A DNA stretch of 64,000 nucleotides from Nanobdellota archaeon. Its GTDB lineage: Archaea; Aenigmatarchaeota; Aenigmatarchaeia; QMZP01. Positions within the stretch are counted from its first letter, which is position 1. Each line of letters starts with the position of its first letter. The notes beneath the pieces are model-generated. The model did not search any database and was not told the DNA's origin. It saw only the letters and a program-made list of their open reading frames with translations. The position numbers and the translations under genes were made by a program. This document shows positions 1 to 64,000 of this stretch, in pieces. The stretch covers positions 124,001 to 188,000 of the forward strand of contig JAHIVW010000003.1 in NCBI GenBank assembly GCA_018816245.1, read 5' to 3'.

Positions 1-337
1 CAATCGTTGCAAAGCTGCCCGGGCTTCTGCAGAGCTTTGGTCCGGAATGAGGGCGGACTTCCAACGAAGAAATCGTTGTTCCCTCGGGAAGGTCGCCAAG
101 TTGTTTTGAGGAGAAGGCATCACCGACTTTGAGGCCTTCGATTGCAACTAAATAACCAAACTCGTTGTTGCCGTAGCCGATCTTTGCCAACGGCGCGCTG
201 TGCATGGGATGATGAATAATGTCAACGACGGTTCCTTGTTTGTTGTTATACATGATTTTGGGCTGGAAGTGGTATGCTGGGGTTCGGAAGGTTGAGGAAC
301 CTTTTCCGCGTCGTTGCTGGATGAGTTGTTTTCCCAT
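1..337 (-). CDS. rpl2: 50S ribosomal protein L2 (uL2), partial at the window edge
   Basis: Minus-strand translation MGKQLIQQRRGKGSSTFRTPAYHFQPKIMYNNKQGTVVDIIHHPMHSAPLAKIGYGNNEFGYLVAIEGLKVGD matches archaeal L2; ORF runs off the left edge. Confidence 0.9.
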   Translation of the reverse strand, partial: MGKQLIQQRRGKGSSTFRTPAYHFQPKIMYNNKQGTVVDIIHHPMHSAPLAKIGYGNNEFGYLVAIEGLKVGDAFSSKQLGDLPEGTTISSLEVRPHSGPKLCRSPGSFATI

Positions 338-338
338 A

Positions 339-782
339 CTACATCATCCCCAAGCGTGTCGCGAGTTCGGTTGCCGGGTTCTTGGCGTTGAGGGTGACGT
401 ACGCCTTCTTGATACCCTTGTGGGTGTGCTGGAGATTGACAGCATCAACCTTGACCTTGAACCCTTTCTCGATGGCTGTGCGAACCTGCTGCTTGGTTGC
501 GTTGCGCTTGACAATGAACACCAGCTTGTTCTGGCGCTCGACCATAACCATGGATTTTTCGGTTAAGTGGGAGAAGCGGAGGAGCCGCCAGGGGTCGTAG
601 ATTGGTTCCTCTTTCTTCTTTTCGGCTTTGGTTGGTTTTTCAGCTGGTTTTGATTTCTTTTCAACAACGGCCTTTTTCGGTGCTTCAGTTGTTGGCTTGG
701 TTTCTTTCTTGGAAGCTGGTTTTAGCTGAGAAGGAGCAGTGTTCTCTGGCGAGGTAACCTCGACCTTATCGGCGTCTGCCAT
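339..782 (-). CDS. rpl23: 50S ribosomal protein L23 (uL23) with long charged N-terminal extension
   Basis: C-terminal YDPWRLLRFSHLTEKSMVMVERQNKLVFIVKRNATKQQVRTAIEKGFKVKVDAVNLQHTHKGIKKAYVTL is L23. Confidence 0.93.
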   Translation of the reverse strand: MADADKVEVTSPENTAPSQLKPASKKETKPTTEAPKKAVVEKKSKPAEKPTKAEKKKEEPIYDPWRLLRFSHLTEKSMVMVERQNKLVFIVKRNATKQQVRTAIEKGFKVKVDAVNLQHTHKGIKKAYVTLNAKNPATELATRLGMM

Positions 783-848
783 AGCGATCGTTCCAATGAT
801 GAGAGTAAGCTATAGAGGGAGGGGTTTATAAAGACCGGTTCTTGGGAA

Positions 849-863
849 TATAACAATGTTATA
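849..863. repeat. Palindrome TATAACA-A-TGTTATA (intergenic palindrome family, copy 1)
   Basis: Perfect 7+1+7 palindrome just after the stop of the 872..1225 gene. Confidence 0.85.
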
Positions 864-871
864 AGAAACGA

Positions 872-1225
872 TTACAAAATTGTTTCCATCTTATCTAAAT
901 CAAAAACACTTTTGATTGTTACTAAAATAGCATTCTTCGTTGAATATTTTTTGTCACGTTGGTTACAAAGATCCACATATTTTCCGGAATTGAATATCTG
1001 AACGCTTCCTGTGACTCTGTAATACACATCTTTACTCTTAGTAACAATACACACTTGCTTCGTCTCTTTCAGATTCTTGAGAGTCGTACGCATCTGACTA
1101 TCGGCAATCAATAGCTTGTCGTCTACAAATCCAAGAGACATGACAACGTTTGCGTTTGGTTTAGCATCAGAAGAGGACGTTGCGAGAACAAGTTCTTGGC
1201 CTTCTTTGAAGGCATCTTTCCACAT
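872..1225 (-). CDS. Pyridoxamine 5'-phosphate oxidase-family (FMN-binding split barrel) protein
   Basis: 117 aa, MWKDAFKEGQELVLATSSSDAKPNANVVMSLGFVDDKLLIADSQMRTTLKNLKE... typical PNPOx-like pattern. Confidence 0.75.
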   Translation of the reverse strand: MWKDAFKEGQELVLATSSSDAKPNANVVMSLGFVDDKLLIADSQMRTTLKNLKETKQVCIVTKSKDVYYRVTGSVQIFNSGKYVDLCNQRDKKYSTKNAILVTIKSVFDLDKMETIL

Positions 1226-1250
1226 TATAATCTATTAGATGGTGGAAGTT

Positions 1251-2048
1251 TTAATGCGCAATCCGCTCTAATTCCTTAATTGCGCTCTCCGTAAAAATCG
1301 CCATCCTGCCGGCATCGCCACCAGGTGCAAGATCCTCAACGCGGATTTCGTGAACGTTCACAATATCAAAGCCAGCGAGGTTCGCCACGCCACGACCGAT
1401 GCCCTTGTCTTCGTGCACGACAACGATCGGTCCCTTCCGGGTGATCTTCCGCCGGCCGCGAATCTTCCCTTTCCCGGCGCGTGTCTTCGTCACCGCAACC
1501 CGGGCAAGTTCATCCTGCAGGCCCAACAACACCAACAGTTTCTTGGTTTCCTTAACGGTTTTCAGGGCAGCAAACCCGTCTTCGAGAATCAACGGGAACG
1601 ACTTCACTGCGTCAGCCTTGTGACCTCGCTTCAGGACGATTTCTTTCTTCGTTGAAGCAGAAAATGCAGCACAGAGGGCAAAGCGCCGCTCCTTCTTGTT
1701 AATTTTCTCTTTGAACGAACGCGGCACCGGTGGATGGGCCTTCCGTCCCTTCGTGGCTTGGGGAACAAACCGTGCCGTCATGGCCATATGTCCAACCCGA
1801 CCATGAATTCGGGGCAGTCGTGCTGTCTCCCTGTTCATCATGGAGTAGCGGATGCCGCGCCGTCCGTGGTAGTGAGCACTCGTCCGCTGCCCGGCTTTCG
1901 GGTCAGCGCCGTACGGCTGCCGCAGCTGCGATCGCTCAGCCAGAACCGCCCGGCGGATCACGTCCACGCGAACGTGACAGGTTAGTTTGGGAGTGAGCTG
2001 GATCGTGCCCTTCTGGGCGCCTGCAACAGAATAGACAGGAACGTTCAT
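1251..2048 (-). CDS. rpl4: 50S ribosomal protein L4 (uL4)
   Basis: Archaeal L4 motifs: RQPYGADPKAGQRTSAHYHGRRG, RLPRIHGRVGHMAMTARFVPQATKGRKAHPP. Confidence 0.95.
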   Translation of the reverse strand: MNVPVYSVAGAQKGTIQLTPKLTCHVRVDVIRRAVLAERSQLRQPYGADPKAGQRTSAHYHGRRGIRYSMMNRETARLPRIHGRVGHMAMTARFVPQATKGRKAHPPVPRSFKEKINKKERRFALCAAFSASTKKEIVLKRGHKADAVKSFPLILEDGFAALKTVKETKKLLVLLGLQDELARVAVTKTRAGKGKIRGRRKITRKGPIVVVHEDKGIGRGVANLAGFDIVNVHEIRVEDLAPGGDAGRMAIFTESAIKELERIAH

Positions 2049-2137
2049 AGTGATCAGAGTCTATAATCAGCCTTCGGGTATTTAAACCTTTAAAAAGTCC
2101 ACCTGCCATTAGAAGGTATCCCTCCGGGGGTAGCCAT

Positions 2138-2686
2138 ATGGCGGACAAAAAGACGCAACAATTGAAGAAGAAGGAACGTACTGATACTGATCAGAAAAAG
2201 GAAAAGAAAGGAAAGCCACAAAAGGAGCAGAAACCCGCGCGCGTCAAAGATATTGTCCGCTTTGCTGAAACAAACATCGATGGGACCAAACCCGTGTCCC
2301 AGGCAATCACTGCTGTTTCTGGTGTCAGTGACATGCTCGCGAATGCGATTCTCACGATTTCGGGGTTTGAAAACAAACCATTTAGCCAGCTCTCCGAGGC
2401 TGACGTTGCCAAACTTGAAGACATGGCACTCCATCCTGACAAACACAACCTCCCGTCTTGGCTTCTCAACCGTCGGCGCGATCCAAGTTCAGGTCAGGAA
2501 CGACACCTTGTTGCATCACAGCTCCAATTCACCAGGAACATGGACGTCAATGCGCTCAAGAAGCAGCGCTGCTACCGCGGCATTCGTCACGGCGCTGGCT
2601 TGCCGGTTCGCGGCCAGCGAACCCGCTCGAGTTTCCGAAAGGGCCGCGCAGTTGGTGTGAAACGGGTGAAGGGAGGGAAGAAATGA
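2138..2686 (+). CDS. rps13: 30S ribosomal protein S13 (uS13) with basic N-terminal extension
   Basis: RHGAGLPVRGQRTRSSFRKGRAVGVKR C-terminal signature. Confidence 0.94.
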   Translation: MADKKTQQLKKKERTDTDQKKEKKGKPQKEQKPARVKDIVRFAETNIDGTKPVSQAITAVSGVSDMLANAILTISGFENKPFSQLSEADVAKLEDMALHPDKHNLPSWLLNRRRDPSSGQERHLVASQLQFTRNMDVNALKKQRCYRGIRHGAGLPVRGQRTRSSFRKGRAVGVKRVKGGKK

Positions 2687-3315
2687 GGCGACTGAAGCGG
2701 CAGTACAAACGGCCGCGCCGTCCTTGGAACACGACCCAGATCACTGAAGAACGAAAACTCTTGAACACGTACGGATTGCGACGGAAACGCGAACTCTGGC
2801 GGGCACGAGAAATCTTGCGTCAGTTCCGAAAACGTGCACGAACCGCAACCGCACGTGAAGACAAAGAAGCAGAGCAGGTGCTGTTGAAACGGCTCCAGCG
2901 AATTGGCATGCTCTCTGATGAAAAAGAATGCACAATCGATCATGTGCTTGCATTATCTATTGAAAATATCCTTGATCGGCGCCTGCAAACCATTATTCTG
3001 AAGCGAGGGATGGCAACGACCATGAAACAGGCCCGCCAATTCATTACCCACGGTCACGTCGCGATTGACGGACGCCGGGTCTTGTACCCTTCCTTCCTTG
3101 TCCGCCTCGATGCAGAAGACAAGATCGACTGGACAACCGGCAAACCGCCAACAATCCTCGAGGCTTCAAAGAAACGCGTACTGCCGCCTGCCCCAAAGAA
3201 GAATGCACCTAAGGCAGAGGGCAAGAAGGAAAAACCTGTTCAGAAACAGGAAGCCGCTCCAGCTGCGCAACCAACTGAAACTGTCCCGGCGCCGGTAAAA
3301 GAAGCTCATGCGTGA
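2683..3315 (+). CDS. rps4: 30S ribosomal protein S4 (uS4) with low-complexity C-terminal tail
   Basis: [57 protein letters not shown] overlap with rps13. Confidence 0.95.
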
Positions 3316-3889
3316 TCATATGCCCGACGAAACTCCAGCTGTTCCAGAAAAGAAGGAAGCACCCACGGCACCAAAAGAAAAGAAAGCAAAAGTGAAGGAC
3401 ACACCCAGGGAGCCGGCGACACCTGAAACAGCAGAGCCAAAAGAAAAGAGATTTGTCCGGGATCGTCGTGAACGCCGACCGCAGAGTTTCCGTCCCATGA
3501 CCTTCAAAGGGACTTGGGGACTTGCCCATATCTTCTCTTCTCAAAATAATACCATTATTCACATCACGGACATCACAGGCGCAGAAACCATTGCCCGCGT
3601 TTCTGGCGGCATGGTGACGAATCGTGATAAAGACAAGGGGATGCCGTTCCCGGCAATGAATGCCGCACGTCGTGCTGCATCAGAAGCCCTTGCCCGCGGA
3701 TTGACTGGTGTTCACCTGAAGGTGCGCGCGCCAGGCGGCCACAAGAAGCGCATGCCTGGCCAAGGAGCACAACCAGCAATTCGTGCGCTGGTTCGGTCAG
3801 GACTGAGGATCGGAAAAATCGAAGATGTGACGCCGATTCCGCACGACACCACACGAAAAGCCGGTGGCCGTCGTGGTCGTCGCGTGTAA
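3308..3889 (+). CDS. rps11: 30S ribosomal protein S11 (uS11) with long N-terminal extension (start could also be 3320)
   Basis: [33 protein letters not shown]...[19 protein letters not shown]...[20 protein letters not shown]-type C-terminus. Confidence 0.95.
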
Positions 3890-3966
3890 ATCATACCTGC
3901 AGCTTTTTTTGGTATGAAAACCGAGTTGGGGCGAGCTATAAATACCTTGAACACCCAACAACCCGT

Positions 3967-5007
3967 ATGAAACCACGTGTTTTAGTGAACGGGTTTGGAA
4001 CCGTTGGAAAGCGTGTTGCCCACGCACTTACCTTACAAGACGATATTGAGCTTGTTGGCGTCGCAAATCGTTCGGTGAATACAACCTGCCGGAACATGCT
4101 CGGTGAACAAAGCCTGCTGAAAGGAACACCACTCTACGCAGCTGTTGCCGAGCAGAAATATATCAGTGCCATGCAGCAATCTGGTTTCAATTATCAAGGA
4201 ACCCTCGAGGACGTTCTGAAAAGTGGTGCTGTTGATATTGTTGTTGATTGCACTCCCGCAGAGGTTGATGTCGCGACGAAACCCCTGTACGAGAAGTATG
4301 GTGTTAAGCAGATTTATCAGGGCGGTGCTCCTGCCTCGATCGCGCCAGTGAGTTTTTCCACAGTTGCGAACTACGACGCAGCGCGCGACGTGAACGCGAT
4401 CCGTGTCGTCAGTTGCAATACCACGTCCCTCGTCCGGACACTGCACGCACTTGATACCCGATTCGGGGTTGATGACGTATTCGCAGTTCTCGTTCGCCGA
4501 ACAACTGATCCTGCGGATGCAAAAAAAGGGCCAGTAAACGCCGTTGTACCAGTTACGAAAGTTCCGTCACATCACGGACCAGATGTGCAGACTGTGATGC
4601 CGCACATTCCGATCAAGACTATGGCATGCAAGATCCCGACGACGCTGACGCACACCCATTTTGTCCGTCTCAAACTCAAACAAACAGCAAGCCGTGAAAC
4701 TGTTCTTGACGCCTTCAGGAACGCACCGCGCATTATCTTGTTCAGCAGCGATGCTGGTTATAACTCAACCTCGCAGATGATTGAGTACTTTCGCGACATC
4801 GGCCGGCCGCGCTACGATATGTATGAGGTCGCGATCTGGGAAGAGGGTGTGAATATTGAAGAAAACGTGCTCTACTGGTCGCATGCAGTTCATCAGGAAT
4901 CCATTGTGTTGCCTGAAAACATCGATGCGATCCGGGCACTGAGTGGTATTGCAACCAAGGAAGAATCGATGCGAAAAACAGACAAGAGTCTTGGCATTCT
5001 CCCATGA
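3967..5007 (+). CDS. gap2: Type II (archaeal) glyceraldehyde-3-phosphate dehydrogenase
   Basis: VNGFGTVGKRVAHALTLQDDIELVGVA; VVSCNTTSLVRTLHALD; VLVRRTTDPADAKKGPVNAVVP. Confidence 0.95.
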   Translation: MKPRVLVNGFGTVGKRVAHALTLQDDIELVGVANRSVNTTCRNMLGEQSLLKGTPLYAAVAEQKYISAMQQSGFNYQGTLEDVLKSGAVDIVVDCTPAEVDVATKPLYEKYGVKQIYQGGAPASIAPVSFSTVANYDAARDVNAIRVVSCNTTSLVRTLHALDTRFGVDDVFAVLVRRTTDPADAKKGPVNAVVPVTKVPSHHGPDVQTVMPHIPIKTMACKIPTTLTHTHFVRLKLKQTASRETVLDAFRNAPRIILFSSDAGYNSTSQMIEYFRDIGRPRYDMYEVAIWEEGVNIEENVLYWSHAVHQESIVLPENIDAIRALSGIATKEESMRKTDKSLGILP

Positions 5008-5687
5008 TCACAATGCAGCCGGTTCTTGTTGTTAACTTCAAAACGTACAAAGAAGGAACGGGGAAGAATGCAGAACAGTTTGCGCTAATCGCCGACGAGG
5101 TTGCAAAATCGTACGATGTTCGTGTTATCCTTGCAGTCCAGGCGTACGATCTACACCAGATCTGTTCGGCTGTGTCTCTTCCGATTTATGTTCAGCACCT
5201 TGATCCTGCATCTTTTGGTTCGCACACCGGTGCAATGCTCCCGGAAGCAGCAAAAGACTACGGAGCAACAGGAACGTTGCTAAACCATGCAGAACGCCGG
5301 ATCTCACTTGAACAACTCCAGCAGACAATAGGACGTTGCAAAGATGTTGGCTTGGAAACCTTGGTGTGTACGGATGTTCTCGGGGATGTAGAGAAGATCA
5401 CCCCATGGGAACCGACGTACATTGCCTACGAAGATCCCAAGTTGATAGGAACCGGAAACTCAATTACCGGTCAGCAAGGCGATGTGATCCGCTCGTTTGC
5501 ATCACTGGTGAACGGTACAACGATTCCGTTATGTGGTGCCGGCGTAACAACGGGAACGGACGTGACTGAAGCGCTTAAGATTGGAACACGGGGAGCGGTC
5601 TTCGCTTCTGCAATTATCCGGACACCTGATCATCGGAAGCTGCTTGAAGAGTTGATCCGGGCACTCCATAACGGGAACCAACAATAA
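5004..5687 (+). CDS. tpiA: Triosephosphate isomerase (archaeal)
   Basis: VVNFKTYKEGTGKNAEQFA; GATGTLLNHAERRIS; AYEDPKLIGTG; CGAGVTTGTDVTEALKIGTRGAVFASAII. Confidence 0.95.
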   Translation: MITMQPVLVVNFKTYKEGTGKNAEQFALIADEVAKSYDVRVILAVQAYDLHQICSAVSLPIYVQHLDPASFGSHTGAMLPEAAKDYGATGTLLNHAERRISLEQLQQTIGRCKDVGLETLVCTDVLGDVEKITPWEPTYIAYEDPKLIGTGNSITGQQGDVIRSFASLVNGTTIPLCGAGVTTGTDVTEALKIGTRGAVFASAIIRTPDHRKLLEELIRALHNGNQQ

Positions 5688-5688
5688 C

Positions 5689-5701
5689 ATAACACTGTTA
5701 T
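5689..5701. repeat. Palindrome ATAACA-C-TGTTAT (family copy 2)
   Basis: 6+1+6 palindrome beginning 2 nt after the tpiA stop. Confidence 0.85.
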
Positions 5702-5755
5702 ACAAATCCGCCTCTTTTTTATACCTGTCACATCCGTTAATGAAACACCGATCAA

Positions 5756-7921
5756 ATGCCCACAAAAAAGACACCGAAGCGTTCTCGAACTGTTCAGGCA
5801 ACGGATGTTGTCCCTTCGGAACCTGTTTCGAACGAGCCCTTCACCCTGATCCTCACGGAGAAACCTGCCGTGGCGAAGAAGGTTGCTGATGCTCTCGCTG
5901 AGGACGAGATCCGTCCCATCGAGCGATTCGGCATCACCTCCTACTGCTTTACGCGCGGCGGCAGGCAGCTTCTCGTTGCCCCCGCAGTCGGGCACCTCTT
6001 TGTACTCGCCGAAGAAATCAAGAAGCAGGTCTGGTCCTATCCTGTGTTCGCAACCAAATGGCAGCCCGTGTTTGCTGACCGGAAGAATACGTGGGCCAAG
6101 AAATACTACCAAAACCTTCAGTCAGTGTCCGACGGCGCGACGGATTTCATTTCAGCGTGCGACTACGACAGTGAAGGCTCGACGATTGCCTACAATATCT
6201 TCCGCTACATCTTCAATACGAAGAAAGGCCGTCGCATGAAGTTCTCGACCTTGGCTAAGGATGATCTCATTGAAGCATACGAATATGCCAGTCCAGAACT
6301 CGACTTCCCACAAATTAACGCGGGATTGGCACGTCATCACTTGGACTTTCTCTGGGGCATTAACGTGAGTCGTGCCTTAACTCTTGCGCTCCGCGAAGCC
6401 GGTGCATTCAAAGTATTGTCAAGCGGCCGTGTTCAAGGACCGACCCTCGCGCTGCTCCAGCAACGGCAGGACGAGATCAACAAGTTCACCCCAACACCGT
6501 ACTGGCAACTGGATTCCGTGATTGATGTCAACGGAAAAGAGGTCTTGGCAACGCATGAAACTGACAAGTTCTGGAAAAAGCAAGAAGGAACAACAGCACA
6601 CGAAAATGCGCAAGGAAAACCAGCGGTTGTTGAAGATATCGTTTCAAAGGAAACCAAGACCGCACCACCATTTCCCTTTGACCTCACCACCTTGCAGCGC
6701 GATGTATACCAGCACTTCGGTTACTCACCCAAACAAACACTCGACTTGGCACAAGGGTTGTACGAACAAGCAGCGATTTCGTATCCTCGAACGGCAAGCC
6801 AAAAACTTCCTGCAAAGATCGGCTTCAAATCCATTCTTTCAAATCTGAAAAAGCAAGGATTGTACCGGGATTTCTGCGATCAGTTGCTCACAAAACCAAC
6901 ACTGAAACCGAACGAGGGGCCGAAAGCAGATCCGGCTCACCCCGCGATCTACCCAACGGGCAACAAACCAGCGAGAGCCTCGACACAACAAAAGAATGTG
7001 TACGATCTGATTGTTCGTCGGTTCCTTGCAACCTTCGGTGATCACGCAACCCGGTCAGTTATGAACGTCTCTTTCTTAATTGGACCAGAACGATTCCATG
7101 CCAGAGGGGCGTACACGGTTGAACCTGGTTGGATCACATTCTACAAACCCTATGCCCGCTTCAAGGAAGTAATACTTCCTCCGCTCGAAAAAAGAGAAGA
7201 ACATCCGGTCAAGGATCTCTCTCTTCTCGACAAAGAAACCCAGCCGCCTAACCGCTTCACGCAGGCAACGATCCTGAAAGAAATGGAGAAACTCGGGCTG
7301 GGGACAAAGGGAACCCGCGCATCAATTCTGCAAACTCTCTACGATCGCGAGTACATCAACGAGAAATCGATTGTTGTCAGTGTTCTTGGTAGTGCGGTTG
7401 TCCACGCCCTCGAGAAACACTGCCCGGAAATCCTCTCAGCAGACCTCACGAAAACCTTCGAAGAGGACATGGAAATCATTCAAGACGGCAAGAAGGAATG
7501 GGAAACAATTGTCGATGAAGCAACCACAACCTTGACAACGATCCTCAAGAAATTCAAGCAACACGACAAGGAAATTGGCGAGGATCTTGCGATTGCATTC
7601 CGAGAGATGTTGAAACGGGACACCACCATAGGAACATGCACGTGCGGCAAGAACCTGATCATCCGGACATCTCATGCCGGGAAGCGCTTTGTCGGCTGCA
7701 CGGGCTATCCGGACTGCACCGAAACCTTTTCACTTCCCCAAAAAGGCCTCCTCAAGATGAGCAAGGAAACCTGCAAGACCTGTGGCCTGTTCATCGTGAC
7801 CATCCGTCAGTTCCGCCGCCGCCCCTGGATGCTCTGCGTCCGTGACGGCTTCGTCAATGCGAAAGGTGAGAAACAAGAACTCAAGAAAAAGACTCCCAAG
7901 AAGACCAAGAAGAAGGCCTAA
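5756..7921 (+). CDS. topA: DNA topoisomerase I (type IA) with C-terminal zinc fingers
   Basis: Toprim ILTEKPAVAKKVADAL, CDYDSEG; catalytic region ISYPRTASQKLP; CTCGKNLIIR...CTGYPDCTETF Zn finger. Confidence 0.92.
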   Translation: MPTKKTPKRSRTVQATDVVPSEPVSNEPFTLILTEKPAVAKKVADALAEDEIRPIERFGITSYCFTRGGRQLLVAPAVGHLFVLAEEIKKQVWSYPVFATKWQPVFADRKNTWAKKYYQNLQSVSDGATDFISACDYDSEGSTIAYNIFRYIFNTKKGRRMKFSTLAKDDLIEAYEYASPELDFPQINAGLARHHLDFLWGINVSRALTLALREAGAFKVLSSGRVQGPTLALLQQRQDEINKFTPTPYWQLDSVIDVNGKEVLATHETDKFWKKQEGTTAHENAQGKPAVVEDIVSKETKTAPPFPFDLTTLQRDVYQHFGYSPKQTLDLAQGLYEQAAISYPRTASQKLPAKIGFKSILSNLKKQGLYRDFCDQLLTKPTLKPNEGPKADPAHPAIYPTGNKPARASTQQKNVYDLIVRRFLATFGDHATRSVMNVSFLIGPERFHARGAYTVEPGWITFYKPYARFKEVILPPLEKREEHPVKDLSLLDKETQPPNRFTQATILKEMEKLGLGTKGTRASILQTLYDREYINEKSIVVSVLGSAVVHALEKHCPEILSADLTKTFEEDMEIIQDGKKEWETIVDEATTTLTTILKKFKQHDKEIGEDLAIAFREMLKRDTTIGTCTCGKNLIIRTSHAGKRFVGCTGYPDCTETFSLPQKGLLKMSKETCKTCGLFIVTIRQFRRRPWMLCVRDGFVNAKGEKQELKKKTPKKTKKKA

Positions 7922-7956
7922 CACACTTCTTATAGGAAGCGTCCCAAGGACATACT

Positions 7957-8367
7957 ATGGGGAAGAAATGGACACGCTCCCAGCGAGCAGAACACAAGTT
8001 AGGCCGCTACCACCGCAAACGAGAGAAAGTACTGACAATCGTCCTGATCATTGTTTTTGTTCTTGCGTTCCTGGCAGTATTGTTTAATGGCGAGGTTCTG
8101 TTCACTCCGGTCAAGGAATATGCTGTTACCTTCATGGTTGTGGTTTTCTTCATCTTCTTTTTCATCGGGGCGACCATGCACAAACGGCTGTTCCTGATTT
8201 TCATGATCCTTGCGCTGCTCCTATTGGGCCTGATATCGTTAGTGACCTACGATTTCGTTGCCGGCTTGGCGCAGATCATTCTAATCGCGGTGCTAATAGG
8301 ACTCTTTATAATCTTTCTTGCAGTCGCTGTGTTCCTGACCGATTTAGTGATGTACGAGGGCTGGTAA
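7957..8367 (+). CDS. Hypothetical multi-TM membrane protein
   Basis: 136 aa ORF, basic N-terminus followed by several hydrophobic segments. Confidence 0.6.
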   Translation: MGKKWTRSQRAEHKLGRYHRKREKVLTIVLIIVFVLAFLAVLFNGEVLFTPVKEYAVTFMVVVFFIFFFIGATMHKRLFLIFMILALLLLGLISLVTYDFVAGLAQIILIAVLIGLFIIFLAVAVFLTDLVMYEGW

Positions 8368-8407
8368 TGATACCTTCCAATATACTCAGTGATTAAGAGA
8401 AAAAAGA

Positions 8408-9373
8408 TTACTGCTGACTCTGTAACAGTACACTCTTCAGCTCAATCGGCTCCGGTTTCGTTTTGCTGCGCACACCCTTTTGCAACATAATCAACCGCTT
8501 CTTCGGTCCTGGAACAGAACCAGCAACCAAGAGGTACGGTCCATTGACTTCACCAAAGCGCAAGAATCCACCAGTCGGTGCAATCTTTCCAGACGCAATC
8601 TTCAAAATCTTCTTGTTCTGCTCGGTTCGCGTCTGGAAGCCGTGCTGCCCTGCGTACGGAATCTTCCCTGGCAACACCTTGCCTGGTGTCACGGGTCCGA
8701 TGCTCCCAACGTGTCGCCGCTTGCCCTTGTTCTTCCGGGAACGGATGACGATTCCGAACCGCTTCACTGGTCCCTGAAATCCCTTCCCTGTTGACACAGC
8801 AGCCACATCAACAAGCTCCCCTTCCTTGAACACGTCTGCAGCAGTGATCTCTTTTCCAAGTTTTTCCTTGGCGAATGCCCACTGCTCTTTGGGGTTCCCG
8901 CCGAGGGGAACTTCAAAGATCTCCGGCGTCTTCTTGCCGACTGCTGTCCGTGGTTTGGTGTGCACGAGCAGTCGCACAGCTGCCAGTTTGTCGATTTCCT
9001 TGTCAACAGCAACCTTCTTAACGTTCTTCGGAACACTGAGCTTCCGGGAAAGATCTTTCTCGCTCTTCTCTGTCCAGAACTCTGTCCACTTTCGTATCCC
9101 AGTAGCAGTGGTCTTGTACAAGATAATCCCCATGACCTGTAGCGGTGGTGTTGCCAAGACCGTGGCTGCTGTCACAATCTCCATGTTCTGGGTCGGTGAA
9201 CCCTTCTTCATATCACTATACGAGACACTAACCATGCCGGCCTTGTAGGCAGCGAAACTCAGCGGACCTGTCTCCTTCATGACCCGGGACTTGGCTCGCG
9301 GATAGATCCGCTTCGCCCGTTTTCGAGGCCAGAAGGCCCGGCTTCCCTTCTTGGGTCGTCGTTGTTTGGACAT
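8408..9373 (-). CDS. rpl3: 50S ribosomal protein L3 (uL3)
   Basis: GKGFQGPVKRFGIVIRSRKNKGKRRHVGSIGPVTPGKVLPGKIPYAGQHGFQTRTEQNKKIL. Confidence 0.95.
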   Translation of the reverse strand: MSKQRRPKKGSRAFWPRKRAKRIYPRAKSRVMKETGPLSFAAYKAGMVSVSYSDMKKGSPTQNMEIVTAATVLATPPLQVMGIILYKTTATGIRKWTEFWTEKSEKDLSRKLSVPKNVKKVAVDKEIDKLAAVRLLVHTKPRTAVGKKTPEIFEVPLGGNPKEQWAFAKEKLGKEITAADVFKEGELVDVAAVSTGKGFQGPVKRFGIVIRSRKNKGKRRHVGSIGPVTPGKVLPGKIPYAGQHGFQTRTEQNKKILKIASGKIAPTGGFLRFGEVNGPYLLVAGSVPGPKKRLIMLQKGVRSKTKPEPIELKSVLLQSQQ

Positions 9374-9375
9374 AG

Positions 9376-9397
9376 TAATCGCAAGATAATCGCAAGA
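9376..9397. repeat. Perfect 11-bp tandem duplication (TAATCGCAAGA x2) directly upstream of the rpl3 start
   Basis: Direct reading TAATCGCAAGATAATCGCAAGA. Confidence 0.9.
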
Positions 9398-9420
9398 GTG
9401 TATAATGACCTGATGGGTTT

Positions 9421-11289
9421 TTAAAGTGCGAGCTGCCCCTTGCCGCCAGGAATATACTGCTCAAACGCGGTTGCAGGCAGCTTGACGAGCTGTTCCTGCT
9501 GCACCTTCGATGCTCGGGACAGCAGGGCCCCTTTGATCTGGCGAGCGAGTTCGGGTGCCGGGACTCCACCCGGGACTACCACCACCCCTTTCGCACGCCC
9601 GTAGCGAGGAACGATCTCAAATTCCTCCGCCTTTACAATAGTAATTGTGACCGCCAGCGGCACGTTCCGGTACCACGTCCGCTTTCCTCTAACCACAAAC
9701 GATCCCGTGGGAAGATACTCACCAGACTGCGGCTTCTTGGAGAGCTGGTCTGGGGTCACGGCAAACACGTCCGCAGTTCCCAGACCCCGCTGCCACGCCT
9801 TGGAGTGGACCGCAGCAACCACGGCAGCTTCCTGTTTTGTTTGTTCAGACGCAGGACCCTTCACGACAACGAACGCAGCTCCTGTAATATCTGCATGAAA
9901 CACAAGATCATTTGGGCCAGTCTGTTTCTTAATCAACTGCTCGTTTGTCTCTGCGTCCCTGCCCGCAAGTATCCTAGTGCCGTCTACTGATGTGAATGTC
10001 AAAAATGTTCCCTTTCCTTGAGCACGAACCTTCTCCTTTTTCGGTGTAGAACGCGCAATCTCCCGTTTCATTGCCTTGTGAATGCCTGCTACTTTGTTCT
10101 TTGCCTTCTTCGCGCGCTGGAACTTTTCCGCTGCGTTCTGCAGCGCTGCTTTGCGTACGTCAATGATGATGGGTGTATTTTCGAGTTCAATAATAACTTG
10201 TCCTTGGTCTGGGTGAATATCCTTCAAGAGTGATGGAATTGGTTCTGGTGCAATCGGTCGTTCTTTGAGAACGTTGTCCCATGATCTTGTTTTCCGTGTC
10301 TTAGTAATCCAAGATAAGACTGCATCAACCTCTGCAACATGTGATGATAATAATTCTCCATGTCGCCGAGATTCCTGTTCAATCTGCCTCCATTTCTCAA
10401 GCGCTTTCTCCTGTTGTTGTTTGATGTACACCTGTTTGCCTTCCTTCTCTTTCACGTGTTTCTGCGACGCAGCAGCAACCTCGTGGGTAAAGTAATCATC
10501 CAATGCCGCGGAAAACGACGGGAACGATCGTGCTCCATGTATCGGTGCAGAGTGTAAGGGAAACGGACTCACGATGGTTTCGTATCGAACCGCCATGAGT
10601 TGCTCCTTCTCCAGCGAACGGAGCGCGGTCACGACCCGTGAAAGATCTGCAGCTGGTACCTGGTTTGCAGGGAGCTGCTCATCGACCTTCGCCCGGACAC
10701 ACACCTCTCGTGCATAGACACCACCAAGGCCTAAAATTGATGCAACGAACACGACGAGTTTTTTCGAGTGTTTTTCAGCGAGCTTGACCACGTCATTGAA
10801 TTCCAGAGTAAACGGATCCAGGGGGGACGGGGGCGGGCTATACCGCACTTTAGGTTTGATTACTCTGTCCTTCCATGTTTGCAACTCAAGCGGGAGGGCG
10901 ATCATGCCGTTCATGTCAGTCAAGATAACGTTGCCGGGTTCAAGGAACTCAAAGATCAAAACATGTTCAGCTGTCGCGATCGCAACGATCCGATCAAATC
11001 CTCGCTGTTCGATTTCAAGAATCTTACTCCCAGCCAACCGCTTCCGCAGGAACATGCAGAATTGCGGCGGTTCCGGAGGGCTCTCCGGCTTCTGTGCAGC
11101 CAGAAAGAGCTTCTTCCTATCAATATAGAGGAATTTTGTCCCAGTTCCGGGGACGTTCACTTCGAGCAAGAATTGTTTCTGGCGGTTCCCGTACTGAAAA
11201 ATCTTCTTGATAAACCCGCCGACCAGCGCTCCCCGAAGCTCACGAACGAGGAACCGGAGGTCCAGTGCAGCCACACCTTGTTCGTCCAT
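9421..11289 (-). CDS. NFACT-family protein (archaeal RqcH/Rqc2-NEMF homologue)
   Basis: N-terminal LDLRFLVRELRGALVGGFIKKIFQYG...; coiled middle; C-terminal GRDAETNEQLIKKQTGPNDLVFHADITGAAFVVVKGP. Confidence 0.9.
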   Translation of the reverse strand: MDEQGVAALDLRFLVRELRGALVGGFIKKIFQYGNRQKQFLLEVNVPGTGTKFLYIDRKKLFLAAQKPESPPEPPQFCMFLRKRLAGSKILEIEQRGFDRIVAIATAEHVLIFEFLEPGNVILTDMNGMIALPLELQTWKDRVIKPKVRYSPPPSPLDPFTLEFNDVVKLAEKHSKKLVVFVASILGLGGVYAREVCVRAKVDEQLPANQVPAADLSRVVTALRSLEKEQLMAVRYETIVSPFPLHSAPIHGARSFPSFSAALDDYFTHEVAAASQKHVKEKEGKQVYIKQQQEKALEKWRQIEQESRRHGELLSSHVAEVDAVLSWITKTRKTRSWDNVLKERPIAPEPIPSLLKDIHPDQGQVIIELENTPIIIDVRKAALQNAAEKFQRAKKAKNKVAGIHKAMKREIARSTPKKEKVRAQGKGTFLTFTSVDGTRILAGRDAETNEQLIKKQTGPNDLVFHADITGAAFVVVKGPASEQTKQEAAVVAAVHSKAWQRGLGTADVFAVTPDQLSKKPQSGEYLPTGSFVVRGKRTWYRNVPLAVTITIVKAEEFEIVPRYGRAKGVVVVPGGVPAPELARQIKGALLSRASKVQQEQLVKLPATAFEQYIPGGKGQLAL

Positions 11290-11336
11290 GCTTACTTATA
11301 GGCAACTAGTTAAATATCAGCTCAGCGGGGTTGTGT

Positions 11337-12677
11337 ATGCACACAAAGGACATTGAGGCACTTCTAGCCAAAGCAAACATTGCAATTGGCGATCGGATCA
11401 AGATTGAGAAAGAGAACCACCTCTTTGAAGGGGTTCTCTTACCGCAAACGGAATTTGGCAATCCCCGTGCGCTCGTTATCAAGCTCGATTCCGGCTACAA
11501 CATCGGGATCGAAGTCACACCACAGACCAAGATTACCAAGGTAGGCCGTGCGAATGAGAACATGATCGGAAAGACGAGCAAGAAACTCCTGAAGCTTTCC
11601 TTCAATCCAAAGAATCCCCCCACCTCGCTTGTTGCTACTGGCGGTACCATTGCAAGCCGCATCGACTATCGAACCGGCGGCGTATATTCAGTTGAGGATC
11701 CCCGCGAATACCTTCACAACGTTCCCGAGCTTGCAGACGTGATCCGCTTCAAGAATATCGTCACGCCGTACACGAAAATGAGCGAGGACACTGATCCCCA
11801 GGACTGGATCGATCTTGCAACTGCAGTTCATAAAGAACTCAAGACAGAAAGCCGCGGGGTGATCGTGACGCATGGGACAGATACCCTCCACTACAGCGCC
11901 GCTGCGCTTTCCTTCTTTCTCCGAAACATCGGCAAACCTGTTGTCTTGGTTGGTTCGCAACGGTCCAGTGACCGGGGCTCAAGTGATGCAGGACTCAACC
12001 TCCTCTGCGCTGCACATGTTGCTCTTGGCCCGTTCGCAGAAGTCGGTACGTGTATGCATGGCAGCTCAAGTGACGAGTATTGTCTCTTCATTCGTGGCAC
12101 CAAAGTGCGAAAGATGCACACAAGCCGACGGGATGCCTTCCGTCCGATCAACTCCCTACCACTGGCGAAAATTTATCCTGACGGTCGCATCGAACACATC
12201 AGAAAAATATACAGCAAACGAACTGACGAACCCGGCACCCTCGACGCTGTCTTTGAACCCAAAACAGCGCTTGTTCGCGTGTTCCCGGGCGCTGATCCCG
12301 ACATTCTCGAATATTACCGGGGCAAGAAGTACAAAGGAATTGTGATAGAAGGAAGCGCCCTTGGTCATGTTCCAAGCTTTGCCCGCAAACCCTGGATTCC
12401 TGCTGTAAAAAAACTCGTCAAAGACGGTATCCCTGTTGTTGTATCAACCCAATGCATCTATGGTCGCGTCAATCCTGATGTTTACACAAACCTCCGCCTC
12501 CTCTACCACGGCGCTGGAGCGATTCCCGCGCATGACATGCACACGGAAACAGCGTTCGTCAAACTCGGCTGGGTGCTTGGCCATACGACTGATATGGATG
12601 AGATCCGAAAACGCATGAAAGAAAATGTTGCTGGTGAATACATGAGGCGAACAGAACTGGAGGCGTTTCTGAACTGA
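11337..12677 (+). CDS. gatD: Glutamyl-tRNA(Gln) amidotransferase subunit D
   Basis: Asparaginase-like LVATGGTIASRIDYRTGGV, GVIVTHGTDTLHYSAAALSFFL, LVGSQRSSDRGSSDA. Confidence 0.95.
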   Translation: MHTKDIEALLAKANIAIGDRIKIEKENHLFEGVLLPQTEFGNPRALVIKLDSGYNIGIEVTPQTKITKVGRANENMIGKTSKKLLKLSFNPKNPPTSLVATGGTIASRIDYRTGGVYSVEDPREYLHNVPELADVIRFKNIVTPYTKMSEDTDPQDWIDLATAVHKELKTESRGVIVTHGTDTLHYSAAALSFFLRNIGKPVVLVGSQRSSDRGSSDAGLNLLCAAHVALGPFAEVGTCMHGSSSDEYCLFIRGTKVRKMHTSRRDAFRPINSLPLAKIYPDGRIEHIRKIYSKRTDEPGTLDAVFEPKTALVRVFPGADPDILEYYRGKKYKGIVIEGSALGHVPSFARKPWIPAVKKLVKDGIPVVVSTQCIYGRVNPDVYTNLRLLYHGAGAIPAHDMHTETAFVKLGWVLGHTTDMDEIRKRMKENVAGEYMRRTELEAFLN

Positions 12678-12682
12678 TCCCT

Positions 12683-14545
12683 ATGGATACTGTTACCTGC
12701 GGTCTCGAGATCCATCAGCAACTGGCCACAGAAAGAAAACTGTTCTGTGGATGCACCACAACCTTTGCACAAGAGGAGCTGGACTTTCACCTGCTTCGAA
12801 ACCTCCGTCCAGTTGTCGGCGAACTTGGCGAAATTGATCCTGCTGCACTTCACGAAGTCCTGAAGAAGAAAACATTCCGGTATCACTTCTATCCTCTGGA
12901 GACCTGCCTTGTTGACGCCGATGAGGAACCGATTCACCTCCTCAATGAAGAAGCGTTGCACGCGGCACTCACCGTTGCCCTCTTCCTGAATTGCAAAATC
13001 CCCGATGAAATCCATATCATGCGGAAGCTTGTAATCGATGGCAGTAACACCAGCGGCTTTCAGCGGACTGTTGTTGTTGGGATGGATGGCTCGCTAGAAA
13101 CTGCGAGCGGCACAGTGGGGATTGCAACCGTTGCATTGGAAGAGGAAAGTGCACAAATCCTCGGAAAGGAAAAGAGTATCGTTGACTATGGACTGAACCG
13201 TCTCGGCATTCCGCTTATCGAGATTGCCACCAAACCCGATATCCACACTCCAGAGCAGGCAAAGGATGTCGCCGCAGCAATCGGCCGGATCCTTCGCGCA
13301 CTCCCGAACGTGCGGCGGGGTCTCGGAACCATCCGACAAGACCTGAATGTTTCTGTTCCAGGCGGCTCACGAATCGAACTAAAAGGCATCCAGGATTTGG
13401 GATTGATTCCTCTCTTCGTGAGACGGGAAATGGAGCGGCAACAAGCTCTCGTCAAGATAACAAAAGCACTTAAATACGTTTCTCTTGTTCCCTCGACCAT
13501 TGTTGACGTGTCGAGTACCTTCAAAGCGACCGGGATTGCGAGGATCAAAGACACCCTGAACAATGATGGCGTTGTCCTCGGTGCTAGGTTACCCGGCTTT
13601 GCTGGCCTGCTCGGAACAGAACTCACTCCAGGAAAACGGTTCGGAACAGAACTCGCGGCCTATGCACGGCATGCTGGTGTCGGCGGTCTCTTTCATTCTG
13701 ATGAAGATCTCAAACAATATGGGATTGGAAAACTCGAAATATGGGATGTCAAGAAAAAGCTTGCCTGCCTGCCCCAGGACGCCTTTGTCCTCATTGCTGG
13801 TTCACAACAAACAGCGACTGCGGCACTGCAACGAGTCTTGGAACGAGCAGCCAAACAACTGAACACCCCCGTGATCCCCGAAGTCCGGAAAGCAGAGCGG
13901 GACGGATCAACAACCTTCCTCCGGCCAATGCCAGGCTCATCCCGGCTCTATCCAGAGACAGATTCCCTTCCTGTTCGGATTGACGTGTCGTACCTTTCTC
14001 GTGTCAAGGAACGTCTCCCGGAAAGTCTTGAAACAAAACACGAGCGGTTCCTTGATGAATACAAGGTGAGCCCTGATCTTGCCTGGCAGGTAATTGACAG
14101 CGGCCGTAGCGATCTGTTCGAAGATCTTGCAAAACAATATGATTCCACGCTTGTTGCAACAACACTGACCGCGACGTTGACACAACTGCGCAGAAGCGCT
14201 GTTCCTGTCCATAAACTAACAAATGACCACATTCGTCTCGCGTTTGAGGTATTCCAAAAGAACCATATCAACAAAGACAGTTTGGCCGATGCCCTTCGCC
14301 ACCTTGCACAACATACTGATGCTGATCGTGAACAACTCCGCACCGCGGTCACGGGAACAACAATCCCAACATCTGTTTTGGTGTCCCGGATCAGCGAACT
14401 TATCAAAACCCATCCACAGGAATGTGAGAAACGGAACGCACAGGCAATCATCATGGGCCTCACGATGAAGGAGATTCGTGGCAAGGTTTCAGGGGCCACG
14501 GTTGCAAACCTCGTTGCCGAGGAACTGAAAAAGAGGAAGCAATAG
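12683..14545 (+). CDS. gatE: Glutamyl-tRNA(Gln) amidotransferase subunit E
   Basis: TCGLEIHQQLAT...LFCGC; NTSGFQRTVVVGMDG; GLGTIRQDLNVSV; adjacent to gatD. Confidence 0.95.
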   Translation: MDTVTCGLEIHQQLATERKLFCGCTTTFAQEELDFHLLRNLRPVVGELGEIDPAALHEVLKKKTFRYHFYPLETCLVDADEEPIHLLNEEALHAALTVALFLNCKIPDEIHIMRKLVIDGSNTSGFQRTVVVGMDGSLETASGTVGIATVALEEESAQILGKEKSIVDYGLNRLGIPLIEIATKPDIHTPEQAKDVAAAIGRILRALPNVRRGLGTIRQDLNVSVPGGSRIELKGIQDLGLIPLFVRREMERQQALVKITKALKYVSLVPSTIVDVSSTFKATGIARIKDTLNNDGVVLGARLPGFAGLLGTELTPGKRFGTELAAYARHAGVGGLFHSDEDLKQYGIGKLEIWDVKKKLACLPQDAFVLIAGSQQTATAALQRVLERAAKQLNTPVIPEVRKAERDGSTTFLRPMPGSSRLYPETDSLPVRIDVSYLSRVKERLPESLETKHERFLDEYKVSPDLAWQVIDSGRSDLFEDLAKQYDSTLVATTLTATLTQLRRSAVPVHKLTNDHIRLAFEVFQKNHINKDSLADALRHLAQHTDADREQLRTAVTGTTIPTSVLVSRISELIKTHPQECEKRNAQAIIMGLTMKEIRGKVSGATVANLVAEELKKRKQ

Positions 14546-14684
14546 CTTCCTCAGGTGGCATACACAGACACCATCGCATCACCCCCGGGAGTTCTTCTTC
14601 TGAGAAGAGATATCTCTAACCGAAGGGGATCTGGCCGTATTCCAGAAGATCTTGTTTATAAAACAGAAATGACTAATTATTTCT

Positions 14685-15005
14685 ATGGCGTGTTGGGTTG
14701 TCCCGTTGTTGGCGATGCTCATTGGAGTTATTGGCAGAAAGACAACGGGGAGGAAAGATGCCCAAGGATTCTGGCTCACAATAATGCTCCTCGGCGGCGC
14801 ACTTTTCGGGATAATTGATCACCTCTGGTACGGCGAACTCTTGCTTATCGGGCCAGCGTGGATGTTGGATTTGACATTGGGTGGAGTAATAACCACTGGC
14901 ATCATAACAAGTTGGGGTGTCATTGTGTTCAAACCAAAAATACATGACTCATTAAGAGGCCTGAGTTATCATCTCGGTATTTTGAAGAAGACAACGCTAG
15001 AGTGA
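14685..15005 (+). CDS. Hypothetical small membrane protein (about 3 TM)
   Basis: 106 aa, hydrophobic segments, TTTATAAA-like promoter element upstream. Confidence 0.55.
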   Translation: MACWVVPLLAMLIGVIGRKTTGRKDAQGFWLTIMLLGGALFGIIDHLWYGELLLIGPAWMLDLTLGGVITTGIITSWGVIVFKPKIHDSLRGLSYHLGILKKTTLE

Positions 15006-15028
15006 TGCCATAGAGCAGTTGAACACCA

Positions 15029-15127
15029 CTACTGCTCAATATCAATAAGACAGTGGGTGCAGATGAAGTAGTTCATTCCCTGCTGAGAATCGTCGTAGTC
15101 GCTGCCACACTCAACGCACACGAGCAT
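15029..15127 (-). CDS. 32-aa zinc-ribbon microprotein (below ORF-track cutoff)
   Basis: Manual minus-strand translation MLVCVECGSDYDDSQQGMNYFICTHCLIDIEQ* with CxxC...CxxC. Confidence 0.6.
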   Translation of the reverse strand: MLVCVECGSDYDDSQQGMNYFICTHCLIDIEQ

Positions 15128-15160
15128 ACTCCGTCTCTGTGTGGAGAGGCTTTTAAAGCT

Positions 15161-15253
15161 TCAGCAGAACTCGCAGACGTTCGCCTTCTTCTTGGTTTTC
15201 TTTTTGGTGGTTTTCTTATTTGGCATGATCATCACCCCAATACCCATTCTCAT
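15161..15253 (-). CDS. 30-aa Lys-rich micropeptide ending in CEFC
   Basis: Manual translation MRMGIGVMIMPNKKTTKKKTKKKANVCEFC*; could start at the internal MPNKK. Confidence 0.4.
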   Translation of the reverse strand: MRMGIGVMIMPNKKTTKKKTKKKANVCEFC

Positions 15254-15316
15254 GGCTCCTTAAATCCCTTCGGGGCCCGCTGAAGGTTTAAATTATTTAC
15301 GGTGCTTTAGAGAGAC

Positions 15317-17104
15317 ATGAATTGTTCCCCCCTTCCGGTAGTGGCCCTTCTGGCATTTTTCCTGGTCGTGATCCCAGCACCAGTAGCGGGCGCCGCAGTT
15401 GACGTTTCGTTTTCCCAGACGATGCTGGCAACCTGTGCCGAGCCTATTACCCCTGCTGATGTCTTGGTGACTGTTCAGAATCTGGGCGGTACCACAGACA
15501 GTTACAGCCTGACTCTTGGTCTGCCAGATGAGTGGGAAGGACAGATCAAGCAGACCGTTACCCTCGGTTCTGGTGAGTCCAAAACAATTAACCCTTTCCT
15601 TGTTTCCTCAATTCCATTGACAACAGTTCCTGGTGACTACAAACTCACGGTCCATGCAGCATCCTTGTCAAATAGTGCTGATACCGCGTCAACAACCTTG
15701 AGTGTGAAGATTCTCCCTTGTTTTGCTGTCACTGTGATACCAAGCGTGACTTCTCATGATGTCTGTCAGGAAAGCACGACACCCCAAATTATGTCATTGA
15801 CCGTTACCAATAACGGGAAATTCACCGACACCTTTACCCTTGCACCATCTGTTTCTTGGGCAAAAATCACGCCAACAGAAATCACTCTCGGTCCCGATGA
15901 ACACATGGACGTCACGCTGACCCTCACCCCTCCCATCGAATTGAAAGGAAGTCATGATATTTTGGTTACCGCAACTTCGGCAACCTTCCCGGCAACAGAC
16001 ACAGAACATATCACCCTGAACCTGATTGATTGTTTCGCAACCACACTCAACATCGAACCGTCAAAAGCAACGGTTTGCCAGACAGAAAGTGCTGACTACA
16101 CCCTCACCCTAAAAAATAGCGGGAGCAGCAAAGACACCCTGACCATTGCTGCCCCAAACTGGATTACGCTCCCCGAAACTACAGTCACGCTTGCACCGGG
16201 TGATATTATCGAGATGACAATTACCGCACATCCAATAGCATTCGGATCACAACCCTTCGAGATCACCGCAACCTCACATGCTGACGGGACCGTGTTCTCT
16301 GATGAAGCAAGCATTACGGTGAACGACTGTCGTGGTGTGACAATTACTACTGGGCCGTCTGATATTATTGTCTGTCAAGGTGAGGATCTCTCCTTCACCG
16401 CGCTCATCACCAACACCGGAACGGTCCAAACAATATTCAATACTACCAGCACTGCTGGTGTTCTTTCTCATACAAAGGTATCCCTCCTTCCTGACGAATC
16501 GCAAGAAGTGTCCCTCATGTTTGACACCACAACCATGGAACCGGGAACCAAGACGGTCACGATCACGGTGAGCGCTCCTGGCAACATCCAGGACAGCACA
16601 ACGCTCTCCTATACTATCAAGTCAGTAGAAGCGTGCTCTGTTCTCTCAGGGGAGACGATGGTGATCAATGTCCTTCCTGGAAAGGCAGAGGTTGTTGCCT
16701 TGGAAATCCAGAACCCCACAAAGGTTGCGCAGCAAATCGTGATTGAGGTAACCGGTCCCACCTGGGTCTTCGCTACCCCACAGCTCCTCGAGCTGGAACC
16801 TAGTGAGCGAGACACAATTTTTGTCTATGCAAATCCACCCCTGACCGCTGAGAAAGGGAGTCAGGAACAGATCATTGTGACAGCAACATCACCACTTGCC
16901 TCGACCGAAGTCCCCATTACCGTGATCCTCGGTGAAAAGGAAGATACTAGTGTCATCGGGAACGCCACCTTTGGCAACGAGATCACTGGGCAGCTCCTCA
17001 GGGCAGGTGCCCAGGGCGACTGGAAGACCGCAGCTGTTGCCGTCATCACAATCCTGATCATCCTTGTCCTCGTGATCCGCCTCGTCTTCATCGTCCGGAA
17101 GTAA
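15317..17104 (+). CDS. Large secreted/cell-surface protein with repeated Ig-like (CARDB/NEW3-type) domains and C-terminal TM anchor
   Basis: Signal peptide; repeated C...DVLVTVQNLGGTTDSYSLTLGLP / SLTVTNNGKFTDTFTLAPS / YTLTLKNSGSSKDTLTIAAP units; C-terminal VAVITILIILVLVIRLVFIVRK. Confidence 0.75.
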   Translation: MNCSPLPVVALLAFFLVVIPAPVAGAAVDVSFSQTMLATCAEPITPADVLVTVQNLGGTTDSYSLTLGLPDEWEGQIKQTVTLGSGESKTINPFLVSSIPLTTVPGDYKLTVHAASLSNSADTASTTLSVKILPCFAVTVIPSVTSHDVCQESTTPQIMSLTVTNNGKFTDTFTLAPSVSWAKITPTEITLGPDEHMDVTLTLTPPIELKGSHDILVTATSATFPATDTEHITLNLIDCFATTLNIEPSKATVCQTESADYTLTLKNSGSSKDTLTIAAPNWITLPETTVTLAPGDIIEMTITAHPIAFGSQPFEITATSHADGTVFSDEASITVNDCRGVTITTGPSDIIVCQGEDLSFTALITNTGTVQTIFNTTSTAGVLSHTKVSLLPDESQEVSLMFDTTTMEPGTKTVTITVSAPGNIQDSTTLSYTIKSVEACSVLSGETMVINVLPGKAEVVALEIQNPTKVAQQIVIEVTGPTWVFATPQLLELEPSERDTIFVYANPPLTAEKGSQEQIIVTATSPLASTEVPITVILGEKEDTSVIGNATFGNEITGQLLRAGAQGDWKTAAVAVITILIILVLVIRLVFIVRK

Positions 17105-17154
17105 ATGACCAAAAAATCCAATCTTAATAAAGCCTCTTTCTAATCTTGCATTCT

Positions 17155-18087
17155 ATGCCCCAAAAACGGGCAGTCGTTGCATTGGGAGGGAACGCACTCC
17201 TTCAGGCCCCCCTCCAGAAGGGGACCATTGAAGAACAGCTCGCCAATGTTGATACGGCAGCCTTGCACCTCGTCAAGCTCTTCAAGGACGGCTACCAGAT
17301 CGTGCTCACCCACGGGAATGGTCCCCAGGTTGGGAATCTGCTGATCCAGCAGGACAGGGCCAAGGACATTGTCCCTGAGCTTCCCCTGTACATTTGTGTT
17401 GCTGAAACCCAGGGTCAGATTGGAGCCATGTTCCAGGAAGCCCTCTCAAACAAACTCCACCAGGCAAAATTGACCACACCCGTGGTGACAGTGATCACCC
17501 ACGTGCAGGTGGATCCCAAGGACAAGGCCTTCAAGAAACCCACGAAGCCAGTTGGCCCATTCTATTCCTACAAGGATTACTTCCCCCGTGACTGGGTCTT
17601 CGCGAAGACGAGCAACGGGTATCGGAGAGTGGTCGCGTCTCCTGCCCCGCTGGTGATTCTGGAAGCTGCAGAGATCGAAAAAATAGCTGAAAGCGCAATT
17701 GTTATTGCGTGCGGTGGCGGCGGTATTCCTGTTGTTAAGGAGAAAGCTGGCATGAAGGGCGTCGATGCAGTGATTGACAAGGACCTTGCCTCAGCAAAAC
17801 TCGCGATCGCATTCAAGGCAGACCTCTTCTTGATTCTCACGAACGTTGATTATGTTTCGTTGAATTACCAGAAACCTGACCAGAAATCGCTTCGGAAAGT
17901 CACGATTGCGGATTTGAAAAAATATCAAAAGCAGGGCCATTTTGCAGAAGGGTCCATGGGTCCGAAAATCGAGGCTGCGATCGAATTCTTGACAAAGATC
18001 CCCAAAGCGAACGTCATCATCACCTCATCAAGCCTCCTCGAGCAGGCGCTTGCTGGTGAAGCAGGGACCCACATCACGGCGAAGTGA
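17155..18087 (+). CDS. arcC: Carbamate kinase
   Basis: ALGGNALLQ; VLTHGNGPQVGNLLIQQD; VIACGGGGIPVV; VDAVIDKDLASAKLA. Confidence 0.95.
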   Translation: MPQKRAVVALGGNALLQAPLQKGTIEEQLANVDTAALHLVKLFKDGYQIVLTHGNGPQVGNLLIQQDRAKDIVPELPLYICVAETQGQIGAMFQEALSNKLHQAKLTTPVVTVITHVQVDPKDKAFKKPTKPVGPFYSYKDYFPRDWVFAKTSNGYRRVVASPAPLVILEAAEIEKIAESAIVIACGGGGIPVVKEKAGMKGVDAVIDKDLASAKLAIAFKADLFLILTNVDYVSLNYQKPDQKSLRKVTIADLKKYQKQGHFAEGSMGPKIEAAIEFLTKIPKANVIITSSSLLEQALAGEAGTHITAK

Positions 18088-18089
18088 AT

Positions 18090-18356
18090 ATGACATTGCG
18101 TGATCTTGAAAAGGAAATTGAGAAACTCAAGCAGCGGAATGCTCATGTTGAAGCTGACAAAGCATGGGAAACCAGCACAACAAGAAAATTCCTTATCGCG
18201 TTGTTCACATACCTTGCCATTGCACTTTATCTGTGGTTTATCGAGATTCCACAAGCTCCTCTGCATGCGATTGTTCCCACAGTCGGCTTTCTCCTTTCTG
18301 TGACAACATTCGCCACATTTAAGAAAATCTGGTTGAAACAAATTTACAGAAAGTAG
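18090..18356 (+). CDS. Hypothetical small 2-TM protein
   Basis: 88 aa; coiled N-terminus then two hydrophobic segments. Confidence 0.6.
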   Translation: MTLRDLEKEIEKLKQRNAHVEADKAWETSTTRKFLIALFTYLAIALYLWFIEIPQAPLHAIVPTVGFLLSVTTFATFKKIWLKQIYRK

Positions 18357-18737
18357 CTACGCCTTTGTTTCCTCGGCTGGTTTTTCTTCTTTCTTTTCGT
18401 CAGCCTTTGGTTTTTCAGCAGGTTTCTCTTCCTTTTTTTCCTCAGCAACCTTCTTCTCGGTCTTGGCGATCCTGCGTTCCTGCTTTTCCTTCAGGTACAG
18501 AGGAATCTTGTCTGCACTTGCGTACGCAAACACATACACCTTTGAGGCGCCACGGCCGGTCTTGGTGAAGATTTTCTGAATGACCACGGTGTCAGGGTTC
18601 ACACCAATTGCCTTGGCAACATGCGGGAGCATCACCTTTCGCACGGGAGTTGGTTTCCCGGCGTGTTCAATCTCAACAACGGCCTCCTTCCGGCCGAGAA
18701 CTTTATTCTCCTTTGTGGAAAGGACGTTGACATTCAC
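18357..18737 (-). CDS. rps24e: 30S ribosomal protein S24e with charged C-terminal tail
   Basis: NKVLGRKEAVVEIEHAGKPTPVRKVMLPHVAKAIGVNPDTVVIQKIFTKTGRGASKVYVFAYAS. Confidence 0.93.
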   Translation of the reverse strand: MNVNVLSTKENKVLGRKEAVVEIEHAGKPTPVRKVMLPHVAKAIGVNPDTVVIQKIFTKTGRGASKVYVFAYASADKIPLYLKEKQERRIAKTEKKVAEEKKEEKPAEKPKADEKKEEKPAEETKA

Positions 18738-18742
18738 AGGAA

Positions 18743-19177
18743 TCAGAGCTCTTCAGGGTCAAGTCGCCCGAGATCACGTTCAAGCTTCGCAATGTCTGCC
18801 TTGATGGCGTCGAGATGAGCGAGGATCCGGTCCTTCTCTTTCTTGAATTCCTCGAGATTCTCGTACATCGCGATTGCGCTCTTGAACTCATGAAGATGGA
18901 GCATGGTGTACGGGACTTTGTTCATTTCATGGGAAACGGACTCAGCGAGCTTGGCAAGCCACTTGTTCATGGCAATCTTAACTTCCTTCTTGATCATCTT
19001 GTCGCTGTCCAGATTCTTCTTCATGAGCCGGACAACGGCCGCGGTCGGGAAGGGCATCTTCTCGTCTTCTTCCTCAGAGATTTCTTCCTCTACGATGCCA
19101 TCAGCTGGTGCTTCCTCTTGTGTTCGTTCCAGCTGGTCCTCTGGTTTCTCGTTCAGCTGGGATTCATCTGCTGTCAT
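18743..19177 (-). CDS. Putative histone-fold protein with acidic N-terminus and C-terminal coiled coil
   Basis: MPFPTAAVVRLMKKNLDSDKMIKKEVKIAMNKWLAKLAESVSHEMNKVPYTMLHLHEFKSAI aligns by eye to archaeal histone fold (PxAPxxRxxK...), followed by heptad-like NLEEFKKEKDRILAHLDAIKADIAKLERDL. Confidence 0.55.
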   Translation of the reverse strand: MTADESQLNEKPEDQLERTQEEAPADGIVEEEISEEEDEKMPFPTAAVVRLMKKNLDSDKMIKKEVKIAMNKWLAKLAESVSHEMNKVPYTMLHLHEFKSAIAMYENLEEFKKEKDRILAHLDAIKADIAKLERDLGRLDPEEL

Positions 19178-19270
19178 AACAATACCTCCGTGGGTTCTGT
19201 TGCTATAGCAAGAATGCTTATTAAGAGTTAAATAGGTTAGTTAAATACCTGCTGAGCACGTGATGCTTCT

Positions 19271-20941
19271 ATGACCCTTTCCTGGACCCGATTGGCCCTG
19301 CTCCTGATTCCAGTCCTGCTGGCGATCGGTTTTGGTCTCTATCAGGTCATTCCTGACCTCTATCCCGTGAGCTTTCTCCTCTTCGTGGTCCTCGTTTTCA
19401 TGGTCCTTTACAACGACCGGAAGAAATTCGAGCGACAATCGATCATGTTCCTCCGCAAGACCACCCGGGGTCGGCACATCCTGATCTGGCTCGGATCCCA
19501 CGGCCGGGGCTTCTGGAAGCTGCTCGGGATGATCGGGGTTGCCTTTGGCTTTTTCTTCTCGATCTGGATGTTCATCATTCTGGTTCAAATCACGATCCAG
19601 GGGTTGTTGTCGACAACGTCTGTGCCAGGGCTGTCTCTGGTTCTCCCGTCACCAACCGCATCACCGGTGATCGCGCCCGGGGTGTTCGGGGTCCCCTTCT
19701 GGTTCTGGATCATCAGCATTGCGCTCCTCGTAATCGTGCACGAAGGGTTCCATGGGATCTTCGTTGCCCGGGAGAAGATGCGCATTAAATCCATGGGGAT
19801 TGGCGTGCTTGCGGTGCTCCCACTGGCATTTGTGGAACCAGATGAGGAACAACTTAGAAAAGGGCCGTTCTGGGCACAGCAACGGGTCTATGCTGCAGGA
19901 AGTTTTGCGAACTTCCTTCTGGCGGGGTTGTCTGTTTTCCTCTTGGTGGGACTGCTGATGAGTGCCTATGCTGTTCAGGGCGTTGCCTTTGGCAGCTATG
20001 GTGCGAGCGCGGTTCCTGTTTCCTCCTTGGCAACGATGAACGGCCAGCCCATCACCGATCTTGCTGCTGCAATCACCGATCTTGACAACAGGACGCTGCT
20101 CGAATTCACCACGACTGACGGAACATCCTATCTTGCGACGGTGTCGCTGTTGAAAGAACAGAATCTTGCTAATGAGGAACTTGTCTTGTATGACGATTAC
20201 GGGGCCGCGCGTGCCCAACTTGTTGGAACAATAACCGCGATTGACAGCAAGCCGATCATCAACCTGAGCACCTTGCACGATGCGCTTGTTACAGCCGGTC
20301 CTAATGCAACGGTTGCTGTCACGACGGTGAACGGAACAGAAGAAGACACTACGCCTGTTTACCTGAAACCAGAGCCGGTTCCGTCCTTTACCTCAACGCC
20401 GATGATTGATGCAGAACTCTGGCTTGAACAATATATCCCCGGAACCGTTGGCTTCGTGAATGGCGCGACAGCGTTCTCGAATGCGATCCTTGGGACAACA
20501 GTAGCAACGACGTGGCAAACAATCCAGATCGACAAACAATTCTGGAACTATGCAGCTGAAACGTTTCCTGTCCTTACTGAGGAGGCAACGCAGAACACCC
20601 AGAAATTAACAATCCTTGAAGAGGAGTATCCTCGGTCAGGATATCTTGGCATCGCCTTTGTGCAGGAAGATCGCACCGTGATCGAGTCCCTCAAACCAGC
20701 GGAAGGGCTTGTGACCTTCATTGGCGGATTGCTTGCCTTCCTGTTCATTATCAATTTCGGTGTTGGTGCGTTCAATCTGCTGCCGATCGGCGGCATCGGA
20801 TTGGATGGCTACCGGATGTGGGAAACATTGCTGAAACGGGTTGTGCCGAAGCGACAGAAGATCGTCATGAAAGTGGTGAGCTGGATTACAATTATCTTCA
20901 TCGTGTTGAATCTGGCGTTGGCGCTTCGTGGTGTTTTCTGA
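19271..20941 (+). CDS. Site-2-protease-type (M50) intramembrane metalloprotease with PDZ-like insert
   Basis: HExxH-type VIVHEGFHGIFVA in TM; C-terminal NLLPIGGIGLDGYRM motif. Confidence 0.88.
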   Translation: MTLSWTRLALLLIPVLLAIGFGLYQVIPDLYPVSFLLFVVLVFMVLYNDRKKFERQSIMFLRKTTRGRHILIWLGSHGRGFWKLLGMIGVAFGFFFSIWMFIILVQITIQGLLSTTSVPGLSLVLPSPTASPVIAPGVFGVPFWFWIISIALLVIVHEGFHGIFVAREKMRIKSMGIGVLAVLPLAFVEPDEEQLRKGPFWAQQRVYAAGSFANFLLAGLSVFLLVGLLMSAYAVQGVAFGSYGASAVPVSSLATMNGQPITDLAAAITDLDNRTLLEFTTTDGTSYLATVSLLKEQNLANEELVLYDDYGAARAQLVGTITAIDSKPIINLSTLHDALVTAGPNATVAVTTVNGTEEDTTPVYLKPEPVPSFTSTPMIDAELWLEQYIPGTVGFVNGATAFSNAILGTTVATTWQTIQIDKQFWNYAAETFPVLTEEATQNTQKLTILEEEYPRSGYLGIAFVQEDRTVIESLKPAEGLVTFIGGLLAFLFIINFGVGAFNLLPIGGIGLDGYRMWETLLKRVVPKRQKIVMKVVSWITIIFIVLNLALALRGVF

Positions 20942-20946
20942 GGGAT

Positions 20947-20957
20947 TAACAGTGTTA
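20947..20957. repeat. Palindrome TAACA-G-TGTTA (family copy 3)
   Basis: 5+1+5 palindrome 6 nt after the M50 protease stop. Confidence 0.75.
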
Positions 20958-20990
20958 TAATAACAAGAATTTAAACCTATCAACAAAGTC

Positions 20991-21254
20991 ATGCTAATGA
21001 AAAAGAGTACCTTCCTTCTTGTTATTGTCATTCTTTCTGGGATCGTGATCCTCCTTTACGGGAGTTCTCTCGCTTCCGCCGACACGTCCGTTGAAGCTGA
21101 TCTCTATGCCTATCTCTCTCACCAGCTTTCGGCTGACGAATTGACCGCCTTTGAACAGGCTCGACAGCAAGATCCTGTTGAGACGATTTTTGCAAAGCTA
21201 CGAGAAATGAGTCCACCCAAACTCGAAACAACGGTCAAGGCAGGACAGCAATGA
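20991..21254 (+). CDS. Hypothetical small exported protein
   Basis: Signal/TM N-terminus; overlaps the next ORF start (ATGA). Confidence 0.55.
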   Translation: MLMKKSTFLLVIVILSGIVILLYGSSLASADTSVEADLYAYLSHQLSADELTAFEQARQQDPVETIFAKLREMSPPKLETTVKAGQQ

Positions 21255-23470
21255 AATACGTCTTTCTTGTACTTTCCGTAATCCTTGGCCTTGTTAGTAT
21301 TACGACGTTTGCTGGAGCAGCGATTCTTGTTACGCCGGCGACACCATCTCCTTTTCCAAATTATCCTCCGACAACTCCAACAACATTCTTGTGTAACGGT
21401 GTTCCGTGCCAAGACGCAACATATCATAAGCCGCTTCTCCTTCAATGTGCTGGATCAGTTGATGATGAACAAGATCCTATCTCTTATGAGATAGAAGGCT
21501 TTTTCTTCCCTTACAAAGACTGGTGGGATCAGAATTTTCAATATCGAAAATCGGTTTGGGCTTATAATCCATCTAATTCTGTTTTGAATGTTACTGTAGA
21601 AATTAACATGAATGATACTGATTTCACAGAACATGCGAAATCTGATAAAGGTGATATTAGAATAGTTGATAATGAAAATCAAAATGAACTCCCTTATGAT
21701 CTGATTGAAGGAAATAACCGTGTAAGGATTCAAATCATAATACTGCCTCAACAAAATAGAGAATTCTATATCTATTATGGTAATCCTAATGCTCTAACAA
21801 CTGAACAAATATTGGAAGATCATGGAGGTCTTAAGGTTGTTTACACTTTTGTAGGCGGTGCTGCGAGTTCCTGTCGGAATGGTGGACAAAACTGTTGGGA
21901 TGATGCGAAAACACATAGTTGGCCGACCCTTATCGGTTCAGGTGGAGCCTTTGGTGACTTTGAAAAATCAGGAACAGACCCGAGACCATTAGACACACGT
22001 GGCGGAGGATTATATTGGACTATTAACGATGGAGATGCAGCTTCATGGATGAGACTCGACTTACCTGAAATTCTCAGAATTGATGGGGTTTCTCAATCAA
22101 TTTATAATGATTCGAGAACAAACAACTATAGCATTTCTGTTGCAAATGAAACAACTGGTCCTTGGACTGTTGTTGTCCCCTCAGATCAATATACCAAAAT
22201 CACGACATTCGATATCGATGATATCGACGCAAAATATGTCTTGCTTAATACAACCGCCGCCAGTGTTGGGGATCCGATGTCAGAAGAACTTGAAGTCTGG
22301 AAAGATATAAAACCAGAACTCGTTTTGGGTAATGAAAAAGCTTTGTTTGATTGGAATATCCTTGGTTATCATCCTGAAGAATCAACAATCCTGTGGGATT
22401 TCTCGAATATCCCTCCACAAACAGGTATCAATCTTCGCTGTCGAGCAAGTGATCCAATAGGAAGTAATACATTTTCTGATTATTTCGATGCAAATATCGA
22501 TATAACAACTGAAGAAGATTATTCCCCTATTCTAGAAGAAATAGGTGCTCTCAGAGTCTATGAGAACCAAACGTTAAGTCTAAAGGTAAATGCAACGGAT
22601 TACCACAATGATCCACTTACCTATATCTTAGATGCTCCCACGATAAAGAGTCCTTTCTATTTTGATGAAACAACAGGACAACTTGAATGGACTCCTACCT
22701 TTATTGATGAAGGATTCTATCCTGTGAATTTCTCCGTGTCTGACGGTGCTCCTGAGAATCTCGTCTGGGAATCCACAAACATAACAGTCCTTCATATAAA
22801 TGCTCCACCATTCATTGACCCTATTGGCGACAAGACCATTCTTGAAGGGCAGCCACTAACATTCCAACTATCGGTTAATGAAGTTGACAATGACTCATTT
22901 GTTCTTGATAGTGATGTCGAAATGGTCATTCCTTCTGCGACTTTTGATGAAAATTCTGGAATCTTTTCTTGGACACCAAACTTTGTAGACTATGGTGATT
23001 ATAACGTTACTTTTAGTGCAACTGATGGCCAAGCAACATCCTCCGAAACAATCACAATCTCCGTAGCCGACGCAAAAACAGCAAATCTCTATGCTGTTGG
23101 TGCACCCAAACTCGGAAATACGATTTCACTCTTGGCGTCTGATCCCGCAGCGGCAAATCAGTTTTACTTTGTCCTGTTGGCGCTCGGAACAGATCCAGGC
23201 ATTCCTCTTGGTGATGGAAGAAACATCCCGCTTCAGCCAGATGCCCTCTTCCATATTTCTCTTAATTATCCAAATTTCATTGGTCTCAGCGACTCAGTTG
23301 GGTTGCTCAATGAAGCTGGAAACGCTGTGGTAACGTGGACAATTCCTGAAATTTCTGCTTTAGAAAACAAAGATGTCTATATCGTCCTGGGAACAGCTGA
23401 CCTCAGTCTTCAGCCGCCAAAGGCTCTTATTTCAATAACAGATCCCATTCATTTGACACTTCTCCCTTGA
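21251..23470 (+). CDS. Large surface protein: DUF2341 domain plus cadherin-like/Ig-like domains
   Basis: WWDQNFQYRKSVWAYNPSNSVLNVTVEINMN...REFYIYYGNP (DUF2341-like); repeated ETTGQLEWTPTFIDEGFYPVNFSVSDG / ENSGIFSWTPNFVDYGDYNVTFSATDG putative-Ig units. Confidence 0.8.
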   Translation: MKYVFLVLSVILGLVSITTFAGAAILVTPATPSPFPNYPPTTPTTFLCNGVPCQDATYHKPLLLQCAGSVDDEQDPISYEIEGFFFPYKDWWDQNFQYRKSVWAYNPSNSVLNVTVEINMNDTDFTEHAKSDKGDIRIVDNENQNELPYDLIEGNNRVRIQIIILPQQNREFYIYYGNPNALTTEQILEDHGGLKVVYTFVGGAASSCRNGGQNCWDDAKTHSWPTLIGSGGAFGDFEKSGTDPRPLDTRGGGLYWTINDGDAASWMRLDLPEILRIDGVSQSIYNDSRTNNYSISVANETTGPWTVVVPSDQYTKITTFDIDDIDAKYVLLNTTAASVGDPMSEELEVWKDIKPELVLGNEKALFDWNILGYHPEESTILWDFSNIPPQTGINLRCRASDPIGSNTFSDYFDANIDITTEEDYSPILEEIGALRVYENQTLSLKVNATDYHNDPLTYILDAPTIKSPFYFDETTGQLEWTPTFIDEGFYPVNFSVSDGAPENLVWESTNITVLHINAPPFIDPIGDKTILEGQPLTFQLSVNEVDNDSFVLDSDVEMVIPSATFDENSGIFSWTPNFVDYGDYNVTFSATDGQATSSETITISVADAKTANLYAVGAPKLGNTISLLASDPAAANQFYFVLLALGTDPGIPLGDGRNIPLQPDALFHISLNYPNFIGLSDSVGLLNEAGNAVVTWTIPEISALENKDVYIVLGTADLSLQPPKALISITDPIHLTLLP

Positions 23471-25437
23471 TCCTCAACCTTCGTCACCCCATCTACACTC
23501 TTCTCCCGCTGCAACCGGTACACGGTCCCGTTTCCAATTTCCGACAACCGTTCCTCGTGGGTAATCAAGAACACTTGTTTTGCAAAAGGAATTCCTTCAT
23601 CCAAAAACTGCGCAAACCGCTGAATAGCCCGTTCATCCAAGTTGTGCGTCGGTTCATCAAGGATCAACAACCGAAGATTTGGGAGAAACGCAAGGGAAAA
23701 CGCAATCCGAAGCGCGAGTGCTGCAAGACTCCGTTCCCCGCCCGAGGCAAGCCCTTCAATTGAAACCCATCGCGCTCCTTCCTTGACTTCAAGAACATAA
23801 TCTTGGCCGCCTGCAAGCCGAAGCCCAGTAAAATCACCGTAGGGATACAGTTGAGTCCATACCTGTTCTAAGATCCGGTTCACCTGTCCGAGAAACTCGG
23901 TTCGCATCCCTTCTTGGGCACCAGTGACGGCCTTGGTGAACACCCCCAGTTCAGTATGAGCACGTTGCTTCCGCTCAATTCGTTCTTGGAGAGACTGAAG
24001 CAGTGTCTGTTTCTTCGTCAGCTCCTTCGCAACCTCTTGTTTATCAACAATCCGCTGGCTCCATGATCGTGCCTCAGCAACCAAGGACGATTCTTTCTCA
24101 AGCGCATCTTTCAACAGCTGTCGCGCCTCTTCCAGTTTCCGAGGATCGACCTGGGTAATCGAGGCGAGCGCTTCTTGTGCAGTAGTATACTGTGCTTTCT
24201 GTTTTGCGTGTTGTTCTCTGTTCTCAGCGAGCTCGTGCTGGAGGCGGGCGTGCCCCTCAAAGGCACTCTCTGTCTTCACAAGCGTTTTCCGGAGGGTAGC
24301 GATTTCCTGTTCCACGGTTGCGACTGCCATTGTCAGCTGGTCAATGGTCTTCGAAAGGTCAGCAGCAACAAGTCTCCGCTCCCGTTCAAGTTTTTCCTTG
24401 TGTGCAGCAGTCAATTCCTTCCCGCAGATGGGACAAGCCCCTGTGACCTCAGCGGTCCGTTTGATACGGTCAAGGACAGACCGCCGTCGTTCAGTGGCAA
24501 CATACAATGATTCTTTTGTTCGTTCTGCAATCTTTTGGTGGTCCGCAAGCTGTTTCTTGGTTCGTTCGAGTGTGCGAGTTAACTGTTCTTCGTGTTGTGT
24601 TTTCAATGCATCTTGAAGACGAGCAATCCGTTCATCAAGCGCCTTCAGAAATCCTGCTGTCTGGTGGAGTCTTCCTTCTTGTGTACCCCGTGCTTGTTGT
24701 TGTTCCTCGAGACGAGTTACTGCTGCATGCACTTGTTCGCGGGCTGTTGTTGCCGAAACACTCTTCTGATGGATCGTTGTTTGTTGTTTCTGAAGTTCTT
24801 GGATCTCTTGCGTCATCAATGCAAGTCGTTCTGTGACCTCTTCAGCAGCAAGATCGTGAGCCAATCGATCATTCTCTTCTGCTTCACTCTTCATTCGGTT
24901 TGCGAGCTGTCGTCCTCGTTCTTTGACTTTGGCAAATCGGTCAAGCCGAAGCAATCGATCAATTTGTTCAGTTCGACCGCCCCGAGGAAGCCGGAGAAAG
25001 TAATCAAGTCCATTCTGATCCGCATACACTGCTTTCGCAAACAAATCATAATCCATTTGTAACAGCCGTTCGACAGCGGTAGTGACAGGAGCGGCATCAA
25101 CCTCAATCAATTTCCCATCTTTTCGAAATTCCGCACGGACCGTTCCCTTTCCTTGTTTAACGGTTCTTGAGATTGTATAGGAAGCATTAGCAAGGTTGAG
25201 CGCCACTTCAATCGTTGCCTCTTTCACTTGCTTTGGCTTCCGCATCAAAGCATCATCCAACGTGACTCGGCGACTGGTGTGTGCGGGGAACGTCCCGAAT
25301 AAACAAAAGGAAATCGCGTCCATGACAGAACTCTTCCCGCTCCCCATGATCCCGACAAGAACATTTGCACCTTCAGCAAACTGGAAGGTTGAATCGAGGT
25401 GCGATCGCCATCCCTTCAGATGCACGCGCGTGATCAT
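23449..25437 (-). CDS. rad50: Rad50-like SMC-family ATPase
   Basis: VGIMGSGKSSVMDAISFCLFG Walker A; CPICGKEL zinc hook between coiled coils; GGERSLAALALRIAFSL signature; LLILDEPTHNLD Walker B. Confidence 0.88.
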   Translation of the reverse strand: MITRVHLKGWRSHLDSTFQFAEGANVLVGIMGSGKSSVMDAISFCLFGTFPAHTSRRVTLDDALMRKPKQVKEATIEVALNLANASYTISRTVKQGKGTVRAEFRKDGKLIEVDAAPVTTAVERLLQMDYDLFAKAVYADQNGLDYFLRLPRGGRTEQIDRLLRLDRFAKVKERGRQLANRMKSEAEENDRLAHDLAAEEVTERLALMTQEIQELQKQQTTIHQKSVSATTAREQVHAAVTRLEEQQQARGTQEGRLHQTAGFLKALDERIARLQDALKTQHEEQLTRTLERTKKQLADHQKIAERTKESLYVATERRRSVLDRIKRTAEVTGACPICGKELTAAHKEKLERERRLVAADLSKTIDQLTMAVATVEQEIATLRKTLVKTESAFEGHARLQHELAENREQHAKQKAQYTTAQEALASITQVDPRKLEEARQLLKDALEKESSLVAEARSWSQRIVDKQEVAKELTKKQTLLQSLQERIERKQRAHTELGVFTKAVTGAQEGMRTEFLGQVNRILEQVWTQLYPYGDFTGLRLAGGQDYVLEVKEGARWVSIEGLASGGERSLAALALRIAFSLAFLPNLRLLILDEPTHNLDERAIQRFAQFLDEGIPFAKQVFLITHEERLSEIGNGTVYRLQREKSVDGVTKVEDQGRSVK

Positions 25438-25510
25438 GAACAGTGCTTGGAGCAAAACTTTAAGAAAAACAAAACGAGGCCGGAATAGAAAGCCTCATGA
25501 GACCAAGGAA

Positions 25511-25834
25511 TTATCGGATTCGTGTGACCCGATCAACGCGCATCTTCCGGACACGTGGTTTCCAAACAGTTTTTGGCAACCATTCAGGACGATCTTCAGT
25601 ATCCATGCGAAGTTTCACACGGGAACCCTTGAAGATATGGATGCTGTAGGTGCCATCTCGGTTTCGTCGGCCGCGCTCACGAAGAGTAATATCTTTGAAG
25701 CCGCGTGTTGCTGCTTTCAGTGCGGCTTGTCGTGGTTGTCGACCAGTGAAAATGGCACTTGTCCTACCTTGTCGCAGAATGTAGTATTTCCTTGCGCTGG
25801 TACGGGTACGTCGTTTTTTCACTCTTTTCGCCAT
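25511..25834 (-). CDS. Non-histone chromosomal protein MC1
   Basis: YYILRQGRTSAIFTGRQPRQAALKAATRG...ITLRERG...YSIHIFKGSRVKL...RPEWLPKTVWKPRVRKMRVDRV closely matches the MC1 pattern. Confidence 0.85.
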   Translation of the reverse strand: MAKRVKKRRTRTSARKYYILRQGRTSAIFTGRQPRQAALKAATRGFKDITLRERGRRNRDGTYSIHIFKGSRVKLRMDTEDRPEWLPKTVWKPRVRKMRVDRVTRIR

Positions 25835-25912
25835 TTAGTTCACCTTAAAGGTTGTAGTTTATTATACCTCTGATTCTTTATAAGCTTATGCGGGATAGCG
25901 GTTTTGAAGATC

Positions 25913-27406
25913 CTACATCTGATAGAGTCCCTTTCTGATCTTCTGGAGGATCTCTTGTTCATCCCGATAGTATTCTGAAATAATCTTCCCGGTTTTGTTC
26001 ACGTCCCGGACCTGTTGTTTCACCAGCCACTTGAGAATTTCCGCCTTTTCTGCAAGATTCTTGTTGATATCATCATCCTCCATCCCGGAAAACAGCTTGA
26101 TATCATCCATGGTTCGCTGGGATTTTTCAAGGGTTACAATTTGATCCTTTGCAGGGAGCCACCGATAGAGGGTTGACAGATCGATCTTAATGTTGTCACC
26201 ACCGCCGGTAATAAGCTCTGCGATCTGCAGGACGCGCCGGATCTCCCGGCGACGATCCCGGTGCATAATGACCATAAGCTGTAGGCTCGAGAGCAAGGAC
26301 ATGGGGATCGAGATTGGAGGATTTGTCATCCGGCGGAACGCCTCTTCCGCGGTATTGGCATGCAGGGTCGCGTACACAGAGTGTCCGGTATGGATGGCCT
26401 CAAACAATACTTCAGCTTCCTTTGATCGTCGAATCTCTCCGACAATAACACGATCCGGTCGCATTCGCAATGCATTGATCATGAGTTGCAACATCCCAAC
26501 CTCGCCCTGCCCTTCTGCATTGGGCGGTCGGGTTGTCAGGGGAACCCAATGCAGATAGATAGGAAGCTGAATCTCTCGGGTATCTTCAATGGAAATAATC
26601 CGATGATTCGGGGGAATGAAGCTTGCCAGTACGGTCAAGAGGCTCGTCTTTCCACTTGCGGTGCCTCCTGCAATCAAGATATTTAGTTCATATTGAATAG
26701 CCAACCAGAGAAAAGCAGCGGCTTCAACGCCGATTGTTCCGTCTTCGATAAAATCAGCGATGGTCCATGGCCGTCTGGCGAATTTTCGGATCGTCAAGGT
26801 ATTCCCGGAAGAAATCGGGAAGAGGGTCGCATTTGCACGATCTCCTGTTGTCAAGTAAGCGTCCATCAGTGGGTGTAAGTGGGTAATCTGTGTCCCAACG
26901 CGCCGTCCAATCATCGCAGCATAGTTATAGATCTCAATTTCTTTCGAAATAGTAATGTCTGTTTTCAACCAACCATATTTTCGATGATAGACCCAGATCG
27001 GTTCCTTCGAACTGTTGATGACCACCTCTTCCAAGTTATCATCAACAAGGAGCATTTCAATTACCCCAAGACCAAGTGATCGGTGGGCAAGGAGTCCTGC
27101 AAGAACCTTTCGTTCCTTTTCTGGGTGCGTCGGGAGTTCTGTTTTGAGTATGGTGATTGTCCGCTCGATAAACTTTTGTTTTACCCGTGCTGATTCTTCA
27201 GGGTCAAGAACTTCAAGCGGCCTGAGCGACAGTTCTGCCAACATTCGTTCTCGAATAGAATCAAGGACAGCCCACGTTCCGCCTTCAATATCGGGGGTCA
27301 CTAGTTTGTATCGAGGAACAAAATCCTCGCGGTCTTTGATAATGACAATCTTCCCCGGAACACCATCTGCCTCAAGTTGATAGTGATCAATTTCTTGTGA
27401 TTCCAT
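25913..27406 (-). CDS. Type IV pilus/archaellum-type secretion ATPase (VirB11/GspE family)
   Basis: LIAGGTASGKTSLLTVLASF Walker A; ISIEDTREIQLP; GEIRRSKEAEVLFEAIHTGHSVYATLHANTAEEAFRRM. Confidence 0.92.
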   Translation of the reverse strand: MESQEIDHYQLEADGVPGKIVIIKDREDFVPRYKLVTPDIEGGTWAVLDSIRERMLAELSLRPLEVLDPEESARVKQKFIERTITILKTELPTHPEKERKVLAGLLAHRSLGLGVIEMLLVDDNLEEVVINSSKEPIWVYHRKYGWLKTDITISKEIEIYNYAAMIGRRVGTQITHLHPLMDAYLTTGDRANATLFPISSGNTLTIRKFARRPWTIADFIEDGTIGVEAAAFLWLAIQYELNILIAGGTASGKTSLLTVLASFIPPNHRIISIEDTREIQLPIYLHWVPLTTRPPNAEGQGEVGMLQLMINALRMRPDRVIVGEIRRSKEAEVLFEAIHTGHSVYATLHANTAEEAFRRMTNPPISIPMSLLSSLQLMVIMHRDRRREIRRVLQIAELITGGGDNIKIDLSTLYRWLPAKDQIVTLEKSQRTMDDIKLFSGMEDDDINKNLAEKAEILKWLVKQQVRDVNKTGKIISEYYRDEQEILQKIRKGLYQM

Positions 27407-27437
27407 ACCCCATCTTCCATTGGAACCATGCCTTTTA

Positions 27438-27998
27438 TTACTTCAGCAGACCCATCCGCTGCTTCCAATGCCAGTAGCGGATCTTGTTCCGTAATACAAA
27501 AAGGAGAATTGCGAGCACAAAGAGACCAACAGGGATGACCAAAAAGATGGGCTGGTCACGAGGAAGTGGAGGAAGTTCAATCCTCCCGCTCCGCCGAATG
27601 ATCGCGACGATGATAACGACGATTGCGAGTACAAGAAGCACAAGAAATCGGGTCATCTTTCGGTTCTGTTTCATTCGCTTGGGGAGGATTTCTTTCTTTT
27701 TCCGAGCGGCTGGTTCTGGTTGTCCTGGTGGAAGGAGAACAGGCTTGCCAAATGCTGGATAGTGAAGTTTTAGGAGCTGGTGATCCTCGAGGATATTCCC
27801 CCAATTTTCGATGGTTCTGACTTCAACACCGAGCAGGGAAGCAGCTTCCAAAACCGTCATTCCCTTCCGAGCAGCAACCTCTCGGATGAGCCGGTCAACT
27901 TTTGTCTCAATATGTTGTTTCACTTCCCCAGGGGTTGCTGCCTGTACTACCTTGACGGCTTCTTTGACTGCCTGAGGAATTGGTTTTTTCTCTGCCAC
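27438..27998 (-). CDS. HTH-domain protein with C-terminal TM segments (GTG start proposed)
   Basis: KVDRLIREVAARKGMTVLEAASLLGVEVRTIENWGNIL (HTH-like), then two hydrophobic segments. Confidence 0.6.
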   Translation of the reverse strand: MAEKKPIPQAVKEAVKVVQAATPGEVKQHIETKVDRLIREVAARKGMTVLEAASLLGVEVRTIENWGNILEDHQLLKLHYPAFGKPVLLPPGQPEPAARKKKEILPKRMKQNRKMTRFLVLLVLAIVVIIVAIIRRSGRIELPPLPRDQPIFLVIPVGLFVLAILLFVLRNKIRYWHWKQRMGLLK

Positions 27999-28039
27999 AC
28001 GCCCACCATATGTTATTCGGTTCAGAGGTTCATAAACTT

Positions 28040-28681
28040 CTATGTGCTCCCACAGACACCGTCGATGCAGGTGAGATAGCCAGCGAGCAACTGTTTGCAC
28101 GCCTCAGGAGAGAATTCCCCTGATTGAATGATTTCACCCCCTTCCTTGACCGTGCAGAAATTGAGCATGCTATTATGTGATGCCGTGAAAGAGGTTCCGA
28201 TCCCCATAAAGTTCTGCCAGACAAATTCCTGGTTTTCCGTGCCAGTAACAAACGTCCCTTCTGATGTTCTGATACACTCCAGAACTGAGGTGCAAGTTCG
28301 ACAGACACCAGTTGGGTCACATACGGGAAGCGGATTCTCACAGTCATAATTAACAAACGTTGTTGATCCGTTGGCGATGGTTTCAGTATATTGGGGAGTG
28401 CAGGAGAGGGGTTCATCTTCTGTTTCATTCGTTTCGGTCATGGCTTGATCGTTTCCTGTTTCACTGTTTTCCGCGCCTGTTGCTGTTGCGGTATTATCTT
28501 GATCCTGTCCAGCTTCATTCTGACCTTCAGTGCCGGTTTCGTTTTGCGTCCCGGGTTCACCTGAAAGAGACGTCGGTGAACCGAGATTCGGATGTTCTTG
28601 AACAGCAGTTTCCAAGAAGAATGAGAGAAAGATCCCAATAATAATCGCGGCAAGGATGAGGAGCGGAATTTTACCTCGCAT
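28040..28681 (-). CDS. Hypothetical exported, Thr/Glu/Asn-rich linker plus Cys-rich domain protein
   Basis: MRGKIPLLILAAIIIGIFLSFFLETAV anchor; CENPLPVCDPTGVCRTCTSVLECI; start near 28681 proposed. Confidence 0.6.
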   Translation of the reverse strand: MRGKIPLLILAAIIIGIFLSFFLETAVQEHPNLGSPTSLSGEPGTQNETGTEGQNEAGQDQDNTATATGAENSETGNDQAMTETNETEDEPLSCTPQYTETIANGSTTFVNYDCENPLPVCDPTGVCRTCTSVLECIRTSEGTFVTGTENQEFVWQNFMGIGTSFTASHNSMLNFCTVKEGGEIIQSGEFSPEACKQLLAGYLTCIDGVCGST

Positions 28682-28715
28682 ATCTTTTCTCTTTGTTTTC
28701 GGACTACAAGTACTT

Positions 28716-29945
28716 TTATCCAAACAAATCAACGGTTTCCTCTTCTACGGCCTGCGCATTCTCAAGGAGATCGCTGAAATTATAATACTCTGCGAACCGT
28801 GTATTGATTTTCACCCAATCCGGGAGATGCCTGACATGATATCCCTTGGCCTCTTGCGACTGGAAATAGTAAAAATCAACAATTGACTGATTTTCCTTGA
28901 CCGGGAGGCCGGCATCCTCTAATTCCGGAATATATACAAACGAATCGAGTGCATCGAGCATGCTGTAATTATTCCCTGTGAAATTCCCTTGAAGCCGCTC
29001 ATAAACCGAGGCGCCAACACCAACCTGGTACCGTTTGGTGAGAACCGTATCATTCAGAGGGATATGCCAAACACCATTGGTGAAGTTATCCAGCGTGATA
29101 AAGGGATACGGCTCATCGTTCAGAGTTTGGGTTATGGCAGCGATCGCACCGGCTGCACCAACAACAAAACACGAGACGCTCGGTGTCCCGGCCCCTTCAC
29201 CAATTATCCCTGTAAAGCCGGTGATTCCCGTTGGATCTGTTGTGACGAGAATCTTTCCTTCTCCTGTGTCACCCTCATCGAATGTGACGAGACCGCTACA
29301 GTTGCCACTGCTCGCTGATCCGGTCAGGAGCTTTTTTGCATAGTAGCTATACAGGCTCAGGTTATAGGTCCGCTTGATGATGCCTGAGGTTTTCGCGATA
29401 TACAGCGGATCATCAAAACCTTCCACAGTGAAGAAAAGAGGCGTTTTGGTGCGTTTCTCAAATATTGCCCTCCCAAAAGGATCTGAAATATTAACGAGGA
29501 TATCATAGGTTCCAGAGATAGTCATTCCGCTAATGTTATCCAATTGCGGTGTCAAAAAGGAAATTGACGTTTCAAATCCCGTTGTAATATTCTGTATCTT
29601 CATCTTCCAATCAGTAAGGGTATTATTTTGCATAAGGGTATTGGGAACACCATAAAGTGTTCCATTCAAAATTAATTCAACTCCTCGATACCCGGTATTA
29701 TCCATGAATTCACCATTTGTCACCACATGATCTGTGATTGCAATGAAAGCCCGTTTTGCTGACGTAGTTACCCCTTTTTGAAAATCTGCCTCGATTGTTT
29801 TTTCGACAATGCGCATCTGATCAATGACCACCATTTCTGCAACCGCTGAATGCTGTTCTTGGAAGGTAGTGAGGGAGAATGCAAAAAGGGAAAACAGAGG
29901 AATTGCGATCACCAACGCCATGAGCGAGTAGGCTTGTCCCTTCAT
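28716..29945 (-). CDS. Pilin-like/pseudopilin-like surface protein
   Basis: N-terminus MKGQAYSLMALVIAIPLFSLFAFSLTTFQEQ, long extracellular C-terminal part. Confidence 0.6.
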   Translation of the reverse strand: MKGQAYSLMALVIAIPLFSLFAFSLTTFQEQHSAVAEMVVIDQMRIVEKTIEADFQKGVTTSAKRAFIAITDHVVTNGEFMDNTGYRGVELILNGTLYGVPNTLMQNNTLTDWKMKIQNITTGFETSISFLTPQLDNISGMTISGTYDILVNISDPFGRAIFEKRTKTPLFFTVEGFDDPLYIAKTSGIIKRTYNLSLYSYYAKKLLTGSASSGNCSGLVTFDEGDTGEGKILVTTDPTGITGFTGIIGEGAGTPSVSCFVVGAAGAIAAITQTLNDEPYPFITLDNFTNGVWHIPLNDTVLTKRYQVGVGASVYERLQGNFTGNNYSMLDALDSFVYIPELEDAGLPVKENQSIVDFYYFQSQEAKGYHVRHLPDWVKINTRFAEYYNFSDLLENAQAVEEETVDLFG

Positions 29946-31822
29946 ATCCAAATCCGTATATCTAATTGTGCTGGACCCCAGAGTGAAGGCACATCGCCAA
30001 TACTTTGCGATTCATTTGAGATGTCAATTGCTTGGATAAAGGGGCCGAGCAGTTCTTCGAGTCGTTCGTACGCATCAGCAACAGCATCACTCTCATTCGC
30101 AAAGACAGTACCATACCCAACCGTGCTTCTGATTAATGTTGTGACACTTGCCAGTGCATTGGCAGGATCAATCCCATATCCCTGCGTGAAGTTGAGGGAG
30201 AACAGGTTATTTGCACCGGCAACAAGGGCATTCGCAGACGACACCGGAGTGTACCCGAAGCGAGCAAACTCCACAATCAAAGGATTAGAACTTGGGTTGT
30301 TTGGGTCATGATTGTATAAGACATCTCCATTTACAAATACCTGTTGAACAGGATTCGCTCCTGAGTAGTACAACCATGGAAGTTTGTAGAGTGCTGCAAG
30401 CGGTTCTGATTCGTTATGGATTGAGACATTCCACGTGACATTTCGATAGAACTCGGGAACTGCTTCATCTTGTTCGTACAGTGAGAATAGACTCGCCTGG
30501 GTTGTAAGATCAACTTTTCCAAAGACAATAGTATAAGGGTCATACCCAACCTCAACATACGATGTATCACGCCGAATGACTCGCTGATAATAATCCCTTC
30601 TCGTTCGCGTAACGTATTTATCAATATCAACAACAACCCAGAACACCCCCGTTGAAAATTCGGTAACAGAAATCCCAGAAGCCGCAAGTGTTGTTGCAAT
30701 CTCTGTTTCGTTCCAGAACACAGAGCCATTGGTAACATTTTTTATACTAATGTAATAAGATACCCCTTTCCAAGTGATATTCAAGGTCGCATTCTGGATT
30801 GGTGTTCCGCCGCTCTCATTTGTAAAGTTCAAGGAGACGTTAAGCCCGCTCACATTACCAAGGACAAAGATGGGCTTTTTATACCGAATTGGTGCTTCAG
30901 AAAGAACCTCATAGAAATGGAAACGAGCGGGGTTTGAGATTGTCGCCAAGGTAGTGGTATTGTATTGAACAACGAAATGGGTTGCTCCGTCATCGCCTCC
31001 TTCTGCTCCACCACTTCCGTATCGGCTGACAACACTCACTGTATTATTTCCAGGGACAATGTAGTCGGTAATGTCGGTTAATCCCTTTCCTGAAGACTGA
31101 TAGACAAAATTACCATTCACATACACCTTAAAAGGATTATCAATCCATGCTGTCTCAATGAATGTGCTTGCATTCGAAATATTTGCATTCAACGGGACTT
31201 CAAGTAAATAAGTGATATTAACCTGATTGCCGTTATTCCCCATGGGAAATTGTTTCACGGAACTGGTAATGACATCCCCCAACATAATCAGAGTATTGTT
31301 TTTTGTCGCGGTAATGAGCCACGCACGGGAAATATATCCATAGGATGGTTTGCCGATTTCGAACCCGCTTGCAATAGCGCGCTGTCTGATAACGAATCGA
31401 GCTGTTTCAGTGATATTCCGTTCAAAGAGCTGCGTTCCATCCATGAGAATCTGTGCATTGTATGGGGTACCGTTGAAAAATGGCGACAAAACACTCCCGG
31501 TGATGTTTTCAGCATAGGTTGTATTTCCTTCGGCCCAAAATGCTCCGATGACATCTAAGAGATCGCGCCCGCGATCCGATTGGGTAAGAATCCCGGCGGC
31601 GAAAAGATCAGCAAGAACCGGATAATTATCCTCAAGGTCTCCCACGGTTGCTGTCTGGGTCAGCAAGAGTGTATCTCTGCTCACCATGGAAAGGCGCTGC
31701 ACCGTGAGCTCAGGGGCTGACGTTGAGAAGGAAAGGGCACTCAGCATGATCGCAAGCGTTAGCAGCAACCCCACTGAAACCATGGCGTCGATTGATAGTA
31801 GAAACCCTCGTTGTGTTCGCAC
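29942..31822 (-). CDS. Large pilin-like surface protein (GTG start proposed; ORF open to 31903)
   Basis: N-terminus VRTQRGFLLSIDAMVSVGLLLTLAIMLSALSF then large Asn/Thr-rich ectodomain. Confidence 0.6.
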   Translation of the reverse strand: MRTQRGFLLSIDAMVSVGLLLTLAIMLSALSFSTSAPELTVQRLSMVSRDTLLLTQTATVGDLEDNYPVLADLFAAGILTQSDRGRDLLDVIGAFWAEGNTTYAENITGSVLSPFFNGTPYNAQILMDGTQLFERNITETARFVIRQRAIASGFEIGKPSYGYISRAWLITATKNNTLIMLGDVITSSVKQFPMGNNGNQVNITYLLEVPLNANISNASTFIETAWIDNPFKVYVNGNFVYQSSGKGLTDITDYIVPGNNTVSVVSRYGSGGAEGGDDGATHFVVQYNTTTLATISNPARFHFYEVLSEAPIRYKKPIFVLGNVSGLNVSLNFTNESGGTPIQNATLNITWKGVSYYISIKNVTNGSVFWNETEIATTLAASGISVTEFSTGVFWVVVDIDKYVTRTRRDYYQRVIRRDTSYVEVGYDPYTIVFGKVDLTTQASLFSLYEQDEAVPEFYRNVTWNVSIHNESEPLAALYKLPWLYYSGANPVQQVFVNGDVLYNHDPNNPSSNPLIVEFARFGYTPVSSANALVAGANNLFSLNFTQGYGIDPANALASVTTLIRSTVGYGTVFANESDAVADAYERLEELLGPFIQAIDISNESQSIGDVPSLWGPAQLDIRIWI

Positions 31823-31884
31823 CAGACACCCCTCACCTTGAATTGGAGTTGAGTTATTATATAGCTCCAAACCGAAAAAGAGGT

Positions 31885-32271
31885 ATGCGGCACGGCCAGG
31901 CAACTGTTGAATTCCTGATGATCTTCATGCTTTTCCTCGCGGCCCTAAACGTAGTTGCGGTTGTTGCCTACCAACGCTATACCGAGATCCAAACAATTCG
32001 CCAGGATATTGAGGCCAATACGCTTGTGGTATCGCTAGCGAATACCCTCAATTCCGCTTTTCTCGCAGGTGACGGGTTCAGAATTAACATGAGTCTTCCC
32101 AACTCCGTTGGAAACACCAACTATACGATTCACGTCTTGGGAAATCTTCTCATGTTGAATACGAGTCGCGATACCTATAGCGAAACGCTTTTTACACCAA
32201 ATATAACCGGAACTTTTGTTCCTGGTTTAAATACAATCCGTAATATTAACAATAACGTGGTGGTGCAATAG
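31885..32271 (+). CDS. Type IV pilin-like protein (class III-like signal)
   Basis: MRHGQATVEFLMIFMLFLAALNVVAVVAYQRYTEIQ; G-Q-A-T-V-E N-terminal motif. Confidence 0.65.
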   Translation: MRHGQATVEFLMIFMLFLAALNVVAVVAYQRYTEIQTIRQDIEANTLVVSLANTLNSAFLAGDGFRINMSLPNSVGNTNYTIHVLGNLLMLNTSRDTYSETLFTPNITGTFVPGLNTIRNINNNVVVQ

Positions 32272-32272
32272 A

Positions 32273-32773
32273 ATGCGAGGACAAATTTGGTCATTAGACG
32301 CGATCGCGTCTATTCTGATTTTTGTTTCAGCGTTTCTGCTTCTCGCTTTTGCATGGAACAATGCCCAGGTTCAGTTGATGGAACGGCAAACACAACTCCA
32401 TCTTGAATCACGAGTAATTGGAATTTCAGACAGTCTCCTTCGTACCCCGGGCCTTCCCCTCGATTGGAATGCAGGAAATGTCCAGTCAATCGGCATCATC
32501 AAAGAAGAAAACGTTATCAACCAGACCCTTTTGATCCGGTTTCTCGATCTTCCAGAGACAATAGCAAAAGCGACGTTTGGGATTTCTGATGCTGCGTACT
32601 TTTTCCAACTGTTTGATATCAATGGGAGCATTCGTTATGTCAATGATCAACTCGCTGTTAGCGGAACGGCTCCTCATCAAAACGCCACACTTATTGTTCC
32701 TGTTGTCCGGTTTGTGCTCCTTGACGGCGACCCAGTCAAACTCTTCCTTACCTTGTGGGTGCCACGTGATTAG
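32273..32773 (+). CDS. Pilin-like protein
   Basis: MRGQIWSLDAIASILIFVSAFLLLAFAWNNAQVQ; directly follows the upstream pilin-like gene. Confidence 0.62.
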   Translation: MRGQIWSLDAIASILIFVSAFLLLAFAWNNAQVQLMERQTQLHLESRVIGISDSLLRTPGLPLDWNAGNVQSIGIIKEENVINQTLLIRFLDLPETIAKATFGISDAAYFFQLFDINGSIRYVNDQLAVSGTAPHQNATLIVPVVRFVLLDGDPVKLFLTLWVPRD

Positions 32774-33039
32774 AGATCGAATTCAAAAAACTTGTACTTG
32801 ATCGTGAGCCGGTACCCTTTTTTCTTCATGCTTCTGAGAAAGTCGTCAGAGGATCCCGATCCCTTTCCTTTCCCCATTAAATACTTGACCACAGCCTCGG
32901 TGCTCAGAAGAATACTCTTGATCTCGATAATAATATGCTTCCCCTGGACAATGACTTCAGCTGCAGGATGCTCTCCAATGGTGACATAGAAATGGAGCTG
33001 CCCCGACAGTTGATCGAGAAACTCACCAAGCTGCCCCAT
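32770..33039 (-). CDS. Hypothetical protein
   Basis: 89 aa ORF, regular beta-like pattern, adjacent co-oriented small ORF. Confidence 0.55.
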   Translation of the reverse strand: MGQLGEFLDQLSGQLHFYVTIGEHPAAEVIVQGKHIIIEIKSILLSTEAVVKYLMGKGKGSGSSDDFLRSMKKKGYRLTIKYKFFEFDL

Positions 33040-33056
33040 AGTGCACCGCTCGGCCG

Positions 33057-33272
33057 TTACCGCTTGGCAAGTGGGACAAGGGTGAACTCAATCTTCCCTT
33101 CGAGCGTGACCTTGGACTTCCCGATATTGAAGGCAACGCCGTTCAAATCGATTTTCGCCTTGGTTTCTTTGCCCTGAAGGAGTTCAAGAACCTGAAGGAT
33201 CATCCCTTCCTTGTTTTTCAAGAGTTCTTGGATGATGCTCGTTCCGGTGCCAGTGGATGTGTTTTTCGCCAT
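33057..33272 (-). CDS. Hypothetical protein
   Basis: 71 aa ORF, helical N-terminus then KAKIDLNGVAFNIGKSKVTLEGKIEFTLVPL. Confidence 0.55.
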   Translation of the reverse strand: MAKNTSTGTGTSIIQELLKNKEGMILQVLELLQGKETKAKIDLNGVAFNIGKSKVTLEGKIEFTLVPLAKR

Positions 33273-33312
33273 ATGATCATTAATATGCGAAATCGCCTAT
33301 AAATACACACTC

Positions 33313-34605
33313 ATGGAGCGAATTATTGTTGGACGGAACGTCGCAGATCTTGCCTCATTCGGCGACAAGGGAACCGGGTTTCTGGGGAAGCATGTTGTTG
33401 GTTCTGGGGAGCAGATGCACCTCACGAACCCGATTTATATGGATCTTGCACGGCCGCATATCGTCCTTGTATGCGGCAAACGCGGCACAGGAAAGAGCTA
33501 TGACGGCGGTGTTGTCGCCGAAGAAGTGTCCCTGTTGTCGCCGGAGATCCGGAAGAACCTCTCGGTGCTTATCTTCGATACCATGGGTATCTACTGGTCC
33601 ATGAAGATGGCCAATGACCGGGACCAGGATCTGCTCAATGAATGGGGGCTCAAGCCACATGCCATGAAGACAAAGCTCGTTGTCCCAAAGGCATTTGTTG
33701 AATCGTACAAGGAGGTGGGTGTTGCCGTGGATGCGCCGCTAGTGCTTCCCTGCGGGGAACTCTCGGCAACGGATTGGATTATCGCCTTCGGCTTCTCGCC
33801 AATCGACGAACACGGGATCGGCATTGAACGCGCCATCAAGGCTGTCAGCAAGCGGTACGGCACCGTGTACAGCATCGATGACATCACCAAAGCCATCGGG
33901 GAGAACAAGCGGTTGCAGCAGCACGTCCGGGAATCCCTCTTGAACCGGTTTGAAGCAGCAAAGGAGTGGGGGCTCTTCGAGAAACGGGGAACGCCGCTTC
34001 AAGAGCTGTTTGCTCCCGGGGTGATCACGATCGTTGACGTGTCCCACTATGCTGGGGCCAATGCCGGCTGGTCTGTCCGCGGCATGCTGGTGGGGCTGCT
34101 GAGCAGGCAGATCTATCAGGAACGCCTCGTGTCACGAAAGGCAGAGGAGTTCGAGGTCATCTCCGGCGAGCGCCGGAAGACCATTCCTATGGTCTGGATC
34201 ATGATCGACGAGGCCCACATGTTCCTGCCGAACGACGGGGAGACCGCGGCAAGCTCGGCGTTGCAGACTCTCGTCAAGCAAGGCCGTGAACCCGGGATCT
34301 CCTTGCTGTTCATTACTCAGCGACCTAACAAGCTGCATGAGGACGCCCTGGCGCAGGCGGATCTGGTGATCAGCCACCGGCTGACCGCGAAGGCGGACAT
34401 CGAGGCGCTGCGGAGCGTCATGCAGACCTACATGCTCGAGGACCTGCAGGACGCGCTCAACGGCCTGCCGGACATCAAGGGCGCGGCCCTGATCCTTGAC
34501 GACAATTCGGAACGCATTCTGAGTGCAGTGATCCGGCCGCGGTTCTCGTGGCACGCGGGCGGGTCGCCGATGGCAGTCAAGAAGAAGAGTTTGTTTGAGG
34601 AGTGA
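33313..34605 (+). CDS. HerA/DUF87-like ATPase
   Basis: VCGKRGTGKSYDGGVVAEEV Walker A; PMVWIMIDEAHMFLP Walker B; SLLFITQRPNKLHEDALAQADLVISHRLTAKADIEAL. Confidence 0.87.
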   Translation: MERIIVGRNVADLASFGDKGTGFLGKHVVGSGEQMHLTNPIYMDLARPHIVLVCGKRGTGKSYDGGVVAEEVSLLSPEIRKNLSVLIFDTMGIYWSMKMANDRDQDLLNEWGLKPHAMKTKLVVPKAFVESYKEVGVAVDAPLVLPCGELSATDWIIAFGFSPIDEHGIGIERAIKAVSKRYGTVYSIDDITKAIGENKRLQQHVRESLLNRFEAAKEWGLFEKRGTPLQELFAPGVITIVDVSHYAGANAGWSVRGMLVGLLSRQIYQERLVSRKAEEFEVISGERRKTIPMVWIMIDEAHMFLPNDGETAASSALQTLVKQGREPGISLLFITQRPNKLHEDALAQADLVISHRLTAKADIEALRSVMQTYMLEDLQDALNGLPDIKGAALILDDNSERILSAVIRPRFSWHAGGSPMAVKKKSLFEE

Positions 34606-34608
34606 AGA

Positions 34609-34794
34609 ATGCAGAATCTTCTGTTGATAGGGATTGTATTACTATTACTAGCTATCGTAATCTATGTTTCTGGGTTCTTTCAGATTCTGATGTTTTTCGT
34701 GATGATGCTTGGTTTCGGCTTATTTGGAATAATCTGCATTGGCTATTGGATTTATTTAGAACGACAAAATACAAGCGGATCTGGTGGAGTATAA
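34609..34794 (+). CDS. Hypothetical small membrane protein
   Basis: 61 aa, two hydrophobic segments, directly after the HerA-like gene. Confidence 0.45.
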   Translation: MQNLLLIGIVLLLLAIVIYVSGFFQILMFFVMMLGFGLFGIICIGYWIYLERQNTSGSGGV

Positions 34795-34801
34795 GTCTTC
34801 T

Positions 34802-35152
34802 TTAAATCCGCCGCTCCTCAAACGTGACCTTCTTTTTCTCGATTAATTCCTTCACGCGCTTCTGTTTTTCCGAAAGCCGGCTTGTATTTGCCTTGAACTC
34901 AACGAAAATCACTTTGTCATCCGTGAACTGAACGCCGTCCACGGGCGTTCCCAGAAACCGGAATTCCTGGGGATCGTACGGATAGTCCTTCAGGAACGGA
35001 AAGAACTGCTCGCTCATCTTGCCGTACTTCACTGATTGCGATTGTTTCTGGAACGTGATGTCGCCAAGTCTCGCTTTGATGCGGCGCTGGTTCCAGACAA
35101 GCAGCACAATGATCACGGCAAGCAGCAACATGATGATTAGTTCAAAGTCCAT
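34802..35152 (-). CDS. TM-anchored endonuclease related to archaeal Holliday junction resolvase (COG4741-like)
   Basis: MDFELIIMLLLAVIIVLLVW anchor; GTPVDGVQFTDDKVIFVEFKANTSRLSEKQKRVKELI resembles PD-(D/E)XK core. Confidence 0.7.
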   Translation of the reverse strand: MDFELIIMLLLAVIIVLLVWNQRRIKARLGDITFQKQSQSVKYGKMSEQFFPFLKDYPYDPQEFRFLGTPVDGVQFTDDKVIFVEFKANTSRLSEKQKRVKELIEKKKVTFEERRI

Positions 35153-35156
35153 ACGC

Positions 35157-36254
35157 TCACCGAATGTGGAGTTCGATAATATCCTTGTCCTTGATCTTGA
35201 AATCAATGCCGATCTTCTGGCCCCCGAACTTCGCGGAAGGTCCCCAAAGCCGTGCGTATTCCACGTTCTTCACCACATCCTTGTGGAGGGTCTCGCAAAT
35301 CGTCCGGACCGTCGCCGGTGCTTTCAGAATAAGTGGTTCCTTCAGGTCAGGCTCCTGCCCTTCTTTCTTGAGGAATATCCGAATGAGGCCGAGTCGGTTC
35401 CAAATTGCATCGCGCAACTGGTTGATGTTCGTTCCTTCTGTTGCAGAAATGGCTGTTGCATCAAACCTTTGGACGATCTCCTGTTCCCCCGATGGGAGAA
35501 GATCCAGCTTATTCACAATTACAAGAAGCGGGACATACACCCGGCTTGGTGACAGGGCATCGATCAACCGGTCAAGGGTCGGGTCCTCGCGAAACGTGAC
35601 CTCTGCATTCATGATACCGAACTCGTGGAGAACGCCGATGATGGTCTTCCGGTCGAGGTGTTTCAAGGCAACAGCTGCGGCAATGGTGATGCCGCCGCCT
35701 TCCCGTTTTTCGATCGCGATATCCGGTCTGGTCTGGTTCGGCCTGATCCCTGCGTTGATCAATTCGGTGAGCATGATGTTATATTGTTCTTCTAAGCTCA
35801 CATCAGCACGGGGTGCCAGGAGCATCACGATCGCGTCAGCAACACGGATGACCGATAAGACTTCTTTCCCCCGACCGCGTCCTGCTGACGCTGCTTCTAC
35901 AAGTCCAGGGACATCCCAGAGCTGGATCCGTGCACCGTCATACTCGAGGACACCAGGAACAACCGTCAAGGTCGTAAACTCGTAGGCAGCGACCTTGCTT
36001 TCAGCGTTTGTCAGGAGATTGAGCAAGGTTGATTTTCCTGCAGACGGGTAGCCGACGAAGACGACCGTGGCGTCGCCGCGTTTCTTCAGGCCGTAGCCGA
36101 GGCCGCGGGCGCCGCCGGAGTGACGCTTCTGTTCATCGTTCTTGAGCTTGGCGAGTTTGGCGCGGAGCTTTCCGAAGTGGAACTGTGTTGCCTTGTTGTA
36201 CTTCATCTTGGCGAGCTCTGCTTCGATGTCCTTGATCTGGTTCTCGATGCTCAT
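35157..36254 (-). CDS. DRG/Rbg-family GTPase with TGS domain
   Basis: VVFVGYPSAGKSTLLNLLTNA; YDGARIQLWDVPGLVEAASAGRGRGKEVLSVIRVAD; NKLDLLPSGE; C-terminal TGS. Confidence 0.93.
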   Translation of the reverse strand: MSIENQIKDIEAELAKMKYNKATQFHFGKLRAKLAKLKNDEQKRHSGGARGLGYGLKKRGDATVVFVGYPSAGKSTLLNLLTNAESKVAAYEFTTLTVVPGVLEYDGARIQLWDVPGLVEAASAGRGRGKEVLSVIRVADAIVMLLAPRADVSLEEQYNIMLTELINAGIRPNQTRPDIAIEKREGGGITIAAAVALKHLDRKTIIGVLHEFGIMNAEVTFREDPTLDRLIDALSPSRVYVPLLVIVNKLDLLPSGEQEIVQRFDATAISATEGTNINQLRDAIWNRLGLIRIFLKKEGQEPDLKEPLILKAPATVRTICETLHKDVVKNVEYARLWGPSAKFGGQKIGIDFKIKDKDIIELHIR

Positions 36255-36304
36255 CCGGAGGTATTAAACCGAGACGATTAATAGGTTTTTAGTTTGATGG
36301 TACA

Positions 36305-36323
36305 TTTATAACATTGTTATAAA
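36305..36323. repeat. Perfect 19-bp palindrome TTTATAACA-T-TGTTATAAA (family copy 4)
   Basis: 9+1+9 palindrome between the DRG gene start and the RHS fragment. Confidence 0.88.
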
Positions 36324-36363
36324 AGATACGTTCTATTTAATTATTCCAATCAATCAAATCCCA

Positions 36364-36690
36364 ATGGGGGCAGCGTCGAAGGTTGCAAAGCTATCGGTAC
36401 CGTTCTTCCCCAACCCCACGTTCGTCCGTGCGGTCAACGCATCTGACACGTTCGACACGGTCTACTACCGCGACGCGCAGGGCACGCTCCTCGCCCGCAG
36501 GGACCCGGGCAACGCGACCTTCTTCTCCCATCCCGACCACCTCGGCTCCACGAGCCTCGTCACGGACGAGAGCGGCGACGTCGTCGAAGAAACGGCCTAC
36601 GCCCCGTTCGGCCTGCCCTTGTACGGCGCGGACTCCAAGTACCTGTACACCGGCAAGGAACTGGACCGGGGGACGGGGCTCTCCTCTTAA
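36364..36690 (+). pseudogene. RHS-repeat core fragment (truncated, likely remnant)
   Basis: DTVYYRDAQGTLLARRDPGNATFFSHPDHLGSTSLVTDESGDVVEETAYAPFGLPLYGADSKYLYTGKELDRGTGL matches the RHS-associated core but stops there. Confidence 0.8.
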
Positions 36691-36714
36691 GAGGATTATA
36701 AACTAATTTGTGTC

Positions 36715-37467
36715 ATGATCGATCACGATCAGCACCTCCTGACCGATGAAACAATCCTCAAGAAGATCGTCCGGGAGGCCAAGATCACCCCCAAGGAATC
36801 CGTCCTCGAGATCGGGGCCGGTCCCGGCAATCTGACCCGGGAACTCTGCAAGGTCGCTAACCACGTGACCGCCGTTGAACTCGACACGGACTTCCTCAAT
36901 GAGCTCGCCTTGCTCCAGGAAGAAACAGGAAATCTCGACATTGTCTTCGGGAATGCGCTGGACTACCTCAAAACAGACCATCCCCACTTCCTGGTCCTCG
37001 TCGGGAACATTCCCTACGCTATCTGCGAGCCCCTCCTGCAGGCACTCTTCCGGGAGGCCTTTTCCCGCATCATTCTCATGGTTCCAACCGGCTTTGCCGC
37101 CAAGCTCACCGGAGAAACGAGCATCGGCGTCCGCACAGCTGCCTTCTTTACGGTCACGACCCTCTTCCCTGTTTCCCGGAAGGCCTTCGAGCCCCCTCCT
37201 AAGACCGATTCCGTGGTCATCCGCCTCACACCGAAGGCAGGGAACCGCCTCGTGCAGCTCACCCTCCAACAACGGGACAAAAAGCTCGGAAACGCCATCC
37301 GGGAAGCCCTCATCCAGCGAGCAATAGAAAAGGGGTCAAAAATGACCAAAAAGGAGGCAGGTAAACAGTTAAATACCCTCCCACTAAGGAAGATGCAGGA
37401 GACAAAGATCGCCAGTTTGAGTTGTTCTGAGCTCCAAACCGTGGTCTCGTCTTTAAAACGTTTATAA
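36715..37467 (+). CDS. ksgA: rRNA adenine dimethyltransferase (KsgA/Dim1)
   Basis: [45 protein letters not shown]. Confidence 0.93.
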
Positions 37468-37504
37468 GGAAATCAAGCGAAGTACGTACGTTATTTTGGT
37501 TCAT

Positions 37505-39100
37505 ATGCCAGACGAAGTTGCTACTCAAGAGGAAAAAATTAAATCAGCAGAAGAACTCTCCCAGCACCAGAAAGCGATCTCCATTTCTGAGTTCTTTGAG
37601 AAGAACCGCCACCTCCTGGGCTACGACAACAAGACCAAGGCGCTCATGATTATCGTGAAAGAAGGCGTCGACAACTCGCTGGACGCCTGCGAGGAGGCGC
37701 GGATTCTCCCTGACATTACGGTGAAGATTGAGGAACTTGAGAAGGAGAAATACAAGATTATTATCAAGGATAATGGACCCGGAATCGTGAAGAAACAGAT
37801 CCCGAAAATTTTCGGAACGCTGTTGTACGGATCGAAGTTCCATCGATTGCGCCAATCTCGCGGGCAGCAAGGACTTGGCATCTCCTGTGGTGTGCTGTAT
37901 TCACAGCTGACAACCGGAGAGGCTACAGAAATCGCGAGTTCAACGGGAAAAGAAGAAATTCACAAGTACACGTTGAAGATCGACGTCAAGAAGAATGAGC
38001 CAGTTATTTTAAATGAAAAGAGCGAGGCAAACCCACATAAGTGGCGTGGCACCCGTATCTCATTTGTTGCTGAAGGAATTTATCGAGAGCATAAACAATC
38101 GGTGCTCGAATATCTGAAGGAGACGGCGATTTCAAATCCGTTTGCAAACTTCATCTTTGAAAGTCCAAGCGGGAAACTCGAGTTCCGACGTGGTGTTGAG
38201 AAATTGCCGATCATTCCAAAAGAAATTAAACCACACTTGTATGGTGTTGAAGTTGGGCTGTTTACACGGATGTTGAATGAGACAAGTGCGCGGTCGATTT
38301 CCGGCTTTCTGACAACGGAGTTTTCACGAATCGGTGCAACAACAGCGACAGAAATACTCAAGAAGGCTCAGATTGACCCGAAGATCTCGCCGCGCCGGAC
38401 CACTGATGAGAATATTGTCAATATTGTAAAGGCAGTCAAGGAAGTGAAATTGTCGAAACCGCCGACCGACTGTCTTTCCCCGCTTGGCGAGAAAGCGATA
38501 ACCAAAGGGCTGCAGAAGGAACTGTCGCCTGATTTTGTCGCTTCCGTGACCCGTTCTCCAGCAGTGTATCGTGGGTGGCCGTTTCAGATTGAAGTTGGTA
38601 TTGCGTTTGGTGGTACCATTGCTGAAGCAAACTTCATGCGCTTTGCAAACCGTGTGCCACTCCTGTATCAACAGGGATCATGTGCCCTTACCAGATCAGC
38701 GGCGTCCGTTGACTGGAAACGGTATGGACTTGATGCCGACAAGTTGCCAAAAGGACCGATTGTACTGATGGTGCATATTTGTTCTGTCTGGGTGCCATTC
38801 ACCTCTGAATCAAAAGAGGCGGTTGCGAGTTACCCTATCATTGTGAAAGAAACAAAGCTTGCGTTTCAGGACGCGGCGCGGAAGCTGTCATTATATTTGT
38901 CCGGTATTCGAAGGGCAGAGCGGATTGCTGAACGCAAGCGGATCTTCGAGCGGTACGCGATTGAAACCGCACGGGCACTCCAGGAACTGACCGGAGAGGA
39001 TGAAAAGAAGATCAAAGGCATGATTGCAACAGTCGTTGAAAAACGATGGGGCGAAGTTGTTGATTCCCCGAGCGGGAATGGCCCCACTGATGGTGATTAA
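37505..39100 (+). CDS. top6B: DNA topoisomerase VI subunit B
   Basis: [63 protein letters not shown]. Confidence 0.96.
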
Positions 39101-39101
39101 C

Positions 39102-40211
39102 ATGACAGTGAAACGAACAGAAAACACAAAAGAATCCATCGTCGATCTCGGAAAGGATGTTCTTGGACAGTTGAAAAAAGTGCAGAATCCGAACATCTCC
39201 CTTCCTGTTCGGGCGCTTTCAAACATAAAATTTGATGAGAAGAACAAGCTCATCATCCTTGGTGACAAGATGAGCCAGCGGACCTACATGAATATCGCGC
39301 ACACCCGAAAGTTCATGCAGACCCTGATGGTTGCAGCGGAGTGTAAGAAGCTCCTGAGCGAAACAGAGAACACAACGACGTCAATTCGTGATTTGTACTA
39401 CATTTTGAAGCGCACGATTCCGGGAACAACTGAAAACACGTTCGAAGAACAGAGTGAATCTGACCCGATTATTGAAGACCTTGAAGCAGCGCTCAGCACA
39501 CTCCGAGAGAACCTGCACCTGCACGCGGATCAGAAAGGATCGCTTGTTGGTCCAATTGTGATTGAAGAGCCGAAGTTCGGCTCTGAAACCGATTGCATGA
39601 AACTCGGGGCATCAGGATTCGGTATCCCTTCAATTTGTGAACCTGATACAGTAAAACTCAAATCGACCACAGCAGACTTCGTGCTGGTCGTCGAAAAAGA
39701 TGCGGTGTGGCAGCGATTAAACGAGGACCGATTCTGGAAGAACCATAACTGCATCGTGATCACCGGCAAGGGGCAGCCTGACCGAGGAACTCGTCGGATG
39801 ATTAATCGGCTCAACGCTGAATTGAAGCTTCCGGTGTACGTCCTGACCGATGCGGACGTGTGGGGATACTACATTTACTCGGTCATTAAACAAGGATCGA
39901 TTAACTTGTCCTTTGTGTCTGACCGCCTTGGCACTCCCGAGGCGCGATTCATCGGTCTGACAACACAGGACGTTGTGAAATTCGATATTCCGAAGAATGT
40001 GACAATCAAACTGAACGAAGGTGACAAGAAACGGGCAGCGGAGATGCTGAACTACCGCTGGTTCAGGCCTAAAGAATGGCACCACGAAATTAATCACATG
40101 CTCAAAGTCGGACACAAGCTGGAGCTGGAGGCGCTCTCAGCAAAGAATATCCGGTTCATCACCGAGAAGTATCTTCCTGAAAAGATCAAGAAGAAGGACT
40201 TCCTGCCGTAA
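39102..40211 (+). CDS. top6A: DNA topoisomerase VI subunit A (Spo11-like)
   Basis: TSIRDLYYILKRT catalytic Tyr region; ITGKGQPDRGTRRMINRL; LTDADVWGYYIYS. Confidence 0.95.
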   Translation: MTVKRTENTKESIVDLGKDVLGQLKKVQNPNISLPVRALSNIKFDEKNKLIILGDKMSQRTYMNIAHTRKFMQTLMVAAECKKLLSETENTTTSIRDLYYILKRTIPGTTENTFEEQSESDPIIEDLEAALSTLRENLHLHADQKGSLVGPIVIEEPKFGSETDCMKLGASGFGIPSICEPDTVKLKSTTADFVLVVEKDAVWQRLNEDRFWKNHNCIVITGKGQPDRGTRRMINRLNAELKLPVYVLTDADVWGYYIYSVIKQGSINLSFVSDRLGTPEARFIGLTTQDVVKFDIPKNVTIKLNEGDKKRAAEMLNYRWFRPKEWHHEINHMLKVGHKLELEALSAKNIRFITEKYLPEKIKKKDFLP

Positions 40212-40244
40212 GCCTTTAAAAAGACGACTCCTAAGAGGTAGCCT

Positions 40245-40439
40245 ATGATCATCCCTATCCGGTGCATCAGTTGTGGAAAACCCATTGGCCACTTGTACGA
40301 GAAATACAAGAAGCAGATCAAGGAAGGAAAGGACGCCAAGCAGGTGCTTGATGGCCTTGGGTTGGAACGCATGTGTTGCCGGAGTGTGTTCTTGACCCAC
40401 GTGGACATGATCCCCAAGATTGGGGTGTTCAAGAAGTAG
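40245..40439 (+). CDS. rpoN: DNA-directed RNA polymerase subunit N (Rpb10)
   Basis: MIIPIRCISCGKPIGHLYEKY...LDGLGLERMCCRSVFLTHVDMI. Confidence 0.95.
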   Translation: MIIPIRCISCGKPIGHLYEKYKKQIKEGKDAKQVLDGLGLERMCCRSVFLTHVDMIPKIGVFKK

Positions 40440-40453
40440 TTGTTCTCGGTATG

Positions 40454-40535
40454 CGAGAGGCCGGATTCGAACCGACGAAGGCACTAAGCCACAAGGCCCT
40501 CAACCTTGCCCCTTAGACCGCTCGGGTACTCTCGC
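40454..40535 (-). tRNA. tRNA-Leu (GAG)
   Basis: GCGAGAG...CTCTCGC acceptor; CAAGG-TTGAGGG-CCTTG anticodon arm; long variable arm; GGTTCGAATCC T-arm. Confidence 0.92.
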
Positions 40536-40568
40536 AGATAGTATACTCAGAAGCAATGAGGATATAAA

Positions 40569-40934
40569 TCAGTTCTTCACGGGAATCTTGCGCTCTTCAG
40601 CAGTCTTCATGAGTTGCGTTCGCAGGCGCTTTCCCACAGCAGACGCAATGAGTGCGGTATCGGTTTTGGGATCGAGTTTGCTGAGATCGTTGACACTGGC
40701 AATCCGAATCAGCCGGCGGCCGTCCTTGGTGAGATGACGCGTTGCGGCAGGGACACCATAGCCGATGCTCGGTCGTTTGCCGCGTCCTTTGACACGCCTG
40801 CGGGTTTTCGATGATTTGCCTCGCGGGACACGCCAGCCGCCTTCCAGTCGCTTCAGAACATGGGCTTCCTGCTGTCGAAACGTGGGCTTTGCCCGTTGTT
40901 TCTTGTGCCGGAGGGTGAGTTGTTTCTTTTCCAT
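40569..40934 (-). CDS. rpl32e: 50S ribosomal protein L32e
   Basis: FRQQEAHVLKRLEGGWRVPRGKSSKTRRRVKGRGKRPSIGYGVPAATRHL. Confidence 0.94.
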   Translation of the reverse strand: MEKKQLTLRHKKQRAKPTFRQQEAHVLKRLEGGWRVPRGKSSKTRRRVKGRGKRPSIGYGVPAATRHLTKDGRRLIRIASVNDLSKLDPKTDTALIASAVGKRLRTQLMKTAEERKIPVKN

Positions 40935-40935
40935 A

Positions 40936-41508
40936 TTACGCCTCGATTGGTTTGCATTTCTGAATCAAATGACATCCGTCCTGGAACACGCGCCGGTCGA
41001 ACTTGTTAATCTTTGTTGCAATTTCAATGTTTGCTGCTGTATTCCCAACATCTTCGACATTTATGCCAGTGATAATCACTTCGTCCTTCTGGACCTTGAC
41101 CTCTATTCCCGGAATCACTTTTGCTTTGCGAGGTGCTCGTTCACCAAGGAAATTACTGATGACAACGGTGTCACCTTCCACGGCAATTTTGATCGGGAAG
41201 TGAGAAAAAATAATCTTGAGGCGGGCTTCAAACCCCTGCTGGACACCAAGGAACATGTTCTTCATATGTGCTTGCCATGTTCCCATAAGGGTGCCCGTTC
41301 GCCGACGAACAAACTCCTCATCACCTTTCTTCCGAACCGTTGAGGCGTCTTTCTTGGTTCGGATAACGATCTCCTTCCCGGTCAGGGCGAACTCGATCTG
41401 GGTGTTCTCAAAGGTTCGAGTGAGCTCCCCTTTCGGTCCTGTGACTGTGAGGGCTGTTCCTTTGGCGGCGGCTGTGGCGCCTTCGGGAATGGGAAGGGAG
41501 TGTTCCAT
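40936..41508 (-). CDS. rpl6: 50S ribosomal protein L6 (uL6)
   Basis: LPIPEGATAAAKGTALTVTGPKGELTRTFENTQIEF; start at MEHSLPIPEG proposed. Confidence 0.93.
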   Translation of the reverse strand: MEHSLPIPEGATAAAKGTALTVTGPKGELTRTFENTQIEFALTGKEIVIRTKKDASTVRKKGDEEFVRRRTGTLMGTWQAHMKNMFLGVQQGFEARLKIIFSHFPIKIAVEGDTVVISNFLGERAPRKAKVIPGIEVKVQKDEVIITGINVEDVGNTAANIEIATKINKFDRRVFQDGCHLIQKCKPIEA

Positions 41509-41584
41509 GCGGTTCCTCGCAAACGAGATCCTATATTGTCTTGCTGAAGGTTTATAAAGATCGAAAAGCAGAGGACTGCTGTTG

Positions 41585-41599
41585 TATAACAATGTTATA
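41585..41599. repeat. Palindrome TATAACA-A-TGTTATA (family copy 5)
   Basis: 7+1+7 palindrome just downstream of the rpoA2 stop. Confidence 0.85.
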
Positions 41600-41608
41600 A
41601 AACAATAC

Positions 41609-42730
41609 CTACTTCTCTTCTTCCGGCAGTTGCTGCGGAATCTTCCCGACCAAATCAAAGGCCCCGGTCCCGACCGGTGCAACCTGGTTAACCATGATGT
41701 TTTCAATGGTCCCCTTCAACAAGTCACACTCCCCGTGGATCGCTGCTGAGGTAAGGTGCTTCTTGGTTTCCTCGAAGGATGCACGAACGAGGACAGAGTC
41801 TTTCTCTCCGGAGATACCGTACCGGCCAATTGCTTTCACGTTTCCCTCTGTCGTCATCATGTCTGCGAGCAACATAATGTAGCGCGGGTCCACAACCAAC
41901 CCTTGCTCATCGAGGGTAAATCGTGTTTGTTTGATGATTGCATTGCGGGCCGCTTCAACTCCAAGAACATCCAGGATCTCAAAAATGTTATTGCTTGTGG
42001 TCCGGGTTGCATCAACCCCTTCAATCTCAAATACTTTTTTCAGGTTCGAGCCAAGGGTGTTAATCACCCATTCGCCCTCTTCCTTCGTAACCAAGACCTG
42101 AGTAATTCCTTTGATTCCTTTCACGTGTGCTTCCAGCACGCCAAACTTAATCTTATGAATATTGGTAATATCCTTTTTCTTGGGAATGACATGCAGCATC
42201 TCACCAGCAAGTTCAGCAACTGCATTGCGCACGTTGACCAATCGGCTCAACTTCTTTTCGTCAACATCAAGAGCGTGCAACCGCTCAAGATCAAGTTTGT
42301 ATTTGATCTTGAGTTCTGTCAGATCGAGGATGGTGGACTTCACGAGATCGCGGAGCTTCACCTCTTTGATATTTTCTGCAATCTTCCGCACACGATCCAA
42401 AGTCTGATGACTCTTCTCAATGTAAATCGTCATGGTTGGAGTCCGTGGCTCCTTCCGGGCATCAAAGATCTCCAGAACCCGTGGCAGCCCGAGCGTGACC
42501 TGGATTCCTGCAGTTCCTGCGAAGTGGTATGTTCGCATGGTCATTTGTGTTGCTGGTTCAGAAATCGACTGCGCCGCAACAACGCCCATGGGCTCCTGTG
42601 GATCGTAGGTTGACATCTTATGAATCTTTGTCACCGCATCAATGATTTGTTGCTGTTGCTTTTCTGAAATCTTGTTCTCTTCGGTATACTTGAGGATTTC
42701 CTCTTGGATCTTTGTTGGTAAATTGTACAT
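41609..42730 (-). CDS. rpoA2: RNA polymerase subunit A''
   Basis: YDPQEPMGVVAAQSISEPATQMTMRTYHFAGTAGIQVTLGLPRVLEIFDARKEPRTP. Confidence 0.96.
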   Translation of the reverse strand: MYNLPTKIQEEILKYTEENKISEKQQQQIIDAVTKIHKMSTYDPQEPMGVVAAQSISEPATQMTMRTYHFAGTAGIQVTLGLPRVLEIFDARKEPRTPTMTIYIEKSHQTLDRVRKIAENIKEVKLRDLVKSTILDLTELKIKYKLDLERLHALDVDEKKLSRLVNVRNAVAELAGEMLHVIPKKKDITNIHKIKFGVLEAHVKGIKGITQVLVTKEEGEWVINTLGSNLKKVFEIEGVDATRTTSNNIFEILDVLGVEAARNAIIKQTRFTLDEQGLVVDPRYIMLLADMMTTEGNVKAIGRYGISGEKDSVLVRASFEETKKHLTSAAIHGECDLLKGTIENIMVNQVAPVGTGAFDLVGKIPQQLPEEEK

Positions 42731-42735
42731 AGCTC

Positions 42736-45294
42736 CTACTCCTTCACCATCATATCAAGTCGGTCTTTCCAGGCAATAGTTCCCCAGTCCGACTTGCTCG
42801 GATCAATGCCGTCTTCACCGGCAGTAAACTGAATAATGCGGCCATGAGCATTCCGCACTGTCCCATCATGCATGACCTTGAGATCTTGGAGCGCGTTGAT
42901 GAGTCGCCGCTGCATGTACCCACTCTTTCGCGTCCGGAGACTCTTATCCATGAGCCCTTCACGCCCGTTCATGATGTTCCACATCATCTCGAACGGGTCA
43001 AGTCCTTGTTTGAAACTGTGAGCCACAAATCCGTGTGCTCCTGGTGTCAAATCACCTTCTTTATAATGGGCAAGGGTGCGCTTCTGATACCCGCGCTTAA
43101 TCCGCTTCCCGAGAATCGTTTCCTGCCCGACAACAGCAGCCATCTGGGTTGTCGTAATCACCGATCCCTTTGATCCCGCAAGGTACATGTTTCGGATATC
43201 ATTCGGTTTCATGCTTGTTTCAACAACATCAGAGGCACGGGATACACCGCTCGCGAGAGCATTCATGATCTGCGCTTCAAGCGACTCCTTCCTGGTCATG
43301 CCGGGAAGGGTGGTGAGTTCCTTTGTCTGATATTGAACAATTAACTGGTTCGCTTCCTCTTCTGCCTTCTGAATCTCTTCTCGTGTCTTGGTCTGTGCCT
43401 CAGGAGGAAGATCAAGGTCGGCAATGGAAAGTGAAAATCCGCGAAGCATGAGGTATGCGGCACCAAGCCGGCCAGCCCGGTCAATAAACATTTTCGCAGT
43501 TGTTGGGTTAGTCATACGCTCAAGCTTCTGAATGAGTTTTCCGTTTTCTGCAGCAACTGATTGTTTGTCAATAATACCACTGATCAGTTTTCCGTCCTTG
43601 ATCTCGATCCATTCATCAGGATCCTCACCCTTCTTCTCAATCTTCCTGTTCTTGTAGAAGTTGGAACGATATCCGGAGATTGCGAAGTCCTCAGGAAGCA
43701 GTAAAGAAAAGAGTTCTTTCCCGGTGAGTTCCTCCTTTCCTGCTGGGAGCTCCATAGCAAACCCAGCCAGCCCGAATAAGAGCGTAGCATCACGTCGCGA
43801 GAGCTTCGTCTCTGCTTTCGTGAGCAGCGCAATACCAGAAATCTGATCCAGATCGAGTCCGATCACCGGACCCCCGAACCGCGGGGAAATTAAGTTGTTT
43901 TCCACAGCCATGAGCATGGCTGCTTCCACACGTGCTTCCTCGGTTTGCGGGACATGTACGTTCATCTCATCCCCGTCGAAATCTGCGTTGTAGGGGAAAC
44001 AGACAGACGGGTTCATCCGGAACGTCTGATATGGCATGACTCGTACCCGATGGGCCATAATTGACATCCGGTGCAGTGACGGTTGTCGGTTATAGAGGAC
44101 AACATCACCGTTTTCTAGCTGGCGTTCAACAATCCATCCCTCGATCAAGTTTTGAACGATCTCGGTTTTATTTTCTTCTGTAATCTTGATTCGCCGTCCA
44201 TCAGGACGGATAACATAATTGGCCTTCTGATTCCGGATCAGTCGCTGCGCTTCCTTGACATTCTTTGTTGTGACGTAGAATGGCAGCGTCAGCTCTTGAG
44301 CAATGCTCTCGGGAACACCAACTTCGTTGATCGATAATCGCGGATCAGGAGAGATCACAGTTCGCGCAGAGAAGTTCACTCGTTTTCCGAGGAGATTGCC
44401 ACGAAGCCGACCTTCCTTTGCCTTGAGTCGCTGAATCAATCCTTTCAGGGCGCGGCCTGATCGGTGTCGTGCCAACGGTGCACCCGTCAGCTCGTTATCA
44501 AAGTAGGTTGAAATATGATACTGAACAAGCTCCCAGAGATCATTCAAAATAAACTCTGGAGCACCAATGTCTATGTTCTCCTTCAGGGATTGATTGATAC
44601 GGACAATATCAACCAATTTGTGTGTCAAATCATCTTCACTTCGTTCACCACCTTCGAGAGTGATCGACGGGCGCATGGTGACGGGTGGAACCGGAAACAA
44701 GGTCAGAATGAGCCACTCTGGCCGCCCACCATTGAAGCCAACCTTTGTCAATTCCTTGTCCGAGACCTTTTCAAAACGTTCTCGGATGTCCATTGGTGAC
44801 AACTCTTTCTTCTCTTCGTAATAGGTGTACGGTTTCACGAAAGTGATTTTCTTCGATTTCGTCTTGCAGAACGGGCAGGTTGCTGGCTGGACAATGACAG
44901 AATCAAGGTCAATATTAGCCTCAACATCGCTTATCGTGATTTTATGTTTCCGTTTTGACTTCCGTTCCTTACCCTCTTCAACCATAACTTTCTGACACTT
45001 TCGGCAAACCATCTTGAGCAATTGATACACAACCTTCGTATACAGGACATTGATGACTGGTTTTGCAAGTTCCAAGTACCCAAGGTGACCAGGGCAATCG
45101 CCAATACCACCGCCACACGTCCGGCAGTGCAATCCCGGATCAATGACGCCAAGTCGCGGATCCATGACGCCACCTTCAACCGGATAGCCATCTGCATCGT
45201 ACAAATCCGCAGTGACAACGCGAACGCGGGCAAGATTCTTCACCACATCCGGTGACAACAAACTGAAGTGAAGTTCGCTGATACGATAAACCAT
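42736..45294 (-). CDS. rpoA1: RNA polymerase subunit A'
   Basis: YNADFDGDEMNVHVPQTEEA (NADFDGD motif); CRTCGGGIGDCPGHLGYLEL. Confidence 0.97.
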   Translation of the reverse strand: MVYRISELHFSLLSPDVVKNLARVRVVTADLYDADGYPVEGGVMDPRLGVIDPGLHCRTCGGGIGDCPGHLGYLELAKPVINVLYTKVVYQLLKMVCRKCQKVMVEEGKERKSKRKHKITISDVEANIDLDSVIVQPATCPFCKTKSKKITFVKPYTYYEEKKELSPMDIRERFEKVSDKELTKVGFNGGRPEWLILTLFPVPPVTMRPSITLEGGERSEDDLTHKLVDIVRINQSLKENIDIGAPEFILNDLWELVQYHISTYFDNELTGAPLARHRSGRALKGLIQRLKAKEGRLRGNLLGKRVNFSARTVISPDPRLSINEVGVPESIAQELTLPFYVTTKNVKEAQRLIRNQKANYVIRPDGRRIKITEENKTEIVQNLIEGWIVERQLENGDVVLYNRQPSLHRMSIMAHRVRVMPYQTFRMNPSVCFPYNADFDGDEMNVHVPQTEEARVEAAMLMAVENNLISPRFGGPVIGLDLDQISGIALLTKAETKLSRRDATLLFGLAGFAMELPAGKEELTGKELFSLLLPEDFAISGYRSNFYKNRKIEKKGEDPDEWIEIKDGKLISGIIDKQSVAAENGKLIQKLERMTNPTTAKMFIDRAGRLGAAYLMLRGFSLSIADLDLPPEAQTKTREEIQKAEEEANQLIVQYQTKELTTLPGMTRKESLEAQIMNALASGVSRASDVVETSMKPNDIRNMYLAGSKGSVITTTQMAAVVGQETILGKRIKRGYQKRTLAHYKEGDLTPGAHGFVAHSFKQGLDPFEMMWNIMNGREGLMDKSLRTRKSGYMQRRLINALQDLKVMHDGTVRNAHGRIIQFTAGEDGIDPSKSDWGTIAWKDRLDMMVKE

Positions 45295-45295
45295 A

Positions 45296-47095
45296 CTACA
45301 TATCCTCCGTCACAATCTTCGGGTAGATTCCCATTGCCTTCATTTCATCAAGGGTGAGTTTGAAGGCGTATGCGGTTTCTACCCACACAATCTCTGTGTC
45401 CTTGCAGAGTGCGCAGTAACTCTTGTTTTTAATAACATCATGAATTGCAATCATCCCACATTTGGTGCACACCGGAATGACCGTCTTATCTGAATCAAAC
45501 CGCTCCTTGAGTGTGAGGGCTGCCCCATGACCAACAAGACATTGCTGTTCCATCTCTCCGATACGCAGGCCACCACGCTTTGCCCGTCCTTCAGTGGGCT
45601 GCTTGGTGAGCAGGGTGACCGGTCCTCGACTCCGTGCATGGATCTTATCTTGGACCATGTGATCGAGTTTCAAATAAAACGTAATCCCGGTGAAGATGAG
45701 CACATCGTACTTCCGTCCTGTCCGTCCATCATACAAGGTCTCCTTTCCATCATCACGGAACCCGAGGTCAACCATGGCCTTTCGAATCTCGTCTTCCTTG
45801 ACATGATTGAATGCTGATCCGTCATATATCTTCCCGCCGAGGGCACCTGCTTTCCCTGCAATGAGTTCCAGTAAATGACCAACGGTCATTCGGGATGGAA
45901 TTGCGTGTGGATTGAAAATCAAATCAGGAACAGACCCATTCCCCGTGAACGGCATGTCTTCCTGTGGAACGAGGAGTGAGACAACCCCCTTCTGACCGTG
46001 CCGGCTTGCAAACTTGTCACCGAGCTCCGGAATTCGTTCATCCCTGATGCGGATCTTGATGAGGTGGTTTGCATCCTGGGTTTCGGTAATCATCACTTTA
46101 TCGACGATGCCCTTTTCCCCATGACGGAGGGTCATGGACGTTTCCCGTTTGTTCTCAATACCAGCAGCGAATTCTTCTGCAGAAAGGAACCGGAGCGGTG
46201 AGACTTTCCCGACAAGAACAGAATCAGACTGGACTCTTGTTTCCGGGTTAATGATCCCGTTTTCGCCGAGATCCCGGTAGGCATCCTCGCCCCGGTGACC
46301 GCGAACAGCAGGATCAGGAATCGTAATATCGTCCTCCTGACCACTCCAGTATCGCTTCTTGATAGTCTCATATGTACGGAAGTAGAAGGACCGGAACAGC
46401 CCACGCTGGACCGATGATTTGTTGATGACAATAGCATCGTTCATGTTGTACCCATCGTAGCACATGATGGCAACAACAACATTCTGTCCCTCCGGATAGG
46501 CAATAAGCGGTCCGCTGGTGACGGTTTCGACAAGTGGTGCCTGTGGATACGTCATGATGTTGAACTTTGTATCAGAACGAAGCAGGTAGTTGATGGACGG
46601 CATGCCGATCGCCTGACCGACCATCTTTGCGCCGTAGTTGATACGGTCACCACGATTGTATTCAGGATATGGAATAAGATTTGCAGAAAACCCCATCATC
46701 GTCAACGGGTTAATTTCCAAATGGGTGTGATCTTTGGTCACGTCCTTCACTTCAAGGGCAATGTACGAGTTCTCCTCTTCCGTGGCATCGAGATATTCAA
46801 TCACTCCGTGCTGGACAAGATACTGCCAATCAATCTTCCCTTCTTTGAGTTTTTCCGCAAGTGATGGAGTGAACTTCGATTTTCCATTCTCAACGATGAC
46901 CAATGGCCGTCGAACCCGTCCGTGTTCTGTTGAAATGCGGACCTCGTTGAAAGCCGTGAGGTAGCTGACGTTCAGTTGGTGTGGGAGAATGCCGGCACGG
47001 CGCTTGGTTTTGATATCATCAACAAACGCCTCAGGGTTGGTGATATGGCTGAGATATCGTCCATTGAAGTAGACATCAACCTTTTCCTTCGTCAT
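45296..47095 (-). CDS. rpoB1: RNA polymerase subunit B'
   Basis: GDKFASRHGQKGVVSLLVPQEDMPF; RAKRGGLRIGEMEQQCLVGHGAA. Confidence 0.97.
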   Translation of the reverse strand: MTKEKVDVYFNGRYLSHITNPEAFVDDIKTKRRAGILPHQLNVSYLTAFNEVRISTEHGRVRRPLVIVENGKSKFTPSLAEKLKEGKIDWQYLVQHGVIEYLDATEEENSYIALEVKDVTKDHTHLEINPLTMMGFSANLIPYPEYNRGDRINYGAKMVGQAIGMPSINYLLRSDTKFNIMTYPQAPLVETVTSGPLIAYPEGQNVVVAIMCYDGYNMNDAIVINKSSVQRGLFRSFYFRTYETIKKRYWSGQEDDITIPDPAVRGHRGEDAYRDLGENGIINPETRVQSDSVLVGKVSPLRFLSAEEFAAGIENKRETSMTLRHGEKGIVDKVMITETQDANHLIKIRIRDERIPELGDKFASRHGQKGVVSLLVPQEDMPFTGNGSVPDLIFNPHAIPSRMTVGHLLELIAGKAGALGGKIYDGSAFNHVKEDEIRKAMVDLGFRDDGKETLYDGRTGRKYDVLIFTGITFYLKLDHMVQDKIHARSRGPVTLLTKQPTEGRAKRGGLRIGEMEQQCLVGHGAALTLKERFDSDKTVIPVCTKCGMIAIHDVIKNKSYCALCKDTEIVWVETAYAFKLTLDEMKAMGIYPKIVTEDM

Positions 47096-48561
47096 GCTGC
47101 CTTCTCCTGTGGCCCGAGGATCTTCTGGAGTTTCTCATCGTCTTCCTTGGTCAATCCCGTGGTAATCTCTGCTAACAACGCAAGGTGCTTCCGCAAGCCG
47201 ATGCTTGAGCCTTCCGGTGTTTCTGCAGGACACAGACGGCCCCACTCTGTCGGGTGGGTTTGTCGTGCACGAAAGTGTTCCTGCGTACTTGTTAATGGTG
47301 AAATAATGGAACGCAAATGAGAGATTGTTTTCACATAACTTGAACGGTCAAGACGCTGTGATACGCCTGTTCGTCCACCGATCCAATTTCCTGTTGCGAG
47401 GGATGAGAGGATTTGTTTGGTAACGGCATCCGCTTCTACAATTCCTTGGACACTCGGGGTCTTTCCGCGCTTGATTAGTTTCTGGTAGTTGTAGCTCATC
47501 TTGGCGAGCAGGCCCCATCGGCCAAGGAGAATAGAACGGAACAGTTGCCCAAGGAGTTCACCTGACATGAGCAATCGCTTGTTCCCGTAATGATCAATAT
47601 CGTCCTCCGGGATCATTCCCAGCGAGAGTGAAACCGTTTTCTTAATAACCTTGGCAAGCATCAATGCCTTTTCCTTCCGATGTTCCGGTGTCTGACCGAT
47701 GTGCGGCAGCAGGTATCGGTCGAGAATCTGGCTGACGCGCTCTGCCCGATAATCTTCTTCAACACGCAGCCGGCGGCCGATTGCGTCAATCGCCTCTGCA
47801 ATGGTTGTTGCCTCTTCTTGGTACAGGTTAATGTACAATTCATTGAGAATTTTAGGATCATCGGAAATTGCGGATGCGATGTCGCGGTCGGTTTCAAGGC
47901 CCAACGCCTTGAGCAACGTAAAAATCGGGAGCTTACGGATGTTTGCAAAGGAGATGGTAATCTCTCCGTCCGGTTTGCGCTCCACAAGATGGCGCTGTTT
48001 GAAACCGGCATTTTCCGTGTTGATGCGCACGGTGATTTCACCCTTGCTGCGTTCGAAGATCGGTTTGTTGGTGGTGATCTCTTCAATCAAGACAAGCACA
48101 CGTTCTGTGCCGTTGATGACAAAGTACCCGCCAGGGTCGCCAGGGTCTTCCCCGCGATCGATCAGCTCAGCGTCCGCCAAACCAAATGATGAACAGAGTT
48201 GGCTCTTGACCATAACCGGCAGGTTCCCGATATGCACGCGCTCGGGTTTTTCCTGCACGCCGTTAATGACCGGCGTAATGTTGATATACATAGGTGCAAA
48301 GTACGTGAGGTTTCTGATACGCGCTTCATTTGGATAAATCGATCGCGTTGCGCCGTCTGCTTCTTTCAAGAATGGTTTTTCAACCTTCACCTTTCCGAAA
48401 ATCAGTTTCAATTCTCCGCCTTCGGGATTCAGTGAAATTGTTCCAATCTCATTAATAATATTCTGAACACCATAATTGATGAAGTTGTTGTACGAATCCT
48501 TCTGGAAATTCACCCAACCAATGTCTTGTTCAAACGATCGAAGGAGAGGATCTTGCAACAT
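47092..48561 (-). CDS. rpoB2: RNA polymerase subunit B''
   Basis: GGYFVINGTERVLVLIEE; THPTEWGRLCPAETPEGSSIGLRKHLAL. Confidence 0.97.
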   Translation of the reverse strand: MLQDPLLRSFEQDIGWVNFQKDSYNNFINYGVQNIINEIGTISLNPEGGELKLIFGKVKVEKPFLKEADGATRSIYPNEARIRNLTYFAPMYINITPVINGVQEKPERVHIGNLPVMVKSQLCSSFGLADAELIDRGEDPGDPGGYFVINGTERVLVLIEEITTNKPIFERSKGEITVRINTENAGFKQRHLVERKPDGEITISFANIRKLPIFTLLKALGLETDRDIASAISDDPKILNELYINLYQEEATTIAEAIDAIGRRLRVEEDYRAERVSQILDRYLLPHIGQTPEHRKEKALMLAKVIKKTVSLSLGMIPEDDIDHYGNKRLLMSGELLGQLFRSILLGRWGLLAKMSYNYQKLIKRGKTPSVQGIVEADAVTKQILSSLATGNWIGGRTGVSQRLDRSSYVKTISHLRSIISPLTSTQEHFRARQTHPTEWGRLCPAETPEGSSIGLRKHLALLAEITTGLTKEDDEKLQKILGPQEKAA

Positions 48562-48595
48562 GTTCCACGCTCATACTCTTTCTCGTAATGCGATC

Positions 48596-48832
48596 TTACT
48601 CAGGGATGACGAGCCTAAAATAGATCGCTGTACCTGCAGTTGATGATGTTCGGGTGATGCGGAGCACATCGTCTTTCTTTGCTCCAATCTTCTTGACAAC
48701 AGAATCGGAATCGAGGATCTTGGGAAGATCATTCTTTGTAATATGAAGTTTAGTAAAGAGTTCGTTCTTCTCCTCATCTGAGAGGATTTCATGCTTTGGA
48801 ACAAGTTCGTGTTGCAACAGATCCATAGACAT
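48596..48832 (-). CDS. rpoH: RNA polymerase subunit H (Rpb5)
   Basis: MSMDLLQHELVPKHEILSDEEKNELFTKLHITKNDLPKILDSDSVVKKIGAKKDDVLRITRTS. Confidence 0.93.
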   Translation of the reverse strand: MSMDLLQHELVPKHEILSDEEKNELFTKLHITKNDLPKILDSDSVVKKIGAKKDDVLRITRTSSTAGTAIYFRLVIPE

Positions 48833-48947
48833 CTTGTCGTACCCGTACATCATTGAGGCGCAAGCCGATGGACAGGGCTGGCAAATACCAAGTACAAGCA
48901 AAGTTGGCGGGATATACTTATAAAGGTTTCGTTCATTGCCGATCTGG

Positions 48948-49340
48948 CTAGTCGACTTCGAATTTCTCAATAATGGGCGATTTGGAGAGTTGTTTGAGGA
49001 GGTCATCCATCCGGTCCCCGCAGGCCGAGGTGTCTGCGATCAGGTGCCACTCGAGGAGTTTTCCCTTCCCTAGGGACCGGCTCTCACTCATAATCACATT
49101 CACCTTGTAATCAGCGAAGATGGACATGACCTTGACCATGCTCCCGAGGTAGTCAGGGAGCAGGAGCTTGAACCGGGCTGTCCGCTCCTTCACGAGGGGG
49201 AGGAGCCGCAGCTGCCCTTCGTCACTATCGTGGATCATGAGGATTTCTGTCCCTGGCCCAGCGCTCATCTGTTTTCGAAGGTGCTTGGGGAGGAGAATCC
49301 GCCCTTTTTCATCTAAGGTAACGATATTCGAATGATTCAT
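48948..49340 (-). CDS. AbrB/SpoVT-type DNA-binding domain fused to an ACT-like domain; probable regulator
   Basis: VTLDEKGRILLPKHLRKQMSAGPGTEILMI (AbrB) plus LLLPDYLGSMVKVMSIFADYKVNVIMSESRS (ACT-like). Confidence 0.75.
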   Translation of the reverse strand: MNHSNIVTLDEKGRILLPKHLRKQMSAGPGTEILMIHDSDEGQLRLLPLVKERTARFKLLLPDYLGSMVKVMSIFADYKVNVIMSESRSLGKGKLLEWHLIADTSACGDRMDDLLKQLSKSPIIEKFEVD

Positions 49341-49507
49341 TCAATTCAACCGCCAAACGACCGGTTGTTGACATCCACTACCGGCAATGTTCGACACACC
49401 CGACCGTACGTGATCGAGAAGCTAAGATAGGTCATACAGGGTATTAAAGATTCCTTTTTTCGGGAGTACAATCTCAAAAGGTGGGAACATACCAACAACT
49501 GGGAAGT

Positions 49508-49580
49508 GAGTCCGGAGGGATTTGAACCCTCGACCCGTCGGTTAAGAGCCGACTGCTCTACCAGGCTGAGCTACGGACCC
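49508..49580 (-). tRNA. tRNA-Lys (CTT)
   Basis: GGGTCCG/CGGACTC acceptor; GTCGG-CTCTTAA-CCGAC anticodon arm; GGGTTCAAATCCC T-arm. Confidence 0.93.
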
Positions 49581-49638
49581 AATGTTCGTGTATTCACTCT
49601 CCTGTCTATATAAAATACGAACTGTCCAATACTAGCGA

Positions 49639-50856
49639 ATGGTAAAGAAACCCGAAACCTCACTCTTCGTCCCTGAAGTGAATATCGGGATGGTCGGCCA
49701 CGTCGACCACGGCAAGACCACTCTCACCCAGGCCCTTTCCGGCCGCTGGACAGGAACCCATTCTGAGGAAATCAAGCGGGGCATCACCATCAGGATTGGG
49801 TATGCTAATGTCACGATCTACAGGAGTGGTGACACCTACTGGTTCAGTGACACACTCCCTGATGGAAAGAAGGCAGAGCCGGTGCGAACAATCTCTATTG
49901 TTGATGCTCCTGGCCACGAAACCTTGATGACCACTATGATTTCTGGCGCGTCCCTGATGGATGGTGCCATTCTCGTTATTTCTGCGAACGATCACTGTCC
50001 GCAGCCACAGACCCGCGAGCACCTGACCGCACTCGAAATCATGAAACTCACCAAGATCATTGTGGTGCAGAACAAGATCGACCTGGTCACGCCTGAAGAA
50101 GCGAAGAAAAATTACCAGCAAATCAAGGCATTCTTACAAGGTAGTGTCGCGGAACACGCCCCAATCATTCCGGTGTCTGCACAGCAGGGAATTAACATTG
50201 ATGCATTGCTGGAGGCAATCCAGGAACAGATCCCGACCCCAACCCGTGACACAACAAAACCAACACGCATGCTGATCGCCCGAAGCTTTGATGTGAACAA
50301 ACCCGGGACGCCGATTGCGAAGCTCAAGGGAGGAGTGCTTGGCGGGAGCCTGGTTGCTGGCGAACTCCACGAACAGGATGAAGTGGAAATCAAGCCGGGA
50401 ATCAAGGTGAAGGATGCGTACCAATCCTTGACAACAATGGTTCGGGGGCTCCAGAAAGGAAAGGACAACATCTCAACAGCAGGCCCTGGCGGGCTGCTCG
50501 GCGTTTCGACCGGGCTTGACCCGTCCCTGACCCGGTCTGATTCCCTTGCCGGGAACATGCTGGCAAAGAAGGGAACGCTTCCTGATCCGGTGACCGTGCT
50601 GACGATCAAGCCGCACCTGATTGACCGGGTGATCGGGTCCAAGGAAGAACGCACGGTTGACCCCATTAAGATGGGGGATGTGCTGCTGTTGACCGCGGGG
50701 ATTTCCAGGACCATCGGGTCAGTGACCAAGGTCGGGGGCGGAAAGGCGACCGCGACGCTGAAAATTCCGCTTGTTGTTGACCAAGATGAGCGCATTGCGA
50801 TTTCTCGCCAAGTGCTCGGGCGGTGGCGCTTGATCGGCTGGGGCGAAGTGGCGTAA
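49639..50856 (+). CDS. eif2g: Translation initiation factor aIF2 subunit gamma
   Basis: NIGMVGHVDHGKTTLTQALSGRWTGTHSEEIKRGITIRIGYA; VDAPGHETLMTTMISGAS; NKIDLV. Confidence 0.96.
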   Translation: MVKKPETSLFVPEVNIGMVGHVDHGKTTLTQALSGRWTGTHSEEIKRGITIRIGYANVTIYRSGDTYWFSDTLPDGKKAEPVRTISIVDAPGHETLMTTMISGASLMDGAILVISANDHCPQPQTREHLTALEIMKLTKIIVVQNKIDLVTPEEAKKNYQQIKAFLQGSVAEHAPIIPVSAQQGINIDALLEAIQEQIPTPTRDTTKPTRMLIARSFDVNKPGTPIAKLKGGVLGGSLVAGELHEQDEVEIKPGIKVKDAYQSLTTMVRGLQKGKDNISTAGPGGLLGVSTGLDPSLTRSDSLAGNMLAKKGTLPDPVTVLTIKPHLIDRVIGSKEERTVDPIKMGDVLLLTAGISRTIGSVTKVGGGKATATLKIPLVVDQDERIAISRQVLGRWRLIGWGEVA

Positions 50857-52251
50857 CTACTTTTCGGCAATCAGTTTGATTTGACAGAGTTCGCGGAATC
50901 CGGCAACGCCGTGATCGCGCCCCATGCCTGACTGTTTATAGCCGCCGAATGGGTTGCATGGATGCCAACGATCGCCATTGTTAATCTCGACTGTTCCGGC
51001 ATCGATACGCGAAGCAACGCGCTGTGCGCGTGTAGCGTCTTTTGAGAAAATACGGGCACCGAGGCCATAGAGGGTATCGTTCGCAAGCTCGATAGCCTCT
51101 TCTTCTGTCTTGAACGGAACGATCGGCAAAACGGGACCAAAAACTTCTTCCTTCCAGACGCGCATATTCCGTGTCACATTCGTGAGAATGGTTGGTTCAT
51201 AAAATGCACCATCGAGTGTTGTCAGTGGTTTTCCGCCCGTGACCACCGTCGCGCCTTTTTTGATCGCGTCGGCGACCTGATCGTTCAGAAGATCGACCTG
51301 CCGCTTCGCAACCAAGCTTCCAATGTCCGTTTTCTCATCTGTCGGGTCTCCTACAACCTTCGTCTTGACGAGAGCCGTGAGCTTGTCAACGGTCTCGTTG
51401 AACAATGATTCGTGAACAATCACCCGCTTGAGAGCATCACAAACTTGTCCACAGTTCAGGAACCGGCCGCCGTACAGCATTGGCACGACTTCGTTGAGAT
51501 CAACATCCTCGAAGATCACGGCGGGGCTTGAGCCGCCCATCTCAAGAACAGCCTTGATGAATTTCCGTGCCACGATTTCGTACAACAGCCTCCCGACCTT
51601 TGTGCTGCCGGTAAACCAGATAAGGTTCACAGCAGCTTCAGCGATTTTTTTGCCGACATCACTGGCGCCGTACACCTCTGAAAACACACCTTGGGGAAGC
51701 TTGTGCCTGTTCATGACGTCTTCAATGAACTTTCCCATCAACGGGCATTCCTCAGAAATCTTGAAGATGACAGTGTTCCCCGCGACCAAGTTTGGAATGA
51801 CACCCCAGACAAACATAGTGAACGGGAAATTCCATGGGACGATGACCGCTGCTGTTCCGAATGGTTCGTACACAATCCGATTCAGTGCTGTACCGTCTTT
51901 CATGGTAATCTCGTCGGCTAGTGACTGTTCCCCGTTCTCCAGGGCCCACGAGAACTTGAAAAGCGCACTCTCAATCTCTGCTCTGCTTTCTGAAAGCGGC
52001 TTCCCAATCTCGTCCGTTGTGAGCACGGCAAGCTCGTCTTTCTTTGAGGCAAACTCCTCATAGATCGGCTTAAGCAGCGCAATCCGCTTCCTGATGCCTA
52101 GTTCCTTCCATGCGAGCTTCGCCTTATTGGCCATCGCAATCTTTCTCTCAATCTCACTGTCGGAGGATACCGCCACCTTCCCGAGAACAGCGTACCCCTT
52201 CGCGGGGTTTGTTGAGACAAGTTCACGTACCATGTGCAACAATTCATCCAC
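50857..52251 (-). CDS. Aldehyde dehydrogenase family protein (succinate-semialdehyde-like)
   Basis: VIVPWNFPFTMFVWGVIPNLVAGNTVIFK; VLEMGGSSPAVIFEDVDL; NCGQVCDALKRVIV; GMGRDHGVAGFRELCQIK. Confidence 0.92.
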   Translation of the reverse strand: MDELLHMVRELVSTNPAKGYAVLGKVAVSSDSEIERKIAMANKAKLAWKELGIRKRIALLKPIYEEFASKKDELAVLTTDEIGKPLSESRAEIESALFKFSWALENGEQSLADEITMKDGTALNRIVYEPFGTAAVIVPWNFPFTMFVWGVIPNLVAGNTVIFKISEECPLMGKFIEDVMNRHKLPQGVFSEVYGASDVGKKIAEAAVNLIWFTGSTKVGRLLYEIVARKFIKAVLEMGGSSPAVIFEDVDLNEVVPMLYGGRFLNCGQVCDALKRVIVHESLFNETVDKLTALVKTKVVGDPTDEKTDIGSLVAKRQVDLLNDQVADAIKKGATVVTGGKPLTTLDGAFYEPTILTNVTRNMRVWKEEVFGPVLPIVPFKTEEEAIELANDTLYGLGARIFSKDATRAQRVASRIDAGTVEINNGDRWHPCNPFGGYKQSGMGRDHGVAGFRELCQIKLIAEK

Positions 52252-52277
52252 AACTTAATAAGAGTATACAGGATTCC

Positions 52278-52553
52278 CTATGTTCGAACATGTACCCACA
52301 CCTTCCCGATGATCTCCTTTTTTGGAACCGGCCCGAACCGCCGCGAATCAACGCTTTTTGTTTTGTTGTCGCCTTCGACGACAATACGATCGCCACGAAT
52401 CTGAACAATCCGTTTCAACAGCCGCTTCGTTTCGTGCTCAAGAACAACGACGTCACCGACGCGGAGCGTCGTGACTTGCCGAACCAGGAGAAGATCCCCT
52501 GGCCTGAATGCCGGGAGCATGCTTTCGTCCTCGACACGGAACCGCTTGAGCAT
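52278..52553 (-). CDS. S24/S26-type peptidase, SodX-like (putative NiSOD maturation protease)
   Basis: VEDESMLPAFRPGDLLLV...LLKRIVQIRGDRIVVEGDN Ser/Lys dyad pattern; directly downstream of SodN; no obvious TM. Confidence 0.82.
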   Translation of the reverse strand: MLKRFRVEDESMLPAFRPGDLLLVRQVTTLRVGDVVVLEHETKRLLKRIVQIRGDRIVVEGDNKTKSVDSRRFGPVPKKEIIGKVWVHVRT

Positions 52554-52557
52554 AGCC

Positions 52558-53034
52558 CTACAGCTTCGGGTACACCAGCTCTGCCTTCGTCGGATACGGC
52601 GCTGCCACCCGTGTTGTTTCCACACCCTTGGTCTTCCAGAAGATCTCGGCAATGGTGTTCACGGCATCGAGCAGGTTTTGTGCCGCCTGCTTGTCCGCGG
52701 TCTGCCGCGCTGCTGACCCTGTTTGCATGACCTTCCAGACGAGCTCGTGTAAGTTCGGGAACTGCTTCAGATGGTCAGGTTTGAAGTAGTCGCCCCAGAG
52801 GATGCGGACCTCGTGCTTCGCAAGTTCTGCGTGCTCTTCCTTGATGGCAATGAGCCTGGCAATCTTGTGGTTGTCTCCTTTACTTTCCTCGATCAGGGTT
52901 GCCATCCTGAGCACGGTGTGTGCTGCAAGCTGGGCAATGTGCGGGTCATAGACCCCGCAGGGAATGTCACAATGGGCGTAGACTGGTTCTGCTGGTGCGA
53001 TATTTTCAAGGAATCGCAAAAGTGTTCGAATCAT
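52558..53034 (-). CDS. sodN: Nickel-containing superoxide dismutase
   Basis: Ni-hook HCDIPCGVYDP after a 20-aa leader; HKIARLIAIKEEHAELAKHEVRILWGDYFKPDHL. Confidence 0.95.
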   Translation of the reverse strand: MIRTLLRFLENIAPAEPVYAHCDIPCGVYDPHIAQLAAHTVLRMATLIEESKGDNHKIARLIAIKEEHAELAKHEVRILWGDYFKPDHLKQFPNLHELVWKVMQTGSAARQTADKQAAQNLLDAVNTIAEIFWKTKGVETTRVAAPYPTKAELVYPKL

Positions 53035-53088
53035 GATTGCCCTTTGGATTGAATCTTTTAAAGGGCATGTTGAATTCTTCGACTCGTG

Positions 53089-54120
53089 TTATGGCACGCA
53101 GTACACCCGCCAGCGGCCTTCCCCGGTCGCACTAATCGCCTTGTAGCGGATCAACCGTTCCAGATACTTCCGGATCGTTCGTTCATTAATAACGTCGAGC
53201 TGCTGTTCTTGGCTCTGCTGTTTGAAGAGCATGTAGAGCTCGTCCGGTTTCACGGTCTTCTTCTCCGCGATGATCGCCAGCAGGAGTTTCTGGTGGTCGT
53301 TCAGCCGCTCCAGTGCCTCCCGCTGTTCCTGTTTCGTAAACCACTCGTAGGCCATGCCAATCGCGCCCTCAGGAATCTTCGTCAAGTCCTTTCGTTCCGC
53401 GTCTTCAGCAAGCGACCGCAACGTTGCCAGGGCGATCCGCGCATCGCCTTTTGCCAACGCAGCAACGCGTCGGACCTGGTTGTGCGTCACAGTTTCAGGA
53501 AGCATTCCCCATTCTGCACGATCCCACAAAATGTCTGCCAATTCATCAATGCCATAGGAAGGAAAATCAATCCGGTCTGCCCCCATGAGCCGCGACTGTA
53601 CCCGGTCATCGAGGTCACCGATAACGGTTTCGTGGTTCCCGATCAGCAGTAAGCAGACATTCGCATGCTGCACAAGGTCATACAAAACCCGATCGTCCTC
53701 GAGTTGGTCGATTTCATCAAGGATGATGACTGCTGTTTTCTTCGCAACCTTCCGCTCCAAAATTGCGAGCAACTCATCAACCGGCGTCCCTTTGCGGTGG
53801 ACAGAAAGAATCTCCCCCATCTCCTGTAAAAGTGTGTAAAGAATGTTGAATCTCGTTGAATACGACCAGCAGTTGATGTAGCACCCGTACACTGAAACCT
53901 GTTTCTTGAGTTCTTCGAGGACATACCGTGCCATTGACGTCTTCCCGGTTCCCGGTGGGCCGAACAAAAACATATTCCTGGGAGGTTGCTCATCAAGCAA
54001 TGGTGCAAGATTATCCCGGATGACCTTGAGTTGTCCATCCCGATGAATGATTCTGCTAGGAATGAACTGTTCGGTTAACACCCGTAAGTCTTTAATGATC
54101 GTTGCGTGCGTGTCCCACAT
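53089..54120 (-). CDS. cdc6: Orc1/Cdc6-type replication initiator
   Basis: MFLFGPPGTGKTSMARYVLEEL; VIILDEIDQLEDDRVLYDL; C-terminal winged helix. Confidence 0.93.
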   Translation of the reverse strand: MWDTHATIIKDLRVLTEQFIPSRIIHRDGQLKVIRDNLAPLLDEQPPRNMFLFGPPGTGKTSMARYVLEELKKQVSVYGCYINCWSYSTRFNILYTLLQEMGEILSVHRKGTPVDELLAILERKVAKKTAVIILDEIDQLEDDRVLYDLVQHANVCLLLIGNHETVIGDLDDRVQSRLMGADRIDFPSYGIDELADILWDRAEWGMLPETVTHNQVRRVAALAKGDARIALATLRSLAEDAERKDLTKIPEGAIGMAYEWFTKQEQREALERLNDHQKLLLAIIAEKKTVKPDELYMLFKQQSQEQQLDVINERTIRKYLERLIRYKAISATGEGRWRVYCVP

Positions 54121-54216
54121 ACTGGAACATTCGTCATGCCGCTATAAAACCATTCAGAAGCATCGGGCCACCAGGGCCGATACCCCTTTATCTGGCATTC
54201 TCTCCAATTGGTCTCC

Positions 54217-56886
54217 ATGCCGAAGGAGGCGTGGTACCAACGTTCCTCCAAAGAAACGCTCTCCCTCCTTGGAACCAGCCAGGACGGCCTTTCAGAGCAT
54301 GACGTTGTGAAACGCCGGGAACAGTATGGTCCCAATACCCTGAAAGAGAAGAAGCCCCAAAGCGCGGTTGTCCTGTTCCTCCACCAGTTCAAAAATTTCC
54401 TCATTCTCATCCTCTTGTTTGCAACAGCCTTCTCAGCATTGATCGGTGAACTGACAGACGCTGCTATTATCATCACCATTGTTGTCCTTAACGCGATTTT
54501 TGGGTTTGTTCAGGAGACCCGGGCCGAGAAGGCAATTGCCGCGCTCAAAAAGCTCGCTGCACCGAAAACCATTGTCCGGCGAGATGGAACAGAAAAGGAA
54601 ATCCCCAGCAGCGAGCTTGTCCCCGGTGATATCGTCCTCATCGAAGAAGGGACCAAGATTCCTGCGGATATTCGACTGCTCGAGACCGTGAACCTGAAGG
54701 TTGACGAAGCGTCCTTAACAGGAGAATCAATTCCGGTGACCAAAGATGTGGACCCAATTGTGAAAGCAGAGCTCGCGGACAGGACAAATATGTGCTTCAT
54801 GGGCACCATGGCAACCTATGGCCGCGGTGTTGGTGTTGTTGTTGAAACCGGGATGAACACCCAGATCGGGAAGATCGCCAATATGATCGCTGAAGCCGGC
54901 GAGAAGCAGACGCCGCTCCAAAAACGGCTTGGCCACTTCGGCCGGTCGCTGGGCATCCTGATCCTCGGCATCTCCCTGCTGGTGATTCTGGTCGGGGTCA
55001 TGTTCGGGTATGACGGCCTCCAGATGATCCTGACGGGCATCTCCCTTGCGGTTGCGGCTATTCCTGAAGGCCTCCCTGCGGTCGTGACCGTGACCCTAGC
55101 GCTCGGTCTCCAGCGACTCTCGAAGCGAAACGCAATCATGCGCCGCCTGGGCGCTGTTGAAACCCTCGGATCCACAAGTGTGATTTGTTCTGATAAGACC
55201 GGCACCTTGACCAAAGGGGAGATGACCGTTCGCTCAATCTGGGTAAACAATCGAACGATTACCGTGACCGGCAAAGGGTACGAAGCAACTGGTGCCTTCT
55301 TCGAAGAAAAGAAGAAACTCGATCCACGAAAGGAAAGCGTCCTCTATACTTTGTTACAGGCAGGCGCACTGTGTAATAATGCAACGTACCGAAACAATGC
55401 GATTTTTGGAGATCCCACCGAAGGTGCCTTGCTCGTGGCTGCAACCAAAGCGATGCGGCTGGACGTCTTACAAAACTCCTATCCCCGCGTTGGGGAAGTT
55501 CCCTTTTCCTCGGAACGGAAGCGGATGACTACTATCCACAAAACAGCACATAACAAACTCATTACCTACAGTAAAGGGGCGCCGGAAGTGATCCTTGAGC
55601 GCTGTACCCATGTCTTGCAAGGGAACCATCCTGTGAAGTTAACGCCGCTCCTCCGAAAGGACATCCTTGAGGCGAACAAGAATCTCGCAAACCAGGCGCT
55701 CCGCGTTCTTGCATTTGCCTACCGGCCTGTTCTCGCCAAAGAGCAACATAATGAAAGTCTTGAACGCCAGCTGATTTTCCTCGGTCTGCAAGGCATGATC
55801 GATCCTCCGCGGAAAGATATTGAAGAGAGCATTCTCCAATGTACCCGCGCCGGGATCCGGGTGATTATGATCACTGGCGATCATCAGAACACCGCTGTGG
55901 CAATTGCAAACGAGCTGAATATCAAGAGCAGCGGGGTTCTCTCTGGTGCAGACATTGAGGCGCTTTCTGACAAAGACTTTGTCAAGGCCGTCCGGACGGT
56001 CTCGGTGTATGCACGGGTTAATCCAGAGCACAAGGTTCGTATTGTGAATGCACTGAAGCAGCAGGGTCTTGTCTGTGCGATGACCGGCGACGGCGTGAAC
56101 GACGCGCCAGCGCTGAAAGTTGCTGATATCGGCGTTGCCATGGGAATCAAGGGAACTGATGTTGCAAAAGAAGCATCAGATATGGTGCTTGCTGATGACA
56201 ACTTTACCAGCATTGTCTCTGCTGTTGAGGAAGGCCGCGCAATCTACGATAACATCATGAAGTTTATCTTGTATTTGCTCTCGAGCAACATCGCCGAAGT
56301 CTTGATCGTGCTTCTTGCATTCTTCATTTCGCCGATGCTCGGTGTTTTGGCGATCCCGCTCCTCGCGGTTCACCTCTTGTGGATCAACCTGGTGACAGAC
56401 GGATTACCGGCGCTGGCGCTCGGTGTTGACCCACCAGAAAAGAATATCATGAAACGACCGCCCCGTGATGCACAAGAGAATATCCTTTCACGGCGAAACT
56501 TCGCCTTCATCCTCGTGACCGGAATGATCGTCACGATTGGAACACTGTTCCTGTTCTATCAGGATCTTCCGAAAGGGATCCACCACGCCCAGACAACAGC
56601 GTTCACAGCGCTCGTGATCTACGAATTGTTGAATGTCTTCAACAGTCGGGCTATTCATTCCTTTGTCTTCACGAAGGCCATGTTTGCGAATCACAAACTC
56701 TTGCTCGCGATCGGCGCGTCGTTCACCCTCCATCTCGTTGTGCTGTACTTTCCACCCTTAGCAGCGGCCTTTGAAGTCGTGCCGCTTACGCTTCTTGACT
56801 GGGGAGAGATTGCCCTCTTTTCCTTGTCTGTTTTACTTGCTGGCCTGGTGTTTGGCTGGAAGAACCGGACGCCCGCATGTTCCTGA
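54217..56886 (+). CDS. P-type cation-transporting ATPase (calcium-type, P2)
   Basis: VAAIPEGLPAVVTVTLALG; SVICSDKTGTLTKGEMTV; MTGDGVNDAPALKVADIGVAMGIKGTDVAKEASDMVLADDNF. Confidence 0.95.
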   Translation: MPKEAWYQRSSKETLSLLGTSQDGLSEHDVVKRREQYGPNTLKEKKPQSAVVLFLHQFKNFLILILLFATAFSALIGELTDAAIIITIVVLNAIFGFVQETRAEKAIAALKKLAAPKTIVRRDGTEKEIPSSELVPGDIVLIEEGTKIPADIRLLETVNLKVDEASLTGESIPVTKDVDPIVKAELADRTNMCFMGTMATYGRGVGVVVETGMNTQIGKIANMIAEAGEKQTPLQKRLGHFGRSLGILILGISLLVILVGVMFGYDGLQMILTGISLAVAAIPEGLPAVVTVTLALGLQRLSKRNAIMRRLGAVETLGSTSVICSDKTGTLTKGEMTVRSIWVNNRTITVTGKGYEATGAFFEEKKKLDPRKESVLYTLLQAGALCNNATYRNNAIFGDPTEGALLVAATKAMRLDVLQNSYPRVGEVPFSSERKRMTTIHKTAHNKLITYSKGAPEVILERCTHVLQGNHPVKLTPLLRKDILEANKNLANQALRVLAFAYRPVLAKEQHNESLERQLIFLGLQGMIDPPRKDIEESILQCTRAGIRVIMITGDHQNTAVAIANELNIKSSGVLSGADIEALSDKDFVKAVRTVSVYARVNPEHKVRIVNALKQQGLVCAMTGDGVNDAPALKVADIGVAMGIKGTDVAKEASDMVLADDNFTSIVSAVEEGRAIYDNIMKFILYLLSSNIAEVLIVLLAFFISPMLGVLAIPLLAVHLLWINLVTDGLPALALGVDPPEKNIMKRPPRDAQENILSRRNFAFILVTGMIVTIGTLFLFYQDLPKGIHHAQTTAFTALVIYELLNVFNSRAIHSFVFTKAMFANHKLLLAIGASFTLHLVVLYFPPLAAAFEVVPLTLLDWGEIALFSLSVLLAGLVFGWKNRTPACS

Positions 56887-57019
56887 GGGAACAATTGACA
56901 ACGACACAGTCTTCACACGCCTGCGCATCTTTCTCACAGAAACTCACGCGCATTTCGTCAATGGTCCCAGTACAAATAACATGGTTGAGTTCATCACCAC
57001 AGAAGATACACGTTGACAT
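56786..57019 (-). CDS. Small Cys-rich putative metal-binding protein, convergently overlapping the ATPase 3' end
   Basis: MSTCIFCGDELNHVICTGTIDEMRVSFCEKDAQACEDCVVVNC... Confidence 0.55.
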   Translation of the reverse strand: MSTCIFCGDELNHVICTGTIDEMRVSFCEKDAQACEDCVVVNCSLRNMRASGSSSQTPGQQVKQTRKRGQSLPSQEA

Positions 57020-57085
57020 ATTGTTTTTCAACTCCAAAAGGATATGTCGTAGACGGGACGGGGATAAGAAGACCGTGTTGAAAAT

Positions 57086-58531
57086 TCAACTTTCGGTTGA
57101 TGGTGGTGTTTCGGTGATATCGTTCCGCCGTCGAAGCCAGAAGTACAAGCTCCCAATCACGATGATCGCAAGCAGCCCGACGAAGAGCCCGGAGACGTTT
57201 TGGGTGAGAAACCCTGTCACGGTCCCGAACGGTGAGGAAGCGTCTGTTTCTCCTTCATCACTCGTTGTTGTTTCAGGAATGAGACAGACGTCATTCTGGC
57301 ACCCAGCTTCGCAGGTTTCGAGGAAGATGAGCTCATTGTTCTCACAGGTCATCAGGTCGTCTCCATTGCAGCTTGTCATTCCTTCATCACAGAAGAGCAC
57401 AACAGGAAGGACAGGAAATTCGGGTTCAGGAGGTTGTGGGGGTTCTTGCTCTTTGGTCTCGTTCTTTCGCGTAAAGTCTAAGATGGTTCCACCTCCATTA
57501 CCACCACCTCCAGAAGGTGGTGCGTTCACACTAAAGGAAATTGAGGTAAGAACTTCTGCGTTTCCTTGCTGGTCAGTCGAAAAGTAGGAGAGGAAATAGG
57601 TTCCGCCACTGCTCAGGGTAAAGGGCGTTGTGTAGGTAGTTCCCGGGGTGCAGGAGATAGTATTACTACAGTACCATGTCGTTGCGCAGCCGCTTCCGGT
57701 GCTGCCATCATCACAGGAGAGCTGAACTGTAACCGGGGAAGGATAGGATGCCCCATCACTGACATTGCTTGTCGTGGTTGGGGGGGTGGTGTCCTTGAGA
57801 ATTGGGTTCAATGGACTTCCTCCAAGGTTCGTGTTGTTCAGATCTTTTGGACGAATGATGAGAATTGGGGTGGTTGGGTCAACCGGTCCCTCGTTCTTGG
57901 GATGAAAAATCAGAATCGGTGTATCAGGATCAACCGGTCCTTCATTCTTTATTTTCTCAACTGGATCAGTCGGATCAACCGGCCCTTCGTTGTGTATTTT
58001 TTCCACCGGATCGGTGGGATCAGCTGGTCCTTCATTATGGATCTTTTCAATAGGATCAGTCGGATCAGCAGGTGACGGGTTTGGTGGTGCGATCTTGCAA
58101 GGATCAACACCATCAGGACACTCGTTCGTGTCACTTCCACCAGTGAAATCATCAGTAAAGTCATGTGGCTGTGGCGGCGTTGGGGGAATCGGGGCAGTCT
58201 CTTGATACAGTTGTTCTGCCTCACCGCTCGGACCAGAACCAGGAACACTGGACATCGATGGTGGGATTGGTTCCGGTATTGCAATATCCGGTTCGCTTGC
58301 CGGACTCTCGGGAGAAGGAAGCGGTGCCTCAGGAGCTGCTGGCGCTGGTTCAGGGGACGGCGGGGACGGTGTTGTTGGTTCAGTAGGAACCGGGGTCGGT
58401 GTCCCTCCCACACGAACCGTGCCATCAATGTTCAGTTGCGCGTTCGCCAGCGTTGTGAAACTGATTTGGGCGAGCAGGAGCACGCTTATCAAAACCGGGA
58501 TGGCAATTAGTCCAAGAACCTTTCCTTGCAT
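57086..58531 (-). CDS. Surface-anchored protein with Pro/Ser/Glu-rich stalk, tandem EGPxDPT repeats, chitobiase-like C-terminal domain and TM anchor
   Basis: N-terminal signal; NEGPADPTDPVEKIH repeats; DTTPPTTTSNVSDGASYPSPVTVQLSCDDGS...; C-terminal SGLFVGLLAIIVIGSLYFWLRRR. Confidence 0.75.
   Translation of the reverse strand: MQGKVLGLIAIPVLISVLLLAQISFTTLANAQLNIDGTVRVGGTPTPVPTEPTTPSPPSPEPAPAAPEAPLPSPESPASEPDIAIPEPIPPSMSSVPGSGPSGEAEQLYQETAPIPPTPPQPHDFTDDFTGGSDTNECPDGVDPCKIAPPNPSPADPTDPIEKIHNEGPADPTDPVEKIHNEGPVDPTDPVEKIKNEGPVDPDTPILIFHPKNEGPVDPTTPILIIRPKDLNNTNLGGSPLNPILKDTTPPTTTSNVSDGASYPSPVTVQLSCDDGSTGSGCATTWYCSNTISCTPGTTYTTPFTLSSGGTYFLSYFSTDQQGNAEVLTSISFSVNAPPSGGGGNGGGTILDFTRKNETKEQEPPQPPEPEFPVLPVVLFCDEGMTSCNGDDLMTCENNELIFLETCEAGCQNDVCLIPETTTSDEGETDASSPFGTVTGFLTQNVSGLFVGLLAIIVIGSLYFWLRRRNDITETPPSTES
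57840..58072. repeat. Intragenic tandem repeats encoding (I)(H/K)NEGP(A/V)DPTDPVEK
   Basis: Visible imperfect 45-nt units followed by longer diverged units. Confidence 0.8.
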
Positions 58532-58631
58532 GCGATCACGTCCAAATCGTGGAAAGCTGAGAATCTGAGTTTTAAATACCTTGGTTGAGTATGAAGCCGC
58601 CCTTTTTAAGCTCCTAAGGCAACATACGGCA

Positions 58632-58925
58632 ATGCCAGACGCTCCTAATCAAGTCGTCCGGGTTCGCCTTCCCCGTGGGAAAGAGATGTTCGGAATCATT
58701 GAAGAACTCCTCGGCGCCAGCCGGTTTAGGATCCGCTGCAAAGACGGGAACACCCGGCTTTGCCGTATCCCTGGAAAGTTTCGGAGACGCATCCGCGTTT
58801 CTGTCGGTGATGCAGTCATCATCGAGCCCTGGGATATTGAGCCCAAGGACAAGGCCGATGTTGTCTGGATTTATAACAAGACACAGAATGTCTGGCTCCG
58901 CCAACGCGGCATGCTGGACTGGTAG
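58632..58925 (+). CDS. eif1A: Translation initiation factor aIF1A
   Basis: VVRVRLPRGKEMFGIIEELLGASRFRIRCKDGNTRLCRIPGKFRRRIRVSVGDAVIIEPW. Confidence 0.95.
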   Translation: MPDAPNQVVRVRLPRGKEMFGIIEELLGASRFRIRCKDGNTRLCRIPGKFRRRIRVSVGDAVIIEPWDIEPKDKADVVWIYNKTQNVWLRQRGMLDW

Positions 58926-58930
58926 GCGTT

Positions 58931-59443
58931 ATGATCGAGGAAATTCTCGTCCCTGAGGAACGACTTGCGGTCATTATCGGCAACAAGGGACAGACCAAGA
59001 AACGAATTGAGGAAAAAACAAAGACCAGACTTTCGGTCAGTAGTGGGATCATTGTGTCAGGTGACACCGAAGGCGTGCTTGTTGCAAGCGAGATCGTGCG
59101 CGCGATCAGCCGCGGTTTCACTCCTCGGGAAGCCTTCTCGCTCCTGAATGACGATACTCAATTGCAAACGATCAGCCTTTGGAAAGAGACCGAAGCAACG
59201 CGGCAGCGCTTGTTCGCTCGGGTGATTGGGAGGAGCGGGAAGGTCCGCCAGAACATCGAGCGGTACACCCGCACAACCATTTGTGTTTATGGGAAAACGG
59301 TTTCTGTTATCGGGCGGTTTGATACGATGCGCATTGCCGTTGAAGCAATCAAAATGATTCTGAACGGCCGGTCAATTGTAGTCGTGTACAACTTTATTGA
59401 GAAGCAGATGCGGGAGCAGAATCCGTTGTTGCCTGATGAGTAG
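58931..59443 (+). CDS. KH-domain RNA-binding protein (Pno1/Dim2-like)
   Basis: EERLAVIIGNKGQTKKRIEEKTKTRLSV; ARVIGRSGKVRQNIERYTRTTICVYGKTVSVIG. Confidence 0.9.
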   Translation: MIEEILVPEERLAVIIGNKGQTKKRIEEKTKTRLSVSSGIIVSGDTEGVLVASEIVRAISRGFTPREAFSLLNDDTQLQTISLWKETEATRQRLFARVIGRSGKVRQNIERYTRTTICVYGKTVSVIGRFDTMRIAVEAIKMILNGRSIVVVYNFIEKQMREQNPLLPDE

Positions 59444-59654
59444 CTTTTTCAGTCTCTGAGTAGCCACAGCGGCCGCAGACCACGCGCGTCTTGTGGACGC
59501 CGAGCCACGTGCCAGGACCGCAGCGCGGGCAGCTTTTGTGGACCCGTTCGACGGTTTTTCCTTTCATGGTGTAGTACTTGTTTGCAGCAGCCGAACTGTG
59601 TTTCTTCCCGGTTCGCTTTTTCTTTTCGCGCCGTCGAATTTTCTTTTCTGCCAT
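59394..59654 (-). CDS. rps27ae: 30S ribosomal protein S27ae
   Basis: KYYTMKGKTVERVHKSCPRCGPGTWLGVHKTRVVCGRCGYSE. Confidence 0.92.
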   Translation of the reverse strand: MAEKKIRRREKKKRTGKKHSSAAANKYYTMKGKTVERVHKSCPRCGPGTWLGVHKTRVVCGRCGYSETEKATHQATTDSAPASASQ

Positions 59655-59706
59655 GGAATCACGAGTGCTATATATAACGGGACGGCCTATTTAAAGGCAC
59701 CGTTGT

Positions 59707-60615
59707 ATGAAATACCGCATTCGCATCGTCCTCACAATGGCGCTCCTGTTCTTGCTTTCGCAGGTGGTCGGCCTCGGATTGTTGTTTCAGGACACGATCG
59801 TCACCCAGATGACCGACGAGACCGGGTCGCTCGTGACCAGCGTTGCTCACGGAGAGACCGCAATCGGTCCCCGTCCGGACCTGATCGGGTTCGAGACGAT
59901 CATCTACATCCTTGCGGGAGTGCTGATCGGGACGTCCCTGGTGCTCCTCTTCATGCGGTTTCAGAAGTTCGGGCTCTGGCGGGCCATGTTCTTCTTCGCA
60001 GTGTTCGCGACGATCTCGGTCGCCCTCGGAGTGATCCTTCCTCAACTCGTTGCTGTACTGCTGGGATTATTGTTGGCGATCCTGAAGATCAAGAAACAGA
60101 ATGCACTGTTACACAACGGGACCGAGCTGTTGATGTATGCGGGGATTGCCCTCTTGTTCGTGCCGTTGTTGGATCTCGTTTCCGTGGTCGTGTTGTTGCT
60201 GGTCATCGCTGCCTACGACGCATTCGCGGTGTGGAAGAGCAAGCACATGATCTCGCTCGCGAAGTTCCAGGCAGAGAGCAAGGTGTTTGCCGGCTTGTCG
60301 GTTTCGACGAAGAAGCCAACAACAGTGAAACAAGAGAAGAAGACCCAGAAACTTGGGGTTGGCCAGGCGATCCTTGGCGGCGGGGACATGGCGTTTCCGT
60401 TACTGTTTGCCGGGGTGGTGTTCGAGTGGCTCGTGGTGTCCGTGGGGATCGCCAAGAACCTCGCGTTCCTGTATACACTGCTGATTCCGGTGCTGTGTAC
60501 CGTGACCCTGTTCCTGTTGCTGGTCAAGGGAAAGCAGGGGACATTCTACCCAGCGATGCCGTTTCTGAGCGCTGGATGCTTTATTGGCTTCGGGCTGCTC
60601 TGGCTCTTTTTATAA
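59707..60615 (+). CDS. Presenilin-like (A22) intramembrane aspartyl protease
   Basis: TM segments with AAYDAFAVW and LGVGQAILGGGDMAFPLL (YD / GxGD motifs). Confidence 0.85.
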   Translation: MKYRIRIVLTMALLFLLSQVVGLGLLFQDTIVTQMTDETGSLVTSVAHGETAIGPRPDLIGFETIIYILAGVLIGTSLVLLFMRFQKFGLWRAMFFFAVFATISVALGVILPQLVAVLLGLLLAILKIKKQNALLHNGTELLMYAGIALLFVPLLDLVSVVVLLLVIAAYDAFAVWKSKHMISLAKFQAESKVFAGLSVSTKKPTTVKQEKKTQKLGVGQAILGGGDMAFPLLFAGVVFEWLVVSVGIAKNLAFLYTLLIPVLCTVTLFLLLVKGKQGTFYPAMPFLSAGCFIGFGLLWLFL

Positions 60616-60639
60616 AAGGCCGAACTAACTTCTCTGCAC

Positions 60640-60712
60640 GCCTCCGTAGCTCAGTTGGTAGAGCGGTTGCCTCGTAAGCAACAGGTCCCGCGTTCGATCC
60701 GCGGCGGGGGCT
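60640..60712 (+). tRNA. tRNA-Thr (CGT)
   Basis: GCCTCCG/CGGGGGC acceptor; GTTGC-CTCGTAA-GCAAC anticodon arm; CCGCG-TTCGATC-CGCGG T-arm. Confidence 0.94.
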
Positions 60713-60800
60713 TGCGTATAAAGGACAGTACCCTAACCAAGAATCGGAACATGATTGTTGAAAACTACCATGAACAAGAGACAGCGTCTGGAATATTATC

Positions 60801-61130
60801 TCAAGTTTTTGAACACGTTTTCTCGTGGTCAGTGGTCTGTTTCTTTGTATCGAAATCGCTCTTGCAGAAACTACATCTCCAGATTTTATCGTTCGTTCTC
60901 CCTTCTAATTCTTGATCGCAGTTTGGGCAGTTGGTTTTGAAATGCACACCTTCGGTTATGTCAATATTAATTTTGAAATCATTCTCACAGAAGGGACAAG
61001 TCAAATCAATCTCTCGATTGTTTCCCTCTCCTTTTAACTCCACATTCTTTTTTAACGTCAATCCTATCTCGCCTTCATCACTATGAGGAACCGTACCAGC
61101 CTGTTCATTTGTCCAATATTTAAATTTCAT
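60801..61130 (-). CDS. Multi-zinc-ribbon protein
   Basis: CPFCENDF, CPNCDQEL, CSFCKSDFDTKKQTTDHEKTC. Confidence 0.65.
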   Translation of the reverse strand: MKFKYWTNEQAGTVPHSDEGEIGLTLKKNVELKGEGNNREIDLTCPFCENDFKINIDITEGVHFKTNCPNCDQELEGRTNDKIWRCSFCKSDFDTKKQTTDHEKTCSKT

Positions 61131-61148
61131 TCGATAGAATTCTAATAA

Positions 61149-61170
61149 GACTCCTCGTGAGGGGAGAGTC
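61149..61170. promoter_or_regulatory. Imperfect inverted repeat upstream of the thioredoxin-like/permease pair
   Basis: GACTCCTCGTGAGGGGAGAGTC, with flanks ATAAG/CCTTAT. Confidence 0.35.
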
Positions 61171-61204
61171 CCTTATCAATGAATCTCCCTAAGAGTTGTA
61201 CCGT

Positions 61205-61474
61205 ATGAAAACAGTGAAGCTTGAAGTATTTGGTCCTGAACCACCATGTGTGAGATGCCAAGCCGTGAAGAAAAATGCAGAGGAAGCAACAAAGAAGCTG
61301 AAGCAAAAAGGAATTGATGTCATACTTTCAAAGCAGAAGATAAACTCACGGCAGACGGTGAGCAAGTATGGAGTTCTCGTTTCCCCCGCTCTTGCAATCA
61401 ATGACGTGATCAGGTTCATGGGGAGGATACCTTCTCCAGACGAAATAGAGAAAGAAATATTGAAGACGATCTAG
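61205..61474 (+). CDS. Small thioredoxin-like redox-disulfide protein
   Basis: MKTVKLEVFGPEPPCVRCQAVKKNAEEATKKL...VLVSPALAINDVIRFMGRIPS. Confidence 0.85.
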   Translation: MKTVKLEVFGPEPPCVRCQAVKKNAEEATKKLKQKGIDVILSKQKINSRQTVSKYGVLVSPALAINDVIRFMGRIPSPDEIEKEILKTI

Positions 61475-62509
61475 ATGGAATTTAATAGAATAATCAGGAC
61501 TATTATATTAGTAATTTTCATAGGTGTTATTTTTTATCTGCTTATAGATAGTAGGATTCGGGCCTATTCATTAGCACCGACATTAACCCAAGCAGATATG
61601 AGCGGGTTGGTATGGTACGAGATTCCTGTTCATTACATGTGGGATTACGCGTTGCATGGATGGATATGCTTGCTATTTGCTTTTGTTTTGGCTGGGTTAT
61701 TCTACGAGTTTGTTCCCAAGGAATTCCTTACAAAATATATGAGTAGCAAGAAAGCTTCTGGTTATCTGATAGGGATAATCATGGCACCGTTCTTTACAGT
61801 ATGTTCTTGCACAATGGTTCCAATATTCGGGAGTATAATGTATGCCGGAGCAGGTATAGGACCTGCTATAACATTTCTTCTGATGGCTCCTGCTGCGAAT
61901 ATTCTTTCGGTGGTCGTGACAGGGGAAATGATAGGTTGGGATATCGCTATTATTAGGATATTGGTATCAATAGTGACTGCTTTAGTTGCCGGGATTTTCA
62001 TTTCCAGAACATCATGGGGAAAGTCTATTGAGAAAAAGTTCAGCTCTGAATCATCAAAAAATATAAAGGGAAAGGTGGAGTTGGTCAAACCACAAATAGA
62101 CGAAAGATTGTGGTCTTCCATAAAATTTAGTGGTTTTCTTGCGAAGAAAATACTTCCTTATTTTATACTGGGCCTTATTGCAGTGAGCTACGTTCAGGCA
62201 TATCTTCCTGAGGACGTTGTTGCAGTTTACCTCACGGGAATAACAGGCATTCTTTTGGCATCTGTCATTGGAGGTCCATTATATACACCAACACTTGTTG
62301 AAATTGCTCTCGGGAAGGTTTTACTAACATTGGGAATGTCAAAGGCGGCTCTTCTTTCGTGGCTTATGGGACAGCCATATGACATACCAAACATGGTAGC
62401 TGTTTCAAGAATTGTGAAATGGAAAGTTGTAATAAACTATGCAATCATAGCCTTGTTTTCCAGTATATTCTTCGGCATGTTGTATGGAATATTTCTGGGA
62501 ATTATTTAA
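61475..62509 (+). CDS. Permease (YraQ/UPF0718, DUF318 family)
   Basis: MAPFFTVCSCTMVPIFGSIMYAGAGIGPAITFLLMAPAANILSVVVTGEMIG. Confidence 0.88.
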   Translation: MEFNRIIRTIILVIFIGVIFYLLIDSRIRAYSLAPTLTQADMSGLVWYEIPVHYMWDYALHGWICLLFAFVLAGLFYEFVPKEFLTKYMSSKKASGYLIGIIMAPFFTVCSCTMVPIFGSIMYAGAGIGPAITFLLMAPAANILSVVVTGEMIGWDIAIIRILVSIVTALVAGIFISRTSWGKSIEKKFSSESSKNIKGKVELVKPQIDERLWSSIKFSGFLAKKILPYFILGLIAVSYVQAYLPEDVVAVYLTGITGILLASVIGGPLYTPTLVEIALGKVLLTLGMSKAALLSWLMGQPYDIPNMVAVSRIVKWKVVINYAIIALFSSIFFGMLYGIFLGII

Positions 62510-62641
62510 GATGAGAGATAAGGAACCTTTCCCGTAGGAAACATAATCTAACAAAATCGTTTTTACGCCGTGTCGAGCCTAGAACCGAAATGCTAAACGG
62601 GAACGCTATACAAGAGAATAGAAATAATTCGAACAATTAGT

Positions 62642-62833
62642 CTACTTGACCCACAAACAATATCGTCCAGGCGCCTTAATTTCTAGAAGTTTCGCAATCT
62701 CTGATTCGTTCGGATCAACAACAATAATAACACCCTTCCAGCTCCGGGAAAAGTTCGCCTGGTTACAGAGCGGACACATGTCCCCTTTCACGAACACCTT
62801 GCAGGACCGGCACACTTTGTCTCGAGAACTCAT
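62642..62833 (-). CDS. spt4: Transcription elongation factor Spt4 (RpoE'')
   Basis: MSSRDKVCRSCKVFVKGDMCPLCNQANFSRSWKGVIIVVDPNESEIAKLLEIKAPGRYCLWV. Confidence 0.93.
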   Translation of the reverse strand: MSSRDKVCRSCKVFVKGDMCPLCNQANFSRSWKGVIIVVDPNESEIAKLLEIKAPGRYCLWVK

Positions 62834-62834
62834 G

Positions 62835-63434
62835 CTAATCACTCAACTTCTTGGGCGCTTGCTGCCCTTTCCCGCCTTTCCGGCGCACATGCTTTTCTTG
62901 GGATTCTTTCTCTTTCTGCGGCCAGCCTTCAACACCAAGGCCTGGCTGCCGCATGGTCAACCCAATCTTGTACTCTTTGCCAAGCGACACAGCAACAATC
63001 CGCGCCTTCGCCGTATCACCCTCTTTCAGCACGCGGCTCGATTCGCGACCAGTGAAGATCGCGTTCTTCTGGTCATAGGAAACAAAATCATTCATGATCT
63101 GGCTCACGTGGACCATGCCATCAAGCGCCCCGATCCGGACGAACACCCCGAACTCCGTGACGTCGATCACCGGCCCCTTCACGAGCTCGTGCAGCTCAGG
63201 AAGGTAGATCAACACCTTGAACTGGACAGGATAGTTGATCGATCCGTCTCCGGGGAAGATCCTGCCTTCACCAATGGAGATGATCTCGGTCACCGCGAGG
63301 ATGACCCCGACCTTCCGGTCAATGATGCCCTCGAATGCGTCCTCAAGGCTAACTTTGATGGCCTCGTCTTGAGCAAGGCGGAACTTCACCGGGGGAACCC
63401 GGACTTTGTCTTCAACGGTCAGGATCTTGTACAT
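62835..63434 (-). CDS. rpoE1: RNA polymerase subunit E' (Rpb7)
   Basis: MYKILTVEDKVRVPPVKF; FEGIIDRKVGVILAVTEIISIGEGRIFPGDGSINYPVQFKVLIY; S1 domain VFVRIGALDGMVHVSQI. Confidence 0.95.
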   Translation of the reverse strand: MYKILTVEDKVRVPPVKFRLAQDEAIKVSLEDAFEGIIDRKVGVILAVTEIISIGEGRIFPGDGSINYPVQFKVLIYLPELHELVKGPVIDVTEFGVFVRIGALDGMVHVSQIMNDFVSYDQKNAIFTGRESSRVLKEGDTAKARIVAVSLGKEYKIGLTMRQPGLGVEGWPQKEKESQEKHVRRKGGKGQQAPKKLSD

Positions 63435-63511
63435 ATTCTCTCCAGAGTGGACCTCTCCAGGAAATGCTGGAAATAGAGTCTTTTTTTCTATGCGGGCGAT
63501 GTTTAAAAAGG

Positions 63512-64000
63512 TTACTTCTGGAGGAGGTAGTCCCCCAGGACCATGGCGTCGATCCCGGTCATGAAGAAGGTCCTGAGGGCGTCCTTGGGAGAGCAGGCCA
63601 TGGCCTCACCCTTGATGTTCAGGCTCGTGTTCAAGACAACAGGGACTGAGCTCTCATTTTCAAAGGCCTTGATAACCTTCCAGTAACGCGGATTCACGTC
63701 TTTTTCAACAGTCTGGGGCCGGCAGGAGTTGTCTGTGTGGACAACCGCGGGGATCTCCTTTTCCTTCCCCGGCTTCATCTGGAAGGACAGAATCATGTAC
63801 GGGCTCGGGTATGCCCCCTCGAGGTACTCGTCCGCTGCCTCAGCAAGCATGCTCGGGCAGAACGGCCGGTAGGGCTCACGAAACTTGACATTCAGATTAA
63901 TCTTGTCCTTGTTTTCTGGTTTCCCGGGATTCATGAGAATAGACCGGTTGCCAAGTGCACGCGGTCCCATTTCCATGCGTCCCTGGAACCAGCCGACAAT
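63512..64000 (-). CDS. Carbamoyltransferase (NodU/CmcH family), partial at right edge
   Basis: GWFQGRMEMGPRALGNRSILMNPGKPENKDKINLNVKFREPYRPFCPSML; VLNTSLNIKGEAMACSPKDAL. Confidence 0.92.
   Translation of the reverse strand: MVGWFQGRMEMGPRALGNRSILMNPGKPENKDKINLNVKFREPYRPFCPSMLAEAADEYLEGAYPSPYMILSFQMKPGKEKEIPAVVHTDNSCRPQTVEKDVNPRYWKVIKAFENESSVPVVLNTSLNIKGEAMACSPKDALRTFFMTGIDAMVLGDYLLQK

What the first reader, a model, noticed from the sequence alone, without database searches (positions are those of the whole stretch)
25913..32773. Pilin-like locus with an unusual N-terminal G-[QF]-x-x-S-[LI]-[DM]-A motif
A secretion ATPase, an HTH-TM protein, a Cys-rich exported protein and four N-terminally anchored proteins cluster together. 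The four N-termini read KGQAYSLMALVIAIPLF, RGFLLSIDAMVSVGLLL, RHGQATVEFLMIFMLFL and RGQIWSLDAIASILIFV. One (GQATVEF) fits the known class III (EppA-type) prepilin pattern (Q-x-[ST]-x-E). The other three share a register-shifted S-[LI]-[DM]-A variant, and two have very large ectodomains (about 410 and 630 aa). No platform protein (TadC/FlaJ-like) or prepilin peptidase is visible nearby. This could be an undescribed type IV pilus-like surface machine in which large adhesins enter the same filament.
Basis: partly seen in the sequence, partly recalled or inferred. Interest (0 to 1): 0.62.

Follow-up and report, generated by a model that had tools for sequence, protein, structure and literature searches.

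The report
DPANN type IV pilus with grafted pilins
This is one half of a complete type IV pilus machine of a tiny symbiont-like archaeon (Aenigmatarchaeota), whose other half lies 65 kb away, and one of its minor filament subunits carries a large, exchangeable sugar- or protein-binding-like outer part, probably used to hold on to surfaces or partner cells.

Summary
The pattern G[QF]xxS[LI][DM]A occurs three times in the 1012 open frames of the genome, all in this locus (0.09 expected). It is a type IV pilus system, but neither incomplete nor of an unknown kind. The 'missing' parts exist in the genome: an orthologous TadC pair followed by two class III prepilins (QSAMEYLMTYGW, QVAVEYLI) at contig positions 221490-224413, 65 kb away, plus one A24 prepilin peptidase with an intact GxGD motif. 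In relatives the two halves form one locus: 128-aa pilin, 166-aa pilin, large pilin, 409-aa protein, HTH, ATPase, TadC, TadC, class III pilin. It recurs across DPANN bins. The S-[LI]-[DM]-A signal is real and conserved: K/R-G/A leader end, S/T at +4, Asp/Glu at +6, where canonical class III has Glu at +5. Haloarchaeal minor pilins (DUF7288: RAQAHTLEG) share that register. The 626-aa protein is a modular pilin: orthologues in the same slot are 143-148-aa plain pilins, 600-aa forms with beta-sandwich ectodomains, or 830-1515-aa forms with a vWA domain. The 409-aa protein lacks the acidic residue and may be a tip or initiation subunit. A new variant of a known kind.

The parts
25913..27406 (-). 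Type IV pilus assembly ATPase (T2SSE/VirB11 family), 497 aa
   Evidence: Pfam T2SSE E 1.4e-34; closest solved relative is the type II secretion system protein 2oap, E 1.7e-93 over the full length; 57-67% identical orthologues in most family and order relatives
27438..28100 (-). HTH + two-TM protein (likely start near 27998), conserved between the 409-aa protein and the ATPase; possibly regulatory
   Evidence: 30-42% identical homologues in the same slot in G001, G003, G006, G008, G022, G023; no Pfam family over its cut-off
28040..28681 (-). Cys-rich exported protein, about 213 aa; weakly conserved accessory
   Evidence: 25-33% identical homologues in the same slot in G001, G006, G020, G023; absent from many loci
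28716..29945 (-). 409-aa prepilin-like protein 'mid' (MKG|QAYSLMAL), no acidic residue at +5/+6; candidate tip/initiation subunit
   Evidence: Family in 63 of 156 genomes of the phylum; N-terminal logo; AF2 model pLDDT 90 with one helix 2-77; no close solved fold
29942..31822 (-). 626-aa modular minor pilin 'big' (RG|FLLSIDA, Asp at +6) with a large beta-sandwich ectodomain
   Evidence: N-terminal about 170-260 aa and C-terminal about 60 aa conserved, middle variable; vWA insert in relatives, E 6e-13; plain 143-148-aa forms in the same slot; AF2 pLDDT 82
31823..31884 (.). 62-bp divergent intergenic region between the two pilin transcription units; by inference holds both promoters
   Evidence: Gene starts; same divergent arrangement in G003 and G022
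31885..32271 (+). 128-aa canonical class III minor prepilin (HG|QATVEF, Glu at +5)
   Evidence: Class_IIIsignal, TadE and DUF7266 weak Pfam matches; Q+1 and E+5 in 26 of 26 family members whose N-terminus matched the search pattern, which itself requires both
32273..32773 (+). 166-aa minor prepilin (RG|QIWSLDA, Asp at +6), homologous to the pilin module of the 626-aa protein and to haloarchaeal DUF7287
   Evidence: 4 of 6 members match DUF7287, best E 3e-7, although the window member itself does not; hhalign to the short forms and N-termini of 'big', E 1e-8

Best explanation
The locus is the ATPase-plus-minor-pilin half of a complete DPANN type IV pilus system. Shown by sequence: in relatives it is one locus with a TadC pair and a class III pilin, and in this genome the second half, gene for gene and in the same order, sits 65 kb away. 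Inferred mechanism: the A24 peptidase cuts after the Gly/Ala that ends the short basic leader. The ATPase and the TadC1/TadC2 platform then push out a filament of the class III pilin QSAMEYLMTYGW (candidate major pilin). The 128-aa, 166-aa, 626-aa and 409-aa prepilins form a minor-pilin complex, most likely at the tip, that starts the filament. The 626-aa protein is the 145-aa-type minor pilin with a large exchangeable module grafted on (beta-sandwich, carbohydrate-binding-like here; vWA in relatives), so it would present a binding domain on the filament. The S-[LI]-[DM]-A signal is a prepilin signal whose acidic residue sits at +6 instead of +5 and is absent in the 409-aa protein.
For: Conserved locus order across DPANN bins. 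Of 26 loci with at least 6.5 kb on both sides of the ATPase, 22 have TadC1, 20 TadC2, and 10 have all four pilin families. ATPase orthologue and 409-aa family co-occur in 36 of 43 genomes, against 3 of 18 without the orthologue, p 1e-6. Own TadC pair 46-57% identical to the pair next to the ATPase in close relatives, then the class III pilin (up to 51%) and the QVAVEY pilin (up to 45%) in the same order. One A24 peptidase with GDGD. K/R-G/A cleavage context and +6 acid in the families. 166-aa family homologous to the pilin module of 'big'. Plain, beta-sandwich and vWA forms in one syntenic slot. Haloarchaeal operon with ATPase, T2SSF, DUF7287, DUF7288, DUF7261, DUF7266, DUF7289 and N-terminus RAQAHTLEG.
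Against: Cleavage, polymerisation and tip position are untested. The motif logo was taken only from members found with a pattern that already requires most of the motif. 5 of 26 well-covered loci carry none of the four families and six carry one, so the pilin set diverges or is exchanged. TadC is not beside the ATPase in several close relatives. The haloarchaeal link is moderate for the 166-aa family and weak for the other two. The 65-kb split could in principle be an assembly fault in this MAG. Foldseek matches of the 626-aa model are at domain level only, with low TM-scores.
Confidence: 0.85

Rival explanations
1. The 626-aa and 409-aa proteins are not filament subunits but membrane-anchored surface or stator proteins (S-layer linkers, TadG-like anchors) that work beside the pilus and keep their N-terminal helix uncleaved.
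For: Very large ectodomains; acidic residue out of canonical register or missing; [quoted passage not shown]
Against: K/R-G/A leader end conserved as in true prepilins; homology of the pilin module of 'big' to the 166-aa minor pilin and to plain 145-aa forms in the same slot; very large modular pilins are experimentally known in bacteria (PMC8179133).
Confidence: 0.2
2. The locus is a secretion (type II-like) pseudopilus that pushes substrates out rather than a surface pilus.
For: The closest solved ATPase relative is annotated as a type II secretion protein (2oap); the 409-aa protein, large and without the acidic residue, recalls GspK (own knowledge).
Against: No linked exported substrate recurs in the loci apart from the weakly conserved Cys-rich protein; the archaeal ATPases of this family that have been studied assemble pili and archaella (PMC4858521); a class III pilin is linked.
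Confidence: 0.07
3. The N-termini are ordinary signal anchors and the resemblance to prepilins is chance.
For: Pfam finds almost nothing in the window proteins on their own.
Against: Motif restricted to this locus in the genome, conserved over DPANN families with G/A-1, S/T+4, D/E+6, conserved linkage to ATPase and TadC.
Confidence: 0.03

Closest known systems
Euryarchaeal/haloarchaeal T4P operons (PilB type; ATPase, T2SSF, DUF7287, DUF7288, DUF7261, DUF7266, DUF7289)
   Same: ATPase and platform followed by a set of small prepilin-like proteins; 166-aa family matches DUF7287 (E 3e-7, relatives), plain form of 'big' matches DUF7288 (7e-5), 128-aa family matches DUF7266 (3e-4); DUF7288 shows the same acid +6 N-terminus
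   Different: Two separate TadC genes instead of one long T2SSF; class III pilin instead of Pilin_N type; large grafted ectodomain; no clear counterpart of the 409-aa protein; profile comparison weak for two of three families
Methanogen/Thermococcus clade 1 T4P (EppA system)
   Same: Two TadC, class III QxxxE prepilins, DUF2341 protein not far away (21251-23470)
   Different: No tree placed the ATPase in clade 1; the only A24 peptidase (278 aa) is not next to the system; the DUF2341 gene is separated by a Rad50-like and an MC1 gene
Bacterial modular pilins (Streptococcus sanguinis PilB with vWA, PilC with lectin; GspK)
   Same: Pilin module with grafted vWA or carbohydrate-binding module, thought to sit at the tip (PMC8179133)
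   Different: Archaeal, different signal (Asp +6), conserved C-terminal about 60 aa closes the protein, so the module looks inserted rather than appended; no N_methyl motif match
Archaellum (FlaI/FlaJ)
   Same: Homologous ATPase and platform
   Different: ATPase scores 263 bits against a cut-off of 550 for FlaI; no archaellins seen in the conserved locus

Membership tests
Archaeal type IV pilus system | VirB11-type assembly ATPase | tested here: met
   T2SSE E 1.4e-34; 2oap E 1.7e-93
Archaeal type IV pilus system | TadC/FlaJ platform protein | tested here: met
   Orthologous pair at C4:221490-223353, not in the window but contiguous with the ATPase in relatives
Archaeal type IV pilus system | A24 prepilin peptidase in the genome | tested here: met
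   C4:66241-67077, 278 aa, GDGD motif
Archaeal type IV pilus system | Class III prepilins | tested here: met
   QATVEF in the window, QSAMEY and QVAVEY beside the TadC pair
Archaeal type IV pilus system | Filament on the cell surface made of these proteins | not testable with these tools
   Needs microscopy and mass spectrometry
Euryarchaeal clade 2 / haloarchaeal PilB-type T4P | ATPase within the clade | tested here: inconclusive
   Closest solved relative is 2oap; no tree with reference ATPases was made
Euryarchaeal clade 2 / haloarchaeal PilB-type T4P | Shared minor pilin families | tested here: inconclusive
   DUF7287 E 3e-7 and hhalign 1.9e-4; DUF7288 7e-5 but hhalign 0.047; DUF7266 3e-4 but hhalign 0.009
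Euryarchaeal clade 2 / haloarchaeal PilB-type T4P | PilA-type (Pilin_N) major pilin | tested here: not met
   Linked candidate QSAMEY matches Pilin_N only at E 0.34
Clade 1 (EppA) T4P | EppA-type 9-TM peptidase in the locus | tested here: inconclusive
   Only A24 peptidase is 83 kb away; about 7 hydrophobic segments by a crude count
Modular pilins | Pilin module plus a separate functional module | tested here: met
   Module homologous to plain minor pilins with vWA in relatives, E 6e-13, beta-sandwiches here
Modular pilins | Glu at +5 and IPR012902 motif | tested here: not met
   Asp at +6; no N_methyl match
Archaellum | FlaI at equivalog score | tested here: not met
   263 bits against cut-off 550

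The most novel reading that the evidence does not exclude
A second prepilin signal class exists in archaea, with the acidic residue at +6, carried by a dedicated tip complex of a DPANN pilus whose modular subunit swaps its binding head (plain, sugar-binding-like, vWA) between lineages, so that host attachment in these symbiotic archaea is diversified by pilin grafting.
Probability: 0.35. Interest if true: 0.6.

Novelty: new variant of a known kind. Interest (0 to 1): 0.42.

Why it matters
How DPANN archaea hold their hosts is largely unknown, and the pilins of one nanoarchaeal pilus ATPase group could not be identified in the 2016 census (PMC4858521). This gives a concrete pilin set, an explanation of where the missing platform is, an N-terminal signature usable for finding more, and an archaeal counterpart of bacterial modular pilins whose heads are exchanged between lineages.

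Tried and rejected
Search for the haloarchaeal link on plasmids with the 166-aa relative: no match; the ATPase search led to the haloarchaeal operons instead. Profile comparison of the 409-aa family with DUF7261, suggested by gene order: no support. PDB sequence search for the 626-aa family: nothing meaningful, Nup84 at E 0.11. Fold search of the 409-aa model: no match below E 0.001, weak CaMKII-hub-like matches only. Considered and rejected: chance anchors, archaellum, a machine without platform. Literature: no paper in the library names DUF7287, DUF7288 or DUF7266, and among the titles and abstracts listed by the searches none is about this DPANN pilin set; subscription journals are mostly not covered.

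Full report
WHAT IS THERE. The window is G000:C4:124001-188000 of an 886-kb archaeal MAG. Its nearest relatives in GTDB are named Candidatus Aenigmatarchaeota, a DPANN lineage; the window's own taxonomy is inferred from them. The seven genes exist as described. With likely starts (the Cys-rich and HTH starts read) they are: ATPase 25913-27406(-), HTH-TM protein 27438-28100(-), Cys-rich exported protein 28040-28681(-), 409-aa protein 28716-29945(-), 626-aa protein 29942-31822(-), and, divergent, a 128-aa protein 31885-32271(+) and a 166-aa protein 32273-32773(+).

THE MOTIF. G[QF]xxS[LI][DM]A occurs three times among 1012 predicted frames, all here, with 0.09 expected. In relatives the N-termini keep the same layout: a short leader ending K/R then G or A; S or T at +4; Asp or Glu at +6 in the 626-aa and 166-aa families; no acidic residue in the 409-aa family; Glu at +5 in the 128-aa family. 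The counts come from sequences found with a pattern that requires most of these positions. However, the full-length 626-aa-family members that missed the pattern still read KGFTFSLE, KGIIFTFD, RKGFYFSFD and KKGFYFSFD. If cleavage were one residue later the acid would be at +5, but the -1 residue would then be F, I, V or Q, while the Gly before it is nearly invariant, so cleavage after Gly is the better reading (inference).

THE MISSING HALF. The genome has seven T2SSF matches and one A24 peptidase. The TadC pair at C4:221490-223353 is 46-57% identical to the pair directly behind the ATPase in close relatives G003, G004 and G022. In this genome it is followed by MQTRKGQSAMEYLMTYGW (157 aa) and, on the other strand, MRGQVAVEYLI (157 aa), with orthologues in the same places in relatives. 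So the locus was split between ATPase and TadC1 with both halves kept in order. The peptidase (C4:66241-67077, 278 aa) has the GDGD motif.

CONSERVATION. In 80 named loci and 20 loci from relatives (partly the same genomes) the order 128-aa, 166-aa, big, mid, ATPase, TadC1, TadC2, class III pilin recurs, in some with the pilin block inverted or downstream. Bins are named Aenigmatarchaeota, Nanohaloarchaeota, Micrarchaeota, Parvarchaeota, Diapherotrites and Woesearchaeota. Of 26 loci covered by at least 6.5 kb on both sides, 10 have all four pilin families, 5 none. The 409-aa family is in 63 of 156 genomes of the phylum and goes with the ATPase orthologue: 36 of 43 genomes with it, 3 of 18 without (counts read by eye; test; the genomes are related, so p is a guide).

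MODULAR PILIN. Homologues of the 626-aa protein keep the first 170-260 and last 60 residues while the middle varies. Three of ten carry a vWA domain, E 6e-13. In the same slot other genomes have proteins of only 143-148 aa that share the N-terminal 60-85 residues (E 7e-8 to 3e-10) and end similarly. The profile of these short forms and N-termini is homologous to the 166-aa family (E 1e-8). The AF2 model (12 sequences, pLDDT 82) has helices 11-33 and 37-57 followed by many beta strands. Fold search hits sugar-binding and cellulose-synthase-B type proteins with good E-values but low overall TM-scores, so only 'beta-sandwich, carbohydrate-binding-like' is claimed, with the weak GH2 sugar-binding match (E 0.008). 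The 409-aa model is good (pLDDT 90), with one 76-residue helix and a domain without close solved relatives.

RELATION TO KNOWN SYSTEMS. The ATPase is closest among solved structures to 2oap. Haloarchaeal plasmid operons carry ATPase, T2SSF, DUF7287, DUF7288, DUF7261, DUF7266 and DUF7289 in a row. Their DUF7288 N-termini, RAQAHTLEG and RAQTFTLES, have the same +6 acid. Sequence links to the DPANN families are moderate (DUF7287) or weak (DUF7288, DUF7266). The PilB1-C1 operon of Haloferax volcanii is needed for full adhesion (PMC6491452); that it is of the same type as the operons seen here was not checked. Modular pilins with vWA or lectin heads are known in bacteria (PMC8179133).

VERDICT. Observation confirmed; machine real, complete and of a known kind; the +6 signal and the exchangeable pilin head are the parts worth following.

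Noticed in passing
G000:C4:211680-217583 (outside the window): Six minus-strand genes (973, 374, 147, 150, 137, 219 aa) upstream of the TadC pair (a few other genes lie between) begin with short leaders and hydrophobic anchors (RKGISFTIIEVMGVFAFV, MKGMAIHILSITLSF); no strong Pfam match. Possibly a second set of pilin-like surface proteins.
   Followed up: partly
window 33313-34605, with 32770-33039 and 33057-33272: HerA/DUF87-like ATPase and small proteins next to the pilin genes; the ATPase is conserved near the locus in G003, G007, G020 and G022 (about 60% identity). Link to the pilus unknown.
   Followed up: partly
window 21251-23470: 739-aa exported protein with Ig-like (He_PIG) and weak DUF2341 and discoidin-like matches; DUF2341 proteins are proposed tip adhesins of clade 1 archaeal pili.
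   Followed up: no
G000:C3:20441-20950: Stand-alone 169-aa prepilin-like protein MRTG|QLVFEFLVAAVL, weakly related to the 166-aa family (E 6.5e-5).
   Followed up: no
G000:C4:44908-45291 and C4:547761-549359; L126, L128, L135 behind the ATPase: Another N-terminal type, (K/R)G-[FI]-x-[HR]-[VIL]-x-E-[AI], again with the acidic residue at +6, on proteins of 127-756 aa, in relatives directly or closely behind the pilus ATPase.
   Followed up: no
window 25511-25834: Chromatin protein MC1 (E 3e-19) next to the ATPase.
   Followed up: no
G000:C4:517382-542457 and C3:67002-72303: Two further sets of T4P genes in the genome: one with ATPase and TadC genes scattered over 25 kb and class II prepilins (RKGISPIIAAILL) beside one TadC, one with ATPase and TadC pair together.
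   Followed up: partly
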